Shown here: positions 1-35,453 of the stretch, piece after piece
Layout of the letters: each line of letters starts with the position of its first letter
Position numbering within the stretch: the stretch's first letter is position 1
Assembly: GCA_001603165.1 (NCBI GenBank)
Contig: LVBN01000082.1
Location: forward strand, 1-35,453
DNA length: 35,453 nucleotides
Origin: Spirochaetales bacterium Spiro_12
GTDB lineage: Bacteria; Spirochaetota; Spirochaetia; Treponematales; Rectinemataceae
Direction: 5' to 3'
Notes under the pieces: generated by a model
What the model was told of the DNA's origin: nothing
The model's input: only the letters and a program-made list of their open reading frames with translations
The model's database searches: none
Program-made: the position numbers and the translations under genes

Positions 1-4
1 GAGA

Positions 5-790
5 ATGAAAATGGAGTCTGTGTTTGATGAGTTTTTTTCTTTAAAGGGAAAGACGGCGGTGATCACCGGAGGCGGGCGGGGAATCGGTAAGGGTCTTGCG
101 ACAATGCTGTCGAGGGCCGGTGCCGATATTGTCATCTGGGATATAAATCAAGAAAACGCACAATCTGCGGCAAAAGAAATCGCCGAACTCACCGGTGTGA
201 AAACCTATTCGTTCGTTTCCGATATAACCAAAAAAGAAGAAATAAAAGACGATGTCAGAAAAATTATCGCGATGTGTAAGCGTGTGGATATTCTTATAAA
301 CAACGCGGGTATCCAGGTGCGCAAACCGGCTCTTGATATCAGCATCCAGGAATGGGAGAGCGTTATCGCTACCCATGTTACGGCGACCTTCCTTATCACG
401 CAAGCGTTTGTTCCGCATTTCATGGAAAATGGCGGAGGAAAGGTCATCAACCTGGGTTCTTTGAATTGTTTTATGGCTGTGCCTAATATTACGCCCTATA
501 CAGCAGCGAAAATGGGAATTTTGGGCCTTACACGCTCAATGTGCGTTGAATGGGCCCAGTATAACATTAATGTAAATGCCCTGGCTCCTGGTTTTGTTGA
601 AACCGAGCTTACGAAAAAGCTATTTGAAAACAAGGAAAAGCGCGAATGGGCAATGGGGCGCATCCCGATGAAACGGCTCGCCGATCCTGAAAAGGATTTG
701 GGATGCCTGGCGATTTACTTAGCTTCGAAGGCCTCTGACTATATAAATGGTCAAATAGTCTACTGCGACGGCGGATGGACCGCAAATTGA
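5..790 (+). CDS. SDR-family NAD(P)-dependent oxidoreductase
   Basis: Classical short-chain dehydrogenase of 261 residues, the usual family length. It should oxidise or reduce an alcohol/ketone pair with NAD(P)(H) in the cytosol. Visible motifs are the Rossmann loop TGGGRGIG (residues 21-28), NNAG (99-102), the catalytic Ser near 152, the YxxxK pair (Y165, K169) and a C-terminal IVYCDGGW. The overall pattern resembles the gluconate 5-dehydrogenase / 2-deoxy-gluconate 3-dehydrogenase (KduD) branch, but the substrate cannot be fixed from sequence alone. The start lies at the window edge; a second ATG at position 11 is an alternative, and upstream context is not visible. Codon use is clearly richer in A/T than in all other genes here, which fits recent acquisition next to ssrA. 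Confidence 0.85.
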   Translation: MKMESVFDEFFSLKGKTAVITGGGRGIGKGLATMLSRAGADIVIWDINQENAQSAAKEIAELTGVKTYSFVSDITKKEEIKDDVRKIIAMCKRVDILINNAGIQVRKPALDISIQEWESVIATHVTATFLITQAFVPHFMENGGGKVINLGSLNCFMAVPNITPYTAAKMGILGLTRSMCVEWAQYNINVNALAPGFVETELTKKLFENKEKREWAMGRIPMKRLADPEKDLGCLAIYLASKASDYINGQIVYCDGGWTAN

Positions 791-895
791 AAATTTCATA
801 ATACGGAATATGGTTTTTCCCTGAATTGAAAAGAGATACTCTTCAGCCTATAAAACCTGGAGAGGATTTCGTTCATCGCAAGGAAAGAGGTATAC

Positions 896-964
896 GGCAT
901 CGTTGTTCTCTGGGTTTAGTATGATTCTGGTAACGACATTATACATACCAGAAACCACGATGCC
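896..964. repeat. Nested inverted repeats between SDR gene and ssrA
   Basis: An outer 8-bp pair (ggcatcgt at 896-903, acgatgcc at 957-964) encloses an inner perfect 8-bp pair (ttctggta at 925-932, taccagaa at 946-953). A T-rich stretch follows on the plus strand. It could serve as a transcription terminator between the two converging genes or be a remnant of a mobile element end. Apart from this the 791-1013 gap shows no gene. The pairing is directly visible; the role is not. Confidence 0.4.
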
Positions 965-1013
965 ATTTTCTATCCTTTTAGTTACATGTCATGGTTTACA
1001 GTCCGAAATTCCT

Positions 1014-1372
1014 TGGAGGTGGGGGGAGTCGAACCCCCGTCCCCGAACGCGCATCGCACGCCTCTACAGGTTTGTCCGTCCTATTGGGGTGTCGGGGCCG
1101 GGGGCGCGGGGCGGCGCGCTCTCCTGGCCCGTATTCCGGTATGATGTCCGCCCCGCGCCCCGGACTGCGCGGGATGTGAGCCTCGGTTAGTTACAGACCA
1201 TTCCGGCGCTCGAGGCGGCGCCCCGGGTGGTCCGTCGTTCTGACGCTACTTACGCAGCGAGAGCGAGATTGCCGTTGTTGTTGGCAATTAAAGGTTTGCC
1301 GAAATCAGGAGCTCGGCGTCTCCACCTGCAACGCACGACACGGACCGCACGGGTCGAAACCGGTGCACCCCC
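1014..1372 (-). ncRNA. ssrA: tmRNA (ssrA), trans-translation RNA
   Basis: Rescues stalled ribosomes together with SmpB and tags the nascent chain for proteolysis. The 5' end (1372 downward) reads GGGGGUGCACCGGUUUCGAC, the standard tmRNA start. The 3' end carries a T-arm (GGGGG-UUCGACU-CCCCC) and an acceptor strand CACCUCC, which pairs with GGGGGUG with one G-U pair exactly as in E. coli tmRNA. The discriminator A is at 1014, and the next bases are AGG, so the CCA end is not encoded and must be added. A very GC-rich 14-bp internal stem (1101-1114 with 1148-1161) lies in the pseudoknot region. The length of 359 nt is typical. mnmA lies upstream on the same strand. Confidence 0.96.
1250..1285 (-). 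other. tmRNA tag-peptide reading frame
   Basis: Inside ssrA, reading from 1285 down to 1250, GCC is followed by codons for N-N-N-G-N-L-A-L-A-A and then TAA. The deduced tag is ANNNGNLALAA. The LALAA end is the usual protease-recognition C-terminus. The resume codon is inferred by analogy with other tmRNAs (Ala-Asn start); it is not proven here. The tag is notable for having no acidic residue. Confidence 0.8.
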
Positions 1373-1386
1373 GTCGTCATAAACAC

Positions 1387-1415
1387 AATATAGGTAAATC
1401 CTGGTCCCCGGTCAA
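1387..1415 (-). promoter_or_regulatory. ssrA promoter
   Basis: On the minus strand a -35 TTGACC (1415-1410) and a -10 TATATT (1392-1387) are separated by 17 bp. The predicted start near 1380 lies about 8 nt before the mature tmRNA 5' end. Both boxes fit the sigma-70 consensus well, so tmRNA is probably transcribed independently of mnmA. Confidence 0.65.
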
Positions 1416-1440
1416 TCCTGCGCGGGTTTTGTCAGAAGCA

Positions 1441-2592
1441 TTAGGGCCGAAAGTCGTCGGCGATCGCTTCGTCGATCACGCCGCCGCCCAGGACGAGTCC
1501 GTCCTCGGAATACAGCACGAAGGACTGGCCGGGGGCGACTGCCCTCTGGGCGAGTTCGAATTGGACTCGGACGCCGATGCCTGATGCTGCGCCGTTGTCC
1601 GCGGGGGCAATGCCCCTCGCCGCGGACTGTAGGGTGCAGAGCGCCGGCGTATGGTTCTGCCTGATCTTGCCCAGCCCTGACAGGGACGCGGCAACCGTTG
1701 CCATACCGGAGTCCTGGAAGCGGAAATCCTTGGAAAAAAGCCCCGAGGAAAAAAGACCGTTGTTGGGGCCGACGATGACCCGGTTTTTTGGGGCGTCCAC
1801 GCCCAGGACATAGAGGGGTTCGGGGCCGACGCTGATACCCAGGCCCCGGCGCTGGCCGATGGTATAGAAGGGGAGTCCACGGTGCCTGCCCAGGACCTTG
1901 CCTCTGGTATCCACGATATCCCCGGGTTCGGGCTTGGATGATTCGAAGAGGGGAGTGTAGTCGCCTCCGGCCACGAAGTCCTGGCTTTCGGGTTTTTCAG
2001 CCACTTCCAGGTCCAGGGCCAAGGCTCGCTTGCGCACTTCGTCCTTGGTGAGTTCGCCCAGGGGAAAGAGAACGCGCTCCAGGCGGGAGGATTCGAGGCC
2101 GTAAAGGAAGTAGCTCTGATCCTTGCTCGTGTCGGCGGCGGTCTTGAGGAAGGTGACTCCATTCCGGCTTTCCTTGCGCACGTAGTGGCCGGTGGCGAAG
2201 TAGTCGAATTCGATGCCCGCCCCGTGGGCCTTGTCCACCAGAAAGCCGAATTTGAGTTCTCTATTGCAGATAATGCATGGATTGGGAGTCCGGCCCGCCT
2301 TGTACTCGGCCCTGAAATACTCCAGGACCCGGGCTTCGTATTCCTCCGAGAGGTCGATCACCCTGTAGTCTATGCCCAGGCGGGCTGCGATGGCCTGGCA
2401 GGCGGCGATGTCCTCTTCCTCGCCGGGCCCGAAGCAGGCATGCTTGAGTCCTTCCTGGATCTTGTAGGCGCCCTTCCATATTTTCATGGTAAGGCCTATG
2501 ACCTTATAGCCTGATTCGACCAGGAGGGCGGCGGCCAGGGCCGAGTCCACGCCGCCGGAGAGGCCGACGGCCACGGTGGTTGTAGTGCTCAT
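1441..2592 (-). CDS. mnmA: tRNA-specific 2-thiouridylase MnmA
   Basis: Adenylates and thiolates U34 of the tRNAs for Lys, Glu and Gln (s2U) in the cytosol. The 383 residues carry the PP-loop ATP-binding motif SGGVDS (12-17), TPNPC (102-106, with a CxxC at 106/109), KDQSYFL (158-164) and IGQRRGLG (245-252), all MnmA hallmarks. Length is normal. The second catalytic cysteine, normally in a CF-containing segment after the ESQ motif, is absent: the sequence runs PESQDFVAGGDY (201-212). Extra cysteines occur at 53 and 65. This resembles a subset of MnmA proteins that may use an iron-sulfur cluster instead of a catalytic disulfide; that is inference. No Shine-Dalgarno precedes the ATG, and a TATACT box ends 10 nt upstream. 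Confidence 0.93.
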   Translation of the reverse strand: MSTTTTVAVGLSGGVDSALAAALLVESGYKVIGLTMKIWKGAYKIQEGLKHACFGPGEEEDIAACQAIAARLGIDYRVIDLSEEYEARVLEYFRAEYKAGRTPNPCIICNRELKFGFLVDKAHGAGIEFDYFATGHYVRKESRNGVTFLKTAADTSKDQSYFLYGLESSRLERVLFPLGELTKDEVRKRALALDLEVAEKPESQDFVAGGDYTPLFESSKPEPGDIVDTRGKVLGRHRGLPFYTIGQRRGLGISVGPEPLYVLGVDAPKNRVIVGPNNGLFSSGLFSKDFRFQDSGMATVAASLSGLGKIRQNHTPALCTLQSAARGIAPADNGAASGIGVRVQFELAQRAVAPGQSFVLYSEDGLVLGGGVIDEAIADDFRP

Positions 2593-2602
2593 ATCGCCCG
2601 GG

Positions 2603-2608
2603 AGTATA
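2603..2608 (-). promoter_or_regulatory. Candidate -10 box of mnmA (leaderless start)
   Basis: The minus strand reads TATACT, then 10 nt, then the mnmA ATG. A start of transcription 6-8 nt after the box would leave a leader of only 2-4 nt. A good -35 is not seen at normal spacing, so the call rests on the -10 box, the missing Shine-Dalgarno and the same geometry at uvrA and lptD. Confidence 0.4.
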
Positions 2609-2653
2609 CAGGTAATCCTCTATGCTGTGCTAGATTGGGCCCTGGCCGCCGCA

Positions 2654-2682
2654 TTGCGCAAAAACTCCGGCTGGGGTAGTAT
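2654..2682 (+). promoter_or_regulatory. Promoter of the decarboxylase beta-subunit gene
   Basis: TTGCGC (2654-2659) and TAGTAT (2677-2682) are separated by 17 bp. The predicted start near 2689 gives a leader of about 100 nt to the ATG at 2792. The same hexamer pair occurs upstream of the lptD-like gene. Confidence 0.5.
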
Positions 2683-2791
2683 TCGTCTTGCGTCGGCCTT
2701 GGGATCGGCGCTGGAAACATTCTTGAGTATCCGGCCTTTAGCGCGATTTCCCGGGCTTGGTTATTTCAAGGTTAATAAGGAATACAAAACC

Positions 2792-3919
2792 ATGCAGGAT
2801 GTCTTCATCGGGTTTACTTCGATCACATGGAAGATGCTGTTGATGTACGGTATCGGGGGTATCCTTATCTGGCTCGCGGTCAAAAAGGAATACGAACCCA
2901 TGCTTCTTCTTCCCATCGGCTTCGGGGCGATTTTGGTAAACCTGCCGCTGTCGGTAGTCTGGGAACACGAGGGAGCTTCGGGTTTCCTCAAGATCCTTTA
3001 CGACGGAGGCATCGCCAACGAACTCTTTCCCATTCTTATTTTTATCGCCGTGGGGGCTATGATCGACTTCGCCCCCTTGTTCAAGAACCCTATGATGATT
3101 TTTTTCGGCGCCGCGGCCCAACTGGGTATTTTCGCGACCATGCTCCTTGCGACTTTTTTGGGTTTCGATCTCAAAACCGCGGCGAGCATAGGCATAATCG
3201 GGGCGGCGGACGGTCCCACGGCCATCTATGTGGCCAACAAGTTCGCCCGGGACTACCTGGGGCCGATATCGGTGGCGGCCTACTCCTATATGTCCCTGGT
3301 GCCCCTCATCCAGCCGCCGGTTATCCGCGCCCTCACCACAAGGAAGGAGCGGACGATACACATGGCTTTGCACGAATCCTCGGCCCCCAAGTGGCTCAAG
3401 ATTCTCTTTCCCATCGTGGTCACCATGATCGCTGGATTTGTTTCCCCCATGTCGGTGCCCCTGGTGGGCTCCCTTATGTTCGGCAACTTGATCCGGGAGT
3501 CCGGGGTCCTGGAACGTCTTTCCCAGACCGCCCAGAACGAGTTGGCCTATTTGGTCACCCTGCTCCTTGGCATCACCATAGGTTCGAGCATGACCGCCGA
3601 CAAGTTTCTCAACTACCAGACGCTTCTCATCCTCGGCATGGGGCTTTTGGCTTTCGTGTTCGATACGGCGGGGGGGGTGCTCTTCGCCAAACTGGTGAAT
3701 CTTTTTCTTCCCAAGGAGAAGAAGATTAATCCGATGATAGGCGCGTGCGGGATTTCGGCCTTTCCCATGTCCGCCCGGGTTATCCAGAAAATGGCCAACG
3801 AGGACGAAAAAGGCAATATCATTCTCATGCAGGCTATCAGCGCCAATGTATCGGGTCAGTTGGGTTCGATCATCGCGGGGGGCATGGTGCTCGCCCTGGT
3901 ACCGCTGCTGGTAGGTTAA
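2792..3919 (+). CDS. Sodium ion-translocating decarboxylase beta subunit
   Basis: Membrane subunit of the Na+-pumping decarboxylases (oxaloacetate, methylmalonyl-CoA or glutaconyl-CoA type). It decarboxylates carboxybiotin and moves Na+ out of the cell. The 375-residue product is rich in membrane helices and has the family signatures GIIGAADGPTAIYVA (134-148, with D140 matching the essential Asp of OadB), SYMSLVPLIQPPVIR (165-179) and GNLIRESG. I chose the ATG at 2792 because it has an AAGG ribosome site and the family N-terminus; a longer frame back to 2576 would run into mnmA. The next gene encodes a one-helix subunit 15 bp downstream. No alpha (carboxyltransferase) or biotin-carrier gene is in the window, so the substrate is unknown. 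Confidence 0.92.
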   Translation: MQDVFIGFTSITWKMLLMYGIGGILIWLAVKKEYEPMLLLPIGFGAILVNLPLSVVWEHEGASGFLKILYDGGIANELFPILIFIAVGAMIDFAPLFKNPMMIFFGAAAQLGIFATMLLATFLGFDLKTAASIGIIGAADGPTAIYVANKFARDYLGPISVAAYSYMSLVPLIQPPVIRALTTRKERTIHMALHESSAPKWLKILFPIVVTMIAGFVSPMSVPLVGSLMFGNLIRESGVLERLSQTAQNELAYLVTLLLGITIGSSMTADKFLNYQTLLILGMGLLAFVFDTAGGVLFAKLVNLFLPKEKKINPMIGACGISAFPMSARVIQKMANEDEKGNIILMQAISANVSGQLGSIIAGGMVLALVPLLVG

Positions 3920-3934
3920 AAAAGGAGGCCAGAC

Positions 3935-4090
3935 ATGAATTCGATCATAGAGAACCTCAAGTATGCGTCCACCTCTGTTCAGGCCTTGGGTGTGAGTCTT
4001 GGCGGTCTAATCGGGGTTTTCGCCACCCTGGGGCTCTTCTTCGTCCTCATTTGGCTCGCGAACAAGGTGAGCGCGGCTAAAAAGGATTAA
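3935..4090 (+). CDS. Small OadG/MmdD-like gamma subunit of the Na+ pump (51 aa)
   Basis: A 51-residue protein encoded 15 bp after the beta subunit, behind a perfect ribosome site (aaaggagg, 3920-3926 region). It has a short polar N-terminus, one hydrophobic helix (about residues 20-42, GLIGVFATLGLFFVLIWLA) and a basic end (NKVSAAKKD). Position and topology match the OadG / MmdD small subunits that anchor and stabilise the sodium-pump decarboxylase. Typical OadG proteins are about 80-100 residues, with a C-terminal cytosolic tail that contacts the alpha subunit and binds zinc in the oxaloacetate enzyme. That tail is missing here. The gene is short but its ribosome site, spacing and context make it real. 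Confidence 0.75.
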   Translation: MNSIIENLKYASTSVQALGVSLGGLIGVFATLGLFFVLIWLANKVSAAKKD

Positions 4091-4150
4091 AACAAAAGGC
4101 AAGATAAAGCGAACGGAAAGAAACAAGGGCCATGTGAAGCGGGTAAACAA

Positions 4151-4190
4151 CGGGCCGCGGAGAAATCCTCTCCGCGGCCCGCGATATTTT
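4151..4190. terminator. Strong intrinsic, probably bidirectional terminator
   Basis: A perfect 13-bp GC-rich stem (4151-4163 with 4169-4181) with a 5-nt loop is followed by atatttta on the plus strand. On the minus strand it is followed by TTGTTT. It lies between the converging sodium-pump genes and the flavodiiron gene and can end both transcripts. Confidence 0.8.
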
Positions 4191-4252
4191 ATAAGCCTTT
4201 ATTCAAACTGTGGCAATTGTTCCAGGTGCGGGTTTTTGTTCCAATCCCCGGC

Positions 4253-5467
4253 TCAGGCTTCCTTGACCGCCCTTGCCAATTCGCGGCCCCGTTCGTAGAG
4301 CTGCTCCAGGCTGCCTTCGTCGGCCGCCCCCGCCCACTCCACGGCCTCCAGGGAATTCCATTTGAGGGGCGCTATCTTGTTCTCGTATTCCTTGCGGGCC
4401 CCTCCCACCCAACCGAAACTGCCGATGCGCAGCACCTTGCGGTACCAGACATGTTTGCGCTCGAAAATGTCCAGCACGTAGGCCATGGGGGGAAACATTT
4501 TATACTCGTAGGTCGGCATGGCGACGACCAATCCTTCGCTCTTGTAGGCGTCGGCGAGCACCCAGGATACGTCCTCGTTGGGCACCCGGTGGATAGTGTA
4601 GGGCACCCCCTCCTCCTCGATGCCCTGGATTACCGCCCCCAGGCCTTTTTCGGTGTTGCCGTACATGGAACCCCACACGATGGCGATTTCCTTTTCCCTC
4701 GGGCCCTCCAGGTAGCCTGCGTACTTAAGATAGCGCTCGATGATCCCGCCGGGATCGCGGCGCCAGACCATGCCGTGGCTGGGGGCGACCACATGAATGT
4801 CCAGGCCTGCTACCTTGTCGATGGCCCTTTTGACGAAGAGGCCGAAGCTGGCGACTATGTTGGCGTAGTAGCGCAGAGACTCGGACTCGAAGAAGGCGTG
4901 TTCCTCGTCGCTGAACTGGTCGTCGAAAACCCGGTCGCCCAGCGCGCCGAAGGAGCCGAAGGCGTCGCAGGAGAAAAGCACCCCGCCGTCCGCCGCCCAG
5001 GTCATCATGGTTTCGGGCCAATGCACGTTGGGTGCTTCGAAAAAGTCCAAGGCGAAACCATCGCCCAGCTCCAGCCTGTCTCCGGTCTTTACGGCACGCA
5101 ATCCGTCTTCGATCTTGTAAAAGCTTTTTACCAGATCGATGCCTTTGGCGGTGGAGATGATTTCCGCATTAGGATTGATCGCCCTGAATTCGTTGAGCCA
5201 GCCCGTATGGTCGGGTTCCAGGTGATTGAGGATGAGGTAGTCCACATCATCCAAGCCCAGGCCGATGGAAGCCAGCTGTCCCGCCAGTTCGCCGGGGGCG
5301 CCCACCCAATCGCGTACCAGATCGATGAGGGCCACCTTTTCGGCCTTTATGAGGTATGAATTAAGAGACACTCCATAGGGTATGGGCCAGATACCCTCGA
5401 AGAGATCGTCGGATTGGATATCGGCGTGGAGCGCGTAAATCTTTTCGGTAATGGGGTGGATTTTCAT
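4253..5467 (-). CDS. fprA: Flavodiiron protein (A-type flavoprotein, O2/NO reductase)
   Basis: Cytosolic flavodiiron protein of 404 residues that reduces O2 to water (or NO to N2O) with electrons from rubredoxin or a similar donor, protecting anaerobes. The metallo-beta-lactamase-like half shows the diiron ligands H82-x-E84-x-D86-H87 (HLEPDH), H149 (NVHWPETM), D168 (FSCDAFGSFG) and H231 (APSHGMVW). The flavodoxin half has the FMN phosphate loop GSMYGNT (266-272). All iron ligands are present, so it should be active. There is no extra C-terminal rubredoxin or flavin-reductase domain. The ATG has an AAGGAAG ribosome site at normal spacing, and its own promoter is readable upstream. Its presence suggests an anaerobe with some oxygen exposure. 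Confidence 0.95.
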   Translation of the reverse strand: MKIHPITEKIYALHADIQSDDLFEGIWPIPYGVSLNSYLIKAEKVALIDLVRDWVGAPGELAGQLASIGLGLDDVDYLILNHLEPDHTGWLNEFRAINPNAEIISTAKGIDLVKSFYKIEDGLRAVKTGDRLELGDGFALDFFEAPNVHWPETMMTWAADGGVLFSCDAFGSFGALGDRVFDDQFSDEEHAFFESESLRYYANIVASFGLFVKRAIDKVAGLDIHVVAPSHGMVWRRDPGGIIERYLKYAGYLEGPREKEIAIVWGSMYGNTEKGLGAVIQGIEEEGVPYTIHRVPNEDVSWVLADAYKSEGLVVAMPTYEYKMFPPMAYVLDIFERKHVWYRKVLRIGSFGWVGGARKEYENKIAPLKWNSLEAVEWAGAADEGSLEQLYERGRELARAVKEA

Positions 5468-5522
5468 GGCTGCTTCCTTTTCGAGGATGATCGTGGAGCA
5501 CAGGTGTTCCGCTCACCCTTCA

Positions 5523-5551
5523 ATTAAATCATTCCTTTCGTAAAAGGACAA
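5523..5551 (-). promoter_or_regulatory. Promoter of the flavodiiron gene
   Basis: The minus strand has TTGTCC (5551-5546), a 17-bp spacer and TTTAAT (5528-5523). The predicted start near 5516 gives a leader of about 50 nt. The surrounding DNA is AT-rich compared with its neighbours. Confidence 0.55.
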
Positions 5552-5608
5552 CTGGCGTCCTGGGCTGGGCCTTTCCGAAGACCTCCTCGCGGGGCCGCCG
5601 GGACTGGC

Positions 5609-7024
5609 TCAAAAGGAACCGCTCAGACTCAGGCCGAGACTCAGCGAAACCAGGTTCCCTCCGGCGATGTAGGAATACTCGCCGTCATCCGGACCGAAGA
5701 AGAAGATGGGACTCAGGACCAGGGAAAGGTAGTCGCTGAGGCTGTAGGAAATGCTAGGCCTGGCGAGTCCCGACCAGTCGGAGAGATTGGCCACGACCAC
5801 GAGCGAGACGGAGAGGTCCTCGGTAAACAACTCTCCCTTGGAAAGACTCAGCGCCGCGTAGTGACGGCCTGAATTGAGAATGAGCCCTTTTAGGGCGGCG
5901 GCGGCCAGGGCGCCGGGGCCTGTATCCGCCCCTCCAAGGGCCGCGATCGCCGTTCTGGACTGACTTATCAAGGATTCCCGCGTGCTGTCCGCATAGCCTT
6001 CGCCATTGTAGAAGTACTGGCCCAGGGCATTGAAATTGTCGTTCGAATTGCTGTATCTGAAGCCCGCGCTGGCTGAGAAATAATAATCTCCTCTATGATC
6101 GTCGGACGTCGACAATGTCTGGGACGGCCACACCTGGGTCACAAAGGTCTTCGCGCTGCCCCTGGACAGCATCGCCTCGCCGAAAATATCCAAATCGCCG
6201 ATGGGGCCGGTAAGGGTGAGCATGGCCCGCTCGGCGGTATCATACCGGTAATAGGCGCCCAGACCGAGTTCGTAGCCCCCCAGGAGAAACTCCGCCTTGG
6301 CTGCCAAGGCAGTTGTCTCGTACGCAATGTCGTTATTGTCTAGAATAGTATAAAAGTAGAAGTTGTTTTGTGTGCCCAGGACGGGCAGATGGGCTCTGAA
6401 GTTCACCGGACCTTCGCGCTGGGCTTCGGCGTCCAGGATATTGATGGACTCCAGGTTGATCACGTCGGCGGGACTCCAGAAGTAGCCGACGCCCCACTTG
6501 ACCGTGCTCTTCCCGAAGCGGAAGAAGATCCTGTCGTCGAGGTTGAAATCGGAGAAGAGTTCGAAGACTCTTATATTGGGTACTTTTACCGCCGCCGCTC
6601 CCGCGTCGGCGGCTTCGGCGCTGAAGGAAAGCGGCAGGCCGGTCTTTACCGAACCGTAGGCCCTGAAATCCTCGGTGGGGCGGGCGTCGAAGTAGAGGGT
6701 TGAGGCGAGGGAGAGGGCGAGATCCTTTTTTTCGGGATCGATAACGCTTGTACCCCCTGTCCATAGGTCGCTCCAGGTAAAGACGCTGTCCAGGGAGCCG
6801 CTGAAGGAGCCGCCGATCCTGGTTCCCTCCCGTTTCAGTAAGGAGGCCAGGGGGTCGGTGTTTTGGGCGCTCCCTTCCTGTCCGGAAGAGATTTCTTCCA
6901 CCATCTCCTCGCCGAAGAGAAAGTCCATATCGAATTCATCCTGGCTTTCCTGGGCCGAAAGCCCGCTGGCCGCGAAGAGGGCCACCAGAGCCAGGGTTGA
7001 AAAGCGCTTGATTCTTGCGTTCAT
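5609..7024 (-). CDS. Outer-membrane beta-barrel protein, last gene of Lol-like operon
   Basis: A 471-residue exported protein. It has a signal peptide (basic MNARIKR, hydrophobic core, GLSAQ cleavage region near residue 24), an acidic mature N-terminus with FDMDFLFGEEM (31-41), then alternating hydrophobic strands with many Tyr, Ser, Gly and Asp turns. It ends in SGSF, a C-terminal Phe as expected for BAM-inserted barrels. I cannot name a family with certainty; the overall look resembles DUF1302-type or porin-like barrels found beside LolA-like proteins. The ATG at 7024 is preferred over one at 7054 because GGAG lies 9 nt before it and the signal peptide begins there. It is the last gene of the ABC operon and probably the outer-membrane end of that system. 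Confidence 0.8.
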   Translation of the reverse strand: MNARIKRFSTLALVALFAASGLSAQESQDEFDMDFLFGEEMVEEISSGQEGSAQNTDPLASLLKREGTRIGGSFSGSLDSVFTWSDLWTGGTSVIDPEKKDLALSLASTLYFDARPTEDFRAYGSVKTGLPLSFSAEAADAGAAAVKVPNIRVFELFSDFNLDDRIFFRFGKSTVKWGVGYFWSPADVINLESINILDAEAQREGPVNFRAHLPVLGTQNNFYFYTILDNNDIAYETTALAAKAEFLLGGYELGLGAYYRYDTAERAMLTLTGPIGDLDIFGEAMLSRGSAKTFVTQVWPSQTLSTSDDHRGDYYFSASAGFRYSNSNDNFNALGQYFYNGEGYADSTRESLISQSRTAIAALGGADTGPGALAAAALKGLILNSGRHYAALSLSKGELFTEDLSVSLVVVANLSDWSGLARPSISYSLSDYLSLVLSPIFFFGPDDGEYSYIAGGNLVSLSLGLSLSGSF

Positions 7025-7066
7025 GCCGCCGCTCCTATTGCTCCTGTTCACCATCGCCTAAAGGCG

Positions 7067-7855
7067 CTAGCGGTTTACCTGTTCGAGAAAGGCCTTGGTG
7101 AAGACCTTGTCCGGCAACTTTTCCACGTTCTGTTCGGTCATGCTGATCTGGCTCTTCTCCCCCTTGTTGATCTCATCCACGATGAGGATCTGGGATGGCA
7201 GAAGCTTGTTCTCCAGGGACACGTACTTGGGATAGAGGGTGGTGCGCATGAGCCTGCCATTGACCGAGAAAGCTTCTTCCTTGAGAAGCATGGTCCTGTC
7301 CTTGCGGATATGAAGCTTCAGAAGTTCGTACGGCACTTCGTTATTCTTGGCCTTGAGCTCGAGTATCCAGACCGGGTATTGTCCCAGCTTACCTTCGGCT
7401 ATGCTTTGTATGCCGTAGTCGTCCTTGAGGGAGGAGGCGGTGAAATCGGCATTCTTGGCCTCGCTGTTCTGGAGGTTTTCCTTTATCGAAGAGTGGGAGA
7501 ACTTGCGGCTGGTGGGATCGTAAAACCAGACGTTATCGTCTTCGCGCAGGTAGCCCTGGCCTTTGTTCACTTCGGGCAGCATGACGAGGATGGTGAACTG
7601 CTTGCGCGAGTCCCGCCGGAATACCCGCACCTGGGATACGCTCTGCTTTTCGCCGGGTTTCTCCGAGACAATGGTGAAGAGGGCGCTGTAGTCCTTGCCG
7701 GGAAAATTGCCCAGATCGTCCAGTTCCTCGAGGATCTTTTCGGCTGCCTGGTTGCTTAAACCCTGGGCTCCCAGGCTCATGCCGAGACAGAGGATGAGGA
7801 CGGCCGCGACGGCCAGTGCGGGGGTTCGGCGCCGGGATATGTCGATCGTGTTCAT
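7067..7855 (-). CDS. LolA-like outer membrane lipoprotein-sorting protein
   Basis: A periplasmic protein with a signal peptide (basic start, hydrophobic core, SLGAQ) and a LolA/LolB-like half-barrel fold. Its features include DNVWFYDPTSRKFSHSS and the repeated pattern of amphipathic strands seen in the 'outer membrane lipoprotein-sorting protein' (LolA-like) family. It would carry lipoproteins or lipids across the periplasm from the adjacent ABC permeases. The ATG at 7855 (262 residues) has GGAG 5 nt upstream. The ATG at 7870 overlaps the stop of the upstream permease gene (ATGA) and is an alternative that would add 5 residues. It sits between the permease genes and the beta-barrel gene, which links all three. 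Confidence 0.8.
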   Translation of the reverse strand: MNTIDISRRRTPALAVAAVLILCLGMSLGAQGLSNQAAEKILEELDDLGNFPGKDYSALFTIVSEKPGEKQSVSQVRVFRRDSRKQFTILVMLPEVNKGQGYLREDDNVWFYDPTSRKFSHSSIKENLQNSEAKNADFTASSLKDDYGIQSIAEGKLGQYPVWILELKAKNNEVPYELLKLHIRKDRTMLLKEEAFSVNGRLMRTTLYPKYVSLENKLLPSQILIVDEINKGEKSQISMTEQNVEKLPDKVFTKAFLEQVNR

Positions 7856-7866
7856 GGATGCTCCTG

Positions 7867-9189
7867 TCATTTGGCTGTCCTAAGGGCGACGGCGGGTTCC
7901 ATCTTTGCCGCGGCCTTAGCCGGAAAGTATGCCGCCAGAAGGGTGAGTATGGCGATGATCACCACGTTGAAAACCGCTCGTAAGGGGGGGACGAAAAACG
8001 ACAGGTGGCCGTTTTTCATGATCATGAAGGCCGGGGTGTTCATTCCGAAGTCTATAAGGGAAAGCAGGGACATGGCGATAAGGGCGAGTACTATGCCACT
8101 CACCGCGCCGCCAATGGCCAGGAAGAGCGCTTCGTTGAGAAAGAGGGACTTGATTTCCTTGCGCTGGACCCCCAGGGCGCGCATGGTGCCGATTTCCTTG
8201 ATGCGTTCGTACATGACCATCCTGAAAGTGTTGTTGATACCTATCATCACAATGGCGAAGAGGACCAGAAGGATCACCAGGCTGGCTCCGTCCAGAGCCA
8301 CGACAATTTGCTTGGCCTGGGAGACGATATCGTCGATTGTATAAACGCTGTATCTACTCCCTTCCCAGTCTTCGGTCCGTTGGGCCCGCATCATGGCCTG
8401 GAAGGGCGTAGTGGCTGTGCCTTCTTCGCCGGCGGAACGTTCGAAGAGATGGATACCCATGCCCGCCATGGAGGTATAAAGCCTGGCGGCGAAAGGCTCG
8501 GCGGCTTTAAGGTCGCGCAGCATAAAGCCCAGGGCCATATATTCCCCGCTTTTGAGACCGATGGCCTCGTTGATGTAAGCCAGGTCCACGTAGGACATCG
8601 TGGAGCCTATGATGCTCGAATCGACGCTTATGGCCGCCAGGGTGAAGTCGGCGATATTGTTCTGTCCAGTAATGGTTTGGAAGCTGGCGGTGATCCTGTC
8701 TCCGGGTAGGACATTGAGCCGCGAGGCGATTTTCTCCGAGAGGATGATCGAATCGGGGCCGATGGTATCCCAGGAGCCCTGGCGAAGGACAACCCGTTCG
8801 CGCAGGAAGAGGTTGGTGGCCAGATCAAGGCCGGTGAGAGTCTGGCGTATGGTCTTGCCTTCGAAATAGAGGGAGGCCGAGACTTCGCTGGTTTTGGTGG
8901 CGAATTCGTAGTCCAGGCCGGAATCCCTCAGGGCCGAGAAGATGATGGAGTCGTCCCGGATCACCGAAAGTCGCTTGCCCGAGGCTGTTTTCTCCGCCCC
9001 CTGCACGAAGACGTGGCCCGCCATGAGGTAGGAGAAATTCTCCGATACGTTTTCGATAAAGGCGCCGGCGAATCCGTTGATCAGGGTCACGATCATGATT
9101 CCGAAGGCGATGGCTCCTCCCAGGAGGAAGCTGCGCTTTTTTTGACGCGAAAGGTTTCTGAGGGCTATACGGGGTATGATGAATTTCAT
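7867..9189 (-). CDS. FtsX/LolE-type ABC transporter permease (second)
   Basis: A 440-residue inner-membrane permease of the MacB/LolCE type. It has one N-terminal membrane helix (about 22-45) after the motif IALRNLSRQKKRSF, a large periplasmic domain (about 50-300), then three C-terminal helices with the FtsX coupling segment MYERIKEIGTMRALG. This group mechanically extracts lipoproteins or lipids from the outer leaflet of the inner membrane; it is not a channel. The start has a GGAG ribosome site. It lies 10 bp after the first permease and abuts the LolA-like gene, so it is likely the LolE-like half of a heterodimer. Its substrate is not determined by sequence. Confidence 0.9.
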   Translation of the reverse strand: MKFIIPRIALRNLSRQKKRSFLLGGAIAFGIMIVTLINGFAGAFIENVSENFSYLMAGHVFVQGAEKTASGKRLSVIRDDSIIFSALRDSGLDYEFATKTSEVSASLYFEGKTIRQTLTGLDLATNLFLRERVVLRQGSWDTIGPDSIILSEKIASRLNVLPGDRITASFQTITGQNNIADFTLAAISVDSSIIGSTMSYVDLAYINEAIGLKSGEYMALGFMLRDLKAAEPFAARLYTSMAGMGIHLFERSAGEEGTATTPFQAMMRAQRTEDWEGSRYSVYTIDDIVSQAKQIVVALDGASLVILLVLFAIVMIGINNTFRMVMYERIKEIGTMRALGVQRKEIKSLFLNEALFLAIGGAVSGIVLALIAMSLLSLIDFGMNTPAFMIMKNGHLSFFVPPLRAVFNVVIIAILTLLAAYFPAKAAAKMEPAVALRTAK

Positions 9190-9199
9190 TGCGTCGCTC

Positions 9200-10741
9200 C
9201 TATTCCTGCTGCATGGCCCTGACGGGTTGGATTCTCAGGGCGACCGAAACGGGGTACAGATGGGCAAGGTAGCCTACCAGCAGCATGGCAAGCAGGGCGC
9301 TCAGGAAATTTACGGGGGTCACAAAAGGCGAGAGGTACGTACCCCCGAAAAGGACTTCCAGGAAGGGATTGCCCGCCTTGATGCGCAGGGCTCGGAGTAC
9401 CAGGGTTACGACGGTGCCCAGCCCGGCGCCCAGGAGGGAGAATGTCCCCGCGAGCACCAGGGCCTCGGCGGCGAAAAGACGGCGTATGAAGCTCCGCCCG
9501 GCGCCTATGGCCCTCATGGTGCCTATCTCGCCGGTCCGCTCGATCACCGATATGACGAAGGTATTCATGATTATGATGACGGCGACGATGGAGAGGATGA
9601 CGATGGCGACGGTGAACACGATGCGGATGACATCCACCGATTGGCCATAGGGGCCCGCGGCGGCCAGCCAGTCGCCCGCCCTGGCGGCGATTCCCTGCTC
9701 GGCGAAGCTTTTGTTGAGGGATGCGATGAAGGGGGCGACGGCTGCCTCGTTCACTGTGCGGACAACGATGAACTGCCAGGCTCCGGTATCCGCGGTGTTG
9801 GCCAATTCCCGGGCCCTGGTGTCGGACAGCTGGGTCTGGAGGGCCTTTTCGTCGAATCCTCCCTGTGCTGGGGCCGCATCGAAAAGCTCTTCGCCGAAGA
9901 GTGAGTCGAAATCGTCGGTGGCGAGCATGGCGGTCTGGGATTCTTCGAGGCTGATGTCCTCGTTGGCGCCCACGGTCATGCCGGCCATGACCCTGAGGGT
10001 GTCGATGTCGATAAAAGCCATCTGCTCCGGGGTAGTCGTATCGCCTTTTTGCTTATAGGTGCCTACGATGGGGATTTCCCTGAGCTTCATGCCGCCCGAG
10101 GAGAAGCCCTGAACGACCAGTTTGTCCCCGACCCTAAGCTCGCGCTTCATCCAGTCGGATAGCTTCGCCAGCTGGGATTCGTTGATCACCAAGCCCGTCT
10201 GGCCCGGCTTGAGAGCCTCGCCGGAGCTGATCTCCGTGGAATCGAAGACGGTCCAATAATCCCGCGGGTCTATGCCGAAGAAAAAGAGGAAGCGGGCCAT
10301 GGCTGTTTCATTGGACAGTTCCCCATCCTTCGTTTCATCCTCGAGGCTCTCGGTCCCGGAGGAGGAGAGGGATCCTGAACCTTCGTCACGCATGGCGATG
10401 CCGAAACCCGTGGCAAGGCTGGTGACGCTTTTGACCTGAGGCGAAGCCTTTATCTGTGCCATGACGGTATCGAACTGGGGAATGGTGGGCGTGGCGGCAA
10501 GGCCCCCCACCGAAGTGACGCCGAAGAGCGAGACATCCCCTTCTTGGGATATGCCGGATATGAAAACGTTGCCGGTGTAGTTTTCTATGAAGGATTTTCG
10601 AATTCCCTGGCGGGACGCGTCGATAAAGCCATTGCCCACCACCAGGATCATCGAACCCAATGCGAGAAGAATGCCAATGATAAGGCTTTTCGAACGGTGT
10701 TCGAAGAGATTGCGAAAGGCTATGCGTAAGATCGCTGCCAT
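9200..10741 (-). CDS. FtsX/LolC-type ABC transporter permease (first)
   Basis: A 513-residue permease with the same plan as the next gene: the N-terminal motif RIAFRNLFEHRSKS and one helix, a large periplasmic domain, and three C-terminal helices around the coupling motif IERTGEIGTMRAIGAG. It is longer than usual because of two acidic, low-complexity insertions in the periplasmic part: one near residues 119-145 (Ser/Glu-rich) and one near 262-300 that contains DDFDSLFGEELFD (276-288). That motif closely resembles one in the outer-membrane barrel of the same operon. The AAGGAG ribosome site and a 3-bp gap after the ATPase gene indicate tight coupling. It is inferred to be the LolC-like partner. 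Confidence 0.9.
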   Translation of the reverse strand: MAAILRIAFRNLFEHRSKSLIIGILLALGSMILVVGNGFIDASRQGIRKSFIENYTGNVFISGISQEGDVSLFGVTSVGGLAATPTIPQFDTVMAQIKASPQVKSVTSLATGFGIAMRDEGSGSLSSSGTESLEDETKDGELSNETAMARFLFFFGIDPRDYWTVFDSTEISSGEALKPGQTGLVINESQLAKLSDWMKRELRVGDKLVVQGFSSGGMKLREIPIVGTYKQKGDTTTPEQMAFIDIDTLRVMAGMTVGANEDISLEESQTAMLATDDFDSLFGEELFDAAPAQGGFDEKALQTQLSDTRARELANTADTGAWQFIVVRTVNEAAVAPFIASLNKSFAEQGIAARAGDWLAAAGPYGQSVDVIRIVFTVAIVILSIVAVIIIMNTFVISVIERTGEIGTMRAIGAGRSFIRRLFAAEALVLAGTFSLLGAGLGTVVTLVLRALRIKAGNPFLEVLFGGTYLSPFVTPVNFLSALLAMLLVGYLAHLYPVSVALRIQPVRAMQQE

Positions 10742-10744
10742 AGC

Positions 10745-11467
10745 CTACTCCTTGACCTGATCCATCGAATCCGCTCCGTTGAGCCTTCTGTTCTCAACGA
10801 TAAGGCCATCCTTGAGCCTGATGATATGGTCGGCCACATCCACGATCTTGGCGTCGTGGGTGGAAAATATGAATGTGGTATTAAGTTCCCGGTTGATTTT
10901 CTTCATCAATTCTATGATCTGTTCTCCGGTGCTTGAATCCAAATTGGCGGTGGGTTCGTCGGCCAGGACGATACCCGGCTTGGTGACAAGGGCCCTGGCG
11001 ATCGCCACGCGCTGGCGCTGACCGCCCGAAAGTTCGTTGGGTTTGTGGGTTTTCCAATCGCCCAGCCCTACTTCGGCGATGAGCCAGTCGATCCATTCTT
11101 TTTTCTCGGCCTGCGAAACCTTGGTCCTGCCCAAAAGGAGGGGGAATTCGATATTCTCCCATACATTGAGCACGGGTATTAGGTTGAAGCTCTGAAAAAT
11201 GAAGCCCAGAACCTCGTGGCGGAGCCGCGTGAGTTCCTTGTCGGAGAGCCCGGAGGTGGGTCTGTCCTCGATCAGGACTTCGCCGGCACTGGGTTTGTCG
11301 ATGAGGCCGATCATGTTGAGTATGGTGGACTTGCCCGAGCCGGAGGGGCCGGCGATGGAGATGAAATCGCCCTTTTCGATGGAAAAACTAACGCCTTTTA
11401 CCGCGTGGACTTCGACTTTACCCAGGGGGTAGGTTTTTTTTACATCCCGTACTTCGATGATGGACAT
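10745..11467 (-). CDS. LolD/MacB-type ABC transporter ATP-binding protein
   Basis: A 240-residue cytosolic ATPase that powers the two downstream permeases. It shows Walker A GPSGSGKST (40-48), the ABC signature LSGGQ (146-150), Walker B IVLADE (166-171) and the typical LolD/MacB stretch DEPTANLDSSTGEQI, followed by the switch His in FSTHD. Length and the N-terminal pattern (VKKTYPLGKVEVHAVKGVS) match the MacB/LolD branch. It is the first gene of the operon, with an AAGGAG ribosome site. The 330-bp region upstream carries its likely promoter. Confidence 0.95.
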   Translation of the reverse strand: MSIIEVRDVKKTYPLGKVEVHAVKGVSFSIEKGDFISIAGPSGSGKSTILNMIGLIDKPSAGEVLIEDRPTSGLSDKELTRLRHEVLGFIFQSFNLIPVLNVWENIEFPLLLGRTKVSQAEKKEWIDWLIAEVGLGDWKTHKPNELSGGQRQRVAIARALVTKPGIVLADEPTANLDSSTGEQIIELMKKINRELNTTFIFSTHDAKIVDVADHIIRLKDGLIVENRRLNGADSMDQVKE

Positions 11468-11575
11468 GGTTTCTCCTTAAGCCTTGTTCCCTTTGGCTTT
11501 TGTTCCGGGCCTTATGCAAGCGCCCTACTGTGCCCGTGCGGCTTTGAGCCTGTTTGGGGACTGCGTTCGGATATA

Positions 11576-11605
11576 AAAATAGCTATGAATTGATCTTTTA
11601 AGCAA
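11576..11605 (-). promoter_or_regulatory. Possible promoter of the Lol-like operon
   Basis: The minus strand reads TTGCTT (11605-11600), an 18-bp spacer and TATTTT (11581-11576), inside the only AT-rich part of the 11468-11797 gap. The rest of this gap holds a GC-rich inverted repeat nearer to the aminotransferase gene and no credible coding frame. This is a weak promoter match. Confidence 0.35.
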
Positions 11606-11676
11606 CCAAATTGGAGGAAAATGTGAAAAAGACGCAAAGTCCGGCAAGGGCCGCGGATTGTGCCATGTGACGACGC

Positions 11677-11736
11677 GGGCCGCGGGCCCTGCGGCGGGCT
11701 TATGGAGGGCCGGAGTTCCATGTAGGCCCGCGGCCC
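11677..11736. repeat. GC-rich 12-bp inverted repeat with nested stem
   Basis: gggccgcgggcc (11677-11688) pairs perfectly with ggcccgcggccc (11725-11736). Within the 36-nt interval a smaller pair forms on the minus strand (ATGGA with TCCAT). No T-run follows on either strand. It lies after the aminotransferase gene and upstream of the Lol-like operon promoter, so it could stabilise or end the aminotransferase transcript. Confidence 0.5.
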
Positions 11737-11797
11737 TGAAACTGCCGGGCCCAGCCTGTATCCCGCATCCCGCAAGCCCGGGGCGATTCGGCGCAGC

Positions 11798-13027
11798 TTA
11801 TTCCAGGGCTTCCCCGATAACCAGCGCAAGGCGCCTGATCCCTTCCTCGATCTGCTCGAGGGAGGAGTAGGAGAAGTTGATCCTCATGGAATTGTGTTCG
11901 GGATTGTCGAAATAGAAGGCCGAACCGGAGACGTAGGCTACCTTCTTTTCGATTGCCTTGTAGAGGAGCTCGTCGGCGTTTATGGCGGCGGGCAGGGAGA
12001 GCCAGAGAAAGAGGCCCCCTTCGGGCTTGGTCCATGAAAGGTCGCCCCGGGCGGGCATGTGACGCTCCAGCTGTTCGAGCATGTAACCCCGCTTTTTTTG
12101 GTACAGAGCTCGGGTTTTGCCCACCACTTCCTCCAGTTTTCCCGCCGCCATGTATTCGGCCAGCCAGAGCTGGGTGAAGGGGCTGGTGCAGAGATCCATG
12201 GCCTGCTTTGCCGTGACGAACTTATCGATGATATCAGGCCTGGCCAGCAACCAGCCGATGCGGGTGCCGGGGGCGAGGATCTTGGAGAATGTTTTGAGGT
12301 TAATGACGTTGCCCTGGGCTGCGCCTTCGGAATCCAGCTGATAGATGGAAGGGACGCTCTCGCCCATGAAGCGGATTTCCCGATACGGCGAATCCTCCAC
12401 GAGGATGAGACCCTCCCTGTAAGAGAATTCCAGCAGAGCCTTGCGCTTTTCCAGGCTCCAGCAAATGCCTGTGGGATTCTGGAAGTCCGGGATCACGTAG
12501 ATGTACTTGATTCTGGCTCCGCCGGCCTTGGCCTCCGCGTAGCGGCGCTCCAGTTCGACCATGTCGAAGCCGTCTTTTTCGGGTCCGAAGGGTATGCCTA
12601 GGATTTTCCCCCGGTAAGACTGGATAGCCTGAATAGCGCCGATATAGGTAGGCCTGCCGGCGATAACCCAGTCGCCGGGGTCGAGAAAGAGCTTAGGCAG
12701 CATATCCAGGGCTTGCTGGCTGGCCGAGGTGATGAGGAGGTTTTCCGGCTTGGCTTTTACCCCGTGGCTCGCTTCATAGCGCAGAAGGGCTTCCCTCAGG
12801 GCTATATCTCCCTCGGTGGTGCCGTACTGGAGCGCCTTGGCGGCGTGCTTGGCGAAGACACGCTCGGAGGCGGCGCGCAACTCTTCCACAGGGAAGGTCT
12901 CGGGGGCGGGCAGGCCGCCGCCGAAGGAAATGATATCCGGGCGCTGGGTGAGTTTGAGGATTTCCCGGATCTGGGATTTTTTCATGTTCTCCGTGTTAGC
13001 CGAGTATTTGGGTGTGATCGCTGCCAT
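11798..13027 (-). CDS. PLP-dependent aminotransferase (class I/II, LysN/MocR-type domain)
   Basis: Fold-type I aminotransferase of 409 residues, acting in the cytosol on amino acids such as 2-aminoadipate, aromatic or branched-chain substrates. It has the N-terminal signature DIISFGGGLPAPETFP (31-46), YGTTEGDIALREAL, SASQQALDML, FQNPTG (182-187), the PLP-ring Asp in EDSPYRE (211-217) and the Schiff-base Lys in TFSKILAPGTRIGW (K249). The lack of an N-terminal winged-helix domain separates it from MocR regulators. The ribosome site GGGAGG lies 6 nt before the ATG. It stands alone with its own promoter. Given the aromatic block further right it could transaminate phenylpyruvate, but that is only a possibility. 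Confidence 0.9.
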   Translation of the reverse strand: MAAITPKYSANTENMKKSQIREILKLTQRPDIISFGGGLPAPETFPVEELRAASERVFAKHAAKALQYGTTEGDIALREALLRYEASHGVKAKPENLLITSASQQALDMLPKLFLDPGDWVIAGRPTYIGAIQAIQSYRGKILGIPFGPEKDGFDMVELERRYAEAKAGGARIKYIYVIPDFQNPTGICWSLEKRKALLEFSYREGLILVEDSPYREIRFMGESVPSIYQLDSEGAAQGNVINLKTFSKILAPGTRIGWLLARPDIIDKFVTAKQAMDLCTSPFTQLWLAEYMAAGKLEEVVGKTRALYQKKRGYMLEQLERHMPARGDLSWTKPEGGLFLWLSLPAAINADELLYKAIEKKVAYVSGSAFYFDNPEHNSMRINFSYSSLEQIEEGIRRLALVIGEALE

Positions 13028-13071
13028 CGCTGCCTCCCGGGCGCTGTGATCGATTTGTCGTGGATAGGTTC

Positions 13072-13103
13072 ATTATAATACTCTAGCCTCGGTCCGCGGT
13101 AAA
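13072..13103 (-). promoter_or_regulatory. Promoter of the aminotransferase gene
   Basis: The minus strand has TTTACC (13103-13098), a 17-bp spacer and TATTAT (13080-13075), overlapping a perfect TATAAT (13077-13072). It faces away from the ychF promoter in the divergent region. Confidence 0.6.
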
Positions 13104-13128
13104 GTGGACGACAGCCCGCCGTGCCGCA

Positions 13129-13157
13129 TTGCGCAGTACCGTCGCTTTAGGGATAAT
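13129..13157 (+). promoter_or_regulatory. Promoter of ychF
   Basis: TTGCGC (13129-13134), a 17-bp spacer and GATAAT (13152-13157). The predicted start near 13164 leaves a leader of about 70 nt before the ATG at 13236. Confidence 0.55.
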
Positions 13158-13235
13158 GAATGCAGGAATTCGAATACCGGCGGGTGTCCGAAAAGGATTG
13201 GACGATCAGAAAAATCGGCGCGAAAGGATATATCC

Positions 13236-14336
13236 ATGGCTTTGAACTGCGGCATCGTCGGCTTGCCCACCGTGGGCAAGACCACTATTTTCACCGCCCT
13301 CACCAGGGTCAAGGCTGAGGTTTCCAATTATTCCTCGGCCAAGAATCCCAACCTGGGCATTATCGCCGTGCCCGATGCGCGGCTGGACAGGCTTACCGAG
13401 ATGTTTAAGCCCAAGCGGAAAGTCCCGGCTACGATCCAGTTCACCGACATCGCAGGCCTGGCCTCGGCGGCTTCGAAAAAAGAGGGAGCCACCAATCAGT
13501 TTCTATCCCATATTCGGGACGCGGCGGTGCTCATACACGTGCTCCGCTGCTTCGACGATCCCGATGTCCCCCATGTATCCAATACGATCAGCCCCGTGGA
13601 CGATCTGGAGATGCTGCACCTGGAACTGGCCTTGGCGGATCTGGAGACGGTGGACAAGAGGGCGGAAAAGCTGGCCAAGGAGCTGAAGGACCCACAACGC
13701 AAGAAGGAAGCCGAGCAGGAGCTGGCCGCCTACGCCAAGATCAGGCCAGCGCTCCAGGATGGCAAGCCCGCTCGCTCCGTCCAGCTGGAAAAGGATGAGG
13801 CCGAGGCGGTCAAGCGCTCCTTTCTCATCACCATGAAGCGGGAGATCTATGTCTGCAACACCGACGAGGCGGGGGTTTCCCAGGGCAACGCCTATATCGA
13901 TGCGGTGAAGGCCAAAGCCGCCGAGGAAGGCACCGAGGCGGTGGTGATCTGCGGCAAGTTCGAGGCCGAGCTGGGCGACCTGGAGACCGAAGAGGAAAAA
14001 CAGGAATTTTTGGCCGAGCTGGGCTTGAAGGAATCGGGACTTTCCAATCTCATAAACGCGGCGTACAGGCTTTTGGGCCTGCGTACCTTCTTCACCGCCG
14101 GCGAAGACGAGTGCCGGGCCTGGACCATACGGGTGGGGGACAAGGCGCCCCAGGCTGCCGGGGTTATACATACCGATTTCGAGCGGGGCTTTATCAAGGC
14201 GGAGGTCTATCGTTTCGAGGACCTGGCCGCCCTGGGCTCGGAGCATGCGGTACGGGTGGCGGGCAAGCTGCGGCAGGAAGGCAGGGAATACGTGGTCCAG
14301 GACGGGGACGTGATTTTCTTCAAATTCAACGTCTGA
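13236..14336 (+). CDS. ychF: Ribosome-binding ATPase YchF/Obg-like
   Basis: Universal Obg-family P-loop NTPase that prefers ATP and binds ribosomes, with roles in translation fidelity and stress. The 366 residues match the family length. Visible are the P-loop GLPTVGKTT (9-17), the G3-like DIAG (71-74) within DIAGLASAASKKEGATNQFL, the altered G4 motif (NTDE in YVCNTDEAG) typical of YchF, and a C-terminal TGS domain (AWTIRVGDKAPQAAG to the end VQDGDVIFFKFNV). The P-loop has T in place of the usual N and T in place of S (GLPNVGKS is common), both conservative. The ATG at 13236 has an AAAGGA site; an upstream in-frame ATG at 13104 would add 44 residues unlike the family. Confidence 0.95.
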   Translation: MALNCGIVGLPTVGKTTIFTALTRVKAEVSNYSSAKNPNLGIIAVPDARLDRLTEMFKPKRKVPATIQFTDIAGLASAASKKEGATNQFLSHIRDAAVLIHVLRCFDDPDVPHVSNTISPVDDLEMLHLELALADLETVDKRAEKLAKELKDPQRKKEAEQELAAYAKIRPALQDGKPARSVQLEKDEAEAVKRSFLITMKREIYVCNTDEAGVSQGNAYIDAVKAKAAEEGTEAVVICGKFEAELGDLETEEEKQEFLAELGLKESGLSNLINAAYRLLGLRTFFTAGEDECRAWTIRVGDKAPQAAGVIHTDFERGFIKAEVYRFEDLAALGSEHAVRVAGKLRQEGREYVVQDGDVIFFKFNV

Positions 14337-14367
14337 ACCCCGGCAAGCTCCGTCGCCCCGGGTTCAG
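14333..14367 (+). terminator. Hairpin overlapping the ychF stop codon
   Basis: ctgaaccc (14333-14340) pairs with gggttcag (14360-14367); the stem includes the ychF TGA. There is no T-run after it, so intrinsic termination is uncertain; it may mark a processed 3' end. Confidence 0.35.
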
Positions 14368-14442
14368 GGGGCGCCTCGGCGGCATATACCGTATCGCGGG
14401 TCTACAGATGGGTGTTTTACCTATACAAATGTATGGCGCCTC

Positions 14443-14471
14443 TTGCCACTCGATCCCTAACTGCGTATCCT
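14443..14471 (+). promoter_or_regulatory. uvrA promoter, predicted leaderless
   Basis: TTGCCA (14443-14448), a 17-bp spacer and TATCCT (14466-14471) end 10 nt before the uvrA ATG, so transcription would start within about 4 nt of the start codon. A 12-bp dyad ATACA-aa-TGTAT (14423-14434) lies just upstream of the -35 and could be a regulator site. No Shine-Dalgarno precedes the gene. Confidence 0.5.
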
Positions 14472-14481
14472 TAGCACTTGT

Positions 14482-17310
14482 ATGGAAAAATTAATCATCA
14501 AGGGCGCCAGGGAGCATAATCTCAAGAACGTGGATCTGGAGCTTCCCAGGGACAAGCTCATCGTCATATCGGGGCTTTCGGGCTCGGGAAAGAGTTCCCT
14601 GGCGTTCGACACGATTTTTGCCGAAGGACAGCGGCGCTACGTGGAATCCCTCTCGGCCTACGCCCGCCAGTTCCTGGGCCGCATGGACAAGCCCGATGTG
14701 GATTATATCGAGGGGCTTTCCCCCGCGATTTCCATTGAGCAGAAAACCACTCACCGCAACCCCCGGTCCACGGTAGGCACGGTAACGGAGATCTACGACT
14801 ATTTCCGCCTCCTCTTCGCCAGGATCGGGATTCCCCACTGTCCTTCCTGCGGCAGGGTGATCAAGGAACAGAGCGTCGACCAGATTCTGGAGGCGATTCT
14901 CTCCTGGCCTTCCGGCTCGAAACTGCAGATTCTCGCTCCGGTGGTGCGGGCTATGAAGGGCGAGCACAAAAAATGGATGGAGGACGCCCGCAAGCAGGGC
15001 TTCGCCAGGGCCAGGGTGGACGGCGAGATGCGCAGCCTGGAAGAGCCCATACAGCTGGAAAAGCAAAAGAAGCACAGCATCGAAATCGTCGTCGACCGCA
15101 TAAAATTGGGGCCCGATTCCCGGCGCAGGATCGCCGAGGCGGTGGAGACTTCCCTGCATATCGCCGATGGTTCGGTGATCGTTATACGGGAGAATGAAAA
15201 GGAAAGCGCGGAGGAATATTTCAGCCAGAAGGGCGCCTGTCCCGACTGCGGCATCTCCCTGCCGGAGATGGAGCCCCGGCTCTTTTCCTTCAACGCGCCC
15301 CAGGGGGCCTGTCCTGCCTGCACGGGGCTGGGAATAACCCAGGAGTTCGATCCCGATCTCATCATCCCCGATAAGAGCCTTTCCTTTGACGAGGGAGGCT
15401 GCATCCCCTACAACCCATCCTCGGCATGGAACCGTTCCCGCTTCGAAGCCCTGGCGGGCCATTACAAATTCAAACTGGACACTCCCTTCGAAGCCCTCAA
15501 GCCCGAGATAATGCGGGCGATCCTCTATGGAAGCCCGGATCCCATTAAAATCGTCTACGAAAACAGGGAAAAAACGGGCCATTTCGAATACCAGAGCCGT
15601 TTCCCCGGTATCCTCATCGATTTAAAGCGCCGCTACAACGAAACGACAAGCCCGGGGATCAAGGAGTGGCTGGAGAGTTTCATGACCGAGCGCCACTGCG
15701 AAGCCTGCAAGGGCAAGCGCCTGAGGCCCGAAGCCCTGGCGGTGACCGTGGGCGGGCGGAGCATTCACGACATCTCCCAGTTGTCCGTTGAGGAGTCGCT
15801 CAAGTTTTTTTCCTCCCTCGCCCTGACGGATGTGGAAAAGCAGATTTCCAAGCAGATTGTCAAGGAAATAAAGGCTCGCTTGAGCTTCATGAAAAACGTA
15901 GGTCTGGATTACCTGAGCCTGGAGCGCAAGGCGGCCACCCTTTCTGGGGGCGAAGCCCAGCGTATACGGCTGGCCACCCAGATCGGCAGCTCCCTGGTGG
16001 GGGTGCTCTACATTCTCGACGAGCCTTCCATCGGACTGCACCAGAGGGACAACCAGCGGCTCATCGAAACCCTCACCTACCTTAGGGACCTGGGCAACAC
16101 CCTTATCGTGGTGGAGCACGACGAACAGACCCTGCGCACCGCCGATTATATCGTCGACCTGGGGCCGGGGGCGGGGGAGCATGGGGGCAAGATCGTGGCC
16201 CAGGGCAGCCCCGAAGAGGTGATGAAGTCCCCCAAGAGCCTCACCGGCCAATATCTCGCCGGCAAGCTGCGTATCGAGGTGCCGGCGGTTCGAAGGCAGG
16301 GTAATGGCAAGGCTATCCTGCTCAGGGGAGCCAGGGAGCACAACCTCAAGGGCGTGGACCTGCGCCTGCCCCTGGGGCTCTTCATCTGCGTCACCGGCGT
16401 GTCGGGCTCGGGCAAGAGCACCATGCTCACCGATCTTCTCTATCCGGCTATTTCCAATCGCATCATGAGATCCTCATTGGCCGAGGGCGACTTCGATTCC
16501 ATCGAAGGCCTGGAGCATATCGACAAGATCATCAATATCGACCAGAGCCCGATCGGAAGAACGCCCCGCTCAAATCCCGCGACCTACGTAGGGCTTTTTA
16601 CCGGCATACGGGAACTTTTCGCCAGTCTCCCGGAGTCCAAGGCGAGGGGTTGGAAGGCGGGCAGGTTCAGTTTCAACGTAAAGGGTGGACGCTGCGAAAA
16701 CTGCCAAGGCGACGGCACGATCAAGATAGAAATGAACTTTCTTCCGGACGTCTATATAACCTGCGACGTTTGCCACGGGAAGCGCTTCAACGCCGACACC
16801 CTGGATATTCGCTATAAGGGCAAGAACATCGCGGATGTCCTGGACATGACCATCGAGGAGGCGGCCTCCTTTTTCGCCCATATACCCCATATCGCGCATA
16901 AGCTGGAAACCCTGCTTTCCGTGGGGCTTGGCTACGTGAAGGTGGGGCAGTCGGCCCTGACCTTGTCCGGCGGCGAGGCCCAGCGGGTCAAGCTGGCCTT
17001 CGAGCTTTCACGGCGGGCCACGGGCAAGACCCTTTATTTTATGGACGAGCCCACCACGGGCTTGCATTTCGCCGACGTGAAGCAGCTTATGGAGGTGATC
17101 CAGCGGCTGGTGGACACGGGTAATACGGTGGTGATGATCGAGCACAACCTGGACGTGATAAAGCAGGCGGACTGGATCGTCGACATGGGACCCGAAGGGG
17201 GCACCAGGGGCGGCATGATCGTGGCCGAGGGGAGACCCGAGGATGTGGTGAAAGTGCGGGCTTCACATACGGGACGCTATCTCAAGGACTATCTTCGAAG
17301 CCACGTCTAG
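14482..17310 (+). CDS. uvrA: Excinuclease ABC subunit A
   Basis: Damage-recognition ATPase of nucleotide excision repair, working as a dimer with UvrB on DNA. The 942 residues are the standard length and cover both ABC modules. Walker A is GLSGSGKSS (31-39), with a second, GVSGSGKST, near residue 638. Both signature motifs LSGGEAQR are present, as are [11 protein letters not shown] and DEPTTGLHF Walker B regions. There are two zinc fingers: CPDC...CPAC from about residue 253, and CENC...CDVC from about 737. The N-terminus [16 protein letters not shown] is conserved, which fixes the start at 14482 even though no ribosome site is visible. Nothing suggests loss of function. Confidence 0.98.
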
Positions 17311-17369
17311 GACTTGGCCGCGGGATGCCCTGGACCCAGGTGCGGGGCGGTTTGGGCTACCGCTTGTTG

Positions 17370-17399
17370 TTGCGCCCTTCCGCGGCGCCGGTGTAGTAT
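17370..17399 (+). promoter_or_regulatory. Promoter of the LptD-like gene, predicted leaderless
   Basis: TTGCGC (17370-17375), an 18-bp spacer and TAGTAT (17394-17399), with 10 nt from the -10 box to the ATG at 17410. No ribosome site is present. The hexamers match those in front of the sodium-pump gene. Confidence 0.45.
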
Positions 17400-17409
17400 T
17401 CTCACCACG

Positions 17410-20400
17410 ATGTCCCGCAGAATCCTGGCATTGATCTTACTCCTCCTGGGTGTTTGCGCGCTTGGTGCCCAGGAGCAGCAAGCGACCCAGGGACAAGGGG
17501 CGAACCAAGGGCCGCCGGCGGGCCAGGGGAGTGCCGGCGGGGCGCAATCCCGGATCCAGGGCCAGGCCTTTCTCGACGCCATGTCAGGGCTTGAACGCTC
17601 AACACTGGCCCTGGATATCGCGGTGAGCAACTACTACGAGCTGCGGGCCATGGCGCTCAAATACGGATTGCCCGCCGGGGGGGGGAGCGCCGAGCTTAGG
17701 CGTTCCCTCTACGCTTTTTTCGGATTGAAATCCCCAGAAACGCCGCCTTCTCCTTCGAGCCTCGTCATAGAAAGCGCTTCCCAGGTCGAATACTTCAATC
17801 TGGAGGAAGGGGGCGACCGCTACATGCGCCTGACGGGCCCCATAACCATGACTCTGCGCAGCGAGGATGGCTACTCTCATTCGATCAAGGCCGACGAGAT
17901 CATCTTCGACCAAGGGCGGAACATCGTCGAGGCGAAGGGGAATGTTGAATATCGCAGGGAGAAAGATTCGAGAAGCGACGAGTTCAGCGGTTCTTCTTTG
18001 CTGGTGGCTCTGGATTCTTATTCCGGCGTGTTCCTGGACGGTTCCTACGACCTGGATCCCACCGCGGAGATGCAGAGGACCCTATCCCTTTATTTCAAGC
18101 GCCTCGGCCGGCGCGGAAGCGATATGAATCTCTTCGAGGAGGCGACCTTAAGCGCCTGCGATGAGCCGAATCCGCATTACCATATACGAGCGAAGAAGGT
18201 ATGGGTGTTCGAGAACGGCGATTGGGCCCTGGCCAACGCCACCCTGTATGTGGGCGTGGTGCCCGTGCTCTGGCTTCCTTTTTTCTATTACCCCGCCGAC
18301 GAGGTATTCTTTCATCCGGTGATTGGGTACCGCAGCAGGGAGGGAGCCTTTGTCCAGACCACGAGTTATCTGCTGGGAGAGGAGAGGAGGGACAGGAAGG
18401 AAAGCGGGCTTTTGTCCTTGATGAGCAATATGGACAATTCGGGGCCCCTTGAGCGTTCCGGGGTCTTTATTCGCCGGACAAGTTTCGATACGGATACCGG
18501 AGACGGATCTTCCGACGTCGCGGCGGGGAAGAATCCGAGCATCCTCAGACTTCTGGCTGATGTTTATTCCTCCCTCGGCGTCTACCTGGGGCTTCAGGGT
18601 AGTTTCCCGAGCCTGGGCTCGGGCCTTGATTTCAGCCTCGGCTTGGGATTGAGTCGTGCTCTTTTCCTGCAGTCGAACGGCTTTTATTCGCCGTTCGACT
18701 ATTCGAACGACTACGATTCGCTGTGGGACAGCTCCAATTTTCTCGGGCTCGATCTTCCCTTTCGCTTCGGCGCCCAATTTACCTATTCCTCGGGCTTGAG
18801 CAAGGGAGATTTCAGATACTCTTTCAAGACCGATCTTCCCCTTTACTCGGATCCTTACTTCGAACAGGACTTTACCCAGCGTAAGGAATCCTCGAGCATC
18901 CTGTCGATTATCGAGGCCAACAAGACGTCGGTTTCTCGGCGCAGCGCAATGAACCAGAGCGTGACGACCTCCCTGTTTTGGCGATTCCCCCAGGGAAAAG
19001 ACGGGGCGGTGCTCGAAACCATCGAGGTGAGCAACCTGGGCGCCCAGATGAATTGGAGGACTAAAAGCCAATCCACCACCGGGCTGGACACGGCGGGCAA
19101 AAGGCGGTTGGCCGTCTCTCCTTCCAGGGATTTTTTCTATCCCGACAGTCTTAAATTCCTCGATGGGACGATAAAACTCTCGGGTACCCTGGACAGCTTT
19201 GACCGCCGAGCCAAGTTGAAGGAAGCGGTTGCCGCACCCGCTTCTCCGCAGGAAGACCCGAAGCCAGCCGCCGCTGAGGCGTCCCCCCAGGGCGGGGAAT
19301 CAACGACCGGGGCAAAAAGCGACGGCAGGGATTTGACCGCCCTGAGCGGTCGCTTGGGTTGGACGGCTTCGGGGTCGGCGATTGTCGAAGACAAATACCG
19401 TTCCACTGCCTGGCTAAGCCCCGAAGACGTGGATGCCAGTCTTTCCTATAGACTCCTGGGATGGAAGGGGAGCGGGGCTGTGAATTATTCCCTTTCCTGG
19501 GCCGATCGACTTTTATCGCTTGAGTCCGGTTTGGGTTTTAGCGCCCAGGATCAATATAGGCCGATTCTTTACGATGAGCGCCTGGCGCCGACCACCCCGC
19601 ATCCTTACAGGCTTTCTGATTATTCTTACCGGACTTCGGCGCTGGACGGAACCGCGGCATTGAGTTTGAGACCCTTTATGGCAGCTTCTTCATTCTCCGG
19701 ATCTTCGCTTCTTTATCAGGCGGGGGCGACCATTTTCAAAAACGCCTATGCGGGACTATCGGGTTCGGGAATTACCGCGACTCCCGTCTATGCGACCACC
19801 TGGCTGGGTTGGGATAGTACCAGCTTTTCCACCCATTCGCTCACCGCCACCTTGGCCTACGCCACAAAGGGCAAGTTCGCCAACAGTCTCAGTTTTCAGG
19901 CTATGCTCCCGCCGCTTCTGGAAAAGTATACCGGGACCTATGCCGTGTCCGGAAAATATTTGAGCGCGAGCCTGCAAGGCTCGGTCGCCCGGTCGTCGGA
20001 AGCTTCGCCGCTTGAATGCTCAGCGCTAAACGCGCAGCTACGACTGGGGGCCTCCCCTTATCCTCAATTGCAGTCGAGCTTCGCCTGGGACTTCGAGAGT
20101 TCCGAGCCCCTCTCCAGCGTCAGCTCCCTCGAATATCTTTGGGCAAAGGCTTCGTTCACGGCTAAAAAAGCTAAGGGCTACTACCTCGACGGCGGGGCGT
20201 GGAATTTGGACGGGACCGAGGGGTTCAGACCGTATGAGTTTTCCCTCAATTTTAATCCCCATATCGAGATGGGTGGTTTGAAAAACAAGGAGGCCGGCGA
20301 ACTGGCTGACAGCATGACCGCCACGGCGGCAAAGACGAGCGCCGGCTTTCCAACCACAGAGGCGGCGAGGCTTCCCGCCGACGCCGGTTCGGAAGGAGGC

Positions 20401-20892
20401 CTCGCCTTCGACCTGAAACCTAGTCTTTCCTATACTCAAAATCTTGTTCGGTTTACCGAATCCAACATTGTCGCCGACCTTACGGTATCCTTGACCGGAA
20501 AGAAGGGCAGCAGCCTCAAGTTCTCCGCCCGTTCGGTGAATAAGTCGCCCTGGCGGTACTGGCCGGGCTTTTTTCCCGCCTCCGCGGATTTCGATCCAAA
20601 GGACTATGCCAGGGATCCGTTTACGGATGTCCTGGACGCCTTTTCCATCTGGGATACCCAGGCGCTCAAGAGAACGCTCTTCAAGCTTCAGAATCTATCC
20701 TTAAGTCTGTCCCAGGACCTCCACGACTGGAATGTGGAGGCGAGCCTGGCCATGAGCCCCGTGCTTTTCACGCCGGATAGCGGACGGCCATATTATCAGC
20801 TCGAGTTTTCCTTCAGCTTCCTCGTCACCTGGAAGGATATCCCCGAGCTTAAGAGTTCCATCGCCTACGATGAGGGGGTGTTTCAGCGCTGA
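17410..20892 (+). CDS. lptD: LptD/OstA-like outer-membrane assembly protein
   Basis: A large (1160 residues) exported outer-membrane protein. It has a signal peptide (MSRRILALILLLLGVCALGAQ) and a Gln/Gly-rich linker. An OstA/LptA-like beta-jellyroll follows at about residues 110-230 (SHSIKADEIIFDQGRNIVEA, GNVEYRRE), then the conserved LptD start of the barrel (ACDEPNPHYHIRAKKVWVFE, VPVLWLPFFYYP, FFHPVIGYRSREG). The rest is a long barrel rich in aromatic and Ser/Gly strands, with a Pro/Ala/Glu-rich insertion near residues 605-640. In Gram-negatives LptD places LPS in the outer leaflet. Treponemes have an LptD orthologue although several lack LPS, so the lipid may differ here. It exceeds the usual ~780 residues. 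The ATG at 17410 begins the signal peptide; it follows uvrA by 99 bp. Confidence 0.82.
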   Translation: MSRRILALILLLLGVCALGAQEQQATQGQGANQGPPAGQGSAGGAQSRIQGQAFLDAMSGLERSTLALDIAVSNYYELRAMALKYGLPAGGGSAELRRSLYAFFGLKSPETPPSPSSLVIESASQVEYFNLEEGGDRYMRLTGPITMTLRSEDGYSHSIKADEIIFDQGRNIVEAKGNVEYRREKDSRSDEFSGSSLLVALDSYSGVFLDGSYDLDPTAEMQRTLSLYFKRLGRRGSDMNLFEEATLSACDEPNPHYHIRAKKVWVFENGDWALANATLYVGVVPVLWLPFFYYPADEVFFHPVIGYRSREGAFVQTTSYLLGEERRDRKESGLLSLMSNMDNSGPLERSGVFIRRTSFDTDTGDGSSDVAAGKNPSILRLLADVYSSLGVYLGLQGSFPSLGSGLDFSLGLGLSRALFLQSNGFYSPFDYSNDYDSLWDSSNFLGLDLPFRFGAQFTYSSGLSKGDFRYSFKTDLPLYSDPYFEQDFTQRKESSSILSIIEANKTSVSRRSAMNQSVTTSLFWRFPQGKDGAVLETIEVSNLGAQMNWRTKSQSTTGLDTAGKRRLAVSPSRDFFYPDSLKFLDGTIKLSGTLDSFDRRAKLKEAVAAPASPQEDPKPAAAEASPQGGESTTGAKSDGRDLTALSGRLGWTASGSAIVEDKYRSTAWLSPEDVDASLSYRLLGWKGSGAVNYSLSWADRLLSLESGLGFSAQDQYRPILYDERLAPTTPHPYRLSDYSYRTSALDGTAALSLRPFMAASSFSGSSLLYQAGATIFKNAYAGLSGSGITATPVYATTWLGWDSTSFSTHSLTATLAYATKGKFANSLSFQAMLPPLLEKYTGTYAVSGKYLSASLQGSVARSSEASPLECSALNAQLRLGASPYPQLQSSFAWDFESSEPLSSVSSLEYLWAKASFTAKKAKGYYLDGGAWNLDGTEGFRPYEFSLNFNPHIEMGGLKNKEAGELADSMTATAAKTSAGFPTTEAARLPADAGSEGGLAFDLKPSLSYTQNLVRFTESNIVADLTVSLTGKKGSSLKFSARSVNKSPWRYWPGFFPASADFDPKDYARDPFTDVLDAFSIWDTQALKRTLFKLQNLSLSLSQDLHDWNVEASLAMSPVLFTPDSGRPYYQLEFSFSFLVTWKDIPELKSSIAYDEGVFQR

Positions 20893-20927
20893 TGGGCGGA
20901 TAATATACAAAGCCCTCGTTGTAGGGG

Positions 20928-20980
20928 TATACTTGTAAACAGGAGCCGGACGCCGACGTTTCGCGTCGGCGTCCGGCTCC
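20928..20980 (+). promoter_or_regulatory. phoH-operon -10 box followed by a 17-bp 5' hairpin
   Basis: TATACT (20928-20933) predicts a start near 20940. Immediately after it a perfect 17-bp stem (20942-20958 with 20964-20980, loop tttcg) would form at the very 5' end of the mRNA. No T-run follows, so it is not a normal intrinsic terminator for the upstream lptD gene. It may stabilise the mRNA or help end the upstream transcript. A clear -35 is not seen. Confidence 0.45.
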
Positions 20981-21025
20981 AGCCAAAGACCGCGTGACGC
21001 AGGGCTTTGGGCTCAAGGAGAGCAT

Positions 21026-22000
21026 TTGGACGCAGAAAGTATTGTCTTGGAAGATACGGAGCTGCTGGCCGAGTTGTGCGGACCTAACGATTACAATCTT
21101 TCCATTATCGCCGACCTTCTGGGCTCAAGGGTTTTGAGCCGCGGGAACGAACTTATGATCGAGAGCGGCGACGAGCAGACCAGGACGCTTTTTTCTCAGC
21201 TTATCGAAACCCTTACGGAGTCGATCAAAGGGGGACTTCCTGCGACACCCGATCTCATCATAGCGCTGCATGCCGAACTCACGCCCCTGGGCAGCCCAGA
21301 GGCGGGCGCGGGGGACCAGAAGGCTTCCTGCGACGACTTTTTCGATGCCTGCGTGCAGATTCCCGGGAGCAATCAGACGATTTATCCCAGAAGCAAAGGA
21401 CAGGGGCTTTACCTGAAGGGCATGGCCACGCACGATCTTTCATTCGCGGTCGGGCCGGCCGGAACCGGGAAAACCTATCTCGCCATGGCTTGGGCCCTCA
21501 AGGATCTGTTGGGCAAAGCTAAGAGAAAACTCATCCTGACCAGGCCGATCGTGGAAGCGGGGGAAAGCCTGGGATACCTTCCCGGCGATCTGGTCCAGAA
21601 GATCAATCCGTATCTGCGCCCCCTCTACGACGCCATGGAAATGCTCATACCCTACGAGTCCATCCGCAGACTTGAGGAGACACGATCCATCGAGGTTGCT
21701 CCGCTGGCCTATATGAGGGGCAGAAGCCTCAATAATTGCGTGGTCATATTGGATGAAGCGCAGAATACGACAAAGGAACAAATGAAAATGTTCCTCACGA
21801 GGCTGGGCGAGAATACCAAAGCCATCGTCACCGGGGACATCACCCAGATCGACCTGCCTAGAAAGGCCGAATCAGGGCTTGTGCACGCGCTGCAAATTCT
21901 TTCGAGCATCGAAGGCATCTTTATCAGCCACCTGGATTCCCGGGACGTGGTGCGCAGCAGGTTGGTGAGGAAGATAATCGAGGCTTATGAGAACGAATGA
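21026..22000 (+). CDS. phoH: PhoH-family ATPase
   Basis: Cytosolic P-loop ATPase related to superfamily I helicases and linked to RNA metabolism, commonly encoded next to ybeY. The 324 residues include an N-terminal KH-like region, Walker A GPAGTGKT (143-150), the PhoH signature LTRPIVEAGESLGYLPGDL (171-189) and Walker B VILDEAQNTT (240-249). The start is TTG at 21026, supported by AAGGAG five nt upstream. It is the first gene of the four-gene plus-strand operon and overlaps the next gene by 14 bp. Confidence 0.93.
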   Translation: MDAESIVLEDTELLAELCGPNDYNLSIIADLLGSRVLSRGNELMIESGDEQTRTLFSQLIETLTESIKGGLPATPDLIIALHAELTPLGSPEAGAGDQKASCDDFFDACVQIPGSNQTIYPRSKGQGLYLKGMATHDLSFAVGPAGTGKTYLAMAWALKDLLGKAKRKLILTRPIVEAGESLGYLPGDLVQKINPYLRPLYDAMEMLIPYESIRRLEETRSIEVAPLAYMRGRSLNNCVVILDEAQNTTKEQMKMFLTRLGENTKAIVTGDITQIDLPRKAESGLVHALQILSSIEGIFISHLDSRDVVRSRLVRKIIEAYENE

Positions 22001-24194
22001 AACGAAGATGAGCAGGGTCTGGCGATCGATTGTCGCCAGCCTTAAGCGCAACCGAGTCTTCGCGATCCACCTGGCTGTCTGCATCGTTGCGGCCGCGCTA
22101 CTACTCATGTTTTTCGGACCCGGCTCCGTGGCGATCAGGAGAGACTATTCGGGGATCAAGCCCGGCGAGGTCGCCGACCGGGACATTGTGGCCGGCAGAG
22201 AGGTGGTCTATGTCGACGAAGAGGCCACCGCCTTGAGGAGGGATGCCGAGGAGCGCCTTGTGCTTCCTGTCTTTCAGTTCGATTCGGGTATTACCAGGCG
22301 AGCCCTGGATTATTTCAAGGACTTCACCGAAAATTTCCGCTCCCTAAGCACCCAGGATATCGCCCAGGAGACCGTGTTGCTCATGCTTCAGAGCAAATTC
22401 CCCGGCAAGCTCCCCCCCCAGGTGCTCGCCGACCTGGCCAAATCCTCCCTCAAATCCCAGATCCTCGTCTATGCCGCCGATGTTTTGGCGGCGGTCTTGG
22501 ATGGCGGAGTTTTCTCGCTGCCCACCGAAGGTCTCTTGCGCTACAATCAGGATTATTTCGAGTTAAAGCGTTTGATAAACAATAAAGCCGAACTCGAACA
22601 GCGATCCATGGCTTCGATGGTCACCGAAGCCGATCTGCCCGATGTCATTCGGGCGGAAGCCGAACGGCGCCATCTCGCGCGCCCCATTTCCTCGCTGGTG
22701 GAGAGTATCGTTCTTGGTTTTACCGTGGAAAATGCCTTTTTCGACGAGGCAAGCTCGCTGAGCCGCATAAAAAGGGTAGGGGCGAAGGTCGAGCCGGTCT
22801 ATAAGGCTGTTGGAAGAAGTGAGCTTCTTATCAGAAAGGGCGAAATGGTAACCGAAGAAAGCTACGCTAAACTGGTGGCGGTGCGTTCGGCCGTTTCACG
22901 CTCCGATTTCGGGCTTTCGCTGCGTAGTCTCGGGCTTTTGCTGGCGGCGGCCAGCTTGGGTTATTTTCTGCTTCGTCAGCATGAGGGGGCTGCGCCCTTC
23001 AAGATGCCTAGTCTCCTCATGGGACTCTATTCGGCGCTGGCGTTTTACGCGATAGTCCTTTTGGCCAGCAGGGCCGGACAACATCAGATTTCGCTGGAAG
23101 GCGCCTATTTCCTGCCCATAGCGCTTTTTTCGGGTATCGGGGCCGCCATTTTCGGACAACGCTTCGCGTTTTCTTATACTGTCGTTTTGACGATGCTCAG
23201 CGCGTCGGCCTCCAACCTCAACGCCTACTGGATGGTTTTCGTCATCCTGGCGGGCTTTTTCGCGGCTATGACGATTTCGACCGCCAAGACCAGGCTGGAT
23301 CTCGTGCTGGCCTGCGTGCTGCAGGCGGCTATCCAGTTCGGCGTGAGCGTTATCCTTCTTCTTCAGCAAGGACTGCGTTTCCAGCAACTGGCGGGAATCT
23401 CGGGCTATATGGCCATGAACGGTTTTATAAGCGGCGCATTGATACTGGCCATTCTCCCTGTCCTGGAGCAGTCCCTCAATCTGGCCACCCGCTTCAGGCT
23501 CCTGGAGCTTTCGGACGTCAACGCGCCGGCGCTCAAGGAACTCCTCACCCAGGCGCCGGGCACCTACGCCCATTCCATGAACGTCGCCCACCTGGCGGAG
23601 GCTGCGGCCGAAGATATAGGCGCGAATCCCCTGCTCGCCCGGGTCGGGGCTTACTATCACGATCTGGGAAAGATAGAGCAACCCGAATATTTCGTGGAAA
23701 ACCAGCGGGGCTCCAATAAACACGACGATATCAATCCCAGGCTGTCGGCCACGGTAATACGCAGCCATGTCAAACTGGGCACCGAAAAAGCCAGGGAACT
23801 CAAACTGCCCAAGGAAGTGGTGGATATCGTCGCACAACACCATGGCAACTCGGTCATCGCCTGGTTCTACGACAAGGCAAAAAAAGAGGACGAAACCATA
23901 CGGCCCGAGGATTTCTCCTATCCCGGTTCGCCCCCTGTGGGCAAGGAAGCGGGTATCGTCATGTTGGCCGATTCCATTGAAGCTTCGAGCAGAACGATCA
24001 AGAACCCGACGGTCCCTAGGCTGGACGTCCACGTGCGGGAGATGATCATGCACAAGGTGCAAAACGGCCAGTTGGACAATTGCGAATTGACCCTGAAAGA
24101 CCTTGATGTCATCCGGCATTCCTTCGTGCGCATCATGGCCGGCCAGTTCCATTCCAGGATCGAGTATCCCAATCAGAAGGAGAAAGATCTGTGA
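21987..24194 (+). CDS. pgpH: 7TM receptor with HD phosphohydrolase domain (PgpH/YqfF), probable c-di-AMP phosphodiesterase
   Basis: A 735-residue inner-membrane protein with one N-terminal helix (about 24-45) and an extracytoplasmic 7TMR-HDED domain (about 50-300). A seven-helix bundle follows (about 305-500), then a cytosolic HD domain with HSMNVAHLAE (from H529), YHDLGK (H558-D559), QHHGNS (617-622) and a late Asp in MLADSIEA. This is the PgpH/YqfF architecture, whose HD domain hydrolyses c-di-AMP in Listeria and relatives; extension to this organism is inference. The order phoH-pgpH-ybeY is also standard in Firmicutes. The start overlaps phoH by 14 bp; an internal ATG at 22008 is an alternative. 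Its stop overlaps ybeY (GTGA). Confidence 0.92.
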   Translation: MRTNETKMSRVWRSIVASLKRNRVFAIHLAVCIVAAALLLMFFGPGSVAIRRDYSGIKPGEVADRDIVAGREVVYVDEEATALRRDAEERLVLPVFQFDSGITRRALDYFKDFTENFRSLSTQDIAQETVLLMLQSKFPGKLPPQVLADLAKSSLKSQILVYAADVLAAVLDGGVFSLPTEGLLRYNQDYFELKRLINNKAELEQRSMASMVTEADLPDVIRAEAERRHLARPISSLVESIVLGFTVENAFFDEASSLSRIKRVGAKVEPVYKAVGRSELLIRKGEMVTEESYAKLVAVRSAVSRSDFGLSLRSLGLLLAAASLGYFLLRQHEGAAPFKMPSLLMGLYSALAFYAIVLLASRAGQHQISLEGAYFLPIALFSGIGAAIFGQRFAFSYTVVLTMLSASASNLNAYWMVFVILAGFFAAMTISTAKTRLDLVLACVLQAAIQFGVSVILLLQQGLRFQQLAGISGYMAMNGFISGALILAILPVLEQSLNLATRFRLLELSDVNAPALKELLTQAPGTYAHSMNVAHLAEAAAEDIGANPLLARVGAYYHDLGKIEQPEYFVENQRGSNKHDDINPRLSATVIRSHVKLGTEKARELKLPKEVVDIVAQHHGNSVIAWFYDKAKKEDETIRPEDFSYPGSPPVGKEAGIVMLADSIEASSRTIKNPTVPRLDVHVREMIMHKVQNGQLDNCELTLKDLDVIRHSFVRIMAGQFHSRIEYPNQKEKDL

Positions 24195-24643
24195 ACGAGG
24201 TGAGCATCGAATGCAGGGACATCGGGGAACCGCCCTGGCGGCCCTCCGCCGAAGCCTTCGCCCTAAAGACCATGGAGCGGCTTGGGCTGCGGGACTGGTC
24301 CCTCTCTGTCCTGCTCTGCGGCGATGAATTCATCCAAAGACTCAACAGCGAATATCGGGGTAAGGACGAGGCGACCGATGTCCTGTCCTTCTCCATGGGG
24401 GCGACCCTGGAAGCGGAGGGGCGGAAACGCTACATTGCCGGAGATATCGTCATATCGGTTCCCGCGATGGAACGGAACGCGGCGGAATTCGGGGTCGAAG
24501 CCGACGAGGAATTGAAACGGCTCTTCGTGCATGGAATACTCCACCTAAGCGGCAGGGATCACGAAAACAACGACGACACCCAGCCTATGCTGGTGGAACA
24601 GGAGAGCATCCTGACCGCGCTGCAGGGAGAACATATATTGTGA
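24191..24643 (+). CDS. ybeY: Endoribonuclease YbeY (16S rRNA maturation)
   Basis: Zinc-dependent RNase needed for 16S rRNA 3'-end processing and ribosome quality control. The 150 residues contain the metal motif HGILHLSGRDH (H114, H118, H124), the upstream conserved stretch YRGKDEATDVLSF (55-67) and GDIVIS. The usual Tyr before the last Asp-His is Arg here; the three zinc ligands are intact. Translation begins at a GTG that overlaps the pgpH stop (GTGA), which implies coupling. The downstream corC start overlaps its stop in the same way. Confidence 0.95.
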   Translation: MNEVSIECRDIGEPPWRPSAEAFALKTMERLGLRDWSLSVLLCGDEFIQRLNSEYRGKDEATDVLSFSMGATLEAEGRKRYIAGDIVISVPAMERNAAEFGVEADEELKRLFVHGILHLSGRDHENNDDTQPMLVEQESILTALQGEHIL

Positions 24644-25425
24644 GTCCTTTTTTAGGGTTATTCGGAAAACCTAAGGCTGAACGCAACCAGTCGGAGGAGC
24701 CTGCGGTACTCGAACGCGAGGAAATGATAGAAGGCATCGAACATCTCTCGGAGACCACCGTCAAGGAAGTGATGGTGCCCAGGACCGACACGGTCTTTAT
24801 TCCCGAGGATGCCCCCAGAAAGGAGGCGTTCAGAATCCTCATCGAGTCGGGCCATTCCCGGATTCCCGTGTATCGCGAATCCATCGACGATGTGGTGGGG
24901 GTTCTCTACGCCAAGGATGTTCTGGCTTCCCTGGTCAGCGGCCAATCCTCCCCTATCGCCAAGCTCGCCCGAAAACCGTTTTTCGTTCCCGAGACTAAAA
25001 AAATCGATAGTCTTTTGCGGGAATTCAAGCGCCGGAGAGTTCATATCGCCGTGGTGCTGGACGAGTACGGAGCGACTTCGGGCATTGTGTGCATGGAGGA
25101 TATCATCGAGGAAATCGTCGGAGAAATTCAGGACGAATACGACGACGAAACCGAGGATATAGTCCAGACCGGTCCACGGTCTTGGCGCTGCGACGCGAGG
25201 GTGCATCTGGACGAAGTGGTGGAAAAGCTCAACCTCCATCTCCCGGTCGAAGAGTTCGATAGTCTCGCCGGTTTCGTTTTCGACCTTTTCGGACGAATCC
25301 CCGAGAAAAATGAAAGCATCGATACCGAGCAGGCGATATTCACGGTCAAGGAAATGGAGGCTCACAGGATTCTCAGCGTCGAAATCGAGAGAAAACAGGA
25401 ATACCCCATCGAGGAAGCGGACTGA
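24640..25425 (+). CDS. corC: CorC/HlyC-family CBS-domain protein
   Basis: A soluble 261-residue CorC-type protein. It has an N-terminal TTVKEVMVPRTD segment, two CBS domains (about 40-100 and 105-160) with VHIAVVLDEYGATSGIV, the EDIIEEIVGEIQDEYD signature and a C-terminal CorC_HlyC (transporter-associated) domain (about 175-255). It lacks the DUF21 membrane part of the longer relatives. The family is tied to Mg2+/Co2+ efflux and is often the gene after ybeY in Gram-negatives. The older name hemolysin C is not a reliable function. It starts at GTG within the ybeY stop and ends the operon. Confidence 0.9.
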   Translation: MSPFLGLFGKPKAERNQSEEPAVLEREEMIEGIEHLSETTVKEVMVPRTDTVFIPEDAPRKEAFRILIESGHSRIPVYRESIDDVVGVLYAKDVLASLVSGQSSPIAKLARKPFFVPETKKIDSLLREFKRRRVHIAVVLDEYGATSGIVCMEDIIEEIVGEIQDEYDDETEDIVQTGPRSWRCDARVHLDEVVEKLNLHLPVEEFDSLAGFVFDLFGRIPEKNESIDTEQAIFTVKEMEAHRILSVEIERKQEYPIEEAD

Positions 25426-25476
25426 GAATCGAGATTCTTGCTCGGTATCTTATACAAGTACCGATTATTTCTATAT

Positions 25477-25493
25477 TTGAAACGATGTTTCAA
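25477..25493. promoter_or_regulatory. 17-bp dyad upstream of gdhA promoter
   Basis: TTGAAAC-gat-GTTTCAA is a perfect 7-bp inverted repeat centred about 52-57 bp upstream of the predicted gdhA transcription start. This is a typical distance for an activator or a dimeric repressor site. The surrounding 175-bp gap is the most AT-rich intergenic region in the window. Confidence 0.45.
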
Positions 25494-25506
25494 TATATAA
25501 TAATGC

Positions 25507-25535
25507 TTGCCCGTTTCGATAAGTCGGTATAGAAT
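25507..25535 (+). promoter_or_regulatory. gdhA promoter
   Basis: TTGCCC (25507-25512), a 17-bp spacer and TAGAAT (25530-25535); the predicted start is near 25542, with a leader of about 60 nt. Confidence 0.5.
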
Positions 25536-25600
25536 AACAAAAGTCGATACAGCAAACGCATAAGCGTACTACCTCTCTAATAACCTTCAAGGAGGGTTGA

Positions 25601-26947
25601 ATGAATTCCTACATCAAGCAAGTGCTCGACGATCTCAAGGCTCGCTATCCCTGGGAGAGCGAGTTTTTGCAGGCCGCCGAGGAAGTGCTCGAGTCCATCG
25701 CTCCGGTAATCGAAGCGGAGCCTAAATACAAGGCTCAAAAGATACTGGAGAGAATCGTCGAGCCCGAGCGCAGCATTATTTTCAGGGTGCCTTGGGTGGA
25801 CGACAAGGGTGAATACCATGTAAATCGTGGGTACAGGATTCAATTCAATTCAGCTATCGGTCCCTATAAAGGCGGTGTCCGCTTCCATCCCAAGGTCACG
25901 CTTTCGACCCTGAAATTTCTCGGTTTTGAGCAGACCTTCAAGAACAGTTTGACCGGACTCCCCATGGGCGGCGGCAAGGGCGGTTCGGACTTCGATCCCA
26001 ACGGCAAGAGCGACAACGAGATTATGCGATTCTGCCAGAGCTTCATGTGCGAACTCTATCGCCATGTGGGCGCCGACGTGGATGTTCCCGCCGGGGATAT
26101 CGGCGTGGGCGGCAGGGAAGTCGGGTATATGTTCGGTCAGTACAAGCGCCTGGCGAACGAGTTCACCGGGGTATTCACCGGTAAGGGGCTTAGCTTTGGT
26201 GGTTCGTTGATCAGACCCGAGGCCACCGGGTATGGCGCCATCTATTTCGCCAACGAGATGATGAAGGAGCAAAAGAAGAGCCTGGAGGGCAAAGCGATCG
26301 CCGTCTCGGGCTTTGGCAACGTGGCCTGGGGCGCCTGCATCAAGGGCAGCCAGCTGGGCGCCAAGGTGGTGACTATTTCCGGCCCTGACGGCTATGTCTA
26401 CGATCCCGAGGGCATCGGCACGGAGGAGAAGTGGGACTATCTCAAGGAAATGCTGGTGATCGACCGGAACAAGGTCGAAACCTATGTGCGCAAATTCCCC
26501 AAGGCTCAGTTTTTCGCCGGGAAAAAACCCTGGGTGCAGAAGGTCGATATCGCGATGCCCTGCGCCATACAGAACGAGCTCAACGGTGAGGATGCGAGGA
26601 CGCTCATCGCCAATGGCGTTTCCACCGTCGTCGAGGTGAGCAACATGGGATGCACCCCCGAGGCCTGGAAGCTCTTTATCGAAAAGGGCATTCCTTTCGC
26701 GCCGGGAAAGGCCGCCAACGCCGGTGGCGTGGCGACCAGCGGTCTCGAAATGAGCCAGAATTCGATGCGCTTGTCCTGGACGGCCGAGGAAGTGGACGAA
26801 AAACTTCACGCGATAATGCGCAATATCCACAAAGCCTGCGTGGAAACCGCATCGATGTACGGTTTCGAGGGCAATTATGTCGTGGGCGCCAACATCGCCG
26901 GGTTCAAGAAGGTCGCCGACGCCATGCTGGCCCAGGGGCTGGTGTAA
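25601..26947 (+). CDS. gdhA: Glutamate dehydrogenase (hexameric, probably NADP-dependent)
   Basis: Interconverts 2-oxoglutarate plus ammonium and glutamate; in anaerobes this is mostly the assimilatory direction. The 448 residues match the small hexameric class. Motifs are GPYKGGVRFHP (88-98), the catalytic Lys of PMGGGKGG (K126), the catalytic Asp in VPAGDIGVGGRE, a Rossmann segment VSGFGNVAWGA and PGKAANAGGVATSGLEM. The ribosome site aaggagg lies 5-6 nt before the ATG, the strongest in the window, suggesting high expression. It is monocistronic, with its own promoter, an upstream dyad and a clear terminator. NADP preference is inferred from the class. Confidence 0.96.
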   Translation: MNSYIKQVLDDLKARYPWESEFLQAAEEVLESIAPVIEAEPKYKAQKILERIVEPERSIIFRVPWVDDKGEYHVNRGYRIQFNSAIGPYKGGVRFHPKVTLSTLKFLGFEQTFKNSLTGLPMGGGKGGSDFDPNGKSDNEIMRFCQSFMCELYRHVGADVDVPAGDIGVGGREVGYMFGQYKRLANEFTGVFTGKGLSFGGSLIRPEATGYGAIYFANEMMKEQKKSLEGKAIAVSGFGNVAWGACIKGSQLGAKVVTISGPDGYVYDPEGIGTEEKWDYLKEMLVIDRNKVETYVRKFPKAQFFAGKKPWVQKVDIAMPCAIQNELNGEDARTLIANGVSTVVEVSNMGCTPEAWKLFIEKGIPFAPGKAANAGGVATSGLEMSQNSMRLSWTAEEVDEKLHAIMRNIHKACVETASMYGFEGNYVVGANIAGFKKVADAMLAQGLV

Positions 26948-26982
26948 GAAGGCGGAACAGAAAGGGGACTGGTTAGGAGTTC

Positions 26983-27016
26983 GGGCGGGCCGCGCATCGC
27001 GCGGCCCGCCCTTTTT
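26983..27016 (+). terminator. gdhA intrinsic terminator
   Basis: A 12-13-bp GC stem (26983-26995 with 26999-27011) with a tiny loop is followed directly by TTTTT (27012-27016). It is a textbook rho-independent terminator. Confidence 0.93.
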
Positions 27017-27084
27017 CAATAAGCCCCCTTTTTCCTTCAATGCGGCCCTTTTCCCGCAGCCCTTACCTTATGCTGGCCGCGGTC

Positions 27085-27112
27085 TTGTATCCGTGGTATA
27101 AACTGCTATACG
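27085..27112 (+). promoter_or_regulatory. Possible aroA promoter
   Basis: TTGTAT (27085-27090), a 16-bp spacer and TATACG (27107-27112); a TATAAA at 27097-27102 is an alternative -10. The region lies just after the gdhA terminator. Confidence 0.35.
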
Positions 27113-27133
27113 AGGAAGGAGACCTCGCAGCCT

Positions 27134-28423
27134 ATGACCGTAATTCGAGAGAAAGCGACCCTCGCGGGCAGCATAGAAGCGCCGCCCTCCAAAAGCCTTA
27201 CCCAGCGGGCGATAGCCTGCGCGGTATTGGCCGCTGGTCGTAGCCGGCTGCGGGCGAATTCCCTCTGCGCCGACGCCAGTTCCGCGCTTAAGGTGGCCCG
27301 GGCCTTAGGCGCCGTCGTGGAGAGGGAGGGCTCCTGGATTTCCATAACAGGGTCTCCCTTGTTCAGGGAACTCGCCGCCCAGCCGCTGGAAGACAGGGGC
27401 GAGGCCCCTATGGACCTGGATTGCGGCGAATCGGGGCTCTGCATGCGCATGTTCAGCCCTATCGCCGCCCTTCTGCCCAGAAGCACGCGGCTGTTAGCCT
27501 CAGGCTCCCTCTCCGCGAGGCCGATGGCCATGATGGAGGAACCTCTGAGAAGCCTTGGGGGGAGCTGCGGCACCAGGGAGGGCAAGGCTCCTATTTCGAT
27601 CCGCGGCCCCCTGCGGGGCGGATTTCTGGCGATGAACGCGGGGGGCAGTTCCCAATTCCTGACCGGCCTTTTGCTCGCCCTTCCCCTGGCCGGGGAGGAT
27701 TCCGAGATATTGGTCCACGGAACGGTGAGCCGCGGATACCTGGACCTCACTATTTCCTCCGCCCGGGCCTTCGGCGTGACGATCCGGCGGGACGAGGACT
27801 ACGGTCGTTTTACCCTGCCCGGGAAGCAAAGCTATAAAGCCACGGAGTTCGAGGTGGAGGGAGACTGGAGTTCGGCCGCCTTTCTCGTGGTCGCCGCGGC
27901 GCTGGCGGCTTGCGATGAGGGAGTGCTGATTCGAGGTCTCGACAAGGACTCGCAGCAGCCCGACAGGGCGGTGCTGGACGCGGCGGCGGCGGCGGGTACT
28001 CCCTTCGAATTTCGGCACGATGCGCTCAAGGTGGGAAGGGCTTCGCTCAAGCCTTTTAGCTTCGACGCCACCGACTGCCCCGATCTTTTCCCGCCCCTCG
28101 TCGCGCTCGCCTCGGCCTGCCCGGGCGAGACCGAACTCAAGGGTGTAGGTCGGCTGGGGGGCAAGGAGAGCGACAGGGCTGCCAGCCTCATGGCTATGCT
28201 GAAGCATCTCGGAATCGGGTCTGAAATTCGCGGGGACAGAATGCATATCCACGGCGCCAGACCTTCCGGCGGTCGCGTGGAGGCCTGGGGGGATCACCGC
28301 ATCGCCATGGCCGCCGCGGTGGCGGCTCTGGCCGCCGAAAGCCCGGTGGTCATCGAGGGGGCGGAGTGCGTCGCCAAATCCTGGCCTCGGTTTTTCGAGG
28401 ATTTCGATTCCCTGAAAGCCTGA
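27134..28423 (+). CDS. aroA: 3-phosphoshikimate 1-carboxyvinyltransferase (EPSP synthase)
   Basis: Joins shikimate 3-phosphate and PEP to EPSP, the sixth shikimate step. The 429 residues are normal length. Motifs are APPSKSLTQRAI (substrate-binding Lys-Ser), the PEP loop CGESGLCMRM (about residues 97-106), GSSQFLTGLLLALPL, the catalytic acid region DATDCPDLFPPL, the KESDRA motif and WGDHRIAMA. In the PEP loop, the positions equal to T97, A98 and P101 of E. coli are Leu, Cys and Met, unlike the common NAGTAMRP. The start has AAGGAG 12 nt upstream. It stands alone on the plus strand, convergent with the five-gene aromatic operon. Confidence 0.95.
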   Translation: MTVIREKATLAGSIEAPPSKSLTQRAIACAVLAAGRSRLRANSLCADASSALKVARALGAVVEREGSWISITGSPLFRELAAQPLEDRGEAPMDLDCGESGLCMRMFSPIAALLPRSTRLLASGSLSARPMAMMEEPLRSLGGSCGTREGKAPISIRGPLRGGFLAMNAGGSSQFLTGLLLALPLAGEDSEILVHGTVSRGYLDLTISSARAFGVTIRRDEDYGRFTLPGKQSYKATEFEVEGDWSSAAFLVVAAALAACDEGVLIRGLDKDSQQPDRAVLDAAAAAGTPFEFRHDALKVGRASLKPFSFDATDCPDLFPPLVALASACPGETELKGVGRLGGKESDRAASLMAMLKHLGIGSEIRGDRMHIHGARPSGGRVEAWGDHRIAMAAAVAALAAESPVVIEGAECVAKSWPRFFEDFDSLKA

Positions 28424-28464
28424 TCAAGACGCGGCCCATGCGCGGAGCGTGAGGAGAGAGCTAA

Positions 28465-28487
28465 GCCGCCCCTGAGCGGCGATATTC
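28465..28487. terminator. Weak hairpin between converging aroA and tyrA
   Basis: gccgc (28465-28469) pairs with gcggc (28476-28480), followed on the plus strand by gatattctttct. The short stem makes it a weak candidate terminator for aroA. Confidence 0.3.
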
Positions 28488-28533
28488 TTTCTCCTGTTGT
28501 CGGAGTAGCCGCTAAAACCAAGCTACCCCGGCG

Positions 28534-29310
28534 TTAATCGGCGATATTCTTCCGCAGGGTATCCAGGAATTTTTTCATCTCTTCGTAATCCCGTTGACGT
28601 ATTATGTGGGTGAGATAACTCAATTTCGAGTTGATGAGTTCCAGCTGCCGGATTGTGTGCTGGTTGAACATTATTTCGGTAAGCAGCCTGTCGTCTTCGG
28701 CGAGCAGACCCTTGGCGGAGGCCATGTGCCGCTTGAAGTTGGTCCCTGGGGCTTCTTGTTTTCGCATGCAGGCGGCGAAGACCATGCTGGAGGCGAAGGG
28801 GGTGGCCAGGGAGTAGGCGACGGTTTTATCGTGCTCCTCGAAACTGTATTCGAAGATTTTTATGGAAAGCCTGCTGTAGAGCTCTCTGAAAAAAGCTTTT
28901 CCCGCTTCGCAGGATTCGGAGATGATGATCGCGCTCTCGTCCTTCAGGTCCCTGATATTCGCCAGGGTGGGCCCGAACATGGGGTGGCTGGAGACAAAGG
29001 GTCTGCCCAGCGTCCCGTAATAGTCCTGGAGCCCGTTTTTGACCGAGGCTATGTCAGCCAGAATACAGGATTCGGGAATGTGGGGGAGGACCGTGTCGAA
29101 AGCCTTGGTCGTATTGCCCAGGGCTACCGAATTGATGAAGAGCTCGGGTTTGACCTGGTCCAGTTCGGCCAGGTCGAGAATCCGGTGCACCTTCATGAAG
29201 TACTTCATCTTGAGCGGATCGGCGTCGTGCACCCACACCTCATGGTTCCAGCAAAGCTCTTCGGTGAGCCAGGCGCCCATTTTGCCCGTGCCGAGTATGA
29301 ATATTCTCAT
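28534..29310 (-). CDS. tyrA: Prephenate dehydrogenase
   Basis: Oxidatively decarboxylates prephenate to 4-hydroxyphenylpyruvate, the tyrosine branch. The 258 residues have an N-terminal NAD(P) loop GTGKMG (7-12), the stretch LADIASVKNGLQ and the prephenate-binding SSHPMFGPT motif, then the helical dimer domain. It is compact, with no chorismate mutase or ACT domain, so mutase activity must come from pheA. Its ATG overlaps the pheA stop (TAATG), and it is the last gene of the operon. Feedback by tyrosine is not evident from the domain set. Confidence 0.92.
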   Translation of the reverse strand: MRIFILGTGKMGAWLTEELCWNHEVWVHDADPLKMKYFMKVHRILDLAELDQVKPELFINSVALGNTTKAFDTVLPHIPESCILADIASVKNGLQDYYGTLGRPFVSSHPMFGPTLANIRDLKDESAIIISESCEAGKAFFRELYSRLSIKIFEYSFEEHDKTVAYSLATPFASSMVFAACMRKQEAPGTNFKRHMASAKGLLAEDDRLLTEIMFNQHTIRQLELINSKLSYLTHIIRQRDYEEMKKFLDTLRKNIAD

Positions 29311-30365
29311 TACTGTATCCTCGTTTCTCTGTAGCAGCCGAGTATTCTGAAATCCTCGGCCATGGCGGAGACTGCCTTGACCGCGGCTTCCACCCTGGGA
29401 TCTTTGATCGAGCCTTCGAAATCGATGAATATCGCGTAGGTGCCCGGCTTGTCGGGCACCGATTCGATCCTGGTCAGGTTGATCGACGCCTTGGCGAAGA
29501 CGCTGAGCACGGCGAAGAGGGAGCCGGCTTTGTCACCGGCGGTGAAAACCGCCGAGCAGCGGTCGCCATCCTGATCGTCCTCATCCATGGAAAGGACGAA
29601 AAAGCGGGTCCTGTTGTGCAGGGAATCCTGGATGTCTTCCTTGATAATCTCCAGGCCGTACAGGTCGGCGCAGAGCTTGCTGGCTATGGCGGCGACTCCC
29701 TTCGGCCTGAGTTCGGCGAGATCCCTGGCCGAACCTGCGGTATCGTAGTGTTGCTGGGGCTCGAGGCGATTGCGGGCGATGAAATTCCTGCATTGCGAGA
29801 GGGCCTGGGTATGCGATCGGACCTGCCTGAGCTCGCGGTGATCGGCGCCGGGGACACAGAGCAGGCAGTGTCTTACGGGCATGTCGATGGCGGCGATGAT
29901 CTTGAGATGGGTATAGATGAGAATCGAGTTGACAGGACCCACCAGGCCGCCCAGGGTGTTCTCCACGGGAACGATGCCGCAGTCTATCAAGCCCTCTTCG
30001 ATCATGTCGAACACATCGGTGAACTCCCTGCAGGGAATCATGGCGCCGCTGGGGTAGAGGGCGCGGGCCGCCACCTCGCTGTAGGCCCCATGCTCTCCCT
30101 GGAACCCGATGGTCCTCTGGTCGGTCGCCTGGATCCTTTTTGTCTCGCTGATAATAGTCTTGTAGAGCCCTTCGGCGAAATCGGGCTCCAGAAGGCAATG
30201 GCTGGAATGCCTGATCTTGTCGAGCACCAGCGTTTCGCGGCTCGTATCCTCGATGGTTTTCTTGAGCTTCTTGGTGAGCAGGGCTTTTTCGATGCGCTGG
30301 TTGAGCAGGGAAGTGATTTTCATATCGATCTTGTCGATATCCAACCTCAGGTCCTCGAGGGTCAT
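29310..30365 (-). CDS. pheA: Bifunctional chorismate mutase / prephenate dehydratase (P-protein)
   Basis: Converts chorismate to prephenate and on to phenylpyruvate. The 351-residue protein has an AroQ-type chorismate mutase helix bundle (about 1-85, LRLDIDKIDMKITSLLNQR), a prephenate dehydratase domain (about 90-270, FQGEHGAYSE, VPVENTLGG, the catalytic TRF in NRTRFFVL) and a C-terminal ACT domain (GSLFAVLSVFAKASINLTRI). The regulatory ESRP motif reads ESVP, and the loop after it is short, so Phe inhibition could be altered. I chose the ATG at 30365 because it overlaps the aroC stop (ATGA) and has GGAGG five nt upstream; the ATG at 30377 would add four residues. Confidence 0.94.
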   Translation of the reverse strand: MTLEDLRLDIDKIDMKITSLLNQRIEKALLTKKLKKTIEDTSRETLVLDKIRHSSHCLLEPDFAEGLYKTIISETKRIQATDQRTIGFQGEHGAYSEVAARALYPSGAMIPCREFTDVFDMIEEGLIDCGIVPVENTLGGLVGPVNSILIYTHLKIIAAIDMPVRHCLLCVPGADHRELRQVRSHTQALSQCRNFIARNRLEPQQHYDTAGSARDLAELRPKGVAAIASKLCADLYGLEIIKEDIQDSLHNRTRFFVLSMDEDDQDGDRCSAVFTAGDKAGSLFAVLSVFAKASINLTRIESVPDKPGTYAIFIDFEGSIKDPRVEAAVKAVSAMAEDFRILGCYRETRIQ

Positions 30366-31375
30366 GCTTGCCTCCATGGATTTTTGTTACCGCGCGTATA
30401 TAGGCCGCGATCGATGAGATAGAGATCGGCCAGGCCTATGGCCGTCGCCGCTTCCAGTACCACGGCGCTTCTCAGGGCGATGCAGGCGTCATGGCGGCCT
30501 TCGATGATAAGTTCGGTCATTGTTTCTTTATTAAAATCATAGCTGTACTGGGCCCGGGCGATGGAGGACGCCGGCTTGACGGCTACGCGCAGCAAAAGCT
30601 CGTTGCCGTTGCTGATGCCCCCATTGATTCCCCCCGCGCCGTTCTTGTCCGTCCTGCCCGAAGCGTCCACGATCGGGTCGTTGTGTTCCGAGCCGAACAT
30701 GCCCGCCGCGGCGAAACCGTCCCCGAATTCGAGGGCCCGTACCGCAGGCACGGCGAACAGCAAATGGGCGAGGACGCTTTCGCAGGCGTCGAAGAAGGGT
30801 TCCCCGAGTCCTACCGGCAGCCCCCGCACCCTAATCTCCACGATCGCCCCTACCGAATCGTCCCGGGCAACCGCCTCGGCCACCAACTCGTCCAGGGATC
30901 TGCCCTCGCGGCCGGGGCGCACTAAGGTGCCGAATTCGGCGAACGGAAGTATTTTCTTCGCTATCACTCCGGCGGCAACCAAGCCCGCGGTGATCCGTCC
31001 GGAAAAATGCCCGGAGCCTCTGGGATCGGAATAGCCCGAGTATTTTTCCATGCTGGTAAAATCGGCATGACCCGGTCGGGGTACGGCGCGGAATTGATCA
31101 TAGTCGACGGAACGGGTGTCCCTGTTGGGAATGCTTAAGGCGATCGGGGAGCCGGTGCTGTAGCCTGCGTGCACCCCTGAGTGGATGCTTACCAGATCCG
31201 TTTCCTTACGAGGCGTCGTGCCGGCGGCTCCCGCCCTTCGCCTTGCCATATCCGTTTCGAAGTCCTCGACCGAAAGCGGCAGGCCCGGAGGGCAGCCATC
31301 GATTATGGCCCCCACCGCCGGGCCATGGGATTCGCCAAAAAGCTCCACCCTGAAGAGTCTTCCGAAACTGTTCAT
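30362..31375 (-). CDS. aroC: Chorismate synthase
   Basis: Forms chorismate from EPSP with reduced FMN as cofactor. The 337 residues show MNSFGRLFRVELFGESHGPA at the start, RRRAG, RPGHAD and a GSGHFSGRITAG segment where many enzymes have GRSSARETA; the former type is known from some anaerobes. It also has NGGISNGNEL. Slightly short for the family but with no gap in the core motifs. The start overlaps the aroB stop (ATGA) and the stop overlaps pheA, indicating translational coupling in the operon. Confidence 0.95.
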   Translation of the reverse strand: MNSFGRLFRVELFGESHGPAVGAIIDGCPPGLPLSVEDFETDMARRRAGAAGTTPRKETDLVSIHSGVHAGYSTGSPIALSIPNRDTRSVDYDQFRAVPRPGHADFTSMEKYSGYSDPRGSGHFSGRITAGLVAAGVIAKKILPFAEFGTLVRPGREGRSLDELVAEAVARDDSVGAIVEIRVRGLPVGLGEPFFDACESVLAHLLFAVPAVRALEFGDGFAAAGMFGSEHNDPIVDASGRTDKNGAGGINGGISNGNELLLRVAVKPASSIARAQYSYDFNKETMTELIIEGRHDACIALRSAVVLEAATAIGLADLYLIDRGLYTRGNKNPWRQA

Positions 31376-32436
31376 AGCCTATCCCCCAGCAGGAAGGAAA
31401 GCAGTTCCTCCGCCGGAATTTTTTCGATCTTCACCGCCCCGATTCCTTCGGGCAGAATGAAATGCACGAATTCGCCCTCTCTTTTTTTGTCCATGAAAAA
31501 AAGATCGGCCGCCTTTTTCCGCAAAGATCCATCCGCATCGACTTCCCCGATATTGACCGGAAGTCCGTAGCGAGCGAGAAGGTTCAGGATCCTCCGCATA
31601 TCCCCTTCCTTCATCCTCCCCTTGGCGCGGGCGTAGGAGCAGGCGAGAGCAATGCCCAGCGACACGGCAAAGCCGTGGGGCATGCCGCTGGCGGATTCCA
31701 GGGCGTGTCCGAAGCTGTGCCCCAGATTGAGCAGTCTGCGCGCGCCCGATTCTTTCGGATCCCGGGCGACGATTTTCAGCTTGAGCCGCTGAGAAAGACG
31801 GACTATCCCTTCGAGGGTCTCGGCGGGGCAGCCCTGGAAATTCAAGCCTCCTTCGCCGCCGTACCTTCGCGCGGAGTCTTCCAAATACGCGAAGTGATCC
31901 TCCCCCTCCAGTATCCCGTGTTTTATCGCCTCGGCCATACCCGAGGCGAATTGCTCCGGTTCCAGGCTCCGCAGCGTTTCCACGTCGCAGAAAAGCCTTC
32001 GGGGAAAGTGAAACGAGCCTATGACATTTTTGTATCCGCGGTAATCGAGACCGTTTTTTCCCCCCAGGGCAGCGTCGCACATGGCTAAAAGGGTCGTGGG
32101 AACCGCGAAAAACCCTATGCCCCGCATCCATATATGGGCCGCGAAGCCGGTGGTATCGCTGATCGAGCCGCCGCCCAGGGCGAGAACACTCCACGAGCGG
32201 TCCACCCTGTGTCGGAGGAATCCGTCCAGAAGGCTGGGGAGCGCCTCGATGTTTTTAGCGATTTCGCCTTCTGGTATCAGTACGCAAGGAAGGGCGGGGA
32301 AATGGCGGCCGTAGAGGCTATAGATTCTTTCGTCGCTCACCAGCAAGGTCTTCGCCGCGTCCATCCGTCTCGCGACATCGCCCAGGCCGCAGAAAAGCGG
32401 GCTGATATCGTCTTTTGCCCGAATGAGAGGCTCCAT
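31372..32436 (-). CDS. aroB: 3-dehydroquinate synthase
   Basis: Cyclises DAHP to 3-dehydroquinate using NAD and a divalent metal. The 354 residues include the NAD loop GGGSISDTTGFAA (commonly GGGVIGDLAGFVA), PTTLLAMCDAALGGKNGLD, MAEAIKHG with the metal-binding Glu, and the HxxxH pair in GHSFGHALE. The start at the ATG 32436 overlaps the aroF stop (TGATG); a TTG one codon earlier is less likely. The sequence is complete and should be active. Confidence 0.94.
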   Translation of the reverse strand: MEPLIRAKDDISPLFCGLGDVARRMDAAKTLLVSDERIYSLYGRHFPALPCVLIPEGEIAKNIEALPSLLDGFLRHRVDRSWSVLALGGGSISDTTGFAAHIWMRGIGFFAVPTTLLAMCDAALGGKNGLDYRGYKNVIGSFHFPRRLFCDVETLRSLEPEQFASGMAEAIKHGILEGEDHFAYLEDSARRYGGEGGLNFQGCPAETLEGIVRLSQRLKLKIVARDPKESGARRLLNLGHSFGHALESASGMPHGFAVSLGIALACSYARAKGRMKEGDMRRILNLLARYGLPVNIGEVDADGSLRKKAADLFFMDKKREGEFVHFILPEGIGAVKIEKIPAEELLSFLLGDRL

Positions 32437-33434
32437 CAATCCACCGAATCCTTGAAATGCCCGATTTCGGAGCGATCCGGCGCGGCGCCGCCGGAGGAAT
32501 CGTCGACCATCCTGTCTTTCCGGCCGCCCCGGCCGGCGTCCTCGGGAAAGCTGCCTTGTCGTCCGCCGGCCCCGCGATCCTTCGCCTCTGTCGGCGCCAT
32601 CTCCCCCGAGTCGATCTTGTCGTCCAGCTCAAGCATGAAGAGACGGGTCGCCTCTAGTTTTTTCATAAGACGCTCGAATTGGGCCGGGGAGAGTTGCTGG
32701 TCCTTGTCGCTCAAGGCGCAGGATGGATCGATGTGCACCTCGATTTCGAGCCCGTCGACACCGGCCACCAGGGCAGCCAGGCTCATGGGTTCTATCATGC
32801 TCAAAATACCCGTGCCGTGGCTCGGATCGATGAAAATGGGCAGGTGGCTTTCCTTGCGCACCGCGGGAATCATGGAGAGATCGAGGGTGTTCCGGGTATA
32901 GGTTTCGAAGGTGCGGATGCCGCGTTCGCAGAGCAGAACATTGGGATTTCCTTCGGCGAGGATGTATTCGGCGCAGTTCAGCCATTCCTCCAGGGTGGAA
33001 TACATGCCGCGCTTGAGCAGAATCGGTTTCCCCGACTTGCCCACCTCCCGGAGGAGGGAGAAATTCTGCATATTCCTGGCGCCGATCTGAAGAACATCGG
33101 CGTATTCGCCCACCCAGGAGACATCCCTGGTATCGACCACCTCGGTGACGATAGGAAGCCCCGTCTCTTTTCTTGCCTTGTCCAGGATTTTGAGTCCCTT
33201 GAGTCCCAGGCCTTGAAAAGCGTAGGGGGAGGTCCGGGGCTTGAAGGCCCCGCCCCGAAGCATCTTGGCTCCCGCCTTTTTCACCGCGATCGCGGTCCTG
33301 ACCGTCTGCTCCTCCGATTCCACCGAGCAGGGGCCGGCTATCACCACAAATTCGCCGCCGATTTTCACGCCACTTACATCGATGACGCTGCGGCTGAAAT
33401 CCGCTCTCCCCGCCGCGAGCTTCAAGTTTTTCAT
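32436..33434 (-). CDS. aroF: DAHP synthase (type I-beta, AroF/KDO8P-like)
   Basis: First enzyme of the shikimate pathway, condensing PEP with erythrose 4-phosphate. The 332 residues hold the TIM-barrel core with [44 protein letters not shown] and the metal-binding IDPSHGTG. It lacks the N-terminal ferredoxin-like and fused chorismate-mutase domains of some relatives. After the core there is a charged, Gly/Asp/Arg-rich tail of about 60 residues with no known domain. The ATG at 33434 is chosen since it has a GGAG site and starts the family-like sequence; 33482 would add 16 unlikely residues. It is the first gene of the aroF-aroB-aroC-pheA-tyrA operon. Confidence 0.92.
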
Positions 33435-33504
33435 TGATTTCTCTCTCCAACGACTGGCCGGCCTTGACGGTCGACTTGTCATTTTCCTGCCAATAGTAGG
33501 GCCG

Positions 33505-33533
33505 ATAATATAACGTACTCAAGCACAGGTCAA
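33505..33533 (-). promoter_or_regulatory. Promoter of the aromatic operon
   Basis: The minus strand has TTGACC (33533-33528), a 17-bp spacer and TATTAT (33510-33505). The predicted start near 33498 gives a leader of about 64 nt with no obvious attenuator peptide or terminator hairpin. Confidence 0.65.
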
Positions 33534-33576
33534 GGAAAGCCCCGCGTTTGTCGCAGGTATATATTTCCGGAGCTCC

Positions 33577-35453
33577 ATGCTTCAGCTTCCGTTTACGATT
33601 CCTCTGGTTTATCATGACCGCATGTATTTCAACGAACTTGTCAACGCCTACGACAGACAGCGGAGGGAACGAAACATCTACCACGATCTCATGCGCTTTC
33701 GGGTGAGGGAGGTCCTGCTGGTGGGAAGCCTCTACGATTCCTTCGTGGTGGAGTCCGACGGCATATTGACCGAGCAAATCTACGGCGAATACTTCAAGCT
33801 CAATCTCAATACAATTCCCAGGGTAACCTGCGCCTATACCGAGGAATCGGCCATGGACCTCTTCCGGGGCGGAAGCTTCGATCTGGTGATTCTCATGGCG
33901 GGCATCGATTTCGATCTTCCTCTGCGTTTGGCCAAGGCGATGAAGCAGATATGGCCCGATATACCCATTCTTCTCATGGCGACGAACAATTCCAGCCTTG
34001 AAAAGCTGGACATGGACTCGCCGGACCTCGCGGCGATCGACAGGGTTTTCGTGTGGAATGGGTATTCCAAGCTCTTTGTGGGAATGATCAAGTATGTGGA
34101 AGACCTGAGAAACGTGCAGGCCGATACCCTGGCCGGAAGGGTGCGGGTGATCCTTCTCATAGAAGACTCGGTGCGCTTCTATTCCCGTTTTCTTCCGGTC
34201 CTGTACAAGGTCGTTCTCAAGCAGACCCAAACCTTGATCGAAGAGGAAAAGGTCACCGAAACATACAAACTGCTCTCCATCCGGGCCAGGCCGAAAATTC
34301 TCCTGGCTTCGAGCTACGAGGAAGCCCAGGAGCTGTTCGATACCTACGAGGGGAATCTGCTCGCGGTCATCACGGACTTGCGTTTTCCCCGCCGCGGGGT
34401 TTACGACGAAGAAGCCGGCTTCGATTTTCTTGCCATGGCGAAGGCGAGAATTCCCGATCTTTCGATCCTCGTACAGTCCAGCGAGCAGGCGATAAGGCAG
34501 AAGGCCTATGCGATGGGCGCTTCCTTCGCCGACAAGAACTCCGAATCCCTGGAGATGGAGCTTGCCACCTTCCTGCAGGAGAATCTCGGCTTCGGCGCTT
34601 TCCGCTTTTGCCTCCCCGACGGAACGGAGCTGAACAGGGCGCGCAACATGAAGGAGTTTATCGATATCCTCCACGTGCTTCCTCCCGAAAGCCTGGCCTA
34701 CCACGCCGAGCGCAACCATTTTTCCGCCTGGCTCATGGCCCGCGGTGAAATTCTCATGGCCAAGGTGCTGCGTCCTTATAGAATCAGCGATTTCCCCGGC
34801 CTTCAGGCGATGCGCGACTTTATCGTGAAGATCCTGGACAACGTGCGCAAGGAAAAATCCCGGGGCATTCTTCCCAACTTCGACGAATCCATGATGAGGG
34901 AGGAAAACTACGTCAGCAGGCTTGTGGACGGATCGGTGGGCGGCAAGGGCAGGGGAATCATATTCATACGTTCCCTGCTGGAAAATCTTGAATTCTCCCG
35001 CTATATCAAGGGCATAGATATCAAAATCCCCCGCACGGCCTTCATCGGCATAGACGAGTTCGAGGTGTTCCTGGAGACCAACAATCTCTGGACTTCCTCT
35101 TTCTACGGGCCCCAGACCGGGGAGCTGAGGCGCACTTTCGTTTCCATACCGCTTTCCCGGCCGTTGGTGGCCAAGCTGAAACATTTTCTGGCGGCTACGA
35201 CAAAGCCCCTGGCGGTGCGTTCCTCAGGCCTCTTCGAGGATATGCTCATGGTGCCATTTTCCGGCATTTACGACACCTATATAATCCCCAACAATCACCC
35301 CGACCCCGAAGTGCGGCTCAACCAGCTCTGCGATGCGGTAAGACTGATCTTCGCCAGCCTTTTCTCCTCCGAGGCGCGCTCGTACTTTGAAATGACCGGT
35401 TATAACCTGGAAGAGGAACGCATGGCGGTGGTGATCCAGGAACTGGTGGGTTC
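33577..35453 (+). CDS. Receiver-domain / PEP-synthase-like (PPDK N-terminal) fusion, 3' end outside window
   Basis: An open frame that runs off the window; about 625 codons are seen. Residues ~43-180 form a receiver-like domain whose phospho-Asp position is Met (DLVILMAG, residue ~107). Residues ~189-330 form a second receiver with acidic pocket E196-D197, phospho-acceptor D267 (ITDLRFP), S301/S302 and K320 (FADKN), plus a ~27-residue insertion. A helical linker follows, then a PPDK/PEP-synthase nucleotide-binding domain with GGKGRG (near 465) and AVRSSGLFED (from 546). This predicts a cytosolic ATP-dependent phosphotransferase under two-component-type control; the function is unknown. The ATG at 33577 has CCGGAG nearby; 33622 is an alternative start. 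It is divergent from aroF. Confidence 0.85.
   Translation, partial: MLQLPFTIPLVYHDRMYFNELVNAYDRQRRERNIYHDLMRFRVREVLLVGSLYDSFVVESDGILTEQIYGEYFKLNLNTIPRVTCAYTEESAMDLFRGGSFDLVILMAGIDFDLPLRLAKAMKQIWPDIPILLMATNNSSLEKLDMDSPDLAAIDRVFVWNGYSKLFVGMIKYVEDLRNVQADTLAGRVRVILLIEDSVRFYSRFLPVLYKVVLKQTQTLIEEEKVTETYKLLSIRARPKILLASSYEEAQELFDTYEGNLLAVITDLRFPRRGVYDEEAGFDFLAMAKARIPDLSILVQSSEQAIRQKAYAMGASFADKNSESLEMELATFLQENLGFGAFRFCLPDGTELNRARNMKEFIDILHVLPPESLAYHAERNHFSAWLMARGEILMAKVLRPYRISDFPGLQAMRDFIVKILDNVRKEKSRGILPNFDESMMREENYVSRLVDGSVGGKGRGIIFIRSLLENLEFSRYIKGIDIKIPRTAFIGIDEFEVFLETNNLWTSSFYGPQTGELRRTFVSIPLSRPLVAKLKHFLAATTKPLAVRSSGLFEDMLMVPFSGIYDTYIIPNNHPDPEVRLNQLCDAVRLIFASLFSSEARSYFEMTGYNLEEERMAVVIQELVG

Follow-up and report, generated by a model that had tools for sequence, protein, structure and literature searches.

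Within the window (the whole 35,453-nt stretch of DNA analysed), positions 5609-11467 hold five genes arranged head to tail on the minus strand, each located where the first-pass annotation had placed it. An ABC ATPase of the LolD/MacB type (10745..11467, 240 aa; PF00005, 3.6e-34) is followed by two FtsX-type permeases: P1 (9200..10741, 513 aa; PF02687, 7.4e-17), which contains an additional periplasmic insert bearing a short peptide tag, and P2 (7867..9189, 440 aa; PF02687, 1.1e-18), which is without the tag. Downstream lie a LolA-like periplasmic carrier (7067..7870, 267 aa; PF17131, 1.1e-35, 123 bits) and a predicted 18-stranded outer-membrane barrel with a C-terminal Phe (5609..7054, 481 aa). 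The carrier has an N-terminus resembling a signal peptide, shows no lipobox Cys, and is matched to PDB 3buu (NE2245) by phmmer at 9.2e-22. The ATPase-P1 and P1-P2 gaps measure 3 bp and 10 bp; the P2-carrier gap is -4 bp from the first ATG or 11 bp from the second (7855), and the carrier-barrel gap is 12 bp or, with the second ATG (7024), 42 bp. The spacing of 3-42 bp reported earlier is therefore valid with the inner starts. A promoter scan found no sigma-70-like site, and the terminator-like sites gave no useful information. According to Pfam, the operon is flanked by an aminotransferase and a flavodiiron-like protein; no membrane-fusion (MacA) or TolC-type domain is matched by the five proteins and these two neighbours, and a MacAB-TolC efflux system was rejected on this basis.

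The barrel, initially called by eye, is backed by an AlphaFold2 model of 18 strands (mean pLDDT 88.7, pTM 0.81). Its nearest solved folds are AlgE and MOMP (Foldseek E ~1e-12) and the OprD/Occ porins (VIA Z ~20 for Occ). The modelled fold has the same 18 strands as AlgE and the OprD/Occ porins, with an identity of ~7-16% over an alignment range that excludes the N-terminal tail (residues 40-53). A place among these porins is not supported by sequence, as no match to the barrel was found in the PDB. The window barrel itself matches no Pfam family, even with E allowed up to 1; among its homologues, 10 of 54 match DUF1302 at E <=0.01 (best E 1.2e-5). The barrel appears to be a distant DUF1302-type, 18-stranded porin-like protein.

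With its FtsX-type permeases, LolD-type ATPase and LolA-fold carrier, the operon resembles LolCDE-LolA(-LolB), from which it differs in a PF17131 carrier, a barrel where LolB would be, and scores far under the Lol equivalog cut-offs. The window permeases reach 61.9 and 50.7 bits against lolCE (cut-off 362), with the best stretches confined to the C-terminal part. Contig C37 of the same genome carries separate Lol-like permease-ATPase-permease genes, whose permeases align to almost the full lolCE model with 170 and 173 bits, likewise short of the cut-off. The best NCBIfam model for the window ATPase is TIGR02211 (LolD; 233.5 bits, cut-off 307.75), with further scores for MacB and DarD models; the C37 ATPase, also best matched by LolD, misses the cut-off too (255.5 bits), so this threshold discriminates poorly in the phylum. 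PF17131 is the only Pfam match of the window carrier, PF03548 not being matched, and a PF03548 LolA is encoded on contig C40. The first-pass annotation had regarded a separate Lol set as counting against its own reading, and such a set is present in part: Lol-like genes and a LolA exist elsewhere in the genome, although neither these nor the window genes reach the NCBIfam equivalog cut-offs. A plain Lol pathway was accordingly rejected for the operon, and the idea that the barrel stands in for LolB in that pathway is not supported in view of the separate set and the weak lolCE scores.

The five genes are a conserved unit in the phylum. From an examination of 296 genomes, regions were taken for 79 P1 matches down the listed ranking, several of them from one genome (one further region, L267, is a 101-base filler stretch outside the 79 and of no use). 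P2, a LolA-like gene and a further ORF of >250 aa come next in 73/79 of these P1-selected loci, and the barrel profile matches 68/73 of the further ORFs. The ATPase is directly upstream of P1 in only 52/79; a second subfamily frequently has it downstream on the opposite strand. Selection by the barrel yielded 80 loci, 44 of which have >5.5 kb of upstream DNA, and 42 of those 44 contain the complete, ordered set of the other four genes. The barrel is thereby co-conserved with the other four genes, the gene order is kept, and the complete trans-envelope route envisaged in the first-pass annotation gains support, as pump, carrier and barrel form one conserved set. By sequence, the putative pump (ATPase, P1 and P2), the LolA-fold carrier and the DUF1302-related barrel make up a conserved operon, and the gene set is spread over much of the phylum, Treponema and its oral species included. 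A search for natural fusions of the carrier with the barrel or P1 yielded overlap artefacts and, from a single genome (L050/L084), one reading frame joining P2 to LolA.

What is new is the presence of the same short peptide in the pump permease P1 and in the barrel. An acidic peptide, [DE]x[LMIF]F[GSADE][DE], is common to the flexible, periplasmic P1 insert and the barrel N-terminus. The P1 tag, DDFDSLFGEELF (9879..9916, minus strand; residues ~276-287, core L281-F282), sits in an insert without a LolF counterpart: in the alignment of the P1 profile to LolF 9w37, ~70 residues are inserted between positions 213 and 247 of LolF, and the AF2 model of P1 (pLDDT 83.0) has lower confidence at residues ~250-316. 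The barrel tag, EFDMDFLFGEEMVE (6896..6937, minus strand; residues ~40-53, core L46-F47), occupies the mature N-terminus just after the signal peptide, in a stretch (residues 32-63) with pLDDT mostly <50. F282 is invariant across 47 aligned P1 proteins and F47 in 54 aligned barrels, with L46 and G48 conserved in at least 90%. Both tags are rich in Asp/Glu, and tandem repeats occur in some cases. A literature search of abstracts and passages gave nothing pointing to a shared pump-barrel motif; the work on LolA and MMPL that came up concerned mycobacterial MmpL.

For a wider comparison, 171 P1 sets were found, of which 149 are unique by P1 C-terminus and 133 include P2, the LolA-like protein and the barrel. 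Across these 133, the best score of a barrel-only profile in P1 has a median of 17.6 bits, compared with 0.3 in P2, 0.1 in the LolA-like protein, -4.1 in the ATPase and 1.0 in shuffled P1. The 71 training barrels all belong to the 133 sets, which inflates the barrel scores; the P1, P2, LolA-like and ATPase scores lie outside the training. In 125/133 sets the top match falls 200-275 residues from the P1 C-terminus. Both tags exceed 8 bits in 113/133 sets, leaving 20 under the cut in one or both proteins; four of the 20 have a truncated P1, and L261 is without either tag. The 2.31 Mb genome contains only two DxLFG[DE][DE] sites, at 9888-9907 (P1) and 6906-6925 (barrel), which were expected since the pattern was read off these tags; the news lies in the lack of further sites. 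A third pump, LolA-like and barrel set of the same genome (C35-type) has no such tag in 7/7 loci, so that the tag is dispensable for the architecture in general and a tag universal to LolA-like systems was rejected.

A paralogous RND-LolA-barrel set, on contig C48 in the window genome, carries a different common tag, FGFG. Among 57 RND loci, 41 have an adjacent barrel homologue; with 35 barrels used for training, the RND-barrel profile finds its top match in the RND loop in 40/41 loci. The profile replaced a simple FxF regular expression, the background of which is high (0.38 per 180-residue window, measured in RND segments outside the loop). In L310, Trp versions of the tag appear in both proteins, and the tag is still present in 15/16 loci without an adjacent barrel. 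This RND system, with another pump and another tag, serves as an independent replicate.

The C48 set matches all three families of AmeABCD: MMPL/HAE3, PF17131 with DUF1329, and DUF1302. Passages of PMC6394551 describe AmeABCD of Castellaniella defragrans as a DUF1302 barrel (AmeA), a DUF1329/LolA-superfamily protein (AmeB), AmeC and an HAE3 RND pump (AmeD), acting by genetic evidence in the export of apolar compounds. The window operon shares with it the combination of an inner-membrane pump, a LolA-superfamily carrier and an apparently DUF1302-related barrel in one cassette, and differs in its LolCDE/MacB-type ABC pump and in having no RND protein and no AmeC; the HAE3-type pump is absent from this operon, where ABC and FtsX proteins are found, and lies separately on C48. 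Given its seemingly DUF1302-type barrel, the operon has the look of a DUF1302/DUF1329/HAE3-RND exporter that runs on an ABC pump. In the window operon, pump and barrel have a tag in common; in two DUF1302/MMPL cassettes from outside the phylum, neither of them AmeABCD, the pump is without the RND tag.

The residues flanking the tags covary within operons. The input comprises 119 pairs with both motifs >5 bits, and the flank test 43 representatives with P2 identity <50%. Flanks without LFG score 10.12 in matched and 2.24 in mismatched pairs (P <=5e-5). The likeness of matched pairs is also higher after column shuffling of the flanks (z 5.9), and amino-acid composition explains part of the within-operon likeness; aligned minus column-shuffled flanks give 13.25 vs 6.59 (P 1e-4, 42 representatives).

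The same peptide on pump and pore suggests a shuttle that recognises both ends by one tag. The reading we lean towards, by a little, is a trans-envelope exporter in which the carrier binds the tag on both P1 and the barrel, the tag being a route-specific address; the carrier as the binding partner is a guess. The pump would lift a hydrophobic molecule, possibly a lipid, glycolipid or apolar metabolite, from the inner membrane. The P1 tag would dock the empty carrier, in parallel to the Hook peptide by which LolC recruits LolA and which, in passages of PMC10865981, enters the LolA cavity, and the docked carrier would be loaded at P1. The periplasmic N-terminal tail of the barrel would then present the same tag to the loaded carrier, compete for the same site and displace the cargo into the barrel. 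Chances are about even that one peptide is the cognate address for the carrier at both ends, with a tag of its own for each parallel route, LF[G/S]-acidic on the ABC side and FGFG on the RND side; hand-off would then work by mimicry, and the tag sequence would separate the carriers within one periplasm.

Rather unlikely, the tags might be real and bind a partner other than the carrier. That partner could be a divalent cation or a factor that both tags find in the periplasm or cell wall, or a dimeric adaptor could link one tag to the other; pump and barrel would in this way be fixed as one trans-envelope complex. The Asp/Glu-rich, sometimes tandem tags and their persistence in RND loci without an adjacent barrel fit such a partner. 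However, the invariant part is the hydrophobic Leu-Phe core, ABC and RND cassettes alike encode no soluble partner other than the LolA-like protein, and a general factor fails to explain two system-specific tags.

Improbable to a similar degree is an AmeABCD- or MacB-like function, in which the same parts would clear hydrophobic small molecules by efflux or detoxification, use the barrel as the exit channel and contribute nothing to outer-membrane construction. It is favoured by the DUF1302 relationship of the barrel, by the MacB and DarD scores of the ATPase, and by the lowered monoterpene tolerance of an AmeABCD deletion (passages of PMC6394551), but the neighbouring genes are not resistance genes, and the occurrence of the set across much of the phylum, also in Treponema, suggests a housekeeping cargo.

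Considerably less probable is a second lipoprotein route with the barrel as an outer-membrane acceptor replacing LolB, a role that has been suggested for Borrelia BBJ25 as well. In its favour, the ATPase scores best with the LolD model, and Borrelia is described without LolB in passages of PMC13078400 and PMC11784454; the PF17131 carrier, the lolCE scores far under those of the C37 set, and the Lol-like permeases and PF03548 LolA elsewhere in the genome argue against it. Borrelia BBJ23-29 similarly combines a spirochaete MacB-like ABC transporter, a LolA-like carrier and an outer-membrane barrel (passages of PMC13078400), but this barrel is of the Omp85 type instead of 18-stranded and porin-like, and its permease is a proposed homodimer instead of two different proteins. 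The word 'motif' is absent from the text of PMC13078400.

It is very improbable that disordered, acidic tails of low complexity gave rise to the shared motif as a by-product: the tags do lie in acidic stretches of low model confidence and similarity of composition by itself is higher in matched pairs, but the Phe is invariant in P1 and barrel, P2 and shuffled P1 lack the signal, aligned flanks exceed column-shuffled ones, and the genome has two sites only.

The favoured tag-addressed exporter bears on how a LolA-type carrier is unloaded at an outer membrane that has no LolB, and on what keeps parallel carriers from cross-talk; if true, loading, unloading and specificity would all be explained by one short peptide, with the same tag logic in two unrelated pump classes, ABC and RND. 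Spirochaetes are described as lacking LPS in passages of PMC11784454, and this ABC-driven counterpart of DUF1302/RND exporters, also found in oral Treponema, is a candidate for outer-membrane lipid movement in these LPS-free bacteria. In T. vincentii, the barrel (L147) and P1 lie ~1.8 Mb apart, and the pair is kept though unlinked.

The operon at 5609-11467 (minus strand) consists of five genes arranged head to tail: an ABC ATPase, two FtsX-type permeases (P1, 513 aa; P2, 440 aa), a PF17131 LolA-like carrier and a 481-aa protein with Phe as its C-terminal residue. Spacings are 3, 10, -4 or 11, and 12 or 42 bp, the alternatives being set by start choice. The last protein, without a Pfam match, is modelled by AlphaFold2 as an 18-stranded barrel (mean pLDDT 88.7, pTM 0.81) with a fold like AlgE, MOMP and the OprD/Occ porins, its signal peptide followed by a low-confidence tail (residues 32-63) ahead of the strands. 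DUF1302 is matched by 10 of 54 homologues of the barrel. Elsewhere in the window, a tmRNA gene with tag peptide ANNNGNLALAA occupies 1014-1372 (minus strand).

The five-gene order described in the first-pass annotation is conserved in spirochaetes, barrel included. The barrel query matches in 47 of 58 relatives, and the order ATPase-P1-P2-LolA-like-barrel is repeated across the loci fetched with it. Of 121 confirmed loci in the named collection, 80 were kept. All four other genes are present in 42 of the 44 of these with >5.5 kb upstream; the exceptions are L087, where a broken frame displaces the barrel start, and L147 of Treponema vincentii, where the barrel stands alone. The P1 query matches 141 of 296 genomes of the phylum at E <=1e-20, and 73 of 79 fetched P1-selected loci contain P2, the LolA-like gene and a further ORF >250 aa. 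In 68 of these 73 the ORF matches the barrel profile, and in 68 its C-terminal residue is aromatic. Three of the remaining six meet a contig end shortly after P1 or P2 (L221, L233, L254), while in L196, L234 and L264 either the LolA-like gene or the barrel is missing from the expected place. At 2700-4787 of L050/L084, P2 and the LolA-like protein form one 696-aa frame; the carrier may truly be tethered, or the sequence may contain an error.

Side-by-side reading of the proteins reveals a short acidic Leu-Phe tag in both P1 (DFDSLFGEE) and the mature N-terminus of the barrel (DMDFLFGEE). In P1, the tag lies inside an insert of ~70 residues, absent from LolF and modelled with lower confidence. 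In alignments of 54 barrels and of 47 P1 proteins the tag Phe never changes, the stretches around it otherwise being variable. Across 133 sets with P1, P2, carrier and barrel, a 12-residue profile built solely from 71 barrel tails gives P1 a median of 17.6 bits, its top match lying 200-275 residues from the C-terminus in 125; the controls give 0.3 (paralogous P2), 0.1 (LolA-like), -4.1 (ATPase) and 1.0 bits (shuffled P1). Scores >8 bits for both tags are found in 113 of the 133 sets and in 58/73 P1-selected loci alone; the 20 failing sets include four with truncated P1 and one, L261, with neither tag. A DNA pattern for DxLFG[DE][DE] has two matches in the whole 2.31 Mb genome, one each in the P1 and barrel genes. 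No shared pump-barrel tag was found in the searchable literature, most subscription papers being outside reach.

The two tags covary within operons. Among 43 representatives with P2 identity <50%, residues flanking the LFG core score 10.12 in matched (same-operon) pairs versus 2.24 in mismatched ones (P <=5e-5; downstream residues alone, P 0.002). Composition accounts for part of this likeness (shuffled columns, z 5.9), and an excess of aligned over column-shuffled pairs persists (13.25 vs 6.59, P 1e-4, 42 representatives). Examples of matched P1 and barrel tags are DDDLFGAPETVDLA and DDDLFGAPETVEEA in L070, and DDLDSLFSDAEDL and DDLDSLFSEAEDV in L213. T. vincentii keeps the tag (P1 SEDELFSED, barrel LEDELFGGD) though the genes lie ~1.8 Mb apart by record coordinates. 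In its strain OMZ 806 (L147, L372) the barrel is unlinked from the ABC genes, and the record shows a break in the P1 reading frame.

The window genome contains three pump, LolA-like and barrel sets: that of the window; a second five-gene ABC set (L042, contig C35, 7392-12487), whose 365-aa barrel has no Pfam match and which is without the shared tag; and an HAE3-type RND set (L044, contig C48, 6949-11846) matching MMPL/HAE3, PF17131 with DUF1329, and DUF1302, with an FGFG tag in pump and barrel. The RND tag, FGF[GDAS] with acidic neighbours, occurs both in the periplasmic loop of the RND pump and at the N-terminus of the barrel, as in L332 (DFGFGFGFEDPES and GFGFGFEDEPD); in L310 both proteins carry a variant with Trp, DDWGS. 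Training on 35 barrel tails yields a profile whose top match falls in the RND loop in 40/41 loci (median 16.7 bits, shuffled 2.8). Where no barrel is adjacent, 15 of 16 RND loci score >10 bits, the remaining one, in a T. pallidum-sized genome with no linked barrel, scoring 1.9. This locus, L317 (3363-6821, minus strand), keeps the RND pump and the LolA-like protein; its degenerate tag, TDDFGVFKTF, would fit decay following partner loss. The form of the tag is system-specific: FGF occurs in 0/133 P1 loops and 6/133 ABC barrel tails, and the ABC and RND profiles are weak on each other's system (medians 5-7 bits). No such tag was found in C35-type sets (7/7 loci) or in the pumps of two DUF1302/MMPL cassettes outside the phylum (Haliovirga, Aromatoleum). 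The DUF1302 protein of Haliovirga (Fusobacteriota; L377, 2666-3904) carries EDSLFDSAMEM directly after its signal peptide, its RND being tagless.

Assignment of the window operon as the cell's Lol pathway was rejected, since a separate Lol-like permease-ATPase-permease trio on contig C37 and a PF03548 LolA on contig C40 lie elsewhere. The second, canonical lolCDE set raised in the first-pass annotation is thus only partly borne out: against the lolCE and LolD models the trio outscores the operon's genes, yet stays below equivalog cut-offs. Because these Lol-like genes are separate and the C48 set corresponds to AmeABCD in spirochaetes, the operon is most aptly viewed as a relative of this kind of exporter that is driven by an ABC pump. 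Deletion shows a part for AmeABCD in tolerance of apolar monoterpenes (PMC6394551). In the published Borrelia BBJ23-29 cluster (PMC13078400), a MacB-like pump is likewise joined with a LolA-like carrier and a barrel, of Omp85 type in contrast to the 18-stranded barrel here.

Outer-membrane barrels have their mature N-terminus on the periplasmic side, which puts the barrel tag within reach, and the LolA-like carrier is the presumed partner of the tag. In E. coli, LolA is recruited by the Hook of LolC, which inserts into the LolA cavity (PMC10865981). By analogy, the P1 peptide could recruit the LolA-like carrier. By displaying this peptide too, the barrel as acceptor would be able to compete for the carrier site and unload the carrier. 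The cargo is likely a hydrophobic lipid or metabolite, judging by the LolA fold and AmeABCD. Tandem tag repeats occur in P1, RND or barrel proteins (L197, L203-L209, L338) and would fit multivalent docking.

Follow-up and report, generated by a model that had tools for sequence, protein, structure and literature searches.

Receivers joined to a PPDK output

REC-PPDK response regulators have been noted in Bacteroides, and 'Bacteroides-like' ones in 'Ca. Heimdallarchaeota' (PMC5847659). PPDK output domains have also been associated with Asp-less receivers (PMC4395418). The gene described here lies at the end of a contig of Spirochaetales bacterium Spiro_12 (LVBN01000082.1, 35,453 nucleotides; this whole stretch is called the window). 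As far as the available parts of these surveys describe their proteins, it shares with them the fusion of REC to PPDK_N and the presence of an Asp-less receiver in the class. The descriptions in the same parts (PMC5847659, PMC4395418) include neither a competent second receiver nor the C-terminal domain, and mention no loss of the His domain and no linkage to gdhA; a search of open-licence papers gave no report of a gdhA link for REC-PPDK. The REC-PPDK architecture is already known, and the genome context beside gdhA is the new part.

Other described proteins resemble parts of the chain. With PPDK, PEP synthase and rifamycin phosphotransferase the protein has in common a PPDK_N domain with the ATP-site Lys, Arg, Glu and Gln. 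It differs from them in having no swivelling phosphohistidine domain and no PEP/pyruvate TIM barrel, in its added receivers, in a different C-terminal domain and, within the window's order, in a Lys at the last ATP-site position, where the PPDK_N enzymes have Arg. The first receiver (REC1) is receiver-homologous and without the Asp pair, acceptor Asp and Lys, as in pseudo-receivers; unlike these, it is coupled in one chain to a second receiver (REC2) predicted to be competent, and its Trp160 is also found in Bacteroidales. The linker resembles the DUF5752 family and OrfY (PDB 4cso) in a profile match that covers part of the family model only.

Organization of the gene and its domains

The open reading frame at 33577-35451 on the plus strand reaches the contig end, and the 3' part of the gene is cut off. 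The window ends in 60 bases that are identical to the first 60 of the reverse-complemented contig C122, and the two contigs joined at this exact overlap give one frame of 1016 codons. The remainder of the gene lies on the minus strand of C122 (locus L006, 6537 down to 5364), and three other genomes hold the gene uninterrupted (L008-L010). Through the overlap and these orthologues the full gene was recovered, of which the initial annotation had only the truncated frame. Residues are numbered with the ATG at 33577 as the first codon. Relatives share a start at Met16 (33622), which gives a probable length of about 1001 aa. Its domains follow in the order REC1, REC2, DUF5752-like linker, PPDK_N and C-terminal domain (Table 1). 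An AlphaFold2 model of the full-length protein from three sequences reached a pLDDT of 32. Searches of Rfam around the gene start, of viral contigs for relatives and of defence systems gave no match.

Table 1. Positions in the window of the gene, its domains and its neighbours
Feature	Position	Strand	Basis and remarks
gdhA, family I NADP-specific glutamate dehydrogenase	25601..26944	+	NCBIfam PRK09414 equivalog (720.8 bits, cut-off 536); linkage
Shikimate/Phe/Tyr cluster	27134..33482	aroA +; tyrA, pheA, aroC, aroB, aroF -	ORFs; gene names read by eye from translations
REC-REC-PPDK_N gene, 5' part	33622..35453	+	Alternative ATG 33577; contig-end overlap; uninterrupted orthologues L008-L010
REC1 pseudo-receiver	33700..34110	+	hhalign with receivers of the same genome (probability 95.6%); residue columns; about residues 42-178
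REC2 receiver	34138..34596	+	hhalign (95.4%); AlphaFold2 and Foldseek; conservation; residues 188-340
Linker, weakly DUF5752-like	34597..34896	+	Profile against PDB 4cso (OrfY), E=3.5e-4; residues 341-440
PPDK_N, N-terminal part	34933..35451	+	K457, R548; whole domain 453 to about 825

REC1 matches Pfam Response_reg below threshold (19.9 bits). Gly50-Ser51 replace the Asp pair in the window, Met107 stands at the acceptor position (33895-33897) and Trp160 at the Lys position. The same pattern, with Gly or Ala before the Ser, is present in 28 of 28 relatives; the acceptor Met and Trp160 are retained in Bacteroidales, and four other spirochaete sequences have Thr at the acceptor position. The loss of the acceptor Asp that had been read from the window holds in all 28 relatives, and REC1 is a conserved pseudo-receiver and not a decaying one.

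REC2 carries Glu196-Asp197, the acceptor Asp267 (34375-34377), Ser301 and Lys320 (34534-34536), together with an insert of about 40 residues after strand 1, which is probably why Pfam misses the domain. Its AlphaFold2 model has a pLDDT of 79 and a pTM of 0.75, and the Foldseek matches to PDB listed at E<=0.001 are receiver-fold proteins. The initial annotation had read the region of residues 189-330 as a receiver fold with a complete phosphotransfer site. The fold held up in hhalign, AlphaFold2 and Foldseek, and the acidic pair, acceptor Asp, Ser and Lys are all present. E196, D197, D267 and K320 are invariant in 28 spirochaete relatives, with Ser (27) or Thr (1) at position 301, and the site residues are identical in three Bacteroidales proteins, so that the conservation of the acceptor Asp extends across two phyla. 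REC2 is predicted to be a phosphorylation-competent receiver. The sub-lineage of L052 and L053 has Glu-Asn as the acidic pair of REC2, and the receiver chemistry may differ there; in the C-terminal domain of the same two proteins the GPGRWG motif is changed to VAGRLG, with R896 and the His retained.

The linker scores 14-18 bits against Pfam DUF5752 (cut-off 23) and is below the cut-off in all members tested. Its motif H376-xxx-N380-H381-x-S383 is invariant in the window's order; N380 and H381 are variable outside it. The PPDK_N match, on which the fusion of receivers to this domain had been claimed, was upheld by Pfam at E=5e-20 for the part in the window and, above the cut-off, at 1.7e-30 and 3.9e-32 for two full-length orthologues, which agree on the fusion in one chain. 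The residues E793, E795, Q813 and Lys815 of PPDK_N are encoded on contig C122, as is the C-terminal domain (the last approximately 170 residues) with R896 and H936. Conservation reaches at least 97% for K457, R548, E554, D555, E795, Q813, R896 and H936 in a set of 46 sequences that covers all architectures. We take the roles of the PPDK_N residues from K22, R92, E323, Q335 and R337 of Clostridium symbiosum PPDK. Position 815 is Lys in 28 of 28 proteins of the window's order; it is Arg in Bacteroidales, in all short-type proteins (described below) and in most other REC-type proteins, so that a catalytic position has changed in one lineage. With Lys at the place of PPDK Arg337, catalysis in the window's order may be altered or lost. 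The C-terminal domain gave no convincing match to PDB profiles.

The full-length proteins gave no match to the PEP-utiliser His domain (PF00391), and a genome-wide search for this domain found it on contigs C100 and C35 only, not at the REC-PPDK locus. The C-terminal domain showed no similarity to the His domain by hhalign, with a template of only 4 sequences. No C-terminal PEP/pyruvate TIM barrel was found either, since in the 993-aa orthologues Pfam gives PPDK_N and a weak DUF5752 only. Without the His domain and the TIM barrel the protein is neither a PPDK nor a PEP synthase, and the direct control of PEP/pyruvate flux suggested in the initial annotation is unlikely for a complete protein of this composition.

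Linkage to gdhA

The gene family and gdhA were searched in 296 genomes of Spirochaetota and, for Bacteroidales, in three plasmid-collection records. Neighbourhoods were compared in 25 regions, of which 20 are spirochaete regions and three are the Bacteroidales records; the other two are the window and contig C122. Full-length orthologues occur in Spirochaetota and Bacteroidales, which answers how widely the architecture is spread, and they often lie next to gdhA, commonly 50-450 bp apart. Proteins L041-L043 of Bacteroidales match the window's protein in domain order and in length, with 34-36% identity from end to end.

Among the cases in Spirochaetota with both genes on one contig, gdhA is no more than 5 kb away from the REC-type gene in 15 of 18 and from the short-type gene in 28 of 28, and the distance is within 1 kb in 32 of the 46 cases, measured between matched segments and not between gene ends. 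Contig breaks mask the relation in about one quarter of cases. With each family counted once, the linkage is present in 16 of 17 families (p ~1.5e-15, for a chance per family set at a deliberately generous 0.1). gdhA is present in 56 of 58 genomes with the family and in 95 of 238 without it (Fisher p = 6e-17, kinship ignored). The gene is linked to gdhA across two phyla, and no other neighbour was seen to be conserved beyond the window's order. The orientations of the pair include co-directional in both orders, divergent and convergent, and therefore no single frozen operon lies behind the linkage. Gaps of 46-252 bp to gdhA were found at L088, L089, L090, L093, L041 and L042; L088 and L089 (46 and 94 bp) probably form operons with gdhA. 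The gene is divergent from gdhA in Parabacteroides (166 bp) and Phocaeicola (222 bp), and both records hold a second gdhA three to four genes away. Genome G298 has two copies of the gene, each adjoining its own gdhA. The two genes are on separate contigs in G012, G045 and G051 and are 56 kb apart in G321 and 18 kb apart in G292, and no gdhA was found within the region compared at Prevotella L043. Tandem REC-PPDK duplicates were seen at G012:C115, with the gdhA of that genome on another contig, and at G020:C178.

A short type of approximately 870 aa (L063-L069, L071, L073) adjoins gdhA in other spirochaete lineages. It has PPDK_N and the same C-terminal domain behind an unrelated N-terminal domain that begins STGxxxLDxIL..GDNVVWQVD; therefore the part that is linked to gdhA is PPDK_N with the C-terminal domain. 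A KaiC-like identity of the short-type N-terminal domain, seen by eye, found no profile support and was discarded. A longer paralogue of 1033-1082 aa, recognized except for L070 by frame length only, is on the gdhA contig in 0 of 6 cases, and four of the six genomes also hold a gdhA-linked copy, which argues that the linkage is specific. PPDK_N proteins of 1033-1073 aa with the same C-terminal domain were seen at L070 and L072, the former with an additional C-terminal nucleotidyltransferase domain; neither was located on a contig with gdhA.

The window's own gdhA is on the same strand as the gene and 6.6 kb upstream of it, and six aro/phe genes separate the two. The adjacent aroF, a user of PEP, had been taken as a hint of function. 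The aro/phe cluster adjoins the gene in 3 of the 25 regions, the window and two close relatives, and a link to PEP or aromatic biosynthesis was rejected because the adjacency is not conserved; the conserved neighbour is gdhA, and the cluster between the two genes is judged incidental. On C122 pheS and pheT directly follow the gene, as conserved neighbours in the window's order only, and a magnesium-chelatase/ComM-like gene comes after them in several relatives. The window's genome has two gdhA copies, on C82 and C14, which are 62% identical.

Proposed function and alternatives

The protein is proposed to be an ATP-dependent, receiver-controlled regulator of the NADP-glutamate dehydrogenase GdhA, and hence of ammonia assimilation, a reading to which we give about an even chance. 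A histidine kinase encoded elsewhere would phosphorylate REC2 at Asp267, REC1 and the DUF5752-like linker would relay the change to the PPDK_N ATP-binding module, and PPDK_N with the C-terminal domain (Arg896, His936) would use or sense ATP and switch GdhA activity, perhaps by covalent phosphotransfer. The domains, the conserved residues, the lack of the catalytic domains of PEP synthase and the linkage to gdhA are seen in the sequences; from them we infer that REC2 is phosphorylated, that PPDK_N is catalytic and that GdhA is the target. Control of GdhA is supported by the two architectures, which have only PPDK_N and the C-terminal domain in common and are both linked to gdhA; linkage by itself does not establish physical action on GdhA. 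No PII (GlnB/GlnK) homologue was detected in the window's genome (92% complete), where a glutamate dehydrogenase regulator of this kind would thus have a place. A cognate histidine kinase, for which the initial annotation would have looked, was not identified on the window contig or C122, and a motif scan of the 25 regions found none consistently near the gene. The window's genome has 16 loci that carry a HATPase domain, some of which may not be histidine kinases.

A more specific form of this proposal appears unlikely, namely that a receiver-controlled ATP-grasp phosphotransferase modifies glutamate dehydrogenase covalently and reversibly without a change in transcription. The PPDK_N fold would then be a protein kinase, and a new acceptor domain would replace the phosphohistidine domain.

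Among the alternatives, the strongest, though still somewhat improbable, is that the gene and gdhA share a nitrogen or redox regulon and that the target is another enzyme or a small molecule. Conserved neighbours often belong to the same pathway without contact, divergent arrangements are compatible with shared promoters, and small-molecule enzymes with PPDK_N, such as the prodigiosin ligase PigC and rifamycin phosphotransferase, are among the NCBIfam matches. However, gdhA is the sole neighbour conserved beyond the window's order, and the varying orientation includes convergent pairs, which have no shared promoter.

It is rather doubtful that PPDK_N is an adenylate sensor and not a kinase. 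In that case its binding, with REC1 and REC2, to GdhA or to a partner would depend on the ATP level and on the state of phosphorylation. The absence of the phosphohistidine domain and the change of the catalytic Arg to Lys throughout the window's order would fit such a sensor. However, the near-invariance of K457, R548, E795 and Q813 in the 46 sequences is expected under catalytic selection, and so is the Arg815 that all short-type proteins, those of Bacteroidales and most of the remaining REC-type proteins keep; His936 is conserved in the C-terminal domain.

An ATP-fed phosphorelay, in which PPDK_N would phosphorylate His936 or the linker His376/His381 and the phosphate would pass to Asp267 without a histidine kinase, is very improbable. 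Conserved histidines and a competent receiver do stand in one chain, and a histidine kinase is not consistently near, but beyond the window's order the linker residues N380 and H381 vary, and His936 cannot serve solely to feed REC2 because the short type keeps PPDK_N and His936 without a receiver. A PEP synthase or dikinase with receiver-switched PEP/pyruvate flux, tied to the PEP-using aro pathway, has PPDK_N homology and the adjacent aroF in its favour and is hardly credible given the missing His domain and TIM barrel, the PPDK-like gene with a His domain elsewhere in the genome on contig C100, and an aro adjacency confined to those three regions.

Implications for nitrogen metabolism

Regulation of this kind may have been seen in Bacteroides. 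The title of a 1996 paper by Baggio and Morrison names unidentified trans-acting gene(s) near gdhA that affect GDH activity in Bacteroides thetaiotaomicron. The complementing DNA was reportedly about 3 kb long, which matches the length of the REC-PPDK gene. Reversible inactivation of the B. fragilis GDH in vivo was reportedly observed in the 1980s. The REC-PPDK gene is a candidate for the 1996 gene, as a lead only, because in both Bacteroidales records that have a gdhA close by, the gene and the nearer gdhA are divergent and the gene is not downstream. Bacteroides are abundant in the human gut, and the REC-PPDK family gives a concrete candidate for the 1996 effect.

REC-PPDK proteins have so far been classed as response regulators whose output is an enzyme. 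The linkage to gdhA, conserved in two phyla and retained where another N-terminal input module takes the place of the receivers, names a candidate target for them. If the proposed control of GdhA is true, bacteria such as that of the window would control nitrogen by a route that does not involve PII. If covalent modification is also true, phosphorylation in signalling would switch a central nitrogen enzyme without a change in transcription.
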